A program made the translations under genes and the position numbers. From positions 64,811,089 through 64,875,088 of the forward strand of contig NC_080671.1 of the NCBI RefSeq assembly GCF_030247195.1: a stretch of DNA of 64,000 bases, written 5' to 3'. Below the pieces are notes generated by a model that was not told the DNA's origin, searched no databases, and saw only the letters and a program-made list of their open reading frames with translations. Positions 1 through 64,000 of this stretch are shown here, piece by piece. How positions within the stretch are numbered: position 1 is the stretch's first letter; each line of letters starts with the position of its first letter. Source of the DNA: Topomyia yanbarensis. Lineage: Eukaryota; Arthropoda; Insecta; Diptera; Culicidae.

Positions 1-1985
1 AAAGTAGATGACCCCAAACCCGAGACAACAATTTCAGGCTTTCTGTATGCGTAATACTGGTTGACCAAAATGCTTCCACAAATAATATCATTCTCGAATT
101 TGCAGCTAAAACGTCACACAGAGGTAGAGTTCTTTGACGTAGGACTACGTCTTTGTTTTCGATATGGGGGTGCTTTTTGCAAACTCTACAGAAATGGTAT
201 GTAACGAAAAGTGGTCCAATTTTAAACGAATATAATTCAGCCATTACACGATAAATTTTCAAATTTTTTGCACATATCACCCCAGAATATTTCTAAGAAT
301 GATTCCAATAGATAAACCCCAAGATTTTTGGTATCATGGCATTAAAAATTTAAATAATGTGCATCCTAGTCAAAATATCGCCCATTTACTCACAGAAGAT
401 AACGCTTTCCAAGTCCGGCACGACAGATTTGTGTACCTAGCGCGCTACGCTTCTATGAATGACGTCATCATCGACTATTTAAAGCACTGATTTAGCCGGA
501 CAAGCCCAGTTGCCTGTTGAACGGCAGGCGGAGCAGATCACTGCACTGTGTGTTTTCACAGCCAGTGTAGCTGAGTTAGATGCTTTCTTTTGTATTGTGC
601 TCGTTTCCAGCACACTTTTACGTACAATCTCGAACACAATTATTCGTACACAAAATCTCATGTACATTCGAACTCGATTTTCAAACATGGTTTACATAGT
701 GTCGTGATACTAGTTGTCTTTTTCGCTCTACCCATCATCATCAGCGTAGCCTCTTTTTGCTTTGTGCGCTTGGGTTCAATGTTTGTGACAAATGTGTAGG
801 TGGGTATATCTAATTTGTTAGCAGAGTTACCATATCCACAGATTTTTCTGCAATGTCCCATATTTTTTTTCGCAATTTTTGATCAAAGATTCTTTTTTAC
901 AGATGGCAGCTTTTTGACATTTTGATGAAAATTTCATAGATTTTAAGAAATATTGTGATTTTTCAGAAATTTATCGAAGATTTTTTTCCCGTTTCAGTTT
1001 ATCACAGATGGTAAAAAGATATTTTTGACCGAAATACACATTTCAATGTGGCATCCCTGTTTGTTAGCGGTTGCATGCGTAACCTGCATGGTAGAAATCT
1101 GTGCTTTCGTTGCGCAAAAACGAAAACTTTCTTAGCAACAAATTTACGCGGATCGATGGAAAGCACAACATTCGATCGATTCATTGTTTCATTTCCACTT
1201 CATGTGATTCATTTCCACTCAGCCTATTCTATTTTGATTCTGCTAATAGGTAATACTACAAAGCCTATTTATGAATGAATACACTGCCACTCGAAAAACC
1301 GTTGCAAAAACGAATTTAAATCCATATATATAATTGTTTTCGATTCTTGTATATTTTTAGTTTCGATATATGATTATGACCGTTGCATTCGCTACATTTG
1401 TATGCGTATTTTAGAAAAGTTACAATAATGGCAAAATATAATTAGAAAGCTTGGTCTATACATGAAATGTTATTATATCGTCTAAAATTTTATTTTTCTT
1501 AATTCTTTATCGGTCCGGGTTTTCTATCGCACACAATCGAAAAGGTTTTACAATTTTTAAAAGCTGATCTTGTGCTATTAATATTTAGTTGCAGATATTA
1601 GTTCGGTCACGATTTTCTGTCTTCTTTCTTCAAATCTTCTCAAATAAGTTTAATCGGATTCGATCACCTACTACATATGAAATGACCTGATAACCAAGAA
1701 GGTTTGGTTCAGTATGTAACATTCGATGTTGATTGGTTGTGCTTAAACTATACATAAGAAATATATTTGATTTATTATTACTCTAAATGTAATAAGAAAA
1801 TAAATATTTTACATTAAGTAGTATAGTACTACGTCTACAGTTCGTTTAACCCCATAGGGCTCCCCTTTGTAGTTTTTTAATTAAAGTAAACCAGACATAA
1901 CATCATAGACAAAAATTGTGTTTTTTGTTTATTTCTCTAGCATACGACTTACAATTTAATATTTTGAAATAATTTCGGTTCCAGA
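1..1985. other. AT-rich DNA without recognisable gene
   Basis: I see no conserved protein or RNA gene here. A 63-codon frame at 299-490 on the plus strand opens at an ATG and has a plausible amino-acid mix, but it matches no family I know and has no visible exon context. Short runs of T and A dominate the rest. Confidence 0.5.
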
Positions 1986-2488
1986 TCCTCCACGACTTCG
2001 TTTTAAGAATTCAATTCGGTCGGACCAATTTTGGACAACTAGAAAAATTTTATTCGTTCGGTGACTCTCGGACCGGTAAGTCTATCATCCCAGTCTGTGC
2101 AATGTTACGCAACAAAGAAAAGTGCTAATCCGCTTTCAAGGTTATTGTGCGTGTTCTCCACCTCTTTGAGGTTTCGGAATTTTTTTCTTTTTTTGTTTGT
2201 GCGTTATGACGGTTATTCAGCCAGCAGAACAGTGAAGCAGTGCTTATTTTTTTAAAGCCCGCCTGGATACCGTTACATTTACAACTATCGCTATATGATT
2301 ACATTCTTCATTCGTGTATCTAGTACCATCCTGCACTGGCTAGTGCACAAGTGGCTTCTCCTGACAATGGTTCACGTCAAGGCGAGATGAAAATCGAAAT
2401 GAAATCGACTCTCTAACTCAATTTATACCGCCTCAACCAAGTCGTTCGTTTTTTCCGGACTAGACATTTCTTTTAAAATCTGTTATAG
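1986..2488 (+). other. Possible 5' untranslated region of the non-LTR element
   Basis: This stretch lies directly upstream of the ORF1 remnant, is less AT-rich than its left flank, and holds no convincing coding frame. Its position and composition fit the 5' UTR and internal promoter of a non-LTR element. I cannot place the exact 5' end. Confidence 0.3.
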
Positions 2489-3123
2489 ATGTCTCGAGTT
2501 CTGACGGAGCGATATGCAGCCATTGCAGAAATATGGGAGATTTGCCCCAATAAGCTTCGGATGGTGGTAAAGAGATTGAAGCAAGCAAATGATATAGCTG
2601 GTTACGGGACCTTTACGAAGGAGTACGGACTATATGTACCAGCTAATTGTGTTGAATGTGACGGGGTCGTCACCGAATCGGTTTCGAATTGCGAGGATCT
2701 GCTGGAACACTATGTTGCCTGTTTTGAAAACCCCATGCTTCAGCCAGTGAAAATACTGAAGTGCAAATGTCAGACTCTTATCGGGTGACCTTCGCCGGGT
2801 CTGCTCTACCCAACTACCTACTCGTTGACCAAGTTCGTCTACCAGATCGTCTTTTGTGTCGTGCGTCATGAATTATACTAATTGCAAACAACTGGGACCG
2901 TAGCAGCGATAAGGCTCGTAGTGGGAAATGTATGTGAATCATGTGGATAATTCCTGTGGAAGAGATGTTGAAAAGTGTCTCTACTGTGAGGGAAAACCAC
3001 ATGATCGTACGAACAGCGCGAGGAAAAACTTCTTCTCTTCAAATACGCTCTAAGCAATATTTTGCAAAAATGGTGGTGGTGCAATTCCCTCCTGAGATCC
3101 ATCACGGACACCTTCTTCAGTAG
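2489..3123 (+). pseudogene. ORF1 (gag-like) remnant of a non-LTR retrotransposon
   Basis: This is a broken nucleic-acid-binding ORF1 of an I/Jockey-superfamily non-LTR element of mosquitoes. A first open block runs 2489-2785 and ends with KCKCQTLIG. The frame then shifts and continues around 2785-2850 as YRVTFAGSALPNYLLVDQV, a stretch I recognise from ORF1 proteins of this group. The zinc-knuckle region survives in pieces: MNYTNCKQLG near 2870 and CLYCEGKPHD near 2977-3006, with stops between them. Such ORF1 proteins bind the element RNA and form the transposition particle. At least two frameshifts and several stops make it non-functional. The 3' end runs into an inverted duplication at 3085-3239. 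The same family probably supplied the RT and RNase H pieces at 42.4-46.1 kb, but that link is inference. Confidence 0.75.
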
Positions 3124-3239
3124 ACAAGTTAGTATAGATGTTCGTATGGTCCGATGGTATAGCTAACCATCGGACCATACGAACATCTATACTAACTTGT
3201 CTACTGAAGAAGGTGTCCGTGATGGATCTCAGGAGGGAA
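3085..3239. repeat. Perfect 74-bp inverted duplication (hairpin)
   Basis: Left arm 3085-3158 and right arm 3166-3239 are exact reverse complements, separated by the 7-base loop ATAGCTA. The right arm reads in the sense direction of the retroelement; the left arm is the inverted copy. The identity contrasts with the decay of the flanking coding remnant, so the duplication is recent or is an artefact. Confidence 0.9.
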
Positions 3240-3530
3240 CGTCTTCTGCGGAGTATTGGAGATTAAAAAGAGCTATTCCTTCAATCGAATCGTCGTTTCC
3301 TCGACACCATGCATTGAATTTGTCGCTTGAGATACTAGAACTAAAGACAAATACTTTTGCATTGCCTCTGCCTACACACCCCCTAGAGCATGAGTTGGGC
3401 ACCAACGGTTTTGTGATATTGGGGAACTCCTCCCCGCACCGAGGCTTATTTTAGGTGATTTAAACTCCAACGGTACGGCATGGGATTTCCTTCATGATGA
3501 TAATCGATCTACCTCATCACGGTATGTGAA
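3197..3530 (+). pseudogene. ORF1 end / ORF2 endonuclease remnant, non-LTR element
   Basis: A plus-strand frame at 3197-3454 continues the retroelement beyond the hairpin. Overlapping its end, in another frame near 3441-3515, the peptide ILGDLNSNGTAWDFLHDDN is visible. This corresponds to the GD-N-H-G-AWG segment of the apurinic-type endonuclease domain that nicks target DNA in Jockey/I-type elements; the usual H after GDLNS/A is replaced by N here. The rest of ORF2 is missing. The frames are shifted relative to each other, so this is a fragment, not a gene. Assignment to the same element as the ORF1 piece rests on order and spacing. Confidence 0.6.
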
Positions 3531-3619
3531 ATTACACGGATTGAAGCTCAGACTAAACGCGTACCAAACGCGAATTCTCGCGGTATGCCATTCAATACCA
3601 TGGTAGTAATAGTTTGTAC

Positions 3620-3895
3620 GGGAATTTTCTGTGTGATCACGCTCTTCAACCTGTAACTCCAGAATCGCAAGCGTGATCAGAAAAAAAAATTCAACGGCAA
3701 CCGATGGGAAGGTTGTACCTTTAATTTGATACCAAACCGATTCAAGTGAGAAAAACGAGTAACATTTTTGACACACACACACGAACTTTTTTCTATCTCG
3801 ACGAACTGAGTCGAATAATATACGAGACTCGGTCCTCCGTTAAAAGGTCGGAGTGATTTCTTACCTTTCTATATAATAAGCGCAAAAAACAACGC
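3620..3895 (+). repeat. Dispersed repeat, 'CGACGAACTGAGTCGA' family, copy 1
   Basis: This copy shares blocks with 17160-17285, 49620-49790 and 49960-50295: a CTCTTCAACCYGTAACTCC block, an ATGGGAAGGTTGTACCTTT-like block, a CA-rich stretch, CTATCTCGACGAACTGAGTC, and a terminal ACCTTTCTATAT motif. Repeats of this type are very common in culicine genomes. I see no coding capacity. Confidence 0.7.
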
Positions 3896-5000
3896 AGATA
3901 TTGATTTCGCTATTTTTCATAGATATTATAATAGTTCTGTAACGAAATGTAACGCTCATTTTGATTTGTAATGACATTCACTCGGGTTTCGATCTTACCC
4001 CTTCTTGCCCTATTGTCGATTGGTCATTCAGAGCAGCGGTTTCAGAGATATGAAATTATTATGCATAAATAGTCACCAGCACGAAAGGTGGAAGAACGGT
4101 TCATTCAATATAGTTCAAATCTCATCATTACGTGATACAGCTGCTAAAGGTATTGAACGAGCAGGAATGCAAATAATTTCATTTTATTTAATTTGATCGA
4201 TATCCTTACATGCTTTTCAGTTTTGTATGATATAAGAGAAGCATTCAATTTTATTTGCAGTAAAGTCACTGCATCAATTTGAAAATCAATATAACGAAAT
4301 TCTATATGCCTAACTGACATTTATTTTAAAACTACATTCTCATTCCTTATTTTACAGAAATTCAAATAAAATTGATTCCACTGTTTTACTCAATACATTT
4401 TACATTTCACCCTAGTCTAGCGACTTAAAGGGTCAGCAGCCGTTCTCATGACACACTCGTCGTACGTACGATCCCCAGCTCGAAAGCATTATTAGTGATC
4501 AGTATGACCGTACCAGTAGCTTTGCATGGTTCTGTATACTAGCAATCGGTTGCGAAGTCAAGTTCCAGAGCGGAATGTAGCACTAAATCTGCGCTTTTAT
4601 TCGTTACACAAACAATTCAGTTACGCTTGTAACAACAATTAAATTTTTATGTTCTCTTAAAGAGTATATTCATATACGAAACAGAATTTGATTGACGCAA
4701 AGGTTTCGGAAACTTTTGTGCGTGAAAACTTAAGAAATTGGATTTTTTAAAGGTATGTTGCAATAATTTCAATGCATTTTTAATTTAAAAAAGTCATCAG
4801 TCACAAAGAACAGAAGCTAAAAATCGCCTTTTTATTGCTTTATCATACTATAATCCAACTATTTAGTAATTAGTTGCTTCCGTTGGCCTTATAGCACGCT
4901 TCCTCGATGCACTACCAGTTTTCGACCATCGACACAACGTGGAAACTTCTGTATGACAGTAGGAAAGCCCACAGTTAGAGAATTGATGTTCTTCCCCTAA
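3896..5000. other. No recognisable gene
   Basis: This AT-rich sequence has only short frames. At 4430-4570 there is a slightly GC-richer patch with the palindromic motif CGTACGTACG. I cannot assign it to a family. Confidence 0.4.
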
Positions 5001-5640
5001 TGCAATAATCTGGGCGGCAAATTCCATATTCTCTAATTTACTGAGCCCTTAGGCTTCCTTGTGCCATTCAGCACCGCAACTCCTAGATCTCTTTGGCTCT
5101 TTATCTGGTGCCACTTAGCACCGCAACTCCTTTAGGCCCTTTGGTTCCTTTCTTGAGCCATTCAACATCACTTCATCGTTGAGGTCTCGACTTGTTCGCG
5201 AACTACTCGGTCTAGTCCCCAACGATGAACCTAGATTGCTCCGACGGAGAATTTCCCGGCGAGAGAAGTTCTCCTGCTGGGGCCCCGACGACCCGTAACA
5301 GTGAATCTTGCCCATGCCGATGGAGAGTTCCCCGACGGAAGAAGTTATCCCGACAGCGATTCGTCTTTTGTTTTCGCTATATTTCTCTCAAGCCTACCGG
5401 TAGGCCGCCGTGGTCAGTCCGACGATTACGGTTGGAGCATGGCGTCCGGTTCACTGGGCCCCGACAACCTAAAGCCGGTGCACTGTCGCGGTCTACTCGA
5501 CTAATCCCTAGCGGTAGATCTAGCCTCCTCCGGCAGAGTTTCTCAGTAATCATGGTCTCCCGAAACCACTGCTCGTTGTTCATCACACCATTTATGCTGT
5601 AGAGCCAACACCATTCTGTTGACCGCATTCTACGTGATTA
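5000..5640 (-). repeat. R1-clade 3' region with internal GAGCCATT repeats
   Basis: Read on the minus strand, this follows the C-terminal end of the R1-clade ORF2 remnant (5640-6560), so it is most simply that element's 3' untranslated region. On the plus strand, units of roughly 75-100 bp contain GAGCCATT, a CCGACGGAGA-like block and a GGAATTT / AAGTTCTC-like block. The same units recur at 7740-7902 and 8954-9420. The plus-strand frame at 5225-5602 runs through this array and is not a gene. Confidence 0.55.
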
Positions 5641-6560
5641 TGCCGCTTATCATTTTATGGATGACATTATCCGGCCCTTTCATTTAAAGCATCCCTGCGT
5701 ATTGTTTCGAACCTCAGACATTCACAGATTACGTGGTCCGGTACCTCCTCGATCTACTCACACTTCAGACTTAATAGTAACGTTGCGTGCCCGAACCATT
5801 CAAAATACTTCCTAACGCAACCGTGGCCCGAAAGGAGTTGATGCTCACCTTTACGAACTTTCTATTGAACCACGTCAGCAGGTTTAGGATGAGCCGGTAT
5901 GTTCACGTTTCTTTTTCCGTATTGTCCCATTCCTGCAGCCACCTCGCCATCAAATCACAGTTCTCGTGTTTCTCCGATTGTAGCACTCGATATCCTCCGC
6001 CAGGGTGATGCAGATGGTGATCATCCCGGCGATAACACATGTTACCTTCGACAATATTGTTCTGTACGTGCTCGCGACGGTCATCAGACGGAACATTCTG
6101 TACAGTTTTTTGCAGTTCCGTTTGGTTTTCAGCGCTGCACCCCTAGCTGGAACCCCATATCACAGTTTCGATGACGAATCACTAGCTAGCAGAAGTCTCG
6201 TGCTGCTTCTCGGACCGCTGACGTTTGGCATGATTCTCACTATCCGGTTTCTTGCCCTCAGCGACCTTTCACAGGGATAGTCGACGTCGTTGTCAAAGTT
6301 CAACCGGTCGTCGAATAGTTTTCCAAGTTTTTCTGATTGTATCCGGCAGAAATATAGGCATCTACGAGGCGAGGTCACCCGCTGATTTCCCTGGCTGTAG
6401 CAGTATCCCCAGCTTCTGTACTTTCTACATTTCGGAGAAGTTGCCATCATCTATTCACTTCTGTAGAACCATCCTGAACATGTCCGGATATACCAGGATC
6501 ACAGTTTTAAGCTCCACGTTTGGTATACCATCTGGACCTGGAATTGGACATCGTCTACTG
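5640..6560 (-). pseudogene. R1-clade non-LTR retrotransposon ORF2, RT C-terminal part
   Basis: The minus strand encodes a decayed C-terminal part of an R1-clade reverse transcriptase. Near 6330-6190 the peptides KLGKLFDDRLNFDNDVDY and RIMPNVSGPRSS match the segment after the RT palm in mosquito R1-type elements (usually YLGVMIDDRLNF and RIMPN-GGP-SS). Further along, in shifted frames near 6110-6000, TVASTYRTILS-like and CVIAGMITICITLAEDI-like stretches follow, then a GHGCVRKYFEWFGHA-like stretch near 5860-5790, which is the conserved GHGCFR--L zone close to the ORF2 end. ORF2 carries out target-primed reverse transcription. Several frameshifts and stops make it dead. The catalytic YADD portion is not seen. 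Plus-strand frames at 6252-6728 and 6005-6280 are shadows. Confidence 0.75.
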
Positions 6561-6627
6561 CATTGCTCCAGTTTTTTGCGTCATTGTGGCGTCACAAGCC
6601 ATCACAAAAATTCATGCCTCCACAACG

Positions 6628-7050
6628 AGCCAACCGGTAGGCGTCGAGATCTGTCGTCAATTTTCACTACAAGGAAATGTTCTCAAAAGATAACTTTTGC
6701 AAAACAAAAATTAAAAAATTTCATTTAAAATATAAGGCACACTTTTGGCAAACATATTCAATTTTTCAAATTTCAATGAAATATTTCTGGGGGAGGGGCG
6801 TTTGTGCTCGAAACCTCCCGCTACTACGCCTCTGCTTCGATAGACTTCAAGCAAAATTATCTTAGACCTACAGTGTACGAGGTGGAACAAATACTAAATG
6901 AAAAAATGGAGCTTAATTTCGAGGAAGTGGCCTACATATGGCTACACTACTGTTTATTGAAGCTAAACGAATGAGATTTCGACTTTTGAACAGTAAGAAA
7001 ACAGTATCGATAACGAAATGGACATGAACAATAATGCGAGAGAATTTCAT
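6628..7050 (+). repeat. Duplicated segment, copy 1 (internally deleted)
   Basis: This segment matches 9415-9600 and then 10204-10246. Shared blocks are a TCTGTCG-CAATTTTCACTAC block (6650/9448), an AGATAACTTTTGCAAAA block (6690/9477), AAGTGGCCTACATATGGCTA (6926/9548) and AGTATCGATAACGAAATGGA (7003/10222). Relative to copy 2 it lacks about 600 bp, including all of that copy's open frame. A short frame reading KMELNFEEVAYIWLH is left. Confidence 0.7.
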
Positions 7051-7127
7051 AATTATATTAAACATTCAAACCTTCTTATTAGATCAACGTGTTTGGTTTC
7101 GCTGTTCGGCTGATGTGCCTAAACGAA

Positions 7128-7392
7128 GAAGTCTAGAGAAAATTTTCAATAGGACGTAAGTAACATTGAGAGCCTCTCTTTGTTTACTTTCTCTTTCGTT
7201 TATTACGACGTCATTACAACACTTTGCACTAATTTTTCAGTACATATCGAAAGCCGACGGTTTTTACTAGAATATTATGCAAAGAGTAGAGTAGTAAATG
7301 TTGAAATGGCCGAGTAATGAACAGAAGAGAAAGACCCCAAAGAGAATCTCTCATTGTTACTTACGTCCTATTCTAAATTTTCTTTAGAAGTC
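7128..7392. mobile_element. MITE with about 50-bp terminal inverted repeats, copy 1
   Basis: The left end (7128-7175) and the reverse complement of the right end (7345-7392) share an AGAAAATTT block, the block AATAGGACGTAAGTAACA, and a TGAGAG block. The interior carries a TTTGTTTACTTTCTCTT block and a TATTATGCAAA block, which also appear at 31735-31925. There is no coding capacity, so it is a non-autonomous DNA element. I could not define a target duplication with certainty. Confidence 0.7.
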
Positions 7393-7394
7393 TT

Positions 7395-7735
7395 CCACTT
7401 TCGCTCGCCGGCGGTCATTCTCCGTGTTGCAACAGGGTTCCTTGACCGATGTGGTAGTGAATCGCCTGGTGGTCGCTATGGATATGCTCCTTTCGCACTC
7501 TTCTGCCCATGTGTGCCGTCAGTGAAAGATTCCAGAATGTGACGCCAATGATAGATTCCTTTCTGTCTTCCCGAAATGTGCTAACGGAACACATTAAATT
7601 CACCGAGAATGACTACCTTTTAGCCGATCAACTGCTCGATTAACTGCTCAAACATTAGGTACAACTACTCCAATATCCAATTTATAGATGCGTAACAACT
7701 GCACATGAAGACGCCGTTGATTTTAGCGATCTAGA
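7395..7735 (-). pseudogene. R1-clade ORF2 endonuclease-domain remnant
   Basis: Read on the minus strand, this is a piece of the N-terminal apurinic-type endonuclease domain of an R1-clade non-LTR element. The frame at 7603-7415 contains STFREDRKESIIGVTFWN and LTAHMGRRVRKEHIHSDHQA. These correspond to the conserved STFR-DG-ESIID-TF block and the S-D-H catalytic block of R1 endonucleases; the SDH triad at the end is intact, while the usual D of IDVTF is G here. Upstream, around 7735-7640, shifted frames show INGVFMCS-like residues (usually the Y-PP motif region). The domain nicks target DNA to start reverse transcription. It lies upstream, in minus sense, of the RT remnant at 5640-6560, so both may derive from one copy whose middle was replaced by the 6.6-7.4-kb insertions. 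Confidence 0.7.
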
Positions 7736-7739
7736 AGCC

Positions 7740-7902
7740 TTTTGCTCACGAGTTTTCTGAAGTTAACTCGGATGCTCGCTTGATCCATGAAATGTCTCGA
7801 ACATTCATCCATTTAGTTCCCGACATTCGTCGTTCTCTCCATCTGTTACGCTATATAGATTTTTTGCGCATTTGAGCCATTTAGCTCCGAACTTCACTCA
7901 AA
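7740..7902 (-). repeat. R1-type GAGCCATTTAG array, left part
   Basis: The motifs CATCCATTTAGTTCC and GAGCCATTTAGCTCC occur here and continue on the other side of the mariner insertion at 8954-9420. It appears to be one array cut in two by the DNA transposon. Confidence 0.5.
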
Positions 7903-8953
7903 TAACGGGTATTCAATAAAAAATGAAAATGATTTCAATACCTTTCTGTAATTAAAGTAAAGAGTGTAATTTTTTTTCTCCGAGATAATTGCTCTCAGGA
8001 CTCCCTAGGAATGAGTGGCATACTCCTTTGCGCTCGATTGCTGTCAGTTCGATCGAAGATGGCGTCGAAACAACAAGCACTCCGCGAGTGTGTTGTACGG
8101 TTTTACGAAACCCATGGTCATCGTGGAAAAAAATTTACGATAGACCACTTTCGAGACGAAACGTGCCCGTAAACTGTACTAGTTTACCGGATTCTGGCAT
8201 CACTGAGTGTGGAGCGGAAGGCCGGTACCGGCCGTCCGGCGAAAATAATGACGAAGAAGAAAATCAAGAACATCATCTGTCAGAAGAAGACTCGGTCCCC
8301 CGAGTATACGGACGAGCAGATAGCGAGTACCGGTAGATGACGAAGAACTACCGCGGGACGTCGCTCGTGCTGCACGACGAAAGTTACTTTCCGCTCTCGA
8401 AGGCCCACATTCCAGGAAATAACAGCTACTATTCCAGCGACAAATCGGCCACACCCCCGAAGTAAAATATAAGTTTATGCATAAATTTGAAATAGGTGTA
8501 CTAGGAGGAATGTCTTGAGAAAATTCTTCTGCCGTTCTTAAAGGAGCATCATGTGGATGGGAAGTACGTCTTCTGGCCGGATTACGCCAACAAGACGCTG
8601 GAGTACCTTGGGCAGAAAAATACCGCACGTGCTGTAAAGAAAAGAACCTGACCAACTTGCACCAGTGCTGTCCCATTGAGAATTTTTTCGGCTCCCTCAG
8701 TACCCTAGTGTACAAAAATAATTTGCGGGCCAAGGGTACGTAGCAGTTGACCACCAGGATCCGGAATTGTACCCGGAAGATGGGCGTCAGTGCCGTCCAG
8801 CGCTTTTGTGAGAACATCGCGACTATATTGACGTTTTTCTTGAAAAATAAACATTATGTTTTTAATAAAAATACTGAATTCGTTGAATTTTTTTTTTGTT
8901 TTTTAACTACATGACTTAAAAGTTTTTCATTTTTTATTGAACACCCGTTTTTA
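7903..8953 (+). mobile_element. Tc1/mariner-superfamily element with broken transposase
   Basis: The ends at about 7905-7930 and 8924-8951 form inverted repeats with the shared core TTCAATAAAAAATGAAAA, preceded by CGGGTA or CGGGTG, and each is flanked by TA, the target used by this superfamily. The interior (about 8058-8870) encodes a decayed transposase on the plus strand. It begins MASKQQALRECVVRFYETHG, followed by TVYRILASLSVERKAGTGRP (a helix-turn-helix and GRPR-like linker). VLHDESYF near 8367 holds one catalytic aspartate, KYVFWPDYANKTLEYL near 8561 the second (WPDLA-like motif), and, in a shifted frame, CCPIENFFGSL near 8669 the third acidic residue. Stops and frameshifts are present (a tga near 8649, and at least two frame changes), so it cannot make transposase. 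The D-to-E spacing is about 32 codons as preserved, but indels prevent a firm D34E or D37E call; similarity suggests the mosquito ITmD37E group. The 205-codon minus-strand frame here is a shadow. Confidence 0.85.
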
Positions 8954-9420
8954 CCCAGCGGTAAGTTATCGCAAGGCATTTAATTTTGGATGCTGTGAAC
9001 CTTTTAGCTCTCGTTTTCGTTAGTTATTTAGATTTTGTTTCAGTGATCAATTTAACTCCTGATACCACAAGCCATTTAACGCTGCTTTCCGTCAGCTATT
9101 TAGTCTCCAGGTTTGTCGCGATCTACTCGGATATCCTAGGGCGGCAAACTCACCGTAAGCCGATTGAGAATTCCTCGATAGCTGAGTTTCTCCCGAAACT
9201 GATACTCGTTTTCTTGAGCCATTTAGTTCCTAGACGGCAAAACTACCCTACTCCGACTGAGAGTTCCACGGCGGCGGAATTTCTCTCGGTAGTGATGTTC
9301 GTTTCGTGAACCAATTAGCTCTCAGTTTCGTAACAATACAAACGAGCCATTTAACTCTCTATTTCGTATCAATCTAGTCGATGTAGTTTTCGGCGGTAGA
9401 CCTAGCATCCACAACAAGAC
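8954..9420 (-). repeat. R1-type GAGCCATTTAG array, right part
   Basis: At least four degenerate units carry GCCATTTAG/A, a GATACT/GTGATGTTCG-like block, and a GAGAATTCC / GAGAGTTCC block followed by a GGAATTTCTC-like block. It is homologous to 5150-5380. On the minus strand this would be the 3' region of a second R1-type copy whose coding part is gone. The 107-codon plus-strand frame at 8986-9309 lies in the array and is not a gene. Confidence 0.5.
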
Positions 9421-10250
9421 CACCGGTTCGTGCCGAGGTCTGTCGCCAATTTTCACTACAAGAAAATATTCTCAGAAGATAACTTTTGCAAAAAATAAGA
9501 GAATTCCATTTAAAATATTAGGCACATTATATTATTAACCTCGAGAAAGTGGCCTACATATGGCTACACCACTGTATATTGAAGTTTAGAAGTTCAGCGC
9601 AGGCAGAAAACTTCACTGCGAAGAACAACGTGTAATGCGCCGTTAAAAATGCTAAGATTGAAACCAAGACCTCTATACAAATGAATGATGATAACATTGA
9701 AGTGGCCCTAAACAACTTATCACTGTGCATTGGGCTGAAAACATTCAAAGATTCAGGTCGAATTACGGAGAGATGGAATCCGTTACGAACGATGCTTGAA
9801 GAAACTTTTGCATTGTGTGATAAAAATGAGGATAACACAACCAAACGCTTTCTATCTGACCCGAAAGAACGGAAAACATTAACACTGTGGTGCTCTGTAA
9901 CTCTGTGCTCTGCTAAAAAAAGCAGCCTACTGCGAATAACACCACCAAACAACCTACAACATAAGTTGTTAAAGAACAGTCAAACCACCAACCAATACAT
10001 GATGAGCTTTGTATCTCAGAACCAACTGCTAATACCAACAGTGATTGCACCTAGTGTCTCCAAACCAACATCCAGCACAACCGGTAAAGAAACAAATGTC
10101 GATGAAGACCCATAAGAATATCACAAGAGATGTAAATATAGGTCGCAGTGGTTCGTTTCCTACAAAAAATCCACAAGAACAAGAAATGAATGAGCCTTCA
10201 ACCTTTGAACAGTCAGAAAATAGTATCGATAACGAAATGGACATGAAAAA
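9415..10250 (+). repeat. Duplicated segment, copy 2 (longer)
   Basis: This is the longer partner of 6628-7050. It contains the same 5' blocks and the same AGTATCGATAACGAAATGGA block, plus about 600 bp in between that hold an open frame at 9681-10115. Which copy is the original cannot be told from the window alone. Confidence 0.7.
9681..10115 (+). CDS. Unidentified 144-codon open frame
   Basis: I do not recognise this protein. The frame opens at an ATG, is the longest unbroken plus-strand frame in the neighbourhood, and has a protein-like composition: a helical-looking N-terminal half (EVALNNLSLCIGLKTF, then WNPLRTMLEETFALCDKNED) and a polar Ser/Thr/Asn-rich C-terminal half. In-frame sequence extends upstream of the ATG (about 9540-9680) without a clear start, including a KVAYIWLHHCILKF-like segment also present in copy 1 of the duplication. 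A second frame at 10045-10299 overlaps its end and may be the continuation after a frameshift. There are no membrane segments, signal peptide or known motif. It may be an exon of a host gene or a fragment of a mobile element; the loss of the whole frame from copy 1 argues that it is not essential. Low confidence that it is expressed. Confidence 0.25.
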   Translation: MNDDNIEVALNNLSLCIGLKTFKDSGRITERWNPLRTMLEETFALCDKNEDNTTKRFLSDPKERKTLTLWCSVTLCSAKKSSLLRITPPNNLQHKLLKNSQTTNQYMMSFVSQNQLLIPTVIAPSVSKPTSSTTGKETNVDEDP

Positions 10251-10299
10251 TACGATAGTCGGGACGAGAAGGGTTTTGTTTCGTCCCTGTACGAAGTAA

Positions 10300-11428
10300 C
10301 GAAGTACGAAGTCTCTTTTAGCGAGAGAAGAGCGTGGGTGAACATGAACATCGTATCCACTCTTGATTTTACCTCAGAACCTTGTGTTGGAAATTTTCAT
10401 GGAAAAAAGCAGTCAGCAATTTCAACTACCGGAATGCTACTTTTGAGCTGCATGTGCTGCTACTTTACATAAACACAACATAAGCTTTGCTGCCATCCAA
10501 GCTCAAAATAAAATCTTTGCTGTAAGTTATCAATTGTGCAAAGTTCCACATAAATTGGAAATAATCGGTTAACATCTATTTGCGAGGATTTACGGAATTA
10601 CACATTAACCGACCCGAGCCTAACTAATAACAATCAGTCGACCAAGTCTTACAGTTGATTGCAGTTCTTGTTTTCATCGCTCTCTTACATTTCCCTTACC
10701 CCTTTAACGCTTCAGAAAATATAATACTGATGACGCTTTATGGGAATAGCGCGGTTGCCCTCGAATAATTTGAACCCCACTCAAGTGGTTCACCTTGTAA
10801 AGGATTAAACAACTAAACTTACACGCGTAAAGATTCTTTGCCACCGGGGCTATGGAAAAGAAAAAAAAAATCCCAACGAGAGAGAGGGACAGCGAACAAG
10901 AAGGACGAAACTCATTCGCATATTTTTTTTTGCTGAGTTCCGACAACTTGTTTGAAAAGCCCAGCTTAGACCTGTGCAAGCAGCCACTATCTGCAGCAGT
11001 GAAAAACTTTGACAATGAAACTTCATTTTGACTCGCTTGGTCGAGTTTTCTTCTGAGCCGGTCCGGAAGCTTCAAAAGTTTTTCACTGAACAGCAACGGG
11101 GGCTCGGGAGCCCGGGTTTTGTCGTCACTCTTCGTGCTATGTATTAAAAATAATTTCCCTCAAGATTCTGCGAGGTCATGGTAGCCAGATATCTGAGGAA
11201 AAGAAGCGCTAAACAATTTTGCTGGTGATGTGAAAATTCCTCATAAAATATTTCTGCGAACACTTTAATTTCCATACCATACGGGTTGAAAGTTTTTGCA
11301 TGAAGAGCACTGTATCATCAGTGCTGATAAGACTCAACGATTGGGTTTTTCTGAAGAATTTTCATTAGGTACCCAAACTTTTAAGCGAAATCTTATGGCA
11401 CTTATATCCAACATATTAACCAAAACAT
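10300..11428. other. No recognisable gene
   Basis: There is a short direct repeat, GTACGAAGTAACGAAGTACG, near 10289-10310. Otherwise I see AT-rich DNA with frames no longer than 130 codons that lack known motifs. Confidence 0.4.
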
Positions 11429-11690
11429 GGCGCCGATAGGTGAATGGTAAGCCTGTGGTAAGTGGGTTCAATCCCAGCTAAGGTCGTTGAGATGAGGTCA
11501 AAATCTGTGGTTACGTCTTCCTTCGGAAGGGAAGCAAAGCCATTGGTCCTGGTTCATATGTTGATTGGCCAGTATCTATGGTTCCGATGGTGGAGTCACC
11601 TCTCTGATGTCGGTGATAGGACAGAGGCCTACGAAAAAAATATATGTATACCAAAACTCTGGACCAATAATGAAGACAGTAAAATAGGGT
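11429..11690 (+). mobile_element. tRNA-derived SINE (second type)
   Basis: An RNA polymerase III-like head is visible: box A-like TAGGTGAATGGTAAG at 11437-11451 and box B-like GGGTTCAATCCC at 11464-11475, spaced as in tRNA genes. The body has GTCTTCCTTCGGAAGGGAAG, a hairpin-forming block, then GCAAAGCCATTGGTCC. This tail is typical of abundant mosquito SINE-like repeats and differs from the Feilai-like copies elsewhere in the window. Confidence 0.65.
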
Positions 11691-11960
11691 GTGGAGACTA
11701 TTTTCGCCCTATTTCTATTACCGCCCTACCCATTTGAAGCCGTCAGTTAGAGCAGCGTCTGCCATCTTTGTTCAACCCATTAGCTCGAAAGGCTGTGCGA
11801 AAATAGAATTCGATTCGAGTTTTCGGGGTTCTCAAACAGAATAGTTTCCCTTTTTTCAGGACATTTTTGTTATTATATGGGTTCTTGGGAATGAAGCAAG
11901 GATACTGGCGCCAATTTATGCGCATTTTAACGAGTGTAGGCTGCGTAATTAATAGACTGT
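11690..11960. repeat. Dispersed repeat shared with 32110-32430
   Basis: A CACCCATTTGAA-like, GTTAGAGCAG, TCTGC-ATCT and TTCAAC-CATTAGCT string (11728-11790) matches 32155-32216 with a similar order of blocks. It looks like a non-autonomous DNA element. No frame is coding. Confidence 0.5.
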
Positions 11961-13455
11961 TGTGGTACCCTCCCTAATGGGACCAAAATTAGGTCTTTAC
12001 TCTATGTGAATAATACGAAATACAAAATAACTATATTTATCATCGAACGTAAATAAACGTTGGTAACTTATCTTTTATTAAATAATATAAAAATCACAGT
12101 AGAAATGCTCATCCAACTCGAGGCTTCACATTTCAGGATAAGATTGCAAGTGAAAAAAATAATAACACCGAACAAAGCGACGAAACTGTCACCGGAAATT
12201 GTTACAATCGAAAGAAACCTCGCTGTCAATTTCTTATTGAACGAAAGTACAGTACCCGCCAGTACGAGATCAATTTCAGTCATATATGTGCGTGGAAACA
12301 ATTCTACAAAGAACAGGAAGACTCGAACGAGCATCAATCAAATTACTTTTTTTATTGTTCTACCAGACTTCACTTTCTGTTCCAGGCCACCCCAAGCAAA
12401 ATGTACACACTCCTTCTGACATTTCTCGCTTTCTAAAGTTTCGCTGAGACCCAGGTACATTACGCGGGCTGGTGAGGTGGAAGATATATTTAAGCTTTCT
12501 ACTCATTGTTAAGTTTCAAGTCAAAAAGTGAGAATATGTGTTGCTGAAAAAAATTAAAATTCAACCCCGGTATATTTTGGCAGACTTGTCGTTAAATTCC
12601 CCACGGCTCTGTTATCGCTATCGTCTATACGATAGGTGACGATGCGAGGACGGCCCGTGAGATGCCATCATTTGTGTAGCCTTCCGTTTCTCCAAGATTG
12701 TTCCTAATGACGTAACGCGCCTCCATATAGAAGTTGGCGAAAGCGAACCAGTAAAGCTTCCAGCGGCAACATTATCATTATTGAAAAGTTTCCGCCTTTC
12801 ACAAGGAATATTCATTTTTACTGCTGTTAAGGATCGAAAAACCAAATGGCGATGGTTGATGGGATACAACAGTTGCGAGTTTTTTTTTTTCAAGGAAAAA
12901 AGGTTTTTTAATGCCTTCTACTTCACAATTCGTTTTTCATGTTGTTCATGCCTAGTACCTACACCTGAGTACAGGTGGTAAACGACCGTCTCAAGTGGTC
13001 CGGTAAGAGCGAGCGAATTTTCAAGCTGGACTACGTTGAGTACTCGGTCTCACGGTAAACGTTGCATTACATTGTACTAAATCTGTTTTTAACCGATTTT
13101 ACAAGTTGCCGAAAAAAAGATGTTTTCAACGACTGAATTGAAATTCAAATTACTTTGCAGGCAAAGAAAGTGGTTGATTTCAAACAATTTTAGATAAGCG
13201 AAAGAAAAACATTACAAAATTCGCTAAAATATGTTTTATGATAATTTTTTGTTGTTTTAATATGCCCTTAGAAAATTATTCCAAAGTTTCAAAAGCCGTC
13301 AGTCGTAATTGTGAAGGATATGTCGTCCTAAAGTCGCTGGTTTATAGTATCCTAAAAATTTATAGTATCCTAAAATCTTAAACATATTGTACATTGTGAG
13401 ATACAGTTTTGTTTTGATGAAAAACATTCCCTAATTTCCGCAACTGTCATATAAG
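11961..13455. other. No recognisable gene
   Basis: The frames at 12060-12419 (plus) and 12068-12337 (minus) overlap each other and match nothing I know. A moderately GC-rich patch lies at 12590-12780. Confidence 0.4.
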
Positions 13456-14400
13456 TTTAAAAAAGGCGCTTGACAGGAGTGCTTATTGACCTAATACGAA
13501 GGCGTGCAGTTCTTTTTATTTTCGTCATTTTTTTCGCAACATTTATCTGCAATTGCGAAAGTTTTGTTAGTTGGACCATGTCTGACGAATTCTCGATGGT
13601 GAAACATAGAAAAACTCTTGAAAGAGAACTGCGGAGACTACATTTTGAATCGATTGGATTCGGGTTTGCTGTCGAAAAACGAATCCATTCGAACCAAGAC
13701 GGATACAGGTGTGCACATTTTTTTTTTCTGTGTGTGAGTGCGGTTATCATTTTTCTTTGATGAAGCCGAAAAAACAATCGGATATGAAGATAGGCCTTTC
13801 TGTTGCCATAAGTTTTCTTTCGGTTCGGCTATAGTTAATTTAATCGGACTTTTCGAAGTAAAAAGTGTCCCTAAGTGTTCTAATAGGTAGATCCGAGGTG
13901 AAGCTCGGCCTTTTCTCACTTTTCATCGTGCGCCAAAGAATCAGGATGCTCGTTCGTTCACTTCAAGGGCCCCGGCCGCCATGCTTAATTTTGCAAGTAT
14001 TAAACTAATACACTCAAAAGTGTCAAATGTTCCCACCTTTCTCCCATCTTGCATTCGAACACTACCTATACTTGTAACATTGGACGTGATGCCATACAAC
14101 ACCGTGCCATACGTTGCCAAAAATGCTGTTTTTCTCTCCGCAGTTCCCTTTCTAGAGTTTTTCTAGTGAAACACAGTGCTATACGGAGGATTGCTGGTTC
14201 AGTGTTCCCGGGACGATCTAGACATGCTGCTCGCTAAGAGAGGAAGCTTCTACGTGCTTGTGTGAAGTGCGAGTGAAACGATCGCTTGGTCTACTGTTGC
14301 TGGTTCGCAGTATTCGGAAGTGGTCTCAGCGGTCATCGTACACGAGAGTGGGTAGGCATTTGAAAATTTTCTTAGATTGTGAGGTTTTTCTTTTTGCTAA
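13456..14400. repeat. Loose inverted repeat and GC-richer block
   Basis: A block at 13602-13640 (AGAAAAACTCTTGAAAGAGA, then ACTGCGGAGA) recurs in reverse complement at 14132-14168 (TCTCCGCAGTTCCCTTTCTA), suggesting a remnant with inverted ends about 0.5 kb apart. The 14170-14350 stretch is less AT-rich and has no coding frame over 60 codons. I cannot assign either part to a family. Confidence 0.35.
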
Positions 14401-15640
14401 ACCAACAGTTAGGGTGATTCTAATTTTGCCATGATCAAAAATTTAATTTGTTAAACATTCTAGAAAAAGGCATACTACCTTCAGCGAAGTTGTGGAACGA
14501 CATATCCTTAGTGAAGTTTTTAGAACGACAAATTTTAGAAAAGTTGACATGTTTTTATTTTACATACTTTTTATTTTACAAGAAACTTAAAACCAAGGTT
14601 TTGGGTGCTTCTTAGAAATGTCTTATTCATATAGCTTTTGCGGTGTTGATGTAGTCTTCAGATAACTGCAAGATTATTTTAGGGTGAATAATTTGTTTCA
14701 TGGTACCTAACTATTATAGTTGCAAAGTTAAGAGCACTTTTTCGTCATTTCTTGGAATACCAGAATCACTGATTGGGGCATATGAAACATAATTCATTTT
14801 CAACTACTTATAAAGTCATGAGTCAGTCAAAAGTTTAGAATCGCTTCAATAAGTATTGCAACACCCATATTGAATATTAAAACTGTTCTGTTTGATTCGG
14901 AACTCTGTCACCACGTAGCTCCAGTGTACATACATACGAAATAGTGGATTTTTAACTAGAATTATCAATTGATCATGACTACCTAAAACGTCAGTGAAGT
15001 TGATTACAAAACCAAGGATGTGTGAATATCAAGCTGTCTGATTCAGATTTGCACCACGCACGCCGTTCTTGTGCAAATGAAAATTTGTTTGGTTTAAAGC
15101 TCTGTCATTACATGGCACAAGCGTACATATTAAGTTGTACATTTTTCATTTGTTCAATTTCGGCTGTCTAACGATCTACAACATTCGTGTCTTCAGAAAA
15201 GTTGTTCATCAGCTCATGGACGTTTGCATGGCAATAATTTTGATTTTGCATTTTGAAACTGGAATTATCTGGTACACTCGTATTTTCAGCGAAGTAGCAA
15301 AAAAACCTACTTAGTCCACCTAGCAGTGAGATGAGACATTTCTTACACATATCACTGTTGGACCATTCATTAGTTTTCAGAACTCATGCGAAGTAGGCAA
15401 CCATAAGAAGAACACAGTTTTGAGTCCAGCCCGAAAAAAAATCTCGAATAAACTGAATAAATAATATAAAATCACTCAAACAAATTAAATTGTTTTTTTT
15501 TATTTTGTGCTGTAAGACTCCCTTAACTGAACATTTATACAAAATAATCAGAAAGGGTTATGAGTTTATGTCCAGGGAGTAAATATTTTAATAATTGCGG
15601 TTCATTAAAAAGAAAGAAAAAATCAGACTTCTCATGAACA
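14400..15640. repeat. AT-rich dispersed repeat material
   Basis: The motif CTTCAG-GAAGTTGT recurs (14480, 15192), and a CCACCTAGCAGTGAGATG-like end lies at 15318-15335. That end resembles CCACCTAGTGATGCAATTG at 16800-16820. Such CCACCTAGTG ends are common in Aedes interspersed repeats. No gene is seen. Confidence 0.4.
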
Positions 15641-15659
15641 TCGACAATTTTGTACCTGT

Positions 15660-16030
15660 GTACAAAATTTCGTGCACGCGTTCAACCTCAAACATGCGTA
15701 GTCTCGATGTACAGGTTTACCTCGAACATCGAACCCAAGCGAAGGGTGTACAAACTCTAGTTCAAACATCCGTGTACGTACACCGGGTGCGTACACGAGA
15801 ACGATTTGCACAAGACAAAGAGTTAACGTAAGTGATTGTGAGTGAGAAAGAGAAAACGTGCCTCAAACCTGCGTGTACGCACACCGTGTACGTACATGGG
15901 GCTCGGTTATGCAGACGAACATGTGCACGTGTTTAGGTACGAAATAGTGTGTTTGAGTTCGTACACGAAGTATGGGTTTAATATGAGCACTGAACCAGGG
16001 CGAACATTGTGTGCGGTGTGCATATGGGAA
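15660..16030. other. GTAC- and CpG-rich patch
   Basis: This block stands out from its AT-rich surroundings by many GTAC and CG steps, such as CGTGTACGTACACCGG near 15770 and CACCGTGTACGTACATGG near 15881. Two related sub-blocks (about 15740-15800 and 15850-15900) suggest an imperfect duplication. Short plus-strand frames cross it, but I see no protein motif. Confidence 0.4.
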
Positions 16031-16099
16031 GACTAGAAAAAATATATCCCTATTTTGTCAGCCAAAAATTCACCAACGTACTGGTAAAACAGTATTTAC

Positions 16100-16790
16100 A
16101 AATTTATAAAATTAATAGAATAAATTAAGTTGAGTTTGATTAACAAATTTGATATAATGCTCGAACAGAATTTATAAAATAAATAAAGTGAATAAAATGA
16201 AAAAAATAAGACGAATAAAATGAATAGAGGCGGGCAAAGCGTAGTTTTATAAATTGATTGCCATGTACGCAGCTCACCTGGGTTCGATTTTCAACCTCAC
16301 CTCGCACATAGGGTTAGAGATTTTTCCAACTCGGAAAAAGGGAGAATTATCCTAAGTTTAAAAACTCTATAATCAACCGAAAATAAAAAAGAGCTGCGTA
16401 AATAATTACAATGAACATAATGAATAAAATAACCAAAATGAACAGAATTGAAAAAATGAATAGAAAGGAGAAAAGAATAAACAGAATAAAATGAATTAAA
16501 TTATTAATCATCATGAAACTTTTTGTAAAGTTAATATAATATATTAGACTGTGTTAAATGAATTGTTTGAAATAATTTTGAATGCCTAAAAATTAGTGAG
16601 ATTTTTAAAATGAAGAAACTAACCATATGCATAAAATGAACGCAGTGAATAAAATAAGTTAAATGAACAATCTGAATAAATTGATTTGAAAACTCTAAGT
16701 ATAAAAGGAATAAAATATATAGTGCTAATAAAATGAATTCCAACCAAATAAATGATTAAAATGAAATGATCTTATATTTAAAAAAAAAAC
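16100..16790. repeat. Degenerate AATAAAATGAA-type low-complexity tract
   Basis: Repeated variations of AATAAAATGAATA and AATGAATAAAAT run through this tract, which is interrupted by a SINE at 16229-16390. It is a decayed microsatellite; the minus-strand 70-codon frame here is low-complexity. Confidence 0.6.
16229..16390 (+). mobile_element. Feilai-like tRNA-derived SINE
   Basis: The head is box A-like (AAAGCGTAGTTTTATAAATT, somewhat decayed), then GTACGCAGCTCACCTGGG and box B-like GGGTTCGATTTT. The tail has CGCACATAGGGTTAGAGA, a TCCAACTCGGAAAAAGGGA-like block and an A-rich end. It is homologous to the copies at 60667-60820 (+), 54618-54766 (-) and 33368-33478 (-, 3' part). It needs reverse transcriptase from a non-LTR element to move. 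Confidence 0.75.
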
Positions 16791-17285
16791 CTGTTTTAAT
16801 CCACCTAGTGATGCAATTGTGCCTTTCTCATTTGTCCAAACTACGATTACATGTATATTACATATTCAGTACGATTTGCACATACATACAATGGATCGAC
16901 AGCTACGATCTTGAGATACTATGTGTGCCTCAGTGAATACTCCTACATAAGCCTATACAAGTCAAATTTTTTTTTTTGATGAGATTAGGTTGACGGTTTT
17001 TAGAGTGATTGCATAACCTTTCTATATGAAAAAGGTAAAAATGTGCCAAAATCCAACAAGGTCAATTTTTTTCAAGATTACATCAAATCTCAACGTTTCA
17101 TGCATTTTAAAGTCAATTGGCATCAAAATACATATTCGAATTAGAGATTTTTTATTTCAGTTTATATGGGAATTTGCTGTGTGGTCGCACTCTTCAACCC
17201 GTAACTCCGGAACGGGTAGTCCAATCAATAAAAAATCAATAACAGCCGATGGGAAGGTTGTACCTTTCTTTTGAGACCAAATTTA
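16780..17285. repeat. CCACCTAGTG / 'CTCTTCAACCCGTAACTCC' repeat pieces
   Basis: Two interspersed-repeat pieces sit here: an end with CCACCTAGTGATGCAATTG and GCATAACCTTTCTATATGAA (16795-17035), and a block with CTCTTCAACCCGTAACTCC and GATGGGAAGGTTGTACCTTT (17188-17270), homologous to 3620-3895 and 49960-50295. Confidence 0.6.
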
Positions 17286-17289
17286 TGCA

Positions 17290-18300
17290 AATCTAAATGA
17301 ATGAAATCAATAAAAACGAATGAAAGCAATGAAATGAATAAACTGGAAAAATTTATTACATGGAATGAAACTAAAAAAAAATATTTTGAAAAAGTAAATG
17401 AGTTAAACCAATTAGACGAATTCGAGGACCATTGCTTCAAGAAGCTCTGAAATGCTTCTAGAAATCCCATCGTTTCAGAATAGCTAATTGATGTACAATA
17501 CACTTTCTGGTGTTTCCATTCATTTCTTTTTTCACCTCTTCGTTTCCATTCTTTTTTTTACGGCGTCGTTTAAGATTATATGGCGTTTATCGAATGAGTT
17601 ATCAGAAAATTGGTACGTTCTATTTATTATGGAATTCAAAGGATGTCTTTGGCTACATATTTCTAAACAAAAATGTTTACTTTGCTTAAAAAGGCCAACG
17701 CACTATTGGAAGGTTTAATACAAACAGGTGACTTTTGCACAAAACAGAATTTTCAGTTCCAGTATTTTAATGTGTAATTAGAAATAGTAAACTGTGGTTC
17801 GTGAACGGATTTAGATGACCTATGGTTTGCCAGAAAGGTATTTTATAAGCTTTCTAATCAAAACTTGTTCGCGACAAATCTGGTCATCTAAAAACAAAAA
17901 AGATCTCTTGAAATAATCAAACAAAAAATAAAATATTTCTCACAGCTATAGACTATCTCACTTCTGTATAAAGGAATACATAATTCGTTAGAAGAACTTT
18001 CAAAAATAATATGCATGTTAGAAAAGTTATTGTGTGCAATCCAAAGATTTTTATCTGTTCGCAATGCTCGTCTAATACTCGATTGCAATAAGTACAAATA
18101 AAAGAAATGCAAAAAATAATCTTAAGAAACGACCAACTGGATTCCATAGTGAGAGAAACACTCAAAAGAAGGCCAGCCCTTTTTGTTCGCACTGTTACTA
18201 GAAAAATGAAAATGTCAAAAGTATTTGACCATAATTTGATGCATCGTTAGGGAATGAAGCCATTCAAAGTAATGACGGAGCCGTGCCATAGCAATAGGCA
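17290..18300. other. No recognisable gene
   Basis: This AT-rich DNA has frames under 95 codons, none with a known motif. The left part continues the AATGAA-rich low-complexity style. Confidence 0.4.
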
Positions 18301-18305
18301 GAATG

Positions 18306-19171
18306 CACAGTGGCGGGTCTTCAAACAAAAGTCGGACAAAACCTCAAATGTTACCTAATTTGGCTGAAAATCACAATTTAAGCTAATTTTGAGGTGCTGA
18401 GCTCATTTTTAAAATCAAAAGTCGTAAAATATTAAATGCATTTTTCCATACAGTGTCATTGAACCTTTCTTATAACTATGATCCCGTTTTCATGATAGAT
18501 TTTCCGTTACTGTTCACCAATGTCAGCAATATCATAAAAAATGAAGAACACTACTTTAAATCCATTGTATAACGTGTTGGTGTACTGTAGACTGTCTAAC
18601 TATTTTACACAAAACACCATGCGCCTGCATATCAGCAACAAAGCTTCAAAATCTCCTTAAAAAATTTTGCGCACCTAGGCGCAGAACGAGACCATGATAT
18701 TCGAAAAGTAGAGGTTATTTCACATAGAATGTATACTATGTGACCGTTCCGAAATGATTCCGAAATTTGTACAGATCACATTAGTGAAAAAAGTATTTTT
18801 GATCTGACCACCTCAAACATATTTAAACTAAAAAGTTATAGTTTCCAGCAAATTTACCAAATGTATTTTATTCACTAACCAAGTTCTTTCGTTCCCCTAC
18901 ACAATGAAACTGGTTGTGCTAAAATCGGACCAAAATCAAAAGAACAACATGCATTTGAAGTGAACAGAGCAACAGTGTTTTCGGATATGAAAATCATTAA
19001 AAAATCCGGACTTTGCTACGTTTAAACTGATGTTAAAAATCGTGTTCTTATCGAATGATCATAAAATTTTGAATATACATCATTCAATACATGAGAAATT
19101 TAGTAAAAATATAAAATATTAATATTTCAAAAATAATTTTTTGAGGTTTTGGCCAGCCTCCAGCCACTGTG
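18306..19171. mobile_element. Complete non-autonomous Transib-like element
   Basis: The element starts CACAGTG (18306-18312) and ends CACTGTG (19165-19171), its reverse complement. It is flanked by the 5-bp direct repeat GAATG (18301-18305 and 19172-19176). CAC-type heptamer ends and a 5-bp target duplication are hallmarks of the Transib superfamily, the relatives of RAG1. Inside the left end, after a 23-bp spacer, lies ACAAAACCT (18336-18344). Inside the right end, read inward, after a 12-bp spacer, lies CCAAAACCT (19152-19144). Both resemble the V(D)J nonamer ACAAAAACC. Both ends then continue CAAA. There is no transposase frame in the 866 bp, so the element would depend on a Transib transposase elsewhere. 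The superfamily call rests on ends and target duplication only. Confidence 0.75.
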
Positions 19172-19176
19172 GAATG

Positions 19177-20440
19177 TGAGGGCCAAACACTTGTTCAAAA
19201 AGTGTTTCTTGGATATTCGACCAATATTTTTGCGTGAAAATGGATGACAAAACTTAGGACGTATAAGACTGCAACCAGCTTCCTGGTATGTTTTTCTATA
19301 CTGCTATGTATTGAAATGTAACAAAGTATTTCTGAACGATAGGGTGCAAGTAGGCGTTTGCCAACTACTTGGGTTTTTGTTTGACCGGCGGACCCTATTT
19401 GTCAGGCCGGCCTACATACTTCTACATGTATTGCGGGTTTTCGTAAATAAACAAACAAAAGTAAACAAAACAGCAAAACTTTATTTTTACCGTTTATTCC
19501 CTCGCCGTCACTCTTCTCTGTTGTTAAACACTTCTATCGCTGGATGGCTCATTCAACTGATCCTCCACAGTGAGAATGGTCGGTGTTTTGATACCCTCGC
19601 TTTTATCCGGGGAAGCGAGAGTACTCCTTAGCAGTTAGCAGTTAGTTCCCATCTGGTGAATCACCACCGTACATATGCGTGCCCGATCTTCTGACTGGCA
19701 CTTTGGTAGGTATAACTTGCCGTTGTTCGCTCCCACTTTACCTCATTGACAGTAGTGGCTGGAAAATGCCCCGAAGAACGATGGAGTAAACATATAAATT
19801 GTTTAAAATCTCCACCGTTCGTAAGCAGCTTCTGACAGTCTATTGCTCGATAAAAATGTATTTTTACAAGCTTCCTGAAAGTATGCACATAAAGCTGTGT
19901 TTGAAAGTTATATGCTTAAAACATGCCGTGTTTTACCACAATCATTCATATCTGCGAAAGTAAACAACGTATCCAAAAACTAAAATAATAGCGTCTAATG
20001 GTCACGTTATGCCTTTCATTTGAAACTGGGTTCGTTAAATTTGGCTCGGCCATTGCTGAGATAATTACACGACATTGGTGTACTGTACATACATATAGAC
20101 ACACTTGCCGACATGGCCCCAATTTATCAAACTGAGTAGATTGGTATATGAGACTCGACCCTTTCTAGGAAAAAGTTTTCAAAGTTTGAGCGAATCCTAT
20201 ACTTTAATACTTCAATTTCTTCCGAAAAAAATTTATTGGTGCATTTCTTTTCTTAGAAATGCAAAACGCTGTGTTAGTGTACTTGTAACCTAATTATTAC
20301 AATAAAAAGTTGATAAAGGCTGAGTCAGTCACTACAGAAACCTGGTGTTTTATGAAAAATATCGAACGGAAAAGTTTTACTTCCCAGAAAATACCAGCTT
20401 TTTTCTGCCGTACATAGTGCTCCACAACTATTTTTTCTTA
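19177..20440. other. No recognisable gene; one GC-richer block
   Basis: A 106-codon plus-strand frame at 19311-19631 crosses a block (19370-19660) with more G and C than its surroundings, but the predicted peptide matches nothing I know. A short piece at 20110-20170 (AACTGAGTAGATTGGTATAT, then GAGACTCGACCCTT) is a fragment of the CGACGAACTGAGTCGA repeat family. Confidence 0.4.
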
Positions 20441-20449
20441 TAACTGTTG

Positions 20450-20690
20450 GGGTTACGAAACACGAAAAACCTGTTTTGATCAAGATATGTGCTTCTTTCG
20501 CAGTGTTACAAGCTGCTCAATTTTTACATTACATTGTACAATACAATTCTCCTAGAATATTAACAATATTCCGATTGCATGGAAAGATAGTCGACAACAG
20601 TCTAAATTGATACGCTTTATCGTTTTTCAATAATATTGCAAGTTAACGAAGTTATATCAAAATTTCATTGTTCACCTTTAGCTAAAACTG
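20450..20690. repeat. Dispersed repeat shared with 46190-46430
   Basis: The two stretches share the block order GTTTTGAT/ATTTTGATTG, a GCTTCTTTCGCAGTG-like block, TCCTAGAATATT, and GACAACAGTCTAAATTGAT versus GAAGACAGTCTAAATTGATT, in the same orientation. They look like two diverged copies of one interspersed repeat. Confidence 0.6.
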
Positions 20691-21084
20691 GCCTTGGTAG
20701 CACTGGCAACGGAATCCAATCAATTCGATTGCAATAACTTCAGTTCAACTGATAATACTAACAATTGTAAGAACTCAAATGAAAGGTGATATCTCCAATT
20801 ATCAAGCTTACATATTCTTGTAAATAAATTATGTGGAAACTCAAAATTATACCTCTTTGAAATTCTAGTGCTCTGCAGACACCTCAAGCAGGAAAGGGTT
20901 ATTATAACGTGAAACGTTTGAAATAATTCGAAAATATGGTGAAAAGTTCTGTTTTCATTTTCATTTCTTAAGTTTTTCATGAATGAACAATCCTGAATTG
21001 GCAAATATTTATTCTCAACGAGACGTATTTATAATTCAGCTTCCTTAAAATATACTACATCAGTATTGATCACATCCATTCTTG

Positions 21085-21540
21085 TAAACACCGCTACAAA
21101 TGCTTGCTTTCTTGGCGATTCGACAACTTCTCGACTTAGCTACGTAGGTCTTCCACAAGGCTCACATGTTCCTACCTTTTGTACAACTTTTACTTCAATT
21201 ACATTTACCAATGCCTTGCCAACTCATGCACGCTAAGACAACCTGCGGATGATGGCGTAGTTTCTGTCACAGGACCCAGAGCTATAAATTTGCAAAGACT
21301 GTTTCAAGATATCTTGGGCAGATCGTGTATTTAGGATGTAACTCACCTAGAAAATCAAGCCTTTTTTGTCTCTAGGAAACATGATCCAACTCAACTTAAT
21401 CTTATAGGATGAGGATAGGATGATCACCCAAGTTATGACATTTAAGTATCTCGGGGTCTGGTTCGACTCTAAAGGTACTTGGAGAGGACATATTAGGTAT
21501 CTGTTCCGCTTCCAATGACATTTAAGCATCAAAATCGATC
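21085..21540 (+). pseudogene. Non-LTR reverse transcriptase fragment
   Basis: In three plus-strand frames this reads as part of an RT palm. SYVGLPQGSHVP near 21139 corresponds to the GLPQGS-LSP motif (RT block 4). A degenerate ADDG zone lies near 21246 (CGGATGATGGCGTAG, with D-D-G readable). ITQVMTFKYLGVWFDSKGTW near 21423 and RGHIRYL form the motif after the catalytic aspartates. Motif order and wording resemble Jockey/LOA-type elements of mosquitoes. Frameshifts and stops separate the motifs. No endonuclease or RNase H is adjacent, so it is a short dead fragment. The minus-strand 61-codon frame at 21347-21532 is a shadow. Confidence 0.75.
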
Positions 21541-22329
21541 GGGCTATCGAATTATTTTCACATCAGGAGTTCTTTTAAGGCGAAAAATGCACTTCCGAAA
21601 TAACCGCTGTGGTGCAATGTTGATGCGCGTAGCAATGCCACATAAACCCGAGTCATGAAAGAGAATTATTAATTTGTGAATAATTGAACAATTAACTCCG
21701 AAATTTTTCACCTGATTTTAATGATCAAATTTTTTCGAATTATCACCACAACAAGGACGTGCCTTTGGAAAAATGTTGAACCATCTGCATATTTTGCATG
21801 AAAAATTGCAAAAAATGGTAATTTTCATTCGGTTATTCCAAAGTCAATACTTCTTAGAAAGCAGCATAATATAGCACATCGGAGGAAATGTGGTTTTCTA
21901 TCTTCCCCAGAACTATTGAAAATTGAAAATCTTGTGAACAATCACATCGTAGCTACTATTTTTGCCGAAGTGTCCAGAAAATGTTTTCATCGTTATAAAT
22001 CAAGAGTTTGATGGTGAACAACAGTTTTCATACCATGTTTTGTGTTGCATTTGACGAGACCTAGGTATAATATATACTAGGTCAATTTAAAGTTCAAAAT
22101 TGCCGTATAGCATTATGTATATTGTACAAATGCTAACATTGAATTCTCGTTAGAACTCCAACATCCATCAATCATCGGCACCATTTTTTAATCTGAATCT
22201 CGAACGGTTAAGCGAAGAACTGGAAAAAGAAACCACAGTTATTCGAAAGTACATAGCACTCAATCTGACAGCCCCGTTGCTAGCAGAGCGCAATTTTCCT
22301 GTCACTCATAAATATTGTATTAGCTCTAT

Positions 22330-22945
22330 TCTTTCGGTGTTGAAATGCTTTACCACCCGCCGGTGTACTGGGCCGTAGCAGATACCACCGAACAGCATAA
22401 CCACACTGGCAAACCAACCGTGCTCCTTGGGCCAGTTATAAAGATAAGTCCCTGGAATAATGTCCAAAGTTTATTACGTTTCTCCGGACCTTCGAAACGC
22501 ACCGGTGCCAGCTTGCTGCTCAGCGTTTGGTGAGCAGCGGTGTCGCGCCTGCCAAGGAAAGGACGACTTTGACGCTAAGCTGACTTGAAGCTCTCGGGTT
22601 TGGAGTGATAATACGATAAGGCGTATAATATGACAGCACAAACAAAAATTGTCCAGCGGGAAGACGCTTCTCCTGGCAGCGCTCTGGAGGATCGAGGGCA
22701 CCAGGCTGGCTGTTTACTTCGGCCTGCACGAAAGTTATTGATCAGGTGGGAAACATCCGATCGATATTTATCTGTCCCAACGGATGCAGAGTACCAGCCA
22801 GCTCCAGCGTTGTCTCCTCTGGCAGCTTCGCTGTTGGAAGAACCGGTGAACTGGGGGCTGCTCGTTCACTTCCTATCTTTATTGCTCTGCCCAAGTGGCA
22901 TTCAACTTCCGAGCAAAGAACGATAGACTGATTTTTTACGAGCAA
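22330..22945. other. GC-richer island of unknown role
   Basis: This block has clearly more G and C than its flanks, and several short overlapping frames on both strands (up to 98 codons at 22630-22926), none with a motif I recognise. It could be a non-coding exon, promoter-proximal DNA or an old repeat. I see no clear splice-bounded reading frame. Confidence 0.3.
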
Positions 22946-24880
22946 AAGTTTTAAATTTGTTGCCTCTGTTCTCCGATGTACTTTGGTGCACTGCGACGAT
23001 AGGTCAGTCGAACGTCATCAGATTACGTGCTTACGGTAATTCACCCCGGTTAGTGGCTTTTTAATTTATGAGATACTAGGAATCGTTGCCGCTACGGGAA
23101 GATTCGCCATCCCTAAGATACATAAAATTTTATGTTCAAAAGTTTGACAAGAAGAGTTATCCACCTTTTTCAAATAGAAATGATAACCGACAAGAAAATT
23201 GATTCAAAATCACAATGGTATTCATTGCATTTTGCATTTGTGAGGAATTGATAGTAACGTAGATACATTTCGAAAATGAATAAGGCAATGCAAAAATTAA
23301 AATTAATTTGGAATATTTCTCAAACCACAAATGAAAAGATCCTTACATAAATACTAGAGGAAACATAATTGAAAAATTGTGCAAGATCCATGATCTATAA
23401 TTATGTATTTAAACGTTTAATGGTGGCAATCTAAATTTCGACAACCCATAAAATGAAATTTTATGCCGCTTTCAAGAAACACAAACAGCACTCAAATCGT
23501 TTAAATAGGAGAACTTTCTTATTATTTCCTCCATTTACTTACTTTCTGCGATATGAAATTTTATTTTCGGATCCCGTAAGCATCGGTCCTCGGTTGAATT
23601 ACCGGTAGCGAAATGTTTGCAGTTGTTAGCATCTAATCGCACTGCTAGAAGTAGAAGCCGGCAGAATCAGACCAACCGGCTCAAAACCGAGCATGCTGCC
23701 GATATAATTTATAAATGAAGCCAAATCACTCACGAACTAATTCCATGAAATTTATTGCCCCACTGCTGGCTGGTTTTATCTCGTCTTAGCTTAAATTCGT
23801 CCGGGTCACGAAAGAAGCTTTTCTATCTCAGTACAAACCCGCTCTACCAAGCAGCTAGGTATGTAGCTTGCAGAATATTGATTCATTTTTGCTCGCGTTT
23901 TTACCCGACCGGCGGGAATGGTTGGTCGGTGACATGATAGTTTGGGGATGGTCATTCGTAACGGTTGTGGGACTGTTTTAGTTGAACGATGTTTTGTTAA
24001 CTATCTTTGCCAGTGTATTTTCTATTCAAATTGAAATTAATTAGAAATGCTTACATATGGCCAAGAGCATATTTTCAAACAGTTCTTATTATCACTTTAC
24101 CCATAAAACAAATATCTTAAAACTCAATCGATCCACTCCTGGGTCGATTAAAAACGCACCGGGAGTGTCAGCTTCAAATTTAAACCAAATCGAGTAAGTC
24201 TAGCTATTGGACTAACGTTTCGTAGCAGAGAGGTTCCATGAGAAACCGGTCGACCACCAAGTATGACCATTTTCGAATGAAACTTTGAAGTTGTGTTCGG
24301 TTTATGAATCTCCATGATTTCCTCTGAGACAGACAATTGCTATATTTTGATACAAAAGCAATTTTTCAAAAGGGCGTAGACATTTCTAAGTGCATTAATT
24401 TCAAATTTTGTTTACTAGATTACTGTATTTTATACAGTAAAACTTTATGAGAACAAGTTACACTGCCCATAAAAGCATAAGTGTCTCATATTGAAAAACA
24501 GCAAGCTGGGAAAAACGCTGTTCAAGATTTACATTTTCATTGAGCCCTATGGATGGAAAACCATGTTTTGGTATTTTTTTCGATATTTTCTGAACGAACG
24601 TGGTAATTTTATTTTTGCATTGTGATTCAAAGGTGATACAGAATACAATCCAACAGATAACTCATTTTCGACAAAAATTCATATGGGACTTATGCTTTCA
24701 TGAGCAGTACAGGGGATGAATATTTCTGCACGAAAAAAATATACACCGAAAAAAATGTAGTCATTTTTCACAAAAACAAAAATTTGTGTTAAAAATTTTA
24801 ATTGCGAAAAAACCGTTTTTTCTAATTTTTTATATTTTATCAACAAAAACCTAAAGAAAAAAGAAAGATTTAGATTTTGA
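22946..24880. other. No recognisable gene
   Basis: Mostly AT-rich DNA. The frames at 23755-23937 and 24148-24336 are short and unmatched. Confidence 0.4.
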
Positions 24881-24892
24881 ATGTTATTGTAT

Positions 24893-25460
24893 GATAGAAA
24901 GCTTATCGGTAAAAAAGTTTTTCTAACAATAACTTTATACATGATTTTAAATTTCATACTAATGGACTTACAAAACTGTAATTTTATAACAATATAATTC
25001 TAAGTATCATTTTAAATCAAAATGTATTTAACAAAAATCTTCCAAAACGCGATAGATTTCGAGATATTTGGATTTTTGATCCAACAAAAACAATTAATTC
25101 GACTGATTATGTCCTTTTTAAAAGTCGTTCGCGTTACCCCATCATAAAATGTCAAAAATCTAATGTTTATCGTTTTAATGACGTAAAATAATTTTTTTCA
25201 GTGTATTTGGATCATGGAGAAGCTTTCAATAAAAAAAGTTTTCCTAACAAGCAACTTTCGCCATATTTATATAATTCATACTATTTGCAGTCAAAAATTT
25301 TCTTTTTGGAAATGATTTCAAACGCCATTTTGAATCAAAATGCCAATAACAAGAATTGTCTGAAATGTAGTAGTTTTTGAGATATTTTAAATTTAGTTTT
25401 AACAACACCATTCTTTTGTTTTATTATGACCTTTTCAGAAGTTATTCGCGTTTCTCCATC
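24893..25460. repeat. Two tandem copies of an about 320-bp unit
   Basis: Unit 1 (24893-25160) and unit 2 (25213-25460) share the same block order: GAAAGCTT/GAAGCTTTC with AAAAAAGTTTT-CTAACAA, a CATTTT-AATCAAAATG block, TTCGAGATATTT / TTTGAGATATTT, and a GTCCTTTTTAAAAGTCGTTC versus GACCTTTTCAGAAGTTATTC block followed by GCGTT. Confidence 0.65.
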
Positions 25461-25738
25461 AACTGCAATAAATTTTTCAACAGGCCCTTAACATTTTCTG
25501 TAACTTTTTCTTGGACATCAAGGTGATATTGTAAACCATTTGAAAACAATACGAAACAAATCAAAATACTATTCAACCAAAGGGTCTGATGATTAAAGTG
25601 TTCGTTCATATTTTGGTTGTTTTCATGTAGCTTTCAAATGGGTTACAATATCGCCTTCATGTCAAAGGAGAAGTTACAGGAAATGTAAAGGGCCTTTTGG
25701 AAAACTTATTGTTGTTAGTTGAGAAACGTGTATAATTT
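25441..25738. repeat. Imperfect palindrome, about 105-bp arms
   Basis: The left arm (25441-25546) and the reverse complement of the right arm (25634-25738) share blocks around GGCCCTT-ACATTT, CTGTAACTT and GATATTGTAA-CCATTTGAAA. The palindrome begins at the end of the second tandem unit. Confidence 0.75.
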
Positions 25739-25979
25739 ATGAAAAGATCGTCATAAAATAAAATTATCAAGATTTTTCGACAATTTACATGGAGAAAGCG
25801 CAATAATTTGCATTTTCACCGTTACGTCGTACTGCATCAGTTTACCACGGCAAGTGAAAATAAAACAGACAATTTCATCGCCTACAACCTTGTCGAAGAC
25901 TGCTAATCAATCCAACTTCTTTTTTTCGAGAATTGTCTTACTGGAGCTGTAAACCAAGGGTCTCGGAAGGGCTCTCCGT

Positions 25980-26500
25980 CAGATTCACTCACTATAATTG
26001 CAGACGAAATGGAAAATGTTACCCATTAAAACACTACTTGAGGCCAATTGCTGCGGGCCGTGATTCTGAATGGGGAACAGTGCCCAACACCTGAAGGTTA
26101 AATAGCAAATTTGACTCATCGATTGATGAATTGCATGCCATTTGAATGCAAATCGTGATTTGAGATCATATTCCATAAATATTGTAAAATTTCAAACAGA
26201 AAGATGTTTAAAATGGTTGTGAAAAGAAGTACAATATCGTCATTTAAAAACTGGGATGGGAAAGACAGAAACCCCAGCATGGGTAAAATGGACATACGGC
26301 ATTAGTAACGATGAACAAGAGACAAGGGCAGTGTGAGATGCTTCTCCATCAATAAAATTTGTTTTCTGTCCGTACCTCACAATAAAAAAATAGGACAAGG
26401 GTATGCAATTTGACGGCATTCTGCTTTGTATTCGCGTAAAAAATATGTCCATCTTTTCCTACCGTATGTGACCGTCGTACTCAACATGATACCAAATTTT
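25980..26500 (-). repeat. GTCCATCTT-family DNA-element copy, A
   Basis: Blocks TTTAAAATGGTTGTGAAAAG, TGGGATGGGAAAGACAG, CAAGGGTATGCAATTTGACG and ATATGTCCATCTTTTCC occur in the same order at 26960-27090 and 28421-28580. The minus-strand frame at 25985-26176 starts like the one at 26752-26943 (both with NLKSR/DLKSR), so the family may once have encoded a protein. Ends of this kind also occur at 33855-33905. It is most likely a TA-targeting non-autonomous DNA element. Confidence 0.55.
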
Positions 26501-26509
26501 TATAAATAT

Positions 26510-27092
26510 TCCTAAATCATGCATGATTCATTAAAATTTCTGCTTTTTTCAGATGTAAAAAGCTATATACATCATGTCAACCAAAAATGTTTTCGAGATC
26601 AACACCTTTCTGGTTTAAATTGTTATTTTCTGTTGCCAACATTTTATTTTATTTTAATTTTAGGCCCAAATGCGGTAGCTGGACGCGGCCGATTGTTCGT
26701 TTTTTTTACAATAAATAAAAAAGAAACAACTAAATTGATTTTTCGTCTAGTTCAGGCGCAGCTTGCTACTGCGTTTGAGATCTTTTTTCTAGGGGGCGAA
26801 ATATTGCCAGTGTTGTCCGCTGCAAGTTGTGGTTCGATTCGTTTGTCTTCTTTCGCGTTATCGTTCACGTTAATGTCCTCATTCGTAGGATGCTTTGCTC
26901 GCAAATTGCACATAGACCGTGATTTGAGATTATGTTGCATCAATGTAAAAACTTATACTAATAAAATTACATACAGAAATATGTTTAAAATGGTTTTTAA
27001 GAAGAGGCCCAAAATCGTCATTTCAAAAGTGGTATGGGAAAGATGGACACATGGGGTGGGTAAGATGAACATGCAGCGTAGCTAAAGATATA
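26510..27092 (-). repeat. GTCCATCTT-family DNA-element copy, B (left part)
   Basis: This is the second copy of the family, interrupted at 27093 by another element and resuming at 28421. A minus-strand frame (26943-26752) reads KHPTNEDINVNDNAKEDKR and is protein-like but unidentified. The 188-codon plus-strand frame at 26519-27085 spans repeat sequence and a long hydrophobic low-complexity start, so I do not treat it as a gene. Confidence 0.55.
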
Positions 27093-28420
27093 GGGGAATT
27101 TTGGTTAAAACCGACACCTTAAGCTTAACACTTTTTCTGGGTTGCCACAAAACCAATAAAATTATAATTTCTATGCAAAATTCTTCTTCAGAAAATTCTT
27201 AATAAGGCTTAATTTTGTCAGCGCTTCAAAAAATTAATTTCATCAAAAATTGTTGGTTGAAAAATTTGGAAAACATAGTGACCTTTTGTAGGCACTGCGG
27301 GTAAAACCGACACCCCATAGGGGTAAAATCGACACCCCCTTTAATTTATTTTCTCTCCACTTTATTAAAATCTTTATCTTTATTAAAAATTAGATATATG
27401 CGTGATTAATAAAGTGTGAGTATGTATGATGCAAATATGTGCTTTTTATTGCTTCATCATGTAGTGAGGGGAAGAAAGAGTATTTTATGCTATAGGATTA
27501 TTTATTGATATGAGTATTTCCAAATAATCCCTGCGCACATCCTTGCAACCTCCAGTGTCATTTTATTTCGTAAGAGAAGATTTGCAAGCGTTCTACGTTC
27601 TGCTAATTGGATTCATTCACTTATAAGTGACACACACACACTTCTTAGTAAAACTATCTTTTTCAGATTCGATTTTTCGGACTCTGATCATCAACGATCT
27701 ATTGGGGTATACATAAGATCATTGTCTCATTGTGATAAAGTTCGTCTATGACAAACCAAGAGAACACTAAAAATTCGGTTTGATGAGCTTTTTGCAGAAA
27801 TAGCAAAAGCTTCGATAGAATCAGATAAGCGAAAATTCCAATTTTTGATTTTTAAATAGACTTATAAGAAATAAACACAATAAAAGTATTTCTGTGTATT
27901 TCAGCAATTACTATAGTGTGCTAATAGTGTAATTGAAGTGTCACAAAGATCCCCAGCCTTTTGTAATGAATCGCAAGTAAACACAACCATCTTAACAGTG
28001 TATCGGTTTTACCCTAACCAAAGGGTGTCGGTTTTACCCCAACAGCGCACATTTTTTTATAAAAGCAATTAAAAATATTGAATTTCTCAAACTCGTCTTT
28101 AATGCACCTAGTTGATCATAGGAAAGGCCGATAATAATAGGTACTGAAAAATGGGGTGATTTGAAAAGCTTTTGTTCGGTTAGAACCTTAAAATCTACCA
28201 ACGAAATTTTACATCCAGACGAGTATAAACGCTGCTGTCGTATGTTTTGTTTATTTTTATGACATTCGGCGCACTAACGTAAATCCAATTTTTCTTCAAA
28301 TGCTCTACATAAACGTACTAATAATAATGTATCATTATGAAATGAATAAAAATTTGATTTCTAGGAAAAGTTGTGGGGTGTCGGTTTTATCCACAGTGTC
28401 GGTTTTTCCCACAATTCCCC
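27093..28420. mobile_element. 1.33-kb TA-flanked element with GTGTCGGTTTTACCC repeats
   Basis: The left end GGGGAATTTTGGTTAAAACC and the right end (reverse complement GGGGAATTGTGGGAAAAACC) form terminal inverted repeats, each followed by CGACAC and bounded by TA (27091-27092, 28421-28422). Copies of the motif GTGTCGGTTTTACCC or its complement recur near both ends (27297-27345, 28000-28040, 28376-28410). No transposase frame is visible, so it is non-autonomous. The host repeat on both sides rejoins in register with copy A, supporting a clean insertion. Confidence 0.75.
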
Positions 28421-28580
28421 TACATAGGATAAGGGCAGAGCGTTTCTGTTTTCTGTCAGTACATCACAATGTGGCGATAACAAAAAATAGCCCAAGGGTA
28501 TGCAATTTGACGGCATTCTGCTTTGTATTGGCCTAAGCAATATGTCCATCTTTCCCTGCCCTACTGTGTCCGTCATACCT
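28421..28580 (-). repeat. GTCCATCTT-family DNA-element copy, B (right part)
   Basis: This continues copy B after the nested element, with CAAGGGTATGCAATTTGACG and ATATGTCCATCTTTCCC in register with 26396-26460. Confidence 0.55.
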
Positions 28581-28645
28581 AAGCTGACCAACTGTACGGA
28601 ATTTGGGAGGACAGTACGGATTTTTGGTCATGTGTCCGGAAAAAA
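28578..28645. repeat. Partial AGCTGACCAA MITE
   Basis: TAAGCTGACCAACTGTACGG followed by a GTACGGATTTTT block matches the ends of the complete 119-bp element at 53067-53185. It appears rearranged or truncated. Confidence 0.5.
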
Positions 28646-28649
28646 TACT

Positions 28650-29560
28650 TGTACGTGGAAGTGGAAGTGGAAGTACTCCCGGGACAACAAAAAATCTTCC
28701 ACAAATGGAAACAGACTAAATAATGTTGCAAACTAGTTTCCCAGGTTTCAAAAATGCAATTAAAAGCAAAAGGAAACCAGTGAACAAGAGTGCTAAAAAA
28801 TCAATTTTTGTGAATTTTCTTATAAGCTTTGGGACTAAGTAAACTTTACAATTTGTACTAATATAAAAGAAAAAAATGAACTTTTATAGGTCCCGCTATC
28901 CGCCTCGACTAGTTGTTTAAGCCGTTGTTTCAAGCTTGGTGGTATTTTGAAATTCAGTGTCTAGCAGCCGCCAAGTCGTTCTATCGAAGTCGAAACGCAA
29001 TTTACTCGATTAATTTCCGTAATGAAAAATATTGTGCTCGATGTACACATTTGGTCTAGGGGCAGATCACTTGTGATGCATTTTTAAAAATTAGCGAAAT
29101 TAACTGAATTTTCTTCCATGAAAATACAAATTCTTGATGTATTTTGCGCTGCGTGTAAGTCGTCAAAACCCTACAAAACAACTAGCCCTACTTTCAACAA
29201 AATGTCGAACAAAGTGGATCAGCGTAGGACGTTTGTTAAACAAACTTTTCTACGAGGGAGTGCAAAGTTGATGCAAAATTGGAAATTAAATGCATTTTTT
29301 TTTAAATTGATGGTAATTTGTATTCCTAGAGTGATCTGCCCCTAGTATTTGGTTCAACTCAATTTGCCTCCTATGAAGGTATCTGAAAATGATCCGGATT
29401 ATACATTTTCTACTTTTATTCTTTTTCGGGAAAGAATTATATAGCAGGCTCGTTTGTATCATAAACCGTTCATATTTACTGGTGTAAATTTTCGTGATGA
29501 GATTTTTTACTTCCATTTCAGTTATTGGGGTGATTTTATTTTACGTGGATGCCTCTTTGG
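28650..29560. other. No recognisable gene
   Basis: A short GGAAGTGGAAGTGGAAGT repeat lies at 28657-28674. GGGGCAGATCAC (29060) and GTGATCTGCCCC (29331-29342) form a distant inverted pair that may bound an about 280-bp MITE; the 75-codon frame between them is unmatched. Confidence 0.45.
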
Positions 29561-29561
29561 C

Positions 29562-30452
29562 CATAACCGGAAACTCTAGTGATATGGGAGAACTCACTCT
29601 CTTCTAGGATCTGAACCATACATTGCAAATTAAGTATCAGATTCAGAGTCCGCGCGCGATCATTCAAGAATACACGCAAATATGCGAATAGCCACACGGT
29701 TATAAAATCGTATCCTTTGTGCTCGAGCTGTAGGATTCGAAGAGCTAGCTCGGTAATCTGGCACGATTTAGCTCAATTAACTAGCACGGTAAGCCTGCCC
29801 AATGAGCTAGAACGCAATAGAGTAAGCCATTAAACGAAAGAATAGGACAAAGCACGAAAAAGATATCTTGGTAAATGTGCGACAAGTCTCTGCAATAAAA
29901 CGATACAAGCATTGTTACTCACACTAACGTGTTGTACTTTTTGCTATAGCTGAGCTATAGCTTGGAACAGCGTACTAGCTAGCACCGGGCTAGCAAGAGC
30001 TCTCGCTCATCGGTGCTCGTGCTACTTGCTAGCTCAATGAACTTAGCTCTGATACATTATGAGCCAGTGCACAGGATGCAGCACCGTTCTTGTGCATGCG
30101 TGCACTCCGGTGACTAAGCGAACGTTTTAGCACTTATAAATTCAGAAACGCAGTCTCAAGAATGAGCCTACATACGCTCGTGTTCTCGTGATCATGAATT
30201 AATTATGTCCGGAAGATCTTCCTCTCGGCCCTAGCAGCCTAGGCCCCATGCCCTCAGCTGGACCAATCAGAAAAAAAATCACGCTCATATCTACTAGACA
30301 ATACGTTCCATGGTGACATGACCGGGAACTCTAATGATAGAGTTGATTGTGATAGAAAACTCACTCTTTTCTAGCATCTGAACCATACACTGAAAATAAG
30401 TATCAGATTCACGGTCCGTGTGATCATCCAAGAACACACGCGAATATGTAAC
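29562..30452 (+). repeat. Direct repeats about 140 bp flanking an AGCTAGC-rich core
   Basis: 29562-29700 and 30315-30452 are diverged direct copies: ACCGGAAACTCTAGTGATA versus ACCGGGAACTCTAATGATAG, then CTCACTCT, ATCTGAACCATACA, AAGTATCAGATTC and a GATCAT-CAAGAA-ACACGC block. Between them, 29730-30060 is dense in AGCTAGC/GCTAGC/AGCTC motifs. Direct repeats round an inner block recall LTRs, but I see no primer site or coding region. Confidence 0.55.
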
Positions 30453-30469
30453 TGGACCTGGTTTTAAAA

Positions 30470-31510
30470 TCGAATTTATGGATGCGAAGTGACACGCTAG
30501 CACACACGACATGCAAACGTCTACGCGACAAACAAACGCCCACGCAATCGAATACAATAACATACAAACGCCCTAGACCTTCGCGATTGTACACAAAGCC
30601 GAACATACAATCGCGATCATCCACGCACAACTACGCCCAATATTTCGCTACCACAAAACCCCCCAATGATTTAGTGACCCCTACATCACTTCCAATCCGA
30701 TTCACGCTGTCTCAAGTGCACACCAATAAACGCTCATTCTCACGCGATCGTAGAGCCCATACGCCCGCACAACTGAACCGTACACTCGATATCACAATCA
30801 GAATCATGGCCTGCTGCAATTGGACTTAAGTAGTAATGAGTAATTCTCGAAAAAGAAAAAGAAAGAAAGAAAGAAAACAAAATTTAAAATATCTATGAGA
30901 ATCGTATTCTGTAATAAAATTATGTTTTTGTCTGTCAGTTAGTATGAAATATAGAAACATGTTAAAAACATTTACAAGAAAAACATTTTTACTACTTACT
31001 TCTCCGCGATGCAACCACAATAAATATGTTTCTATTCTCTTCAGACTTTCGTTGTGAAAAAATAAAAGTTTTCAAAAAATGAGTTTTTGTAGTTTTAATT
31101 TTTGATAAAAAAAATTAATTTTTTGAAAAATTTGCAACTTTTTATTCTGCGTTTGTTTTATTTGTGTTTTGCTGAACAAAATACAGATCTCGTCACATTT
31201 TTTTTGAAAACGCTGCAAAAACTCTTAGGTCCTTTTAAAGTATTGCGCTTGAATCAAAATGCTTTGCTTTTCCGTGCAAAATGCTCAAAACCCATGCTAG
31301 TGTTGCTTGAGGCACTAAAAACTGGATTCTAACCGCACTTACTATTCTTCTATTAAATTCTTCTCATAGACTGGTTAGTTCGACTGGTCTGTCTATGAAA
31401 GTACCATCTCTATCACTTGAAACACATATGTTTTGACAGCTCGCAGTTTTCAGTAGCAGTTTGATCACTCGCCCTTTGAAAGTGCGGAGTCCAGGTTGGC
31501 GGAAAGTGCG
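30470..31510. other. C/A-rich block and AT-rich DNA, no recognisable gene
   Basis: 30480-30810 is unusually rich in C and A (many ACAC, CACGC), giving a spurious 115-codon plus-strand frame. An AAAG microsatellite lies near 30850-30880. The remainder is AT-rich. Confidence 0.4.
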
Positions 31511-31519
31511 CAATAAAAC

Positions 31520-31955
31520 GTCTAATGGCGTAACTTTTATTCAAAACGACATATCTACAACCCAGTTAAGCTCGTTCCGGAACCAGTTCGGATTTCTGAA
31601 TGGAGTCAGTATGGATTCCAAATCAAATGCAACAAGCGATTCCGACTCAATCGGTTTCAGAATCGGTTGTTGCATTTGATTTGGAATTCCATTCAGGATT
31701 CCGAATCAAATTCCGAATGGTTTGACCGGGAATGAGTGACTCTCTTTGTTTACTTTCTCTTTCGATTTTTACGGCGTCTCTATAGAACTTTTCACTTATT
31801 TTACAGTACAGATCGAAAGATGGTGGTTTTGACTAGCATATTATGCAAAAAGTTGAGGGATAAATGTTAAAGCGACCGAATTATTAACAGAAGAGAAAGT
31901 AAGCAAAGAGAGTCACTCATTGTAGAAGTCGTTTTGAATAAAAGGTCTAGATGTT
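31520..31955. mobile_element. MITE, copy 2 of the 7.1-kb family type, with inner insertion
   Basis: A TTTTATTCAAAACGAC block lies at both ends in inverted orientation (31535-31550; 31930-31946). The core has TCTTTGTTTACTTTCTCTTT, GCATATTATGCAAAAAG and GAAGAGAAAGTAAGCAAAGA blocks shared with 7128-7392. Between the left end and the core, 31562-31732 is an extra piece holding a small palindrome with about 30-bp arms (31613-31684, arms around CCAAATCAAATGCAACAA). Confidence 0.6.
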
Positions 31956-32109
31956 TCATCTGTAGTGAAGATGGTCTTTCGCGATTTTAAAGATTTTTGA
32001 GTGAATCTTGGAAGAATTACTGTATCGTAGAATCTGTCGGGAAGTGTCAATTTGAACAAAAATCGCTGTAATACTTTAATTCTTGCCGAAGTGATCGTTT
32101 ATTGTCGAG

Positions 32110-32430
32110 ATAGGGTTACTGCTCCCTAATTCATCTTAGCTCCTTTATTCATCTCACCCATTTGAACACGTTAGTTAGAGCAGTATCTGCTATCTCTATT
32201 CAACGCATTAGCTTAAATGGTAGGATGAATAAGGGTACGTTGTACTCGACTTTTCGCTTCGCTCAAACGGGAGCATTTTACATTTTACAGGCAAATTTTT
32301 TAACTGTACTTCTTCTTAGGTACGTAGCAAAGATGATGATACCTATTTAAGCGCAATCCAGTCACTATAAGTCGAGTTATCAATTGAATAATGTGACATA
32401 CTGACTAATGAGATGAATAAGGGCACGTCC
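32110..32430. repeat. Dispersed repeat shared with 11690-11960
   Basis: The blocks TTATTCATCTCACCCATTTG, GTTAGAGCAGTATCTGC and TCAACGCATTAGCTTAAATGG pair with 11728-11790. ATGAATAAGGG motifs at 32226 and 32416 and CTTTATTCATCTCA at the left suggest inverted ends. Confidence 0.5.
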
Positions 32431-32593
32431 ACCCTATGTGAAAATGAAAAACAAAAGAGGAACTCTGGTCAAAGAACGTTACTTTTAATCTTTTCGTATT
32501 AGTCCGAGTTTTTGGAATATTTACATACAGTTTTCATAGCATAGCCTTGCGAAAGTCACCTCCATCAGATGCCATCATATCAGACATTCAATA

Positions 32594-32770
32594 ATGATAA
32601 TTTTCGATAGATTGCGCCAGGCAAATAAAATCATTTTGCAGAACAATCTACAACAATTAGTGTTTATGGATAATGGCAAAATTCGACTGCACGATATGGC
32701 ATCTCGAGCTTGCGATACGGTTTTTAAAAGTGTCGCTGTACAGAAAAGTGGAATCGTTACAAAGGACACA
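32594..32770 (+). CDS. Unidentified 58-codon frame
   Basis: I do not recognise it. The frame opens at the ATG at 32594 and ends in TGA at 32770. It contains FDRLRQANKIILQNNLQQLV and then HDMASRACDTVFKSVAVQ, an amphipathic, protein-like sequence that stands out from the surrounding AT-rich DNA. It may be an exon or an old element fragment. There is no motif, no obvious splice pattern, and no neighbour to help. Confidence 0.15.
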
Positions 32771-32774
32771 TGAA

Positions 32775-33365
32775 AAAAAAACTAATTATTCCTAGATATT
32801 TCAATGGTGATTACGCGTTAAGATTGTGTTCTTCCTACCTGGTCCGACATTACAAAACACGACAGTATAATTCTATATTTGCAGTTATCAATGACAGATT
32901 CCTACTTCAAAATTCTATGATTCTGCATTCAGATCCTCTAATCAAATTGGATATTTAAATTTAAATTCGAAACCTAATCAGTAATCATTTTGAATTCAAT
33001 GTTCTAAGCAACATAACTTATAATTTCGTAAGTTCATTTCGATCGGACTGTCTAATTTTCTACAGAAACCCATATAATTTCTAAGAACCTTCCTGCATGG
33101 CAAAAAATTTCAGTTCATTGTGAACATGACGAATGCTAAACAGAAGATTTTTTTCTGGATTTTTTAAAAGCATAATGCGAAGAACGAAACGATGTCTCGG
33201 AATGGTCAAACTAGACTTTGATGGTAAACTAATTATATTTTGGTTCCATAAATACTAACTGCAAATCAAATAACAAATGTACATGGAGGAAACCAATCAG
33301 TACACTAACACAGAAACTCTGACTTATAATTTCTGTGCTCCATCAATTACATTGAATTCATAAAA
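32775..33365. other. No recognisable gene
   Basis: AT-rich; the 62-codon frame at 32770-32958 is unmatched. Confidence 0.4.
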
Positions 33366-33367
33366 TA

Positions 33368-33478
33368 TTTCGATTATAGAGGTTTTAACATTGGGGTCAT
33401 TTGCTTCTTTTTTCGTGGTAGAAGAATCGCTTTTGAAAAAACTCTAACCCTGTGTGCGGGGTTGGGAATCGAACCAAC
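33368..33478 (-). mobile_element. Feilai-like SINE, 3' part only
   Basis: On the minus strand, box B-like GGTTCGATTCCCAACCCCG, then CACACAGGGTTAGAG, a GAAGCAAATGACCCC-like block and AAAACCTCTATAATCGAAAT. The box A head is missing, so it is 5'-truncated or replaced by the neighbouring MITE end. Confidence 0.7.
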
Positions 33479-33489
33479 TTTTGAGAAGA

Positions 33490-33527
33490 AATGTGTACGG
33501 ATTTTTCCTAGCCCACAGTTGGTCAGC
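33490..33527. repeat. AGCTGACCAA MITE end
   Basis: GTGTACGGATTTTTCC followed by ACAGTTGGTCAGCTTA is the right end of the element family seen complete at 53067-53185. It abuts the truncated SINE, so one may have interrupted the other. Confidence 0.5.
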
Positions 33528-33679
33528 TTAGTCATACCCAACATGCAAAAACATGTGTCTACATTCGGAATGATTATGTAAAGTATCTGTTTTTTCGACA
33601 TTCAAGTGTTAAATAGCCAGTACCTCATGCCTATTTAGAAATATTTCCCGAAATCAACGATTTGCAGGTTTTAATCGTT

Positions 33680-33906
33680 ATTTTCTACTATAAAAAATGA
33701 TGTCCATTACCCCGCTGTCAAAAAAAAATGTTTCGCTCGTATATCTTATATTTCTCATACTTGATTATTACAGTATCTTTCAGAAGCATTGAAAATCTCT
33801 TAGAAATGTTGCCGTTTTATTATATTTTTGTTTAATTTTGCAGTTTGTGAGAAACGCAAAGTGTCCATCTTACCCACCGTGTCCGTATTAGCGGACTTTC
33901 CCCTAC
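33680..33906. repeat. GTCCATCTTACCC-family DNA-element fragment
   Basis: 33859-33905 ends with GTGTCCATCTTACCCACCGT, then GTCCGTATTAGCGGAC and TTTCCCCTA, the terminal type of the 26-28.5-kb family. It abuts the BEL/Pao remnant region. Confidence 0.45.
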
Positions 33907-34084
33907 TAATTTCATGCTGCTCGCGGTCGGATGTTCTAGTTTGTGTCTTTCTATTACGGGTCGTATGTTCGTATTTTTCGGCATTCATTTCGTTGTTGTT
34001 GTTGCTGGTTGTTGGTGCTTGATCCGGAGAAACTTCAACAGATCGTCGTGGACTGCGCCAACACATTCAATAACGCATACACAC

Positions 34085-34754
34085 AGTGACACTTCAACGT
34101 TCCAGCAGCCCCGCATATGGGTGGACCCTGGGAGCGCATGGTCAAGTCAGTGAAAGTCGCGATGAAAGCTGTGTCGGATAGTCCCCGTTATCCTAGTGAC
34201 GAAGTATTAGAAACGATCATGCTGCTGGCCGAAGGTGCTGTGAATTAGCTACCGTTAACCTATACTCCCCTGGAAACTGCAGATCAGGAAGCACTCACAC
34301 CAAACCACTTTCTGTTATATGGCTCAAACGGGATCAAGCAACCAGCAAGCAAACCTGCGATGACAGAAAACGTTCTTCGCGACAGCTGGAAGTTGGCCCA
34401 GCACATGGGAATCGAATTCTGGCGAAGATGGATCCGGAAATATCTCCCAATGTTGACACGGCGGGCAAACTGGTTCGATGCAGTGAAACCCCTGGAACCT
34501 GGCGATCTAGTCGTCAGAGTCGACGAACATGCGAAAAACCGATGGGAACGAGGACGTATCCTGGAAACTTTCTCGGACAAGTCCGGACAGGTGAAGCGCG
34601 CAAAAGTACAGACTGCTAGAGGTGTGTTTTCGAAACCTGCGGTAAAACTCGCTGTTCTGGACGTCATAAGCGGTAACCAGAAGTCGGATGAAACGGCTCC
34701 GAGACCGGCAACGGTCACCGATACCCCTCGTCGCGGCACGTCACTAGTGAACTA
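34085..34754 (+). pseudogene. BEL/Pao retrotransposon pol, integrase C-terminus
   Basis: The plus strand reads HFNVPAAPHMGGPWERMVKS, the conserved W-F-PP-APH-GG-WER block at the end of the integrase core in BEL/Pao elements, then one in-frame stop (near 34246, VN*LPLTYTP) and a long open stretch 34360-34754. The latter matches the C-terminal domain after integrase: LTPNHFLLYG, then FWRRWIRKYLPMLTRR (the FW-RW--EYL-L--R block), LEPGDLVVRVDE and NRWERGRI (basic chromatin- and DNA-binding tail). Integrase inserts the cDNA into the host genome. Everything upstream (gag, protease, RT, RNase H and the integrase catalytic core) is missing; the piece begins abruptly at about 34085. The frame ends at TAA 34752-34754, followed by a probable LTR. 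The minus-strand 151-codon frame here is a shadow. Confidence 0.85.
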
Positions 34755-35235
34755 AATGACCTATCCCTCGCTAGCATAACGTCACGAGCCGGGCAGTGCG
34801 AGCGCCTTTGACAGACAATCAACACAACACGTCAATTAGTCAGCAGAATTGTTAGCGAAGTGACAAAGGTAATCCAACCCACGTTATTCTATACAATCGC
34901 AGTTCAATCGCAAGTTGTAATTAAATTAATATTAGTTTATATTATACGCTGCAGAATATTAACCACATAAGTGGGATCCTAACTGAAAAGCAGACACTAG
35001 AAGTGAATGGAGGTATGAAATTATAAAACTAATACTTACCAACTTATTACTTACTACTAAAACCCAACCTAAACTTACGTATAACATTTGTAAAATACAC
35101 TGGGGTGTCCTTTCACTGAAAACAGCTTAGGGAAACACTGAAAATGTAAACAAATACACATATAAATATTTACCAATTACCACTAGTGAAATTCAATAAA
35201 TTGCAGCCTTTTGGCTGTGCAGTTATCAACGTGTT
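34755..35235 (+). repeat. Probable 3' LTR of the BEL/Pao remnant
   Basis: Directly after the pol stop comes about 480 bp without coding frames, ending in a polyadenylation-like block: CAATAAATTGCAGCC near 35196, then TTTTGGCTGTGCAGTTATCA. Position fits a 3' LTR. I cannot place its ends because the 5' LTR is absent. Confidence 0.4.
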
Positions 35236-35599
35236 GCTCTACTAGTGCATTTGCAATCGACTGCGGGTGCAAACGTTCTGAAAAGAACACTGCTGAACTC
35301 TTTACAAGCAAGCAACAATACACTGCAGCAAAGTTCGCACCAAGCGGAGCAGGAACGTTCGGAGTTCAATAATTCCAACAAAGCTTTACTTTTCCACTTT
35401 TATTCTACGTTACCTTTACGGAGGTTAAAAACTTAATGAACTTTTGAGAACAGGACACTTGCCTTTATACCTAAACTGCTGATTCGGCGAACTGAATGGC
35501 TGTCGGTGATTGGCCCACCAATCAGGGCTCAGGATGGCGTTTTCGATATGTGACGTGCTGCTGCATGTTGGCGTGTGCGCATTCCTTTTCTTTCTCCCT

Positions 35600-36000
35600 C
35601 CTTCGTGGCGTCGCTAGCAAATTGCGCAGTTTGCTGGGATCGAAATATTTCGTGAAATAGTTCACAAACTCTTGAAACCATATTCATGTACTCGTGAACT
35701 GGTTCATGATTCCTAGTAGAGGTCACAACTAGCCGCGAAAATAAATCACAAAATCATGAAACATTATTCATGTATTCGTTACCTTATTCATGAATCCTAG
35801 TATAATAGTCACAACTTACATTCGTGCTAGTGAAATACTTCACAAAATCATGAAATATTATTCATGTATTTGTTAACTGGTTCATGATACTTAGTGTAAT
35901 AGTCACAGCTAACCATTTGTGCTCGTGTAATAGCTCACGATAAAAAATATTATTCATGTATTCGTGAATTGGTTCATGACTCCTAGTACATGATCTATTT
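35600..36000. repeat. About 105-bp tandem repeats, TCATGA-rich
   Basis: About four diverged units each contain TTCATGTATTCGT, ACTGGTTCATGA, CTAGTATAATAGTCACA and CACAAAATCATGAAA motifs. The unit is itself full of short inverted TCATGA/TCGTGA pieces. Confidence 0.7.
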
Positions 36001-36199
36001 TGCTTGTGGTGATATTCAGAAGATATCCTCAATCATTTTCAATTTCTTGTCATATGGTAATTAAATTTTCACGCAAATCGTTCCACAAAATTTTGACCAG
36101 TAATAGGTACGAGCAGTAGATATCAAAATACTATTAGGGCCTCGAACATCGTAATTAATTTGATCAGGTACGGCGCGATGTCTAGACGGAAAACGAAAG

Positions 36200-36720
36200 C
36201 TGCGCTGAGCACCCCAAACCGTGTTCGTGATAAAGTTCACAGAGCAACATCAGTCACACTTTTATAATCCAGCTCACATTGTTACGTTATTTCGAGTAAA
36301 AAAGCTAAAAGTAACCACAAATAACAGATCGCGATTGAAATTACGAAAACCATGATGAAACTGCTGATATCATGAACATGAACATCATGAATGCTCTAGA
36401 ATTAAATTACACGATAACATGAACAGTAATTACGAGAAGCATGACTAAGTCCTGATATCATTAGCATGTATCACTCTACTCATGACTAAAATATCACGAT
36501 AACGTGAATAGAAATTATAACAATCGCGGCTAAGACCTGCAATGATGAACATGATTCCAACTAGTCTGACAGAAAAATCCTATAGTAAGCTCATGAATAA
36601 AACAGCACGGTAACGTGGCGAGAAATCACAAAAATCGCGAATAAGTTCACAAAATCATGAACATCGCTTGACTGACAGCTGCGTATTTCCAAATCATGAA
36701 CAACAGCAACTCCACCAAAC
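36200..36720. repeat. Second TCATGA-rich degenerate tandem tract
   Basis: Units of roughly 110-120 bp share a CACGATAACGTGAA-like block, a GAAATTA-GA-AATCGCG block and a CATGAACAT or CATGACTAA block. It is related in style to 35600-36000, but the unit differs. Confidence 0.55.
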
Positions 36721-36790
36721 ATTCGAATGTAACGCCATTAGAATGTTCGAAGCGAACTAGTTTGTAGAAAACGCAAATAGTTACATTAGG

Positions 36791-38238
36791 GCAATTTCAC
36801 ATCATTTGGACAATTCTAGACTCCCGCCCACCTCGCTTGAAATTTTTGAAATTGGTGTTATGGGAAAATATGGAGAAAAAAAGTATTAAATGCTATAACT
36901 TTTGAAGTAGCAATCAAAAAATTACAATTTATACATCTTTTTAAATGAAATATCCTTAGCATTTGAATGGAGATATTTTTGTTTCTAGCAAAGTACGGCA
37001 AAGTGGGATACTGGCTCATTTTGGCCCCAAAATCCCCTATTTTTAATAATGTTTCTGCTCCGTGATGCAAATCATACATATTTTGCAGTTTTTCTAATGT
37101 GAAAAAATGTCAGAAACCGAACGGAACCTTTTTGATTTCTGTCCGAATACGAGAAGTTGGGGTTATAGGGCCTTTTGTCATTCATATTAAATTTTATCAT
37201 TTTATTGCGCATATATCTCTATTATTCTTCACTCAATTTTAATAAATTGTATCTTGTTGAACGTGGAAAATCCTTAGGAACAAAATACAAATAGATTCGT
37301 TATCGGTAAAATTCACAAACATCAAATTATCTGACATATTACCTCGATTTCACATTTTTATCATAAAATCGCGCATATTAAATACATTTAACAACAAAAT
37401 TCTTATTTAATTTACTACTTTTACAAAAAAATACTTTTGGGGATTACATGAGAAAAGTTTTCATCCTGAAAAAATAGGGGAAGTTGAGGTATTAGGACAT
37501 TTAATGAAAAAAATGTGATTTGTCGAGCTAATGTCAAAAAATTTGATGTTTCTGAATTTTACCGCTGACGAATCTATTTTTTGTAGTTAGATGTTTGACG
37601 ACTGGTTACGGAACATTCACTGATATTTGCGGCTTTCTCAGTCTGTTATACTTAAGCAAACGATTTATTTATAGATTGCCCAATCTATAAATATATCGTT
37701 TGCTTAAGTATAATAGACTGAGAAAGCAGCAAATATCAGTGACTATTTTTGTAGTATGCCTAAGAATTTTCTATGCTCAACAAGTTACATTTTATGATAA
37801 TTGATTGAAGAATAATAGAGATATATGCAGGAGAAAATGAAAAAAATTTAATTTGAGTGACTAAAGGTCCTATAGCCCCAACTTCTCGTATTCTGACAAA
37901 AATCAAAAAGGTTCCGTTCGATTTCTGAGATTTTTCACGTTAGAAAAACTGCAAAATATGTATGATTTGCATCACGGAGCAAAAACATTATTAAAAATAG
38001 GGGATTTTGGGGCAAAAATGACCCAGTACCCATCTTTTCCGTACTTTTCTAGAAGCAAAAATATCTCCATTCAAATGTTAAGGTTATTTCCTTTAAAAAG
38101 AGGTATAAATTATAATTTTCTGATTGCAACTTCAAGTTATAGCATTTAATATATTTTCCTACATATTTTCCCATAGTACCAATTTCAAAAATTCAAGCGA
38201 AGTGGGCGGGAGTCTAGAATTGTCCAAATGAACTTCAC
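36791..38238. repeat. Large multi-level palindromic element, copy 1
   Basis: The left end (ATTTGGACAATTCTAGACTC then CCGCCCAC) and the right end (its reverse complement) bound arms of about 490 bp: 36791-37285 pairs with 37752-38238, with small indels. Inside, 37288-37330 pairs with 37540-37582 (blocks around ATAGATTCGT and GGTAAAATTCA), and 37617-37678 pairs with 37681-37742. No transposase frame exists; short frames on opposite strands at 36858-37079 and 37958-38149 (both starting MYDLHHGA) are mirror images made by the palindrome. It is a foldback-type element, also present as a rearranged copy at 48175-50500. Confidence 0.85.
37617..37742. repeat. 62-bp inner hairpin of the palindrome
   Basis: Arms 37617-37678 and 37681-37742 are separated by only two bases and differ at about three positions. 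The core is CTTAAGCAAACGAT. Confidence 0.9.
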
Positions 38239-38239
38239 C

Positions 38240-41200
38240 TGAACTCAACGACTTCCGGCTCGTAATTTTACAGGTTAAGGCATGTAAAATTTCATGATTA
38301 GCCAGAGAATTACGAAGCGACGTTGATTACATCAATTGTAATGTTTATATATTTAGTGTGTAGTTTAGTTTCTTCCATGAGAGTGGTCAAAATATCTTGT
38401 GAAATGATCTAATTGGTACCAATTCTTGATTTCACTTGAATTCAGCGGATTTTCAAAACTGCAATCCGCTCTAAAAGTTAACAATATTTGCATGAAGATT
38501 CACCTCTCTTTCTATGGCCCTGAGAACCAAATTTCTATTATCAATAAATTGGATCTTTCGAGCATCCCACTTCCGCACCAAATCCTAATGCGTGCGATCT
38601 CGGTCGGCGGTTTGCTTCCCAACTTCCCAATCCGCCGAGCAGCCTCTTTGATATCACCAACAGAGAAACGAATCAGTGACTGGGTTCTTGTCTCTGGCTG
38701 GAGTTGCCTCTTTCACCGGCACCTCTACTTTGTGCCCCTACTACCGACGAATGGATTACCGCACTTTTTGCTCGATGAAAGCTTTTTCATTCTCGAAAAG
38801 AAAAAAAAGAAACCCTTCGCAATACCCACCCATAGCCGCTCGGCTAGAAAAGCTGATGGACCGGTCTCGTTCCATCAATGATGGTTGCGATACGACGCTA
38901 GGTACGGTTTAGCTGTTTCAACAGTTTATCCTGCTTAACGGATGAAGGTTTTAGCCGAGACTTGGCATTACTGATGCATTGTTTTTTACCCCTTCACAAA
39001 TGTGTTTCTTGGAACTGGAGCAAGGAAGCTGGAGCGTCTGACGTACTGCCACTATAACATTTGAATGGAACCGTTTTTACACTGGATATGGAACAAAGGT
39101 CAATCAAGAGGTTAACACGGTCATTAATTAAAGGGAAAACATGTGTTTCTACGTCAGTAGTGGTTATCATTTGGCTGGTAAAAAGTTGTTGTAGGCAAAA
39201 ATATTCCAGCTCATATAGTTAACCCAAAATAGAAATACAGTTATGCCACTTTCTTCATCCTGTTAGGAAGAAGGTATTCGGTTTATATTCGAGAAAATGC
39301 GAATAGTTTTGTCCCACAATTATAAGAAATACTACTACAACAAAAAAGTGCACAAATTGAGAGAACTTCGTGTTTGAGGTTAATGAAAACTCGTATCAAG
39401 CGCCCCGATTTTCATTCTACTATTATAACTAGGTAGCTAACAGCAATAGGGTGTTAATAAACTCAACACCCTACATCATTAAATCAAAGTAAAATTAAAT
39501 TTCAACATAAAGCAACGGTTAATCTGAAAAGTACCATAAACATTACCTGCGTGCGTACCAGAAGTAGATCTGTTTCTTTGTTGATACATACTATACTCCG
39601 TCGTCTTAATTCGAAATGCAAATTGGCTACACAAAGACTGAATGGATCGCACGAATATAAGATTTCGGTAAAAGCGAGGGTCACTTTTTGCCATACCAAT
39701 TCGTAACTTTTTCCTTCAGCCAGCTCTACCTTTGAAATGGGGTGGCCAAGCAAAGAGAATCTCGATCCTTTTTGCCGCCTTTTTAAAGTTACTATGGGGT
39801 GCTTCAGTGAAGTGCTATGGGCCACACCAATTGAAAGCAAGTATAGCCCCAGGAAAAAGGTCACTTTTCTTTGGTTCGTTTCTCACTTTTGCCGTGTTTT
39901 TGACGGACTTTTTGTCCTCAGTCTCCACTTCCCTGATAGGTTCTATCTAGACGGGAGCGAAGCGGGGACTGAACAACGTCAAATTGATAATTTATGAATT
40001 ATATTCGGTGGTGACTGCTGGCTCCCTGTGGGGGATTTTCGTTTCGCAAAACCATTTGGCCGGACCTTCCGGTTATGCGTTTTTGCTTCCCCGGTGGCTT
40101 CGGAAATTGTTGGCAGTCCAACCAAAACATACGTACATACACGCATAATATAGCAACTTTTGGAAGGATCAACTTTTCCCCTCTCGAGCATGGCTTGGGG
40201 CTAATTGCACGGTTTCAAAAAGAATCTGATTTCCATCCGTAAGCTGTTCCTGTTCGGCGGGAATTCGTTTTCACAAAGTATTAACGTTCCGACATGAGCA
40301 GGAGCTGATTGTCGATGCTGATTGGGTGCAAATAGCGAGGGCGGATCGGCGAAGCGGTCGAAATTCGAGTAGCATCCGAACTTCAGCAACGTAGTATGAT
40401 GCGGTCTGCTACTTGACAACAATCTTCGGCAACGATGACTAGGCGAAGAAATGATTGAACGTTAATGAATCTTTAAAATGTTTTATATTGGGAAAGTTTT
40501 CAGAGAGGGATTGGCGATTAGAATCCATGCATAATTAATGCTGCGCGTGAGACGCTTCGGTTATTCCCGTTTTAAGGGAGTTTCGTGAGAACATCGAGAA
40601 AAATAAATCGATTTTCTATTACCGCACAATGTAATGGCAGAAGAGAGTTCGAACGATGGTTGATAGAGTAACTCAGACTGAAGTAACTATCTGCTGGGTA
40701 ATTAAATTTGTTTTGCTTGAAATAACCAACTTTATGGCGTCATATTGTGTTTTGAACTATTTGATTCACAATCAAGCGCAGGAATATTTATGTCAATTCA
40801 TATTTGATACGTAGGAATCGTTTCCGCAAAAAATATAGGCTCTTGTCAAATAACCTCCTGTTCAGGGATTTGCGCTCCTGTACTCTAGGAGAATTCACCT
40901 GTTCCACATACTTTTTTTCATTTTGAAGAGAAAAGTAACGTATATTTAATTCTTCGTCGAATTCATTTTTTTCATCTCCCTTTGCGTAACATTTACGTTC
41001 CGGTACGAACAATTCAACATTAATTAAATGTTGACAGCCGGAAGCCTCCTAGACATGGTGAGAACCATAAATTTGCGCCGTCCTGAATAAATAGGTAAAT
41101 TGGTAAAGCCGATGAAAAAGTAGGGACCACCACCAAACGGTTTATGGATATTTTTATGAGTATTTAAACAGATCTCCTCCGTCGATCGTGAGCAAGCAAT

Positions 41201-41425
41201 TTATGACACGAGCGTAAAGCATTTCCCAAACGTGCAAGTAAGGGCTTTCTTCGTTTATAGATCAATCTGATTTAAGTGTTGAAAAATGCGCCCATTATTG
41301 GCTTTTGATTTATTTAATAGGGATCGATTCCATTTTTATCGTGAAAATGTGCTGTTTTTTCAATCGTTGAAAGAGATGAAGTTGAATATCTACCAAAACA
41401 GCCGCGATTTAAAACAAATAAACTA
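38240..41425. other. No recognisable gene; mixed unique DNA
   Basis: GC-richer patches lie at 38570-38930 and 39690-40440. The frames there (38426-38881 plus, 39502-39864 minus) are the longest but overlap frames on the other strand and show no family motif. I see no tRNA, rRNA or transposon end. The stretch could be intergenic or intronic host DNA. Confidence 0.4.
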
Positions 41426-41429
41426 CTCC

Positions 41430-41650
41430 AATTTGCTGAATCCCTTGTCAACGAATACCACAGCGGGTTCGAGAACGACGATTAACGACGACCCAAATGT
41501 TTACCCTGCGACAAATGTTGGCTAAATTTTGGGAATACAACTTGCGTACTTACCGTCTGTTTGGAAATTTCAAAACGGCGTACGATTCAATGAAATATAA
41601 CGAACTGCGGCAGATAATTCTTGAACATGACTTAAATTCAAATATAGTTG
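41430..41650 (+). pseudogene. Non-LTR reverse transcriptase fragment (RT block 2-3)
   Basis: In shifting plus-strand frames the region reads LVNEYHSGFENDD (usually EYQ-GFR-GRST), then a TLRQMLAKFWEYNL-like stretch, then RLFGNFKTAYDSMKYNELRQ. The last is RT motif A, normally LFIDFKAAYDS--R-ELW, so the aspartate before FK is replaced by N here. Wording is close to RTE/CR1-like elements with an F-LRQI--K--EYN helper block. It is a piece of about 70 codons with no other domain. The frame at 41286-41525 covers only part of it. Confidence 0.65.
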
Positions 41651-41937
41651 GATGTTGCTGACTTCTGTCATCATGACAGTAATAGTAAAGAGTAAAGAGA
41701 CAGTAAAGAGTAATCAAATGAAATGTTGGTCTAAAATATGAAAAGAATATCTTCTACTTTCTACAATGACGTTTTTATTTACCAAGAAAAATAACCCTTA
41801 TCATCGCGAAAAGTTGTTAAAATGTTCGAAGCGTAGTCACGACACTCATGTTGGTTATGTTGTTTGCTAAAACTTGATTTCTTACATAACGAAAATGGAA
41901 TCTTCAGTCAAAAACTCTTAGTAGAACACAATTTGTT

Positions 41938-42305
41938 GATCGTGAAAAGAACCGTTGGTTGTTTCATTGTGGAAACATAGTTTAGGCCCGCTCACCGCGG
42001 ATCCGGCGAAACAGTTTCACGTCTTTCTGCATGATAGTTGCGCGTTTCGAGCACTATGTCATATCTTCCTACAAACCAACCAGGTAGGCATCGCTCGCAT
42101 CTTGGGGTGTCAATACAGCTGGGTTTTGTCAGCGTAGATCGAAGTCCTGTGCAATCTCAGTTTCTGGTCGGTAGCCGGTTGTGATGAGGCTTCTTAACGC
42201 CACCATTGGCCGGGGCACTTTTGAGGACGGTCGTCGTTGCCAACTGCTACTATCGCTCTCTCGCTCGTTTTCATGCCACGTGCCTTTCCTTGCTGCGGGT
42301 TGAGC
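41938..42305 (-). pseudogene. Histone H3 pseudogene (copy 1)
   Basis: On the minus strand the sequence encodes broken pieces of replication-dependent histone H3. Near 42300-42270 a block reads QPAARKGTW, corresponding to KQTARKSTG of the H3 tail. Near 42245-42190 comes QLATTTVLKSAPANGGVKK, matching QLATKAARKSAPATGGVKK. EIAQDFDLR follows near 42150 (H3 EIAQDFKTDLR), after deletion of the alpha-N/alpha-1 region. ASDAYLVGL and, at the end, TIMQKDVKLFRRIRGERA match the H3 C-terminus, with TAA at 41984-41982. About 25 codons after KKPH are deleted, and frameshifts are present. Downstream at 41953-41938 lies a degenerate histone 3' stem-loop (GGTTCT-TTTC-ACGATC). A 27-bp insertion between GKAP and QLAT resembles sequence upstream of copy 2. 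H3 packs DNA in nucleosomes; this copy cannot. Confidence 0.8.
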
Positions 42306-42419
42306 AGAACCACCAAGAGCGAATCCGAACTCAAACACCAAGGACAAAATGCACCATTTCAAATCAAAAGAACGTGCGTAATTGCCTTTACAATAATGTA
42401 TTATCTCGGGTTGGATAAA

Positions 42420-43190
42420 CGCAATGCTTAGTAACCGCATTCTTTGCCCGTCACTGCGACAGGCTGAGATACGGAAGTTTAGTATTTGCGATTGTCCTCA
42501 GGGTGGCATTCTGTCACCTTTGTTATCGAAGTTGGTTGCCGACGGCTTGTTGAAGAAACTCAATGAGCTTGGATTTCCAACCTACGGGTTTACTGATGAT
42601 TACCACTAATTACTGGATTTTGCATCGAAACAATCTTTGACTTAATGCAACAAGCATTAAGAGCTGTCGAACAGTGGTGTCGACAAGTTAAATTATCAGT
42701 TATCCCAAAAAAAACCTCAATGGTTTTTTCTACGTATAAGCGAATAACAACCGGGGTTCCTCCCTTGCATTTCTTTGATTCTGAGCTACTGTGTACAGAT
42801 CAAGTCAAATACGTTGAAGTTATTTTAGATTCCAAACTGAATTGGTCTGCTCACATTAAGTTCAGAGTCAAGAAAGCGTGCATGGCCTTCGGGCAGTGCA
42901 GACAAACTTTTGACAAAACCTCAAACGTAAATCCATATATATGGTTTATACGACAATTATACGTCCAATACTGTCTTATGGACACCTTGTGTGGTGGTAG
43001 CGGGGAGAGGAGATGACGGTCCAGGTAAAACTAAACCATCTGCTAAAAATGGCGCTCGTGGTGTGTAACTGTTGAGGCTCCTCTAAATTTCAAACCATTA
43101 GGCATACAACTCAAACAAGAAGCACTATCATGTTCATACAGACTACAGGTAACAGTAACCGTGTAGATCGTGCTACCAGTCACAGGAGAA
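42420..43190 (+). pseudogene. Non-LTR retrotransposon ORF2, RT C-terminal half
   Basis: This is a 5'-truncated ORF2 of an I/Jockey-superfamily element. It starts at MLSNRILCPSL (42424), then CPQGGILSPLLSKLVADGLL (RT block 4) and GFPTYGFTDDYH, which holds the catalytic aspartate pair (usual FADD; here FTDD). After a frameshift, 42645-43016 continues with QWCRQVKLSVIPKKTSMV and YVEVILDSKLNWSAHIKFRV (blocks 6-7), then CMAFGQCRQTF. A further frame near 43075-43185 carries FKPLGIQLKQEALSCSYRLQ. At least three frameshifts make it inactive. It probably belongs to the same group as the ORF1 remnant at 2489. The RNase H domain resumes at 43500 after an insertion. Confidence 0.85.
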
Positions 43191-43485
43191 CTGTGGGTAA
43201 AAAGGACATGTTAAAGACTTACTCAAATATAACATAGTAAAAGCATGTTTCTGTCAACATGTAATACTCTATGCTGTAGTTCCATATGTTGGATTTCGAG
43301 TATACAGAGGGGTTAAGTTATAAAAATCAAGAAGTATCGTTTTTAAAAGAAATAGAAAACGAAGAAATATCTACGCTTTTTTCAGACTGCAGGTGAAACG
43401 GACATATGATGGGGGGAAAGACGGACATGTTGGGGTTATGATGATAACAACAAAAAATATCACAATTTACCTTCACATGCGGTTT
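43190..43485. mobile_element. GGACAT-type MITE inserted in the non-LTR ORF2
   Basis: The coding remnant stops near 43190 and resumes near 43490. The inserted DNA begins with GTGGGTAAAAAGGACATG and has GGACATATGATGGGGGGAAA and GACGGACATGTTGGGG near its right side, wording like the GTCCATCTTACCC-type element ends seen at 26-28.5 and 33.9 kb. Exact ends are unclear. Confidence 0.5.
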
Positions 43486-43489
43486 TGTC

Positions 43490-43865
43490 AGGATTGGTTG
43501 TCAGGCTATAGAGGGAGACAACAACGAACGCAGGCGACCTGTTACGCTGACGGTTCTCTGATGGAGGGACGTGCTAGTGCTGGTGTCTACTGTCGTGAGA
43601 TGAGGTTGAAACAATACCACTCGCAAGATAGATACTGTACTGTACTCTAAGCAGAAATCTTCACAATTATGTGCGGGGTACAATCGGCCCTTCAATAGAG
43701 CTTGTCCGGCAAAGTTAAAAACTTCTGCTCTGACAGTCAAGGTGCAATCAAGGCCTTTAGCTCAGACAAATCACGGTCCATACTAGTGATCGCGTGCCGA
43801 GCTCCAATCGAAGAACTAAGCATTGTCAACACTATCCACCTTGTCAGTCTGAATGGACTGACAAT
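43490..43865 (+). pseudogene. Non-LTR ORF2, RNase H domain (N-terminal part)
   Basis: ATCYADGSLMEGRASAGVYC (near 43528) matches the first catalytic block of retroelement RNase H (the D of YTDGS; here YADGS). In the next frames come AEIFTIMCGVQSAL (second block, E) and NFCSDSQGAIKAF (third block, D), then IEELSIVNTIHLV. RNase H removes RNA from the RNA:DNA hybrid during reverse transcription. Frameshifts separate the blocks. The domain is cut at about 43865 by a foldback element; the end continues near 45480. Confidence 0.8.
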
Positions 43866-45392
43866 TTGACCCAAATGCCAGTGCAAAGTTTGGGAGCGGT
43901 CGGTTGCTTCCCGGGTTTGCGCATTGCGTTCTAAGCATATATGGGATTTTATATGGGGAAATCAATTATTTTGCATTTACGTTATTAAATATCGCTATTT
44001 CACTCAATATGAAAAACCAGCATTATAAAACGATAATTCAAACCTTGGTTAACAACTTTGTCGACGACGGTAACTAGCTACGAGTTTTCAAAAAATAGTT
44101 ATAACGATTTTAAAACTTATGGTTTAATCCAAATGCAGAAATTCATTATTTCTTCCAACACTGTTAGTACACTTCGACACCGATACTTTAAACTTAAATA
44201 AATGAAAATATATTCTTCACAGAGACTTGGTACCTTTGAATGAAATGCTCAGAATGAATTGCTGAATAACATAGACGTAGTAAGAAAAATGGAAACAAGG
44301 GGGGTGTAGTTAACGTACTTCTCAGTTCCCTGTTTAGATAGTTTAGTATAACATAAGGAGCATATCTTCAATGCAGGTTCATACCGCCGAATTAAAAATT
44401 CATCTTACGTGTTTTAGTGCTACTATTTAAGGGCTCTACTGTTATTTCATTTAAAATGGTACAGCGGTTTATAAGTTTTACATATTTTAAAACCCTATTT
44501 CTTAGCCGTTCAGCGTCAAAATATTAAAAAATGCATATCCTTAGATTCCTTGAAGTCTCGGAACTGTTTCTATTGGCGTTTTCGTTTGAGAATCTAGGAA
44601 CGAAACCAGGATAGTTATTTCAAACAAGCGTTTTTTGATGAAATTGAATTAGGTTCACGCAAAACAGAGGTGATGTTGGCGAACCAGAAATATACTTCAG
44701 GTTAGAACCCAACGCGACCAAACTCCAGGCCTGAGTTAGTTTTTGCCCCAAGCAAAAACAATACATAAATTTGTAGGTGTAAATTCTAAATATTGTAAAT
44801 TGTTATTTCCCACAACAAAGATTGTAGTATGATTTATATTTTGGTCTATCAAAATATTAGGAAAGTTCAGTCGTTGACATTTTCAAGGACGTAATGATTC
44901 TTTGTCTTACACAAAACAATCTAAAAAGGGACTGGGGAGTACACATACCCCCCCCCCCCCTCTTCTTTTCATTTTCTGACTACGTCTATGATATTCAGAA
45001 ATTCATTCTGAACATTTCATTCAAAGGTATCAAGTCTCTGCGATGAATATATTCTCATTTATTTAAGTTTTTAATGTCGATGTCGGTGGTGGCAGTGTTG
45101 GAAAAAGTAATCAATTTCTGCATTTGGATTTTACCATAAGTTTTAAAATCGTTATAACTATTTTTTGAAAACTCGTCGCTAGTTACCGTCTTCGACAAAG
45201 TTGTTAGCCAATGTTTGAACTATAGTTTTATACAGCTGGTTTTTTATATTGAGTGAAATAGCGATCTTTATTAACGTAAAGGCAAAATAATTAATTTCCT
45301 CATATAAAATCCCATACAAACTTTGAACGCAATGCGCAAACCCGGGAAGCAACCAATCGCTATCAAATTTTGCACAGGAATTTGGGACCACA
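43866..45392. mobile_element. Foldback-type element inserted in RNase H
   Basis: The left arm (43866-44305) and the right arm (44940-45392) are inverted copies, sharing for example GGTTGCTTCCCGGGTTTGCG at one end and blocks around TCAATATAAA/GAAATAGCGAT, CTACGTCTATG and GAACATTTCATTCAAAGGTA further in. The central 44310-44935 is unpaired. A C14 run lies at about 44950-44963, in the right arm. No transposase frame is seen. A small palindrome GTCAGTCTGAATGGACTGAC sits just outside the left end at 43846-43865. Confidence 0.8.
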
Positions 45393-45479
45393 AAAGGAAC
45401 TCAAAAAGTGCTGTGCCAGCCAGTTTGAATCATTTTGAAGTTTTCTCATACAATCGCGAGCCACTCTACTGGGCAGGTG

Positions 45480-46095
45480 TAGCGATTGACTTCGAGGGTA
45501 CTGAGCCTGCCCTACCAATTTCGACAAGTTGGATAAGAGAAAAAATATGGTCCTGGGCTTTGCCCGAGCATCGCAATTATTGGAGAAATCTACGAACAAG
45601 TCGCCCAACAAAAGCGTTTCGTGGCAAGTGATTTTGAAAAATCTCCTACATTTTTCGAAACTCCACTGCGACATGCTGATTAGGGCTTTAACCGGCCACT
45701 GCAAAATCAATTATCACATGGCAACCATTCAGCGCGCCGAGACTTTATCTTTGTGAATCCGACTACGGAACCTCATGTCATCTAATATGCAACTTCCCAG
45801 TAGTAACGCAATTGCGATTTCGAACTTTTCGTGTGTCTTTACATAGACGACACCGTGTATGGATGACTGAAACTAAAAGACATGCTAAAGTTTCTTATTC
45901 AATGTGGTAAAGAGCGTACGCTTAGTTACTCGCAGGCGGTTTGAACTACTTGTGAGTTTGTTTAACTTACTTGGTGTTAGCTTTTCCGAGTTTTTTTTAT
46001 TGTTAACTAATTAATTTCGACTACTTTCCCGAAAAAGTTCGGTAAAGTCGGCTGTATCCTTCTGGGCAATTTTGTTTTCTTACGAGACGACACAA
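45480..46095 (+). pseudogene. Non-LTR ORF2 C-terminus and 3' UTR
   Basis: This continues the split RNase H element: EGTEPALPISTSWIREKIWS and HRNYWRNLRTSRPTKAF (45490-45620), then in the next frame a LIRALTGHCKINYHMATIQR stretch (near 45672-45735) followed by C-rich wording near 45745-45810 (CESDYGTSCHL-like, with CNFPV). This is the characteristic C-terminal zinc-knuckle tail of the family, usually LTGHC-LNYHMATIQRA-C--C. Stops and shifts are present. The stretch to about 46095 is non-coding, AT-rich, and fits the 3' UTR. Confidence 0.75.
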
Positions 46096-46189
46096 TATCG
46101 GGGTAAGATATTACCTACGGATATGTAATTTAACAACATTTCGAGCGTTATCTCTCATTTCTATACACATATTATGCTGATCAAAGTTA

Positions 46190-46430
46190 CCCCGAAACAA
46201 ACTTATTTTGATTGTGGTAGACGCTTTTCGTGCAGTGCTAGAAGCTACCCAATTTTTATGTTCCACCTAATGCCTAATAGAATTGTCCTAGAATATTTGG
46301 AGTAGTTCAATTCTATGGAAAAGGTGGTCGAAGACAGTCTAAATTGATTAGATTTATCAGTTTTCAAAAATATTTCAAGACAAAGATATACCAAAATATA
46401 ATTTTCAACAAAAAATAAAACTATCTAAAC
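46190..46430. repeat. Dispersed repeat shared with 20450-20690
   Basis: Same orientation and block order as the partner, including TGTCCTAGAATATT and GAAGACAGTCTAAATTGATT. Confidence 0.6.
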
Positions 46431-46485
46431 TATATTTATAACTTTTTTCCTTTTTTTATTTCGACTATGTTAGTCACACTTTTTT

Positions 46486-47071
46486 TTACATTTTAACGAC
46501 ATTCAATTAGCTAGAGATTACTGGGTAGGGAACGTTATGAAAATTAGAACCATAGTACCCAAGTGAGAGCAAAGATGTGAAGTAAACAGATCGAAAAACT
46601 AGAAGTGGCAGGGTCATTAAAACAGGCTTAATATCGTACGGGCTTTATCTTTGTCTTCTGCTAATGAGGGTCGAGCTTAGGCAGTATAACTACCAATCAC
46701 CCGAGTTCACTAGCATGTGTCCTGGTATCGATAGACGTGTCTATCTTTACCGTGACCGGTTTTCAGTGGTGATCTTGCGTGGCTTAATTTTTGTTGGTTG
46801 TCACGGTAAAGATAGACACGTCTATCGATACCAGGACACATGCTAGTGAACTCGGGTGATTCGTAGTTATACTGCCTAAGCTCAACCCTCATTAGCAGAA
46901 GACAAAGATTAAGCCCATACGATATTAAGCCTGTTCTAATGACCCTGCCATTTCTAGTTTTCCGATCTGTTTACTTCACATCCTTGCTCTCACTTGAGTA
47001 CTATGGCTCTAATTTTCATAACTTTCCCTACCCAGTAATCTCTGGCTAATTGAATGTCGTTAAAATGTAAA
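46486..47071. repeat. Near-perfect 586-bp palindrome
   Basis: Arms 46486-46756 and 46800-47071 are reverse complements with only scattered mismatches, around a 43-base loop. The outer end is TTTACATTTTAACGACATTC. Two 60-codon frames on opposite strands (46664-46846 plus, 46892-46710 minus) share their first 30 residues only because of the palindrome; they are not evidence of a protein. Confidence 0.9.
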
Positions 47072-47281
47072 AAATATATTTTAACTGTTAGTGCCCAAGT
47101 AAAAGGTAATATTCCTAGTTATTAGCCTTATTGTTTATTGGGATCAAATCTGACCTAAATCACAAGGTATAGATATTAAGAAAATCTGTTGTTTATAAAC
47201 AACATGGGCATGAATGTGTTAATTTATCACAATTTCGTCACCGTTTGCTGTTACATTAGGTTAAATATATACAGTTTAGTT

Positions 47282-47350
47282 CAGTGATTCTCAACCTGGG
47301 GTCCCTAGGGGGTTGTGAAGTCGTGGGGGTCGAATGAAAGTTGCTTCTCG
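47282..47350. mobile_element. hAT-type element end
   Basis: CAGTGATTCTCAACCTGGGG followed by TCCCTAGGGGG is the classic terminal sequence of many hAT-superfamily non-autonomous elements. I could not find the other end, so it is a truncated copy of unknown length. Confidence 0.6.
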
Positions 47351-48170
47351 GTTTACTCAGAACTCAGAAAAATATCATAATAGCTGGTCAAGCAGATTTA
47401 GAATTATGATGTACACAGCAGTAATTCGAGATGTTCCCGGCGATTCACTGTCACTCGTACAACTTTCAATATTTTACAATGAAAATTTAATGATGCATTA
47501 ATATACGGAAATTGATTGAACAAACATTAACTGGTTAGCAAAGCTGTATTATTGTGCAACATGAGGCCAAACTATCCTGCCATTCACCTCTGATGCAGAA
47601 CTTCTATCCCTTACCTCCCCGCGGTGCCAACCGGGGTATGAGCCACCATGTGCCGATTTTGCTTGAACCCGGGGCGAGGTCTGGTTGTGGCCCAGACCGC
47701 GGCCAGTTCATACATTTTAACAGCGATAGGGGTTGAAGCTTGGCTCAGTTACGCTTTGGGAGGAAGCGACATTTATGAAGATCTGTGACTCGTATGCTGA
47801 CAGGGGAGGGGGACGAACAACGCGCTCGTTAAACTGTTAGTTAATGCTTATTTCACGGCGCTCAAAACTATTTCATATTCGTTTCATAAATAAATTCGGG
47901 TTTGCTGTTGTAGCTCCGGTTCTTTTGCCACTTTGCTTCTTTTTTCCTTTTGCTAGTTTTCCTTCCGTCGAAAATATTTGTAAAAAAATCCAATTGAGTA
48001 AGTCTTAGCCCGACGGCGGGCTGTCCGGAGTTCAAGTTACACGAATACAATTTCCGAAAAACTATCGCGAACGACTTTCGTGCGTATAGGGCATCTCAAA
48101 ACAAATTTTTATTTTATTTCTCCCCCTTTTTCAAGTTGCGACAATTGTCAAAATAAACTCAGAGGTCAAA
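47351..48170. other. No recognisable gene; GC-rich patch at 47575-47740
   Basis: A GC-rich block (47610-47730) with GGGGTATGAGCC and CCGCGGCCAG motifs may be the interior of the hAT-like element. No frame is convincing. Confidence 0.35.
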
Positions 48171-48174
48171 TTTC

Positions 48175-48665
48175 TCATCATTTGGACAATTTTAGACCCC
48201 CGTTCACTTCGCTTGATGATTTGGAAATTGGTACTATGAGATATTATGGAAGAAAAATATATTAAAAACTTTTGACGTAGTACTCAGAAAATTACAATTC
48301 ATAGGCCTTTTTAAAGGAAATAAATCGACGATCAGTTCAACACGTTCAACAAGATACATTTTATGAAAATTGATTGAAGAATAATAGAGATATATGCACG
48401 AGAAAATGATGAAGTATAATATAAATGACGACAAGCTCTATAAACCGAACTTCTCGGATTCGGACAAAGGTCGCAAAAGTTCCGTTCGATTTCTGAGATC
48501 TTTTCGCATTAGAAAAAACTGCAAAAGATGTATGATTTGCATCACGAAGCAGAAAAATTATTTAAAATAAGGGATTTCGGAGTAAAAATGACCCAGTACT
48601 CCACTTTCTTTCTTTTTCGAGAAACAAAAATATCTCCAATCAAATAATATGGTAATGTTCTTTAA
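48175..48665. repeat. Multi-level palindrome family, copy 2 (left part)
   Basis: It begins CATCATTTGGACAATTTTAG and matches the first about 150 bp of copy 1's left arm. It then jumps (near 48325) to sequence equal to 37785-38090 of copy 1, so the centre has been deleted. It is interrupted at TTAA 48662-48665 by a piggyBac remnant. Confidence 0.8.
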
Positions 48666-49286
48666 CCCTCAAAAAGGCAACCGGGTCCCAGAGGCCCGGC
48701 ACGTTACAATTTTTTAGTTACAAAAAAATGTGTATGCAGTATAAGCTTGGGCATGGAAATTTTGATAAGTAGCTTTAAAATCTATAACAAAAATAAAGAA
48801 TTGTGAAATTTTCATCGATGGAGTGATGCGCAGCTATGTTTGAATTTTTTACATGCACAAAAAGGCAAGCCGGGCCTGGCAGGCCCGGTGTGTATGTAAC
48901 ATTTACTAGGAATACCACGGGTTTTATACATTAATATGGATCTGAAAAAAACATTTTGATGAGTTCATCTTCATATTAGCAGGAATTTTTTTCATGTTTT
49001 GATTGATTTTATCTTTTTACCTTTTCTTATAAGAAAAAAAACTTGAAAGTTTGAGCGAATTCTATACATTTCTTTTATAAGAAATGTAAAAATAGCATAC
49101 GATAATGACGTGTGTCATATTTTTTGGGTAAATACTTTTATGTCATCCTTTGTGGTCTACTTGACAATTATTTGGGTACAACATAACCTAACTCTGTCGG
49201 TATTTTCTATTTTTGTTGTCTATTCTTTGTGTTATAGTTGTCGTAATTATTCAAATTGTAGGATCTAAAAGCAACAAAAAATTGAA

Positions 49287-49580
49287 ATGACTATAAAACG
49301 ATATGCCCATGTATTCAATCGTCTCAAAGAATCTGAAATAATGGAAGAAATTCGAGCAAATTCAACAGTAGACGATGCCGAAGCTGATATGCTAAGCGAG
49401 GAAGAAGAATGATATTGCTTCCGACAATGAATCTGATGCAGACTGGGAAGAAGAATCTAAATATGTACTCCGGTTATGCATCAGAAGAAATTAATAGCAA
49501 CCCAGAAACATTTATTGGTCGTGTTCAAACGAAATGGAGCTCAGAACCAATCGACAGTCGACGTGATCATCCGAGTACTC
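49287..49580 (+). pseudogene. piggyBac transposase, N-terminal fragment
   Basis: The ATG at 49287 starts MTIKRYAHVFNRLKES, then an acidic stretch ending LSEEEE before a stop at 49410-49412. One base shift restores DIASDNESDADWEEESKYV. Further on, FIGRVQTKWSSEP (near 49508) matches the Y-G--G--W---P block that precedes the catalytic domain in piggyBac transposases. Acidic, disordered N-termini of this kind are usual in the family. The reading ends near 49580 where a dispersed repeat starts. The three catalytic aspartates and the C-terminal zinc finger are missing, so no excision or integration activity can come from it. Confidence 0.7.
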
Positions 49581-49599
49581 ACCTTTTGGAAAAAATTGA

Positions 49600-49790
49600 C
49601 CTTTTTACATCCATCGCCTTATACGCTGAAATCGGGATTTGCGGCGTGTTCGTACTCATCATCCTGTAACTCCGGAACCGGAAGTCGGATCAATTAGAAA
49701 TTCAACAGCAACCAATGGGAATGCTGTACGTTTCATTTGAAACCAAGTTTGTAAAAATCGGTAAAGAATTCGCTGAGAAATAGGTATGAC
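49600..49790 (+). repeat. Dispersed repeat, CGACGAACTGAGTCGA family, partial
   Basis: CATCCTGTAACTCCGGAACC, GGAAGTCGGATCAATTAGAA and a CAACCAATGGGAATG block match 49985-50065. It lies inside the piggyBac remnant and stops before the CTATCTCGACG end. Confidence 0.7.
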
Positions 49791-49959
49791 ATTATCTTAG
49801 GAATTTGGTAAGTTCCCCCGGGGCATCAAGAACCGCTATAGCCGGCCAATGTGGTCGAAATGCCTTCGGTGGGTCATTAATGATCTAGACATGCAAAGCC
49901 AAGTAATGTTGCACATATTTTATTATATATAGCATCATTTGGACATCATGGTGGTATCA

Positions 49960-50295
49960 GTTTCTATGGGAATTTGCTGTGTGATTCTACTCTTCAACAC
50001 GTAACTCCTGAACCGAAAGTCGGATCAATAAAAAAAATCAATAGCGACCGATGGAAAGGCTGCACCTTTCATTTGAGACTAAATTTGTACAATTCGGTCC
50101 AGCCACCCCAGAGAAAAATCGGTGAGATTGTTTGCCACATACATACATCCATATATACATACATACACACACACATACAGACCTTTTACTATCTCGACGA
50201 ACTGAGTCGAATGGTATAAGAGATTTGGCCCTGCGGATCTCGGTTAAAAAGTCGAAATTTCGACCGATTGCATAACCTTTCTATATGAGAACTGT
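49960..50295 (+). repeat. Dispersed repeat, CGACGAACTGAGTCGA family, fuller copy
   Basis: Contains CTCTTCAACACGTAACTCC, AAGTCGGATCAATAAAAA, an ACATACA / CACACA microsatellite (50138-50178), CTATCTCGACGAACTGAGTC and GCATAACCTTTCTATATGAG. It is the second copy inside the piggyBac remnant, in direct orientation to the first. Confidence 0.75.
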
Positions 50296-50376
50296 AAAAA
50301 GGAGCTTGAATTTAGACGGGCCTGAGAGGCCCGGCTTGCCCTTTAATGTTAGGATTTTAGCTTGCCTTCACAAGGG

Positions 50377-50500
50377 TTAAAAGAGGTATGAATTGTAATT
50401 TTCCGAGTGCCACTTTATGGTATTAAGTTATGGTATTTAATATATTATTCCTCCATATTTTCCCGGGGGCGGGGGACTAAAATTGTCCGTAGACGTAGTC
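50377..50500. repeat. Multi-level palindrome family, copy 2 (right part)
   Basis: This resumes copy 2 after the piggyBac element in register with copy 1 at 38091-38225 (AAGAGGTATGAATTGTAATT, then the terminal GGACTAAAATTGTCC). Confidence 0.75.
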
Positions 50501-52330
50501 TCGGTCTCTATCAACAGCGAGTGTCGAACTAACATTCCTTACCTTCCTCGGTAGAACAGCATTAGTCGTGGCCGTCGTCATTATTGACTATTTTTAAGAA
50601 AGTTTTGAGTCAGTGAAACATGCGCAGTGTGAATGATTACTCCTCTCAAGCATCATTTTTTTGGTTCATTGTGCATTTTCAATCATTAGGCCAATCACGA
50701 AGTGCAACTACGGGCAGTCTACCTACGCTAAGCTAGCTAGCTGAGCTAAATTGATTTAACAAATTGTAAATTGTTCTGTGCTAATGGTTATAGGAAGAGG
50801 TATAGATTTCAGCGTGAAAAAAAACACTTTTTTCGTGATTTTTTAGAACTTTGCGTGAAACAAAAGTTTTGAACAAAACATTTGTACATTATAGTGTATC
50901 ATTTCATTTTTCTATGCAAAAATATCGACAAACGACTCGGCGATGAAGCTTTTTGTAGAACGTCTCTGGAAAGACATGACGGGCGGAGTTACCTGCCATT
51001 CAAAAACTACTTAACCTACTTCTTTCAAACTTAGAATGTGTATGTAAAAAATTCTCAACCCCTATATTGAGTTTTCGAGATAAATTTTCAATTAAGGGGT
51101 TTTTTATCCATTTTTAAAAAAAAATCTATTTTTCACGAAAAATTCCGCCTTCTTATAATTAAAGATCCTCTTAATCGATAAAATTATCTCAAAAACTCAA
51201 CATAGAAGTTTGGTATTTTTGAAGTAGAATACTTCTAACATTTCAATATGGGGGCCCGTTTCAAAATATCGGCTGTGGCAGTCGCGTCACATTTTGAACG
51301 TTAATAACTTCCATCATACTTAATAGAATGATTTAAGGTTTAAGGCAATTTTATCGAAAATATGTTCCGCAATGTAGTATTAACATTTGGAGTATGTATA
51401 ACATGCATTAATACCGAAAGTACTGTGTTTTAAAAAAAATCCTTCAAAAACTGCCGAAAATGGTGAAAATTTTCAGCTCATCTCGGCCAGCGCCGTCAAT
51501 ATGGTGCACCAACCGAACACTTAAATGATGAAAAGTTTTAAATATAGATGCTGCAGATTTGTTTCTATCAACATTCGTATTTGGTTGCTTGGTGCGAATG
51601 GATGGCTGTACAATACCGAGAAATATTTGTGAGCTGTACACGACAGGTGGATGAATCAGTTTGTGTTGAAACGTGCTACTAGCAGAAGCCATCATTTTCG
51701 TTTCTGATAGATGTAAGATAGCATGCACAAACGAAAAAAAACCGATTTCAAATTATCTGACTGAAGCTCGTTGGAACGAGCTTACCGCTAATTTCATGAA
51801 CCAAGCCGCAAATCTGGTCAGAAAGAATTGTCATTTCAGTCTGTTTCAGCAAGTCCACTTGTCAGATGCCATTATCGGGAGAGGTTATTATTAGGATTCA
51901 TCTCCGTGGATTAATTTGTGCAACTCCGTATTAGAAAGTAGGAACAATTGGAAGAAAAATCTTCCACCCGGAGAATATTTTCTTCGGCAAACAAATTAGC
52001 CCTTATCAGCGCTATCATTCCATTAGAAATTAAATTAAATTTGAAAATCTTTTCTTTCGCCAACCGCGCAAATAATTGACGTTGGAAAACAAATCGGTAA
52101 CTTCAATTGCCAAACACTTCGAAACGATCGAATTAATTTCCCGTCAATGTCACTTTTCTGATTCAAACTTTTATAGGTATTTTCTTGCTTTCGTCAAATT
52201 GGTCAGTTCATTTGTTTTATCGCACATTTTTTCGGATGTTATTATAGAAAATAACTATCCCGATAAGATGGAAGTTATTTTCCAAAGCAGGAAAGGGAAA
52301 TTTCATTTGTAATTCTTCTGAGAACGATTT
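50501..52330. other. No recognisable gene
   Basis: AT-rich DNA with short frames. 51040-51300 shows weak symmetry (AAATTTTCAATTAAGGGG, AACTCAACATAGAAG), suggesting an old MITE. The frames at 51673-51894 and 52076-52312 lie upstream of the histone pseudogenes but do not resemble histones. Confidence 0.4.
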
Positions 52331-52333
52331 TGT

Positions 52334-52349
52334 GGTCCTAATAAGGACC
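52334..52349 (-). terminator. Histone mRNA 3' stem-loop
   Basis: Minus strand GGTCCT-TATT-AGGACC: a perfect 6-bp stem with a 4-base loop that obeys the metazoan histone consensus. It lies about 12 bases after the stop of the H4 pseudogene. In functional genes it binds SLBP and replaces the poly(A) tail. Confidence 0.85.
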
Positions 52350-52360
52350 GTTTGTTGTGA

Positions 52361-52512
52361 TTATATCGCCGATCCCTTGCAAAATCAATGCGTCTAGTGA
52401 TGGAGGCAATTTTGAGAGCGCCTTTGTTTGCTGCTGCTAACGGGGAGTATTCCTTCCAGGAACTAACGAAGCGGGTCGCCGGCGACAAGCGAACTGATTT
52501 CAACGATGATCA
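52361..52512 (-). pseudogene. Histone H4 pseudogene, C-terminal part
   Basis: Minus-strand sequence near 52512-52478 reads VEISSLVAGDP, aligning with VKRISGLIYEETR of H4. The next block at nucleotide level, CCGCTTCGTTAGTTCCTGGA, aligns with the codons for RGVLKVFLE, and following bases fit NVIRDA. The end GGATCGGCGATATAA (52375-52361) fits the GFGG-stop codons. Frames are shifted and the N-terminal half of H4 is missing. The histone stem-loop follows immediately, which supports a replication-dependent histone origin. The protein-level match is weak, so the H4 call rests on nucleotide alignment by eye and on the stem-loop. Confidence 0.6.
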
Positions 52513-52663
52513 ATAATTCAAATTGTGATAATAATTAGCGGATTTTTCTCATCGGCAAACAGATTATGCACTTTTCAGTTCCAATCAAAAAAACGAGCAT
52601 GTAAAGTCTGACAACCGAAGTGATATGGAGTTTCAATTAAAAATTCTTGCAATATAATTTATT

Positions 52664-52679
52664 GGTCCTGAAAAGGACC
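52664..52679 (-). terminator. Histone mRNA 3' stem-loop
   Basis: Minus strand GGTCCT-TTTC-AGGACC, preceded by AAACAAACCAAT as in insect histone genes. Perfect stem; it follows the H3 pseudogene copy 2. Confidence 0.9.
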
Positions 52680-52858
52680 ATTGGTTTGTTTTATCGTGGG
52701 AGGAAAATACCGTTCACTTCCGATAGCGGCGCATTTCTCACAGGGTGACAGTTCCTGTTCCGTAGCATTTGGCTTCTCAACGTCACCAGCGGTTGAGGTA
52801 CTTTCGCGGATGGTTTTCGTTGCTGTCTGCTTGCGGACGGTCTCTTTGGTACGGTCTA

Positions 52859-53241
52859 CCCGAGCAAATACTCATGGGTTCAAACACCACACAGCCCCTT
52901 GAAAAGACCATGAACATGGTCCGTGCCCACTTTCACAACCATTAAAACACCATAAAATGGTCTCAATAACCCTTATATATACCAACGTATGGTTTTTCTA
53001 TGGGATCTACCGGACCATGACGATAGTGTTTTTGTGGGCTGAACCCATTTCAAACACCCATGCCTAAGCTGACCAATTCTGACAAAAAAATCCGTACACC
53101 ATACCGCAATGAAGCAAAATTGTTCATCACGCTCAGGCAAACGGTTTTCATAGTGTACGGATTTTTTCGTCAGAGTTGGTCAGCTTACCCATGCCCAACC
53201 CCATGAGTATGAGGGTATTATGGACTTTACGTTTGCTCGGG
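52859..53241. mobile_element. TA-flanked MITE inserted in the H3 pseudogene
   Basis: Ends CCCGAGCAAA (52859) and TTTGCTCGGG (53241) are inverted repeats flanked by TA (52857-52858, 53242-53243). Removing it rejoins the H3 reading. The interior has ACCATG/CATGGT-rich wording and carries another MITE at 53067-53185. Non-coding. Confidence 0.8.
53067..53185. mobile_element. 119-bp AGCTGACCAA MITE (nested)
   Basis: Ends AGCTGACCAA (53067) and TTGGTCAGCT (53185), each flanked by TA (53065-53066, 53186-53187), are part of inverted repeats of about 32 bp reaching AAAAAAATCCGTACAC. Related pieces occur at 28578 and 33490. Confidence 0.85.
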
Positions 53242-53250
53242 TATGGCACG

Positions 53251-53400
53251 GAAATTACTGCTATTCTGGTGTACAACGAATGATGAGAAATCCGACCGAC
53301 CAATATTTACGCGCGAATATGCACTACTATCACTCTCTTGCTCGCTCATTTTCATTTATTTCTGTTACTAACACTAGCATAACCTAAACGAATACGCGTC
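53251..53400 (-). promoter_or_regulatory. Possible relict histone H3 promoter
   Basis: Upstream of the H3 copy 2 start, in minus sense, lie CGTAAATATTGG (weak TATA-like, near 53310) and a GAGCGAGCAAGAGAGTGATA block (53333-53352), then GTAGTGCATATTCG. The GAGCGAG-AGAGTGATAGTAG block recurs inside H3 copy 1 at 42246-42272. The promoter role is inference. Confidence 0.3.
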
Positions 53401-53599
53401 TTTTCCCCACCATCCATTTAGTGAACAGTGTTGCCAAACGCATTTTCAGCGTTCTATTAATAAAATTTCAACAATATTTTCAAAGAATGTTGCAGATTTG
53501 AAAAGAAGAAAACTAGTTGACGATGGAAAACAATTCCCAATTTTAATATTTTAATTTTAATTTCTTAACCATAATTATTATAACGCATCATTTGAAAAT

Positions 53600-53718
53600 T
53601 TTCACCCATGGACAACAGTTCAATTCGGAAATAGAGAGCAGAAATCAGCAGCATCCAACGAGAATCGAATCCAGCGCATCATTCGCCAAAGCGAACATGA
53701 ACGGTCCTTTTCAGGACC
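53600..53718 (+). pseudogene. Histone H3 C-terminal remnant with stem-loop
   Basis: The plus strand near 53655-53697 reads, in one frame, NRIQRIIRQSEH then stop-like sequence. The nucleotides ATCCAGC, GCAT, TTCG and AGCGAACATGA align with the H3 codons for IQ, RRIR and ERA-stop. A perfect histone stem-loop GGTCCT-TTTC-AGGACC follows at 53703-53718. It lies on the opposite strand to the H4 and H3 copies at 52.4-53.2 kb. The 89-codon frame from 53592 crosses it in another phase and is not a gene. The stem-loop is certain; the H3 identity is probable. Confidence 0.5.
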
Positions 53719-54530
53719 ACCATTATTTTAATAAAGAATTAATTAGAAGGCTTTTCCTTTTCCGCAAAATCCCGTTGATAACCTACATATCCATAAAAAT
53801 AATCCAGAGTGTATTCTACTTCACTCCGGTTATGTCTCTGACATTACCCACCCATTTTTAACATAGAATATGTATGCAAAGTTTTGAAGAAGCCCTTTAA
53901 AGACATTCTTCTGTGTTAGAGGTTTTAATTAGTTAAAAATTATTTTTCTTAGAGAAAATCACGCACAGAGTTTAGTTCTTTAATAAATATCCAGCTTTTA
54001 TTCTTGGTCATAGTTCTAAAAGTGCACCTAGCAAAATTTGCTGCAAATAATGGAAAACCATTGACAGATAGCAAAGAAAGACTTACGATTGTTTTTTGAC
54101 AATCCATAATGCAAAAAAGCTAGAAAAATTGTAATTTTCTATTACATTAGCCTACACAACTTTTTCTGAATATTTCATATCATATGGTTTTAGGTCTCTC
54201 CCCCGAAGATTTCGTAACCAACGAAATATGGCAATCTAACTACAAAGATTGCTAGTGGTTAGCTCGAAATTACCTTATGCAATAGATGCGTCGATGTAGA
54301 TAACTAGAAATAAATAATTGTTATCAGTTTCCACATATGAATCAATTCTTAAAAAAATGTATTATTAGTAATAGCAAATTCGAGAATATTGTATTAGAAA
54401 TATCACTTCTCTCTTTTAAGAGGACTACATCTAGATTTCATATAAACAAAGCTCGATTAAAATAAAAGCACTTAACAACTTATTCATCCTGAATTTCTTT
54501 CTTGAGGCCAATTCCAAAATTTGCTTTATA
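53719..54530. other. No recognisable gene
   Basis: AT-rich; I see no repeat end or motif that I can name. Confidence 0.4.
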
Positions 54531-54534
54531 TTAA

Positions 54535-55359
54535 CCGTTACGTGTGCAACAGAAAAACACCTTTAACAGGCCAGCAAGGGTACCCGGGTACCCACAAATT
54601 GAAATGCTCATAACTATGGCTGCATTTAACCAATTAAGGTCATTCGCCCCTTCGGGTTAGAAAAATCTCTTATGAAAAATTTCTAACTCTATGTGCGCGG
54701 TCGGGACTCGAACCCAGGTGCGCTGCGTACAAGGCAAACGATTTACCAACTACGCTACGCCCACCCCCGGAAGTCTGTTATTTATTGTTACGGGACCCTA
54801 TGGCAATTTGAAAAATGGAATGGTCACTCGCGGCCCCACGGGAACCTGTTCCGGAATGTCCATTCCGGGGTCAAATCACCAAATGGTTCCAAAACTATAA
54901 GATACAGGCTGCTGATGCAATTCCAAGAATTTTAATGCCCGTATTGCTAGTATTTCATTGAATTTCACAAATAGTATCCCAGCACTGGAACATTCTTCCG
55001 GAAATCTGGATTCTCGGGAGTCGAATGAGGTAACCCAATTCATTTTTACCAAGTCTAAAAGCGGAATAGTTTCTGAATCCAAAACACCTAAAAGTATCAA
55101 AATCGGTTGGAAATTACCTTAGTTATTGGCATTTCAGTTTTGTGGGTACCCGGGTACCCACTTCGGACTGTTACGTAGTAAAAAAATTCAGGAGCCCATC
55201 CACACCCCCCTTACTATATCAACAATATTATTAATCCAAAAGCTTGCATTAGTGAAGTTTTAAGATGTCATAAATTTCAATTTCCAGCTATGGATAAAAC
55301 ATGGGAATTTCATTATTTGAAACCTAAAAAGGTACCCGGGTACCGCGAACACATACCGG
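54535..55359. mobile_element. TTAA-flanked (piggyBac-like) non-autonomous element
   Basis: Left end CCGTTACGTGTGC and right end (reverse complement CCGGTATGTGTTC) are inverted repeats that abut TTAA on both sides (54531-54534, 55360-55363). Three palindromes of the form GGTACCCGGGTACC lie at about 54579, 55146 and 55331. The interior is non-coding apart from a SINE at 54618-54766. The TTAA target duplication suggests piggyBac mobilisation; the ends differ from the CCCT ends at 48.7 kb, so it is another family. Confidence 0.65.
54618..54766 (-). mobile_element. Feilai-like tRNA-derived SINE
   Basis: On the minus strand: GGCGTAGCGTAGTTGGTAAA (box A), GTACGCAGCGCACCTGG, GGGTTCGAGTCCCGACC (box B, intact), CGCACATAGAGTTAGAAATT, and CGAAGGGGCGAATGACC. 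The head is the best-preserved pol III promoter of the SINEs in this window. It could be mistaken for a tRNA gene, but the tail and lack of a cloverleaf show a SINE. Confidence 0.8.
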
Positions 55360-55363
55360 TTAA

Positions 55364-58300
55364 GGATGAATGACCCATCGAAGTTAAAGCCCCAATAAAC
55401 AATACAATCTACAATTTAGCTTTATGCAAACTACCAAGCGTCTCCATTGAAATTTAATAAAATGTTTTTCGGTTTTGACACACCTAAACACAGATAGCCA
55501 CCTACCTATATGAAAAGATTTGATTCTAAATGTAACGTAAGACACTAGATTATGCCGAAACTTTAAAAAAACTGAAAAGCAAACATTTAATTCTCTATAT
55601 GGATATTTGTTCTGGGGATATTCTACTTTTTTATGTTTTTAGTGCAACAATTCAATACGCATTAAATTTACTATTTTAACAACACGCAATTACGCATTAA
55701 ATTTACTATTTTAAAACTGAGCAGGTTAGGTTAATGTCATTTTCACGCAATCTGTTGTAACTTGTTTTGTACAGTTAACTCGAGCAAAGCACAAAACGCA
55801 AGAGAGATTGATAAATTTTAAAGATCCACAAAGCAGGTTACTCTTACAAATTTACCAAGTTAAGTCAACAGTCATTACATCGGAACTGATTGTACAACTG
55901 GTATAAAATCAAATGAATTCTCGTTATAAAAGTTATTATAAAAAAATACCTTTGATTATTTTTCCAATTGGATTAACAAAAAACAAGCAGAAATCTCACA
56001 GAACATCATCGGCACGCTGCTAAACGAGTGTAAAAACTCTAATTGAATGCAAAAACTTGGCTGCACAGCATTGTGCAGCACCGAGCTTTCTACTTTCAAT
56101 TTTCAGTTGCAATCTATTATGTAAATTCAAAGAAAATTTCCATTCTTCATTGACTGCATTTCTGGAACAGGGCCAGCTCCCTACTGCGGCACAATCCAGT
56201 ATGCGGGTGGGGGATGAGGGGGTACAAAGTACAAACAACTCCGCCTTTCTAATCTGTAAAATTAACTCCCTCTTCCCAGAGGCTCCACTGCAATCATTCG
56301 GTGCTTTTCGGCTCCACCAGACCGTACCGCAGAACGGCTTCCCGCAATCTTCGTTTCCCGGTGGACCCTTTCTATGCGCCTCTGCAGTGACGCCATTTCT
56401 TCCAATAACACGGTCGGACTGACTGAGTGCAGCATAATGGCAAGTGCATACATTCTTGTTATTGCTTCTCAGATACTGCCGTCCTGTCGACAACGAGCGA
56501 GCAGATATGGGTTAGGGTGATTCACATTACTATCTGATTCCCAAATGGTCGCTGATTGGAATGTCGCTTGTTTCATCAACGATATTACAGGAGTAATTGG
56601 ACAGTGTTCTTTTGATAACAGTGTTTCTTTTATGACACATAATGATTTTGATTCCTGTTGATTAGCTCTTGTTTTAACATGTGAAATTTGAGACGAGGGT
56701 AATCAGTTATCCATTTAAGATATGGTACCGACAAAAATAGCATCCTCGCCATCATATTGATTAAAATGGAACAAACTCTCTTCAGAGAAAGTGAATCAAG
56801 CTAAAACCTTTGGGCAACAGCGTTTCTCTTGAATTTCATCTAAATATCCAGAATCATGGAAAACATGGCGCCCTGAAGCGTGGCATGCAACGTACCATCA
56901 CCCTAAATCGTCAGACCATCGCATCGTGCCGTCGTTCACAGCCAGAATACTGCACGGAGTTTTTGGACAACAATGTGTGATGCATGTCCGCCCCCGTTAT
57001 GAGCTGTTATTTTGAATAAATTTGGAAAGTTTTTATCATACTTTCAAAAAGCCACCCACCTCCGAAGTGTACCAAACATTTATAAACACATCACATATAA
57101 CCATTCACGCTTTTATTCATTCGCATTTTGCCAGTTGCAGTGTTGGTACCAGTATGAAATATACATTTGGATGCGACTGAGTTACGAATCCAGACGTTGG
57201 AAACGGATCTAAGGTGAAATTCTGAGGATGAAACTTGATTCACACGAAAAAGTTTCGAAACGTGCTCTTTGATATATCCGTCTCTTCACTGAGCTTACAA
57301 GGATCACAGTCACTGCTACTGTTTGATAAATTACTATAATATAAAAGCACGCATTACTGGTTCTGTTCCCGGAGATTTCACTCAAAGTGACAGAAAGTAG
57401 CATTCACTGCTCTACGGGGGATCGCTATATTATCAGTGCCGAAGCAATGCCAAGAGGCTCATAAACCATCGTTGTATTAATGGATCCTTTTCTTTGCATA
57501 ACGGCTGCTCGTACTGCACCCTTGGGAACTTTGCTAAACAGTGTGTTGAGAGGTGAAACTATCTGCTGTTTGACGTCAGACTGAAATTTCGTAAGTCATT
57601 TGTCGTTTTCACGTTTGATTTAAAGAGATGTTTTGTGCTGGTAAAATCAAGTATTATCTTCAACATAACCTTAGATAGATCATTTTTTTCGGCTATAATA
57701 GTGCACTCGCTAAACAAAACTTTATTGGTACAGTCCGCGCAAAGTAATAGTAAATTACTTGTGGTATATTAAACCGAATCTGATTCTACTCTACTTAACA
57801 GTACAATTATAAAAATTAGCCGAATTATCAAAATATGTTGAACAGAAGAATCATTCATTATAACTGAAACAAACAAACGCTAGTAGCGACAATCACAAAA
57901 AACTACCTTGCCCTCACCAACGCAGAACAATTTATTTGGAAAATTAGCTCACAGCGACACAATTACCACAATTCCAATCAATTTCTCAACCACGCTTCCG
58001 TCCGCTGATTCCCCAGTACCTAACGAGTACGAACTGCTTCTACTTAATAAGAAAACATTCTTCGGTTTGTGCGCATCCTTCTAGTCTCCTCTTTTGTCAC
58101 TGCCATGCAGAAAATGGTTCCCGAATAAGTAGCTTCCCAGCTTGCTCAGCATTCACATTGACACAGCATCCTAAATGCAGAATGTCCCACAGCTACTTTG
58201 CTACTTTGCAGTATCTGTACGTACTCTCGCTACTAGCCCCGACAAGTGCTATCGCGAGTAGAAAGGCGCCAAGAACAACAAAACAGTTCTGCCTCTCGTG

Positions 58301-58400
58301 ACACCGCGCATCGACGAACGGTTTAGGAGGACCGTACAACATAGTTGCCAACGGGTGGAAGCAGGACCGTGTATATTCAGCAAAGTTTTCCCACTACTAC
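55364..58400. other. No recognisable gene
   Basis: A patch at 56050-56500 is GC-richer, with overlapping frames on both strands (121 and 157 codons) that share no motif with known families. The C-free AATTTACTATTTTAA block is repeated at 55666 and 55700. 56840-57000 and 57900-58400 are also less AT-rich. This could be unique intergenic or intronic DNA. Confidence 0.35.
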
Positions 58401-58439
58401 TTACTGCCTCGGAGGTTCGCAAGTTTTCGATATTCCGAG

Positions 58440-58600
58440 TGAAATGAACTTGTCTCGGTGGAAGGAACGAGTGCTCCTATATAAATAACCTCAAAATGAC
58501 AAGTTACGAACGGAAGCGGACGACACCGTCGAGCTGGCTGCACAACTGACTGCTGTCGAAAAGGGAAGGGCAGCGGATGTTAAGCAATATTTTATCGTTA
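58440..58600 (+). promoter_or_regulatory. TATA-like promoter candidate
   Basis: CCTATATAAATAACC at 58477-58491 is a good TATA match, preceded by a GC-richer 150 bp and followed 30-60 bases later by a GC-richer GCGGACGACACCGTCG block resembling a transcribed leader. No coding exon is seen downstream within the window. Low confidence. Confidence 0.25.
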
Positions 58601-59725
58601 GTATACGGCAGCAGACATGCAGAAATTGCTGCCATTACGCTTCCCGATGACATTGAATGTATGAGCAATAAAAATAGACATTAACATAATCCGGATCAAC
58701 AACACACTCAGGAAATGGGAGCTCTGGGTTTTTTTTGGAGTTGACCGCTCGGTACTCATTAGCCGGGGAACGAGTTTTGCCATTATGACTGTGTGAGAGT
58801 GACCAGATGATGCTGTCGGAAATGGACGGGGAGGGGTGGGGGAGTTTCATAACCCTGGCTAATTGCCCTTTTGCGTTCGTTTTCTTTGAAGTTTTTACGG
58901 TTATATATTTTTTTCCGCAGCCGACGTTAAGTTCTGTTGTTTTTTGGCAATTTCTGGTTTAATAAGAACAAGGCTGAAAGACAACGATATTGCCTTTCGA
59001 AACGAAGAATTGATCCTTATTGAAAGATGTATGATGTATCTGTTCGTCGCTTATTTGAACTGTACTTTTGAGTATGTTTGCGCCAACATCCAATTCGATA
59101 TCATTAGACCTATATGGTTTCACTGTATGCATAGCATACGCAATGGCATTTAGATCAGATTAATTTAGCTTAGTGGTAGTGAGGATAATCTTTGCTGCTG
59201 TCGGTAGTATTGCGAACTCAAAATATGTTTCCAGCCAGAAAAGGGGTTTCCGGTTGAGTCACTTAGTGTTCGCCTACAAATGTATCGGGACTATAAAAAG
59301 CCAGTCAAACGAAGATCCGTCGCGTTTCTTACGTTATACATTAGTTCGTCGATACTGTTTGTATATTGTTCATCCGTCCGTTGAATATAGCTAGATAAGC
59401 TCAAATTATAATGTGTTCGTCAGTCCCTCAATTCAAAGTCCAATAAACCGTAAAAGTTGTTAATTATACCCGCGAGTTTTACTCCGCCACAAAGGAAAAC
59501 ACAAGAATATCCGACACCTCCAACAAACACTTGAATGTGCGTAAACGGTTTACAACATGCTTATTTGAAATTTCTTAAAGAGCGAATATGAAATTATGGC
59601 AACATTCAATAATCGGTTGACATTGTAAACAATAATCAATCAATTCACTCCGAAATATCTACATCTATGGTAAAATGACCAAATGTTTTCAGGACGAATG
59701 CGAGATGCGGTCAAGAAACCTATTG
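58601..59725. other. No recognisable gene
   Basis: Short frames only (up to 73 codons). A GGACGGGGAGGGGTGGGGGAG run lies near 58824-58844. Confidence 0.4.
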
Positions 59726-59729
59726 AGGA

Positions 59730-59790
59730 CAGTGGCGCAGCCAGGAGGGAGTTTTGGGGGTTAAACTGCCCCCCTCCCAACAAAAATATT
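59730..59790. mobile_element. CAGTGGCGCAGCC-type element end
   Basis: CAGTGGCGCAGCCAGGAGGG, then GTTTTGGGGGTTAAACTGCC and CCCC, is a widespread terminal sequence of hAT-like non-autonomous elements in arthropods. The other end is not seen nearby. Confidence 0.5.
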
Positions 59791-60660
59791 TGGATCGAAA
59801 AAAACTTAATACTGACTAATTTAATTAAATATGGTACAATGATATTTTTGAAAGTATATTGGCTTAAGAATCTATTGTTTTAGGTGTCATGAGGACTTTT
59901 GGAAAATAGTGGGAAGTGGATGTTGTAACTGAACTCTTAGCCGAGATCCTATAGTTGTCAAATTATCATGAGTTCTTTTGAAGGGCTGTTCCGAAATATG
60001 GATTAGGGACAATGCTTCGAATGGGAATCGAAGGTTGATTAGGTTGATTGTGTTTAAACACAAACTTCCCTTCTGAAAAATTGGATAATTTTAATATTTT
60101 ACTAAAATGTTTCTTTTTTGAGATTGCGTAGAGTTGACACAAAATGTGATTGGCAACGATAATAATATTTTGGAAAATGGTAGGAAAATGATAAAAAAAA
60201 TATTTTTCCCTTTGGCCAGGATCGGTTTTTATGAGCATTTGATTTTTGTTGTATACTCAATTATATAAATAGCCTTTAAGGAGGATTAGAAATATAAAAA
60301 ATTCAAAACATTTCAAGTTAGTGGGATATTTGAGTGTTCAATTGAATGGTGTAATAAAATGTTGTATACGAGGACTCGTCTTGGATTTGCGAGCTTCAAT
60401 TGTGAATAAAAGTAAAAATACTGCCGGAAAAAAATTGTTGGCGGTCACGATCACATTATTTCGGAACTGTCGACTTTGAATGTTTAGTTTCTTTGAAGTG
60501 TATTACAACGTAAAGTAGCACACGTTTATCTTCTAATAAAATAATTTTTGAGGTTAACTCTCCTAGAAGTAACTATGAAGTATATATTCTTCAAACTAAT
60601 TTAGTTTGAGAGTTAATGTCTTCAGCGAAGTTTTCGAAAATGCCATTTCAAACGACTTTG
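59791..60660. other. No recognisable gene
   Basis: AT-rich; the 90-codon minus-strand frame at 59966-60238 is unmatched. Confidence 0.4.
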
Positions 60661-60666
60661 TTGAAT

Positions 60667-60820
60667 GGGGCGGGCAAAGCGTAGCTGGTAAGTCAATTGC
60701 CTTGTACGCATCTCACCTAGATTAAATTCCCAATCCCCGCACATAAGGTTAGAAATTTTTCTAACCTGAAAAAGAGCCGAAAGATCCTAAGGTTAACGCT
60801 TCTACAATCAAAACGAAAAA
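60667..60820 (+). mobile_element. Feilai-like tRNA-derived SINE
   Basis: GGCAAAGCGTAGCTGGTAAG (box A), then GTACGCATCTCACCTAG, a decayed box B (GATTAAATTCCC), CGCACATAAGGTTAGAAATT and an A-rich tail AAAACGAAAAACAAAA. It is homologous to the copy at 16229 in the same orientation. Confidence 0.75.
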
Positions 60821-60829
60821 CAAAACTTT

Positions 60830-61995
60830 GTTGAAGACATTCCATAATTCATTTTGAAGAAGGCATACATACTCCGTGTGTTTAGAATATCGAAATATAT
60901 TAGACTATATGGTCGGTGATAAGTTAGACCGGACTAAGTGATATTGTATTGATTTCGAGAAAAAGGAAATTAAAGTCTGAATCGCAGCATTCTTTGTATT
61001 ATAATTTGAGATTCATTTTTTCAATAAATTTATTCAAAATATAATTGCTTATAGTAACATATTTCAAATCAGCTTAAAAGTCGAATTTAGCTGAAGAAAT
61101 TTTCTATCCAGCGTCATGATCTTCTAATTTTTTAAGGTTTTGCGACTTAGTTCGGTCTGACTTAACACCAGCCATAGTGAAACAAAACTTTTTAAAACAA
61201 GTTATTCTGATCATACTGTAATTGATAAATCTCTTCTGCTGTGTATAAATAATAAAATTTACATTTTAGTCAAGGTAGTTTCTAAAGTCTTTTTATTGAA
61301 TAGAACTGGCTTCTTAAATATTGTTTTGTATCTCGATATATTGCATTTATTTAGCCTTCATATTTTCTACAAAGTTTTTTTTAAATGACATTATCAACAA
61401 CTTTTATGAAGACTATTTTTGAAGAGTTACTTCTCCATAATAAATTTTAAGTGTTTTAATCACCAAAATTGTTATATCAAATTATGAGTTTTTTCTGTTG
61501 GAAAGCATCTTCGGAGTTGCTTGACTTGACCGTTAGAAAAGTTTTTGAACATTTCTTCCACTTTAAAATTGCACTTTGTAATTGCATTCTTTTTTTAATT
61601 TGAAAGGTATCTGTTAGACTAATTTTGTTTCTGAACTTTCACTAATTTATCCAACTAACATTAAACTTAAGCGTTTTCGAAAAAAACATCTATTACCATT
61701 AAAATATCTAGTATTTTGTTTCGGGATATTGCGAAATTGAAAACGATTCGATTCTAACGACTTGAGTTAGTTACTGAGTAAAGCCATGTCAATTGATCTT
61801 CGAATTTTTCGCAAAATCACCGATCTTCATGAGGTATATTTTATTGGGTAGAGATTATGGTGAATAGCTTTTGGTATAAATATTTCGTTAAAACAGCTTT
61901 TATTTTTTAAGATATTAACCCTTAAACTTTATTGCATGATGAAATTGTAAATTTTATATCTCAAAAACCACTGCAGACAATTCAATGAATTTTTG
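60830..61995. other. No recognisable gene
   Basis: Very AT-rich with many TTTTC and AAAATT runs. It may in part belong to the element whose inverted arm starts by 61997, since the matching right-hand sequence lies beyond the window. Confidence 0.35.
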
Positions 61996-61996
61996 C

Positions 61997-64000
61997 ACAT
62001 TTATGGAATGATATTTGCACTATCCCATAAAAATATTTTTGCTGTATAATTATGTGAATAACGGTACTTTGCATCTATTTAAAAATTTCAATTGTATTTT
62101 TTCTTGCGTTCTTCACGCTAAAAATTTTCAAAACGTATGTCAAATTTTGCGGCAATCTTTCACCTTCAATAGTCTGTATTGATCATTTTTCATTTTTGCT
62201 CCTATCGAGAGTTATGGAGGATTTTGTAACAGTGCGCTCTTTCAACGCACGGCCCACTTTGATGCAGCCCGCGAGAACGTACATATTGGCAACGCCGCAC
62301 GTATCTCGTGTGTAAAATTGGCATCTGTGAGATTGAAGCAAAAAGCCAAGCTTTTCTTTATGGATTATTGAAGGTGTATGTTTTATTCAGGAGTTATTTC
62401 ATTTTCTGTCACTCGGACCTCGGACCAGCGCGCTCGGATATTGGAAATCTATGAGCAAAGTTGAGCATTGGGCATGTTTTAACCTGCGTTGACATATTTT
62501 TTTGCAAATTGACATACTTCACCATATTTGATTGTCAGTTCATTTGTCTTAGAGGTAGCATGGTTTATTGCGAATCTTTTTTTCAATCCACATTACAACT
62601 TTTCAGCCATGCGTCATCGGGTCTTGCGTTAAATTACGCGCCCATTTAATTTGCATCAGTGCGAGTGAAAAAACGTTTTGACGTTTGTTTTTGATTCGAT
62701 CGCACTCGAGTGTTTCCAATAGAGCAAGAACTCGACAAAATGCTAGATTATCTCAAAATAGACAAACTTTGCTCAAAAAACATTCGATTGTTTGATGTTA
62801 TAAATATGGGTCGATCACACGAATGATTTATACCGCTAAAAAATTCATAAATGTGTTCATCGTATCTGGTTATTGTGGAGTGATAAATTTAAAAATTATA
62901 TTGGTCAACACATGTGTGGCATATGTCGTAATGAATGCAAAAAATACTACAAAAATAAATATGGACATGAACAAAACACAATGTTCGTTAAATTTTCAAT
63001 TTTTCATCCCATGTTTATAGTAATGGGTTCCTCAATTACGCGTTTAGAATATAGGAATTTTTTTCTTCTTATAGTGTTTGCCAAAGTAATGAACTGGAAT
63101 ATTCGTTGACTCAACAAGTTCGTGCGGAAAACTGTAACAATGATTTATAAATAAAGATCGTTGATGATTAATTGAAATTAGATAAAATAAATAATATCTT
63201 ACCAGAACTTGGAGAACCACAAATTAACAGAATTAACAGAAGCAATAGCGATAAAAAACCTCAACATCGATGCGATTGAACAAGTAAAGATTCTAAGTAA
63301 ACTTTTTTCAAAAGACACATCGTTGTTTAAAGGTAATATCACTCGGTGAAAATAAAAACGTGAAATCAAATGCTGTTGTCATAAGATTATTCATTTTTCT
63401 ATATTAATGTTGTAGACTAAAAATGAATTTGGATATAACGTAGATGGACTTTGACTAACAAAAGTGTTCTTGATGATGTTAATTGTTAGAAACGTTAAAT
63501 TATATTAATAAAAATATTGAGCAATTATAATTTTTGTTGTTCACTTCGGCCAAAATTTTTTAAAGCATCTTAAAATATCTGGAAAAAAGTCATCTTCGAT
63601 AATCCGTATAGAAAAGTTTACCCTTTTGCACTAATCAAGAGATGTGGTTTCTTTTTGTCATGCGATGCGCACTTCCAACGCGATGCGCATTCTGACGTGC
63701 AACGTTGCCAATATGTACGTTCTCGCGGGCTGCATCAAAGTGGACCGTGCGTTGAAAGAGTGCACTGTTATAAAATCCTCCATAACTCTCGATAGGAACA
63801 AAAATGAAAAATGATCAATACAGATTATTGAAGGTGAAAGATTGCTGCATAATTTAACATACGTTTTGAAAATTTTTAGCGTGAAGAACACAAGAAAAAA
63901 TACAATTGAAATATTTAAATAGATGCAAAGTACCGTTATTCACATAATTATACAGCAAAAATATTTTTATGAGATAGTGCAAATATCATTCCATAAATGT
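61997..64000. mobile_element. Element with about 300-bp or longer inverted repeats, cut by window end
   Basis: The left arm (61997-62294) and the right arm (63703-64000) are reverse complements with few differences, for example TCCTCCATAACTCTCGATAG and GCAGCCCGCGAGAACGTACA. The right arm is still matching at the last base, so the element is longer than shown. The interior (62295-63702) has protein-like pieces: CSKNIRLFDVINMGRSHE (near 62772), WSDKFKNYIGQHMCGICRNE (62876) and, near 63230, LTEAIAIKNLNIDAIEQVKI. I do not recognise them. Foldback or long-TIR DNA element. Confidence 0.7.

Follow-up and report, generated by a model that had tools for sequence, protein, structure and literature searches.

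Elements that very probably belong to the Transib superfamily and carry no gene of their own end, in the genome of the mosquito Topomyia yanbarensis, in two unlike signals: a CACAGTG heptamer with a nonamer-like box starting 23 nt past it (+23) at the left end, and the same heptamer with such a box at +12 at the right end. This 12/23 asymmetry is conserved across families. A-rich boxes lie at both +12 and +23 of the left end, which can therefore be read as a 12-signal too; these elements are more fully described by 'left = 12+23, right = 12' than by 'left = 23, right = 12'.

One such element, of the family here called F1, lies in the window, i.e., the whole 64,000-nucleotide stretch that was analysed (C2:64811089-64875088 of a 1.17-Gb genome in which three contigs are very large, at 218, 470 and 429 Mb), and its parts are given in Table 1. 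A sequence-only reading of the window had reported CACAGTG at both borders (reverse-complemented on the right), GAATG on either side, ACAAAACCT exactly 23 nt past the left heptamer and CCAAAACCT exactly 12 nt past the right one, together with an inner CAAAACCTCAAA common to both ends (18337-18348 and 19140-19151) at offsets that differ by 11 bp, and all of these details are borne out. The left box at +12 is an addition to that description. The window copy diverges by 1.0% from its nearest fetched relative.

Table 1. Features of the F1 element in the window, with their occurrence among F1 copies selected by the left or the right end.
Feature	Position	Strand	Conservation and remarks
Left target-site duplication, GAATG	18301..18305	.	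Exact 5-bp duplication in 52/56 full-length F1 copies
Probable non-autonomous Transib-superfamily element, F1, 866 bp	18306..19171	+	Borders common to 37/40 left-fetched and 19/20 right-fetched loci
Left heptamer, CACAGTG	18306..18312	+	36/37 left-selected, 16/19 right-selected copies
Left proximal spacer, 12 nt	18313..18324	+	Varies among families; F1 and F2 consensus 3/12 identical, same length
Left A-rich box at +12, ACAAAAGTC	18325..18333	+	Exactly 12 nt past heptamer; 7/9 to RSS nonamer ACAAAAACC; 15/19 right-selected copies
Left nonamer-like box at +23, ACAAAACCT	18336..18344	+	24/37 left-selected, 16/19 right-selected copies
Right nonamer-like box at +12, CCAAAACCT	19144..19152	-	37/37 left-selected, 19/19 right-selected copies
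Right spacer, 12 nt	19153..19164	-	No indel in 56 copies; other sequence of equal length in F2, F3, F1b and F4
Right heptamer, CACAGTG	19165..19171	-	36/37 left-selected, 19/19 right-selected copies
Right target-site duplication, GAATG	19172..19176	.	Read in window sequence

Further F1 copies were retrieved with each end as query. A search with the left 120 bp turned up 1531 first-look candidates and scored 40 of them, and 40 loci including the window copy were fetched; the right 120 bp gave 1351 candidates, again with 40 scored, and 20 of the 31 new loci were fetched. Copies selected by the left end leave the right end unbiased by the search, and those selected by the right end leave the left end unbiased. 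Full-length copies make up 56/60 fetched loci (37/40 left-selected, counting the window copy itself, and 19/20 right-selected), four partial or interrupted loci (L022, L034, L045 and L068) having been left out. An exact 5-bp duplication was present in 35/37 left-selected and 17/19 right-selected copies, against a mean of 8.1 and a maximum of 18 for all 56 in 2000 shuffles, and 41/56 left flanks fit a CGNCG target. An element extending past the CACAGTG borders was considered and rejected, since copies end sharply and their flanks vary from copy to copy. A longer element, a duplication of another length, and boxes or spacings that drift among copies had been named beforehand as grounds for abandoning the original description; with differing flanks, exact 6-10 bp duplications in 0/37 left-selected copies, and conserved boxes and spacings, the description stands.

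Two pairs of F1 copies at separate places (L041/L065 and L055/L056) have identical flanks and are therefore not independent, pointing to segmental or assembly duplication. At another locus, L050, a 793-aa open frame (807-3188, minus strand) lies about 200 bases past the break-off point of an F1 copy; judged by eye, it is presumably of Penelope type, with reverse transcriptase and GIY-YIG-like regions.

Within F1, the spacing of the ends is invariant, since none of the 56 copies has gained or lost a base in its first 39 or last 28 nt. Among the 37 left-selected copies, changes number 0 in the 333 bases of the right box, 17 in the 444 of the right spacer and 615 in the 22,852 of the interior, i.e., a rate of 0.027 in the interior versus 0 in the box. 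At the left end, as read in the 19 right-selected copies, the two boxes have 4/171 and 3/171 changes compared with 4/228 in the spacer, such that boxes, spacer and heptamer each change at 0.018-0.023 versus 0.031 for the interior. Because the left boxes vary about as much as the left spacer and heptamer do, constraint at this end shows up between families and not within F1. In the 13/37 left-selected copies that lack the commoner form of the +23 box, it reads ACTAAACCT.

A second family, F2, has an end adjoining an F1 copy across CGATG at two loci (L032, 149-210, and L049, 5586-5710), as if one element had inserted at the target duplication of the other; a longer element behind the L049 neighbour was considered and rejected, the neighbour being a diverged F2 relative (77%). 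With the F2 left 120 bp (from L032) as query, there were 1021 candidates, of which 40 were scored and 20 fetched, and in 17/20 a right end is present and the 5 bp beyond it repeat those before the left end, which holds for these 17 by construction since the screen required both the duplication and an exact CACTGTG (L073, L085 and L092 were dropped). Their lengths range from 583 to 865 bp, with a consensus of 864. The F2 left end reads CACAGTG-ATCACCTTCCAT-ACAAAAGTCGG-ACAAAACCTCAAA and its right end CACAGTG-TCGCCTAGCCGG-ACAAAACCTCAAA. A third family, F3, is represented by a 1789-bp copy (L108) with CACAGTG-GATCCACTCCAT-ACAAAAACTGG-ACAAAACCTCAAA on the left, CACAGTG-GGGCCGGGCCGG-TCAAAACCTC on the right and flanks that agree at 4/5. 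There is also an old F1 relative, F1b (L110; about 73% to F1), whose right spacer is ACCGGCAGCTGG, and a fourth right end, F4 (ATGCAAAGCTGG), at two sites with unlike flanks. F2 and F3 combine interiors unlike that of F1 with the same end plan, and F4 has the same plan at its right end. The left +12 box of the F2 consensus is that of F1, and the F3 copy has ACAAAAACT (8/9) in this place; the left +23 box is identical in F1, the F2 consensus and the F3 copy. A box at 23 at one end and at 12 at the other is kept across copies and families, and the asymmetry originally proposed from a single copy is real.

Across the interior (106-795), F1 and F2 share 47.0% identity, which is background (mean 44.9% and maximum 47.5% in 30 shuffles), and their ends are homologous, since BLAST aligns them over 17-105 and 800-852 with about 77% identity. 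The conserved signals could then reflect common descent only, the families being sister lineages of old date in which divergence has not yet reached the ends. We regard this as rather unlikely, and common descent alone is disfavoured, because positions 20-43 of the left end, which include the boxes, are identical at 24/24 whereas the spacer of the same end (8-19) agrees at 3/12 and the next 62 bases (44-105) at 41/62 (66%). Against this 66% background, the probability of 24/24 is 0.00005 and that of 3/12 or fewer is 0.004. At the right end, positions 20-33 agree at 13/14 and the spacer (8-19) at 5/12.

Patterns with a free spacer extend these observations to the whole genome. CACAGTGV-N(4-28)-GGACAAAACCTCAAA (spacer free from 7 to 31) has 1448 matches, and among the 100 listed, all of them on C1, 91 are at 23, 4 at 12 and 5 elsewhere (22, 27, 27, 17 and 21); CACAGTGH-N(1-30)-ACAAAAGTCGGACAAAACC has 372 matches, with +12 in 96 of the 100 listed; both reversed controls gave 0. 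The right-end pattern CACAGTGM-N(5-14)-GGNCAAAACCTC (spacer free from 8 to 17; control 0) has 34 matches, all listed, which take in some shortened left ends: 21 are at 12, 9 at 17, 2 at 11, 1 at 10 and 1 at 8 (spacing matches were sorted by eye). As a few families supply most of the matches, the independent units come down to three left-end sequences and five right-end ones.

Among the 13/34 right-end pattern matches that lie off 12, 5 trace to one insertion and the other 8 are not so accounted for. These five are F2-end copies (L114-L118) with a spacer 6 bp shorter and one common left flank, which argues for a single insertion multiplied within a larger repeat. An F2 left-end sub-lineage with its +23 box at 17 (6 of the 9 matches at 17) was considered and rejected: since five of the six are one insertion, they offer no evidence that a spacing of 17 works. 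The sixth (L119) has a different flank. In a further sequence, L122 (C2:155078802-155078901; CACAGTG-AGCAAAAGTCGG-ACAAAACCTC), the box normally at +23 sits at +12; this is perhaps a left end minus about one turn, and its next bases are unlike F1 and F2.

The resemblance of the boxes to the nonamer might be a chance outcome of A-rich DNA, and the F1 ends do score at least 6/9 at several offsets (12, 22 and 23 on the left; 11, 12 and 20 on the right), the right box of the consensus reaching 7/9 at offset 11 versus 6/9 at 12. The two 60-bp inner ends of the F1 consensus were dinucleotide-shuffled 20,000 times, with thresholds chosen post hoc: at least 7/9 at left +23 together with at least 6/9 at right +12 turned up at a rate of 0.00015, 12/23 arrangements of any kind scoring 6/9 at both ends at 0.0023, and a 12-mer common to both ends at 0.0009. 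Given the first of these rates and the constancy of box positions from family to family, there is very little chance that the resemblance is accidental.

Transib transposase frames exist in the genome, and four transposase-bearing Transibs were read: T1 (L101), T2 (L103), T3 (L094 and L105) and T4 (L098 and L107). Scanning the genome with the Pfam RAG1 profile produced 308 candidates (68 scored) and, from them, 66 weak matches, none above the cut-off; on whole frames, the 25-bit cut-off is exceeded by T1 (26.6) and T4 (32.3) and missed by T2 (21). T1 (470-4973 of its locus) has a 717-aa frame that matches HzTransib (6pqn) with E 4.4e-117 and RAG1 structures weakly, with Asn replacing one Asp conserved in HzTransib. 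A frame of T4 matches 6pqn with E 2.4e-63 and RAG1 with E 2.3e-6, a T3 fragment is 55% identical to T4, and coding in the T3 and T4 copies is spread over several frames.

All four of these complete Transibs start CACAGTGGTC, and they begin and end with CACAGTG, a heptamer identical to that of F1; unlike F1, they have symmetric terminal inverted repeats, of about 500 bp or more. T3 has CACAGTG-23-ACAAAAACA (8/9 of the nonamer) on both ends, a symmetric 23/23-like layout. Because T1-T4 are symmetric, the asymmetry belongs to the F families and reflects no general need of Transibs in this genome. The target duplication of T1, CGACG, fits that of F1; T2 is flanked by CGACG and AGACG (4/5), with unlike flanks at a second copy; and T3 and T4, unlike F1, have exact CATTG duplications, so that CGNCG is not universal among Transibs. 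In the accessible parts of the literature, CGNCG is a published target preference for some Transibs (PMC4735498), and CCANTGG, with which the CATTG of T3 and T4 is in line, is the target given for Drosophila hopper and transib2 (PMC3276498).

The 5-bp, mostly CGNCG duplications of F1 and its CACAGTG termini, which start with CAC, resemble the RSS heptamer and are those of T1-T4, support the Transib-like identity that the sequence-only reading had assigned, T1 itself being a match to HzTransib. No transposase coding is detectable within F1: there is no frame of at least 110 aa in 18306-19171, and neither the F1 nor the F2 consensus matches the T1, T2 or T4 proteins better than E 0.31. Nor does the 866-bp element hold the convergent RAG1L and RAG2L genes of a RAG-like (RAG1L-RAG2L) transposon. 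It is, very probably, a non-autonomous (gene-less) member of the Transib superfamily that is mobilised in trans by a Transib transposase. Against this stand the GAATG duplication of the window copy, which does not fit CGNCG (T3 and T4 carry CATTG), and the outcome of the search for a full-length Transib with the same ends, which had been suggested with the original description: CACAGTG ends and transposases were found, but a targeted genome pattern search detected no transposase gene with F-type ends, so that the transposase moving F1 is one that we infer. The sole link to T1 is a 14/20 match between the F1 left block and the T1 end at a one-base shift; this is the top value among 32 shifts, the runner-up being 10, and it hints that F1 may be served by a T1-like transposase. 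When the F1 and F2 consensus sequences were compared as DNA with T1-type loci, even the best matches were short and weak: 34 bp at 79% (E 0.027, L102) and 14 bp (E 0.073).

Two candidate mobilisers were rejected. A GTC-type heptamer context combined with the F box gave 3 matches, all resembling mutated F1 or F2 ends, and in a 3.2-kb F3 span (C1:37537294-37540462), paired from left- and right-end pattern matches, the 1001-base piece that was compared is unlike the T1, T2 and T4 proteins and the F3 copies.

By analogy with the chemistry of HzTransib, a transposase would nick the 5' edge of each heptamer, the flanking DNA would be hairpinned, and the blunt-ended element so released would be joined to a CGNCG target with a stagger of 5 bp. 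The right box, NCAAAACCTC, at +12 and the left boxes at +12 and +23 would most likely be binding sites for the transposase or a co-factor, held at a fixed phase to the heptamer, with the left pair 11 bp, about one helical turn, apart. With its extra unit the left end differs from the right one, and synapsis of a left with a right end, formally resembling a 12/23 pair, may thereby be favoured. We predict, with fair confidence, that the boxes are working sites.

The left end consists of 12 nt, ACAAAANNNGG and then ACAAAACCTCAAA, the right end being 12 nt ending in GG followed by NCAAAACCTC. In F1, F2 and F3, the left end amounts to the right end plus one 11-bp unit, ACAAAANNNGG, and GG precedes both inner boxes. 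Nonamer scores on the left are 7/9 (F1 and F2) or 8/9 (the F3 copy) at +12 and 7/9 at +23; on the right they are 6-7/9 at +12 and 2-3/9 at +23. Unequal subterminal repeats are common in transposons, and this structure fits a reading, to which we give an even chance, in which the boxes are subterminal binding sites that obey no pairing rule and the left end has gained a second copy of its box. That reading leaves unexplained why a unit of one helical turn is present in all three left-end families, which common descent could account for. A working 12/23 rule, by which efficient cleavage requires the synapsis of a 12-type with a 23-type end, agrees with the exact spacings of 12 and 23 in three families, with a block and a spacer that diverge so unequally, and with F1 and F2 interiors at background; it is nevertheless improbable, since the +12 box of the left end leaves 12/12 pairing possible and the complete transposase-bearing Transibs are symmetric, T3 with ACAAAAACA at +23 of either end.

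A simple route from a 12-type to a 23-type end is suggested by the two boxes of the left end. It is conceivable, if doubtful, that the 23-type end arose from a 12-type end by gaining the 11-bp unit, with both signals kept. If this is true and the transposase reads both boxes, F elements would preserve an intermediate between a 12/12 transposon and a 12/23 system, and for a 12/23 rule it would be enough to choose between two boxes separated by one helical turn, with no new spacer needed. In the openly accessible portion of the literature, we found no mention of a second, +12 box inside a 23-type Transib end.

Asymmetric Transib ends as such are already in print. The accessible parts of PMC8355894, citing its reference 8, describe 12/23-asymmetric ends for Transib5 of D. 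melanogaster and for Transib2, N1, N2 and N3 of An. gambiae; like F1, these elements have a CAC heptamer and a nonamer-like box, with a spacer of 23 +/-1 at one end and 12 +/-1 at the other, and they differ in that those parts do not mention a +12 box in the 23-type end, the likeness being one of description only. Such ends are known from Drosophila and Anopheles and are not first seen here, and N1-N3 are, by name, non-autonomous. The reference in question we take to be Kapitonov and Jurka 2005. In the accessible parts of two further papers, all Transibs of Subgroup I are asymmetric and Subgroup II includes both kinds (PMC9435367), and ends are symmetric in most Transib families (PMC8289069).

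As far as the accessible text of these sources goes, HzTransib (Helicoverpa zea, 6pqn; PMC1852546) resembles F1 as a member of the Transib superfamily with a 5-bp duplication; unlike F1, it encodes a transposase and has symmetric inverted repeats with little or no similarity to the nonamer (PMC8289069). ProtoRAG and other RAG-like transposons have bipartite, unequal ends and 5-bp duplications, as F1 does (PMC8289069, PMC9435367, in the parts available), but their spacers are 27/31 and 4/13, their boxes are other ones, and they encode RAG1-like and RAG2-like proteins. The F1 heptamer is the consensus of the vertebrate 12RSS and 23RSS, the signals of antibody gene rearrangement, the boxes of the F ends match 6/9 to 8/9 of the nonamer, and the spacers are 12 and 23; unlike vertebrate signals, those of F1 are transposon ends, the 23-type end has an added +12 box, and a working pairing rule is improbable.

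The sequence-only reading had further called the element a good natural substrate for asking when the 12/23 rule arose. That claim is weakened by the prior reports, by left boxes at both +12 and +23, and by the symmetry of T1-T4. How the 12/23 rule originated is an open question, and most Transib families are described as symmetric in the accessible parts of PMC8289069. Several families with exact 12/23 asymmetry, beside symmetric transposase-bearing Transibs, provide natural sets of ends for a pairing assay.

Elsewhere in the window, an Rfam histone 3' stem-loop match of 38.6 bits lies at 53698-53743 (+), and the six frames of at least 60 aa in 52500-54500 are, by eye, unlike histones. At 34249-34752 (+), a frame matches DUF5641 with E 1.2e-20, a domain known from BEL/Pao retrotransposons.
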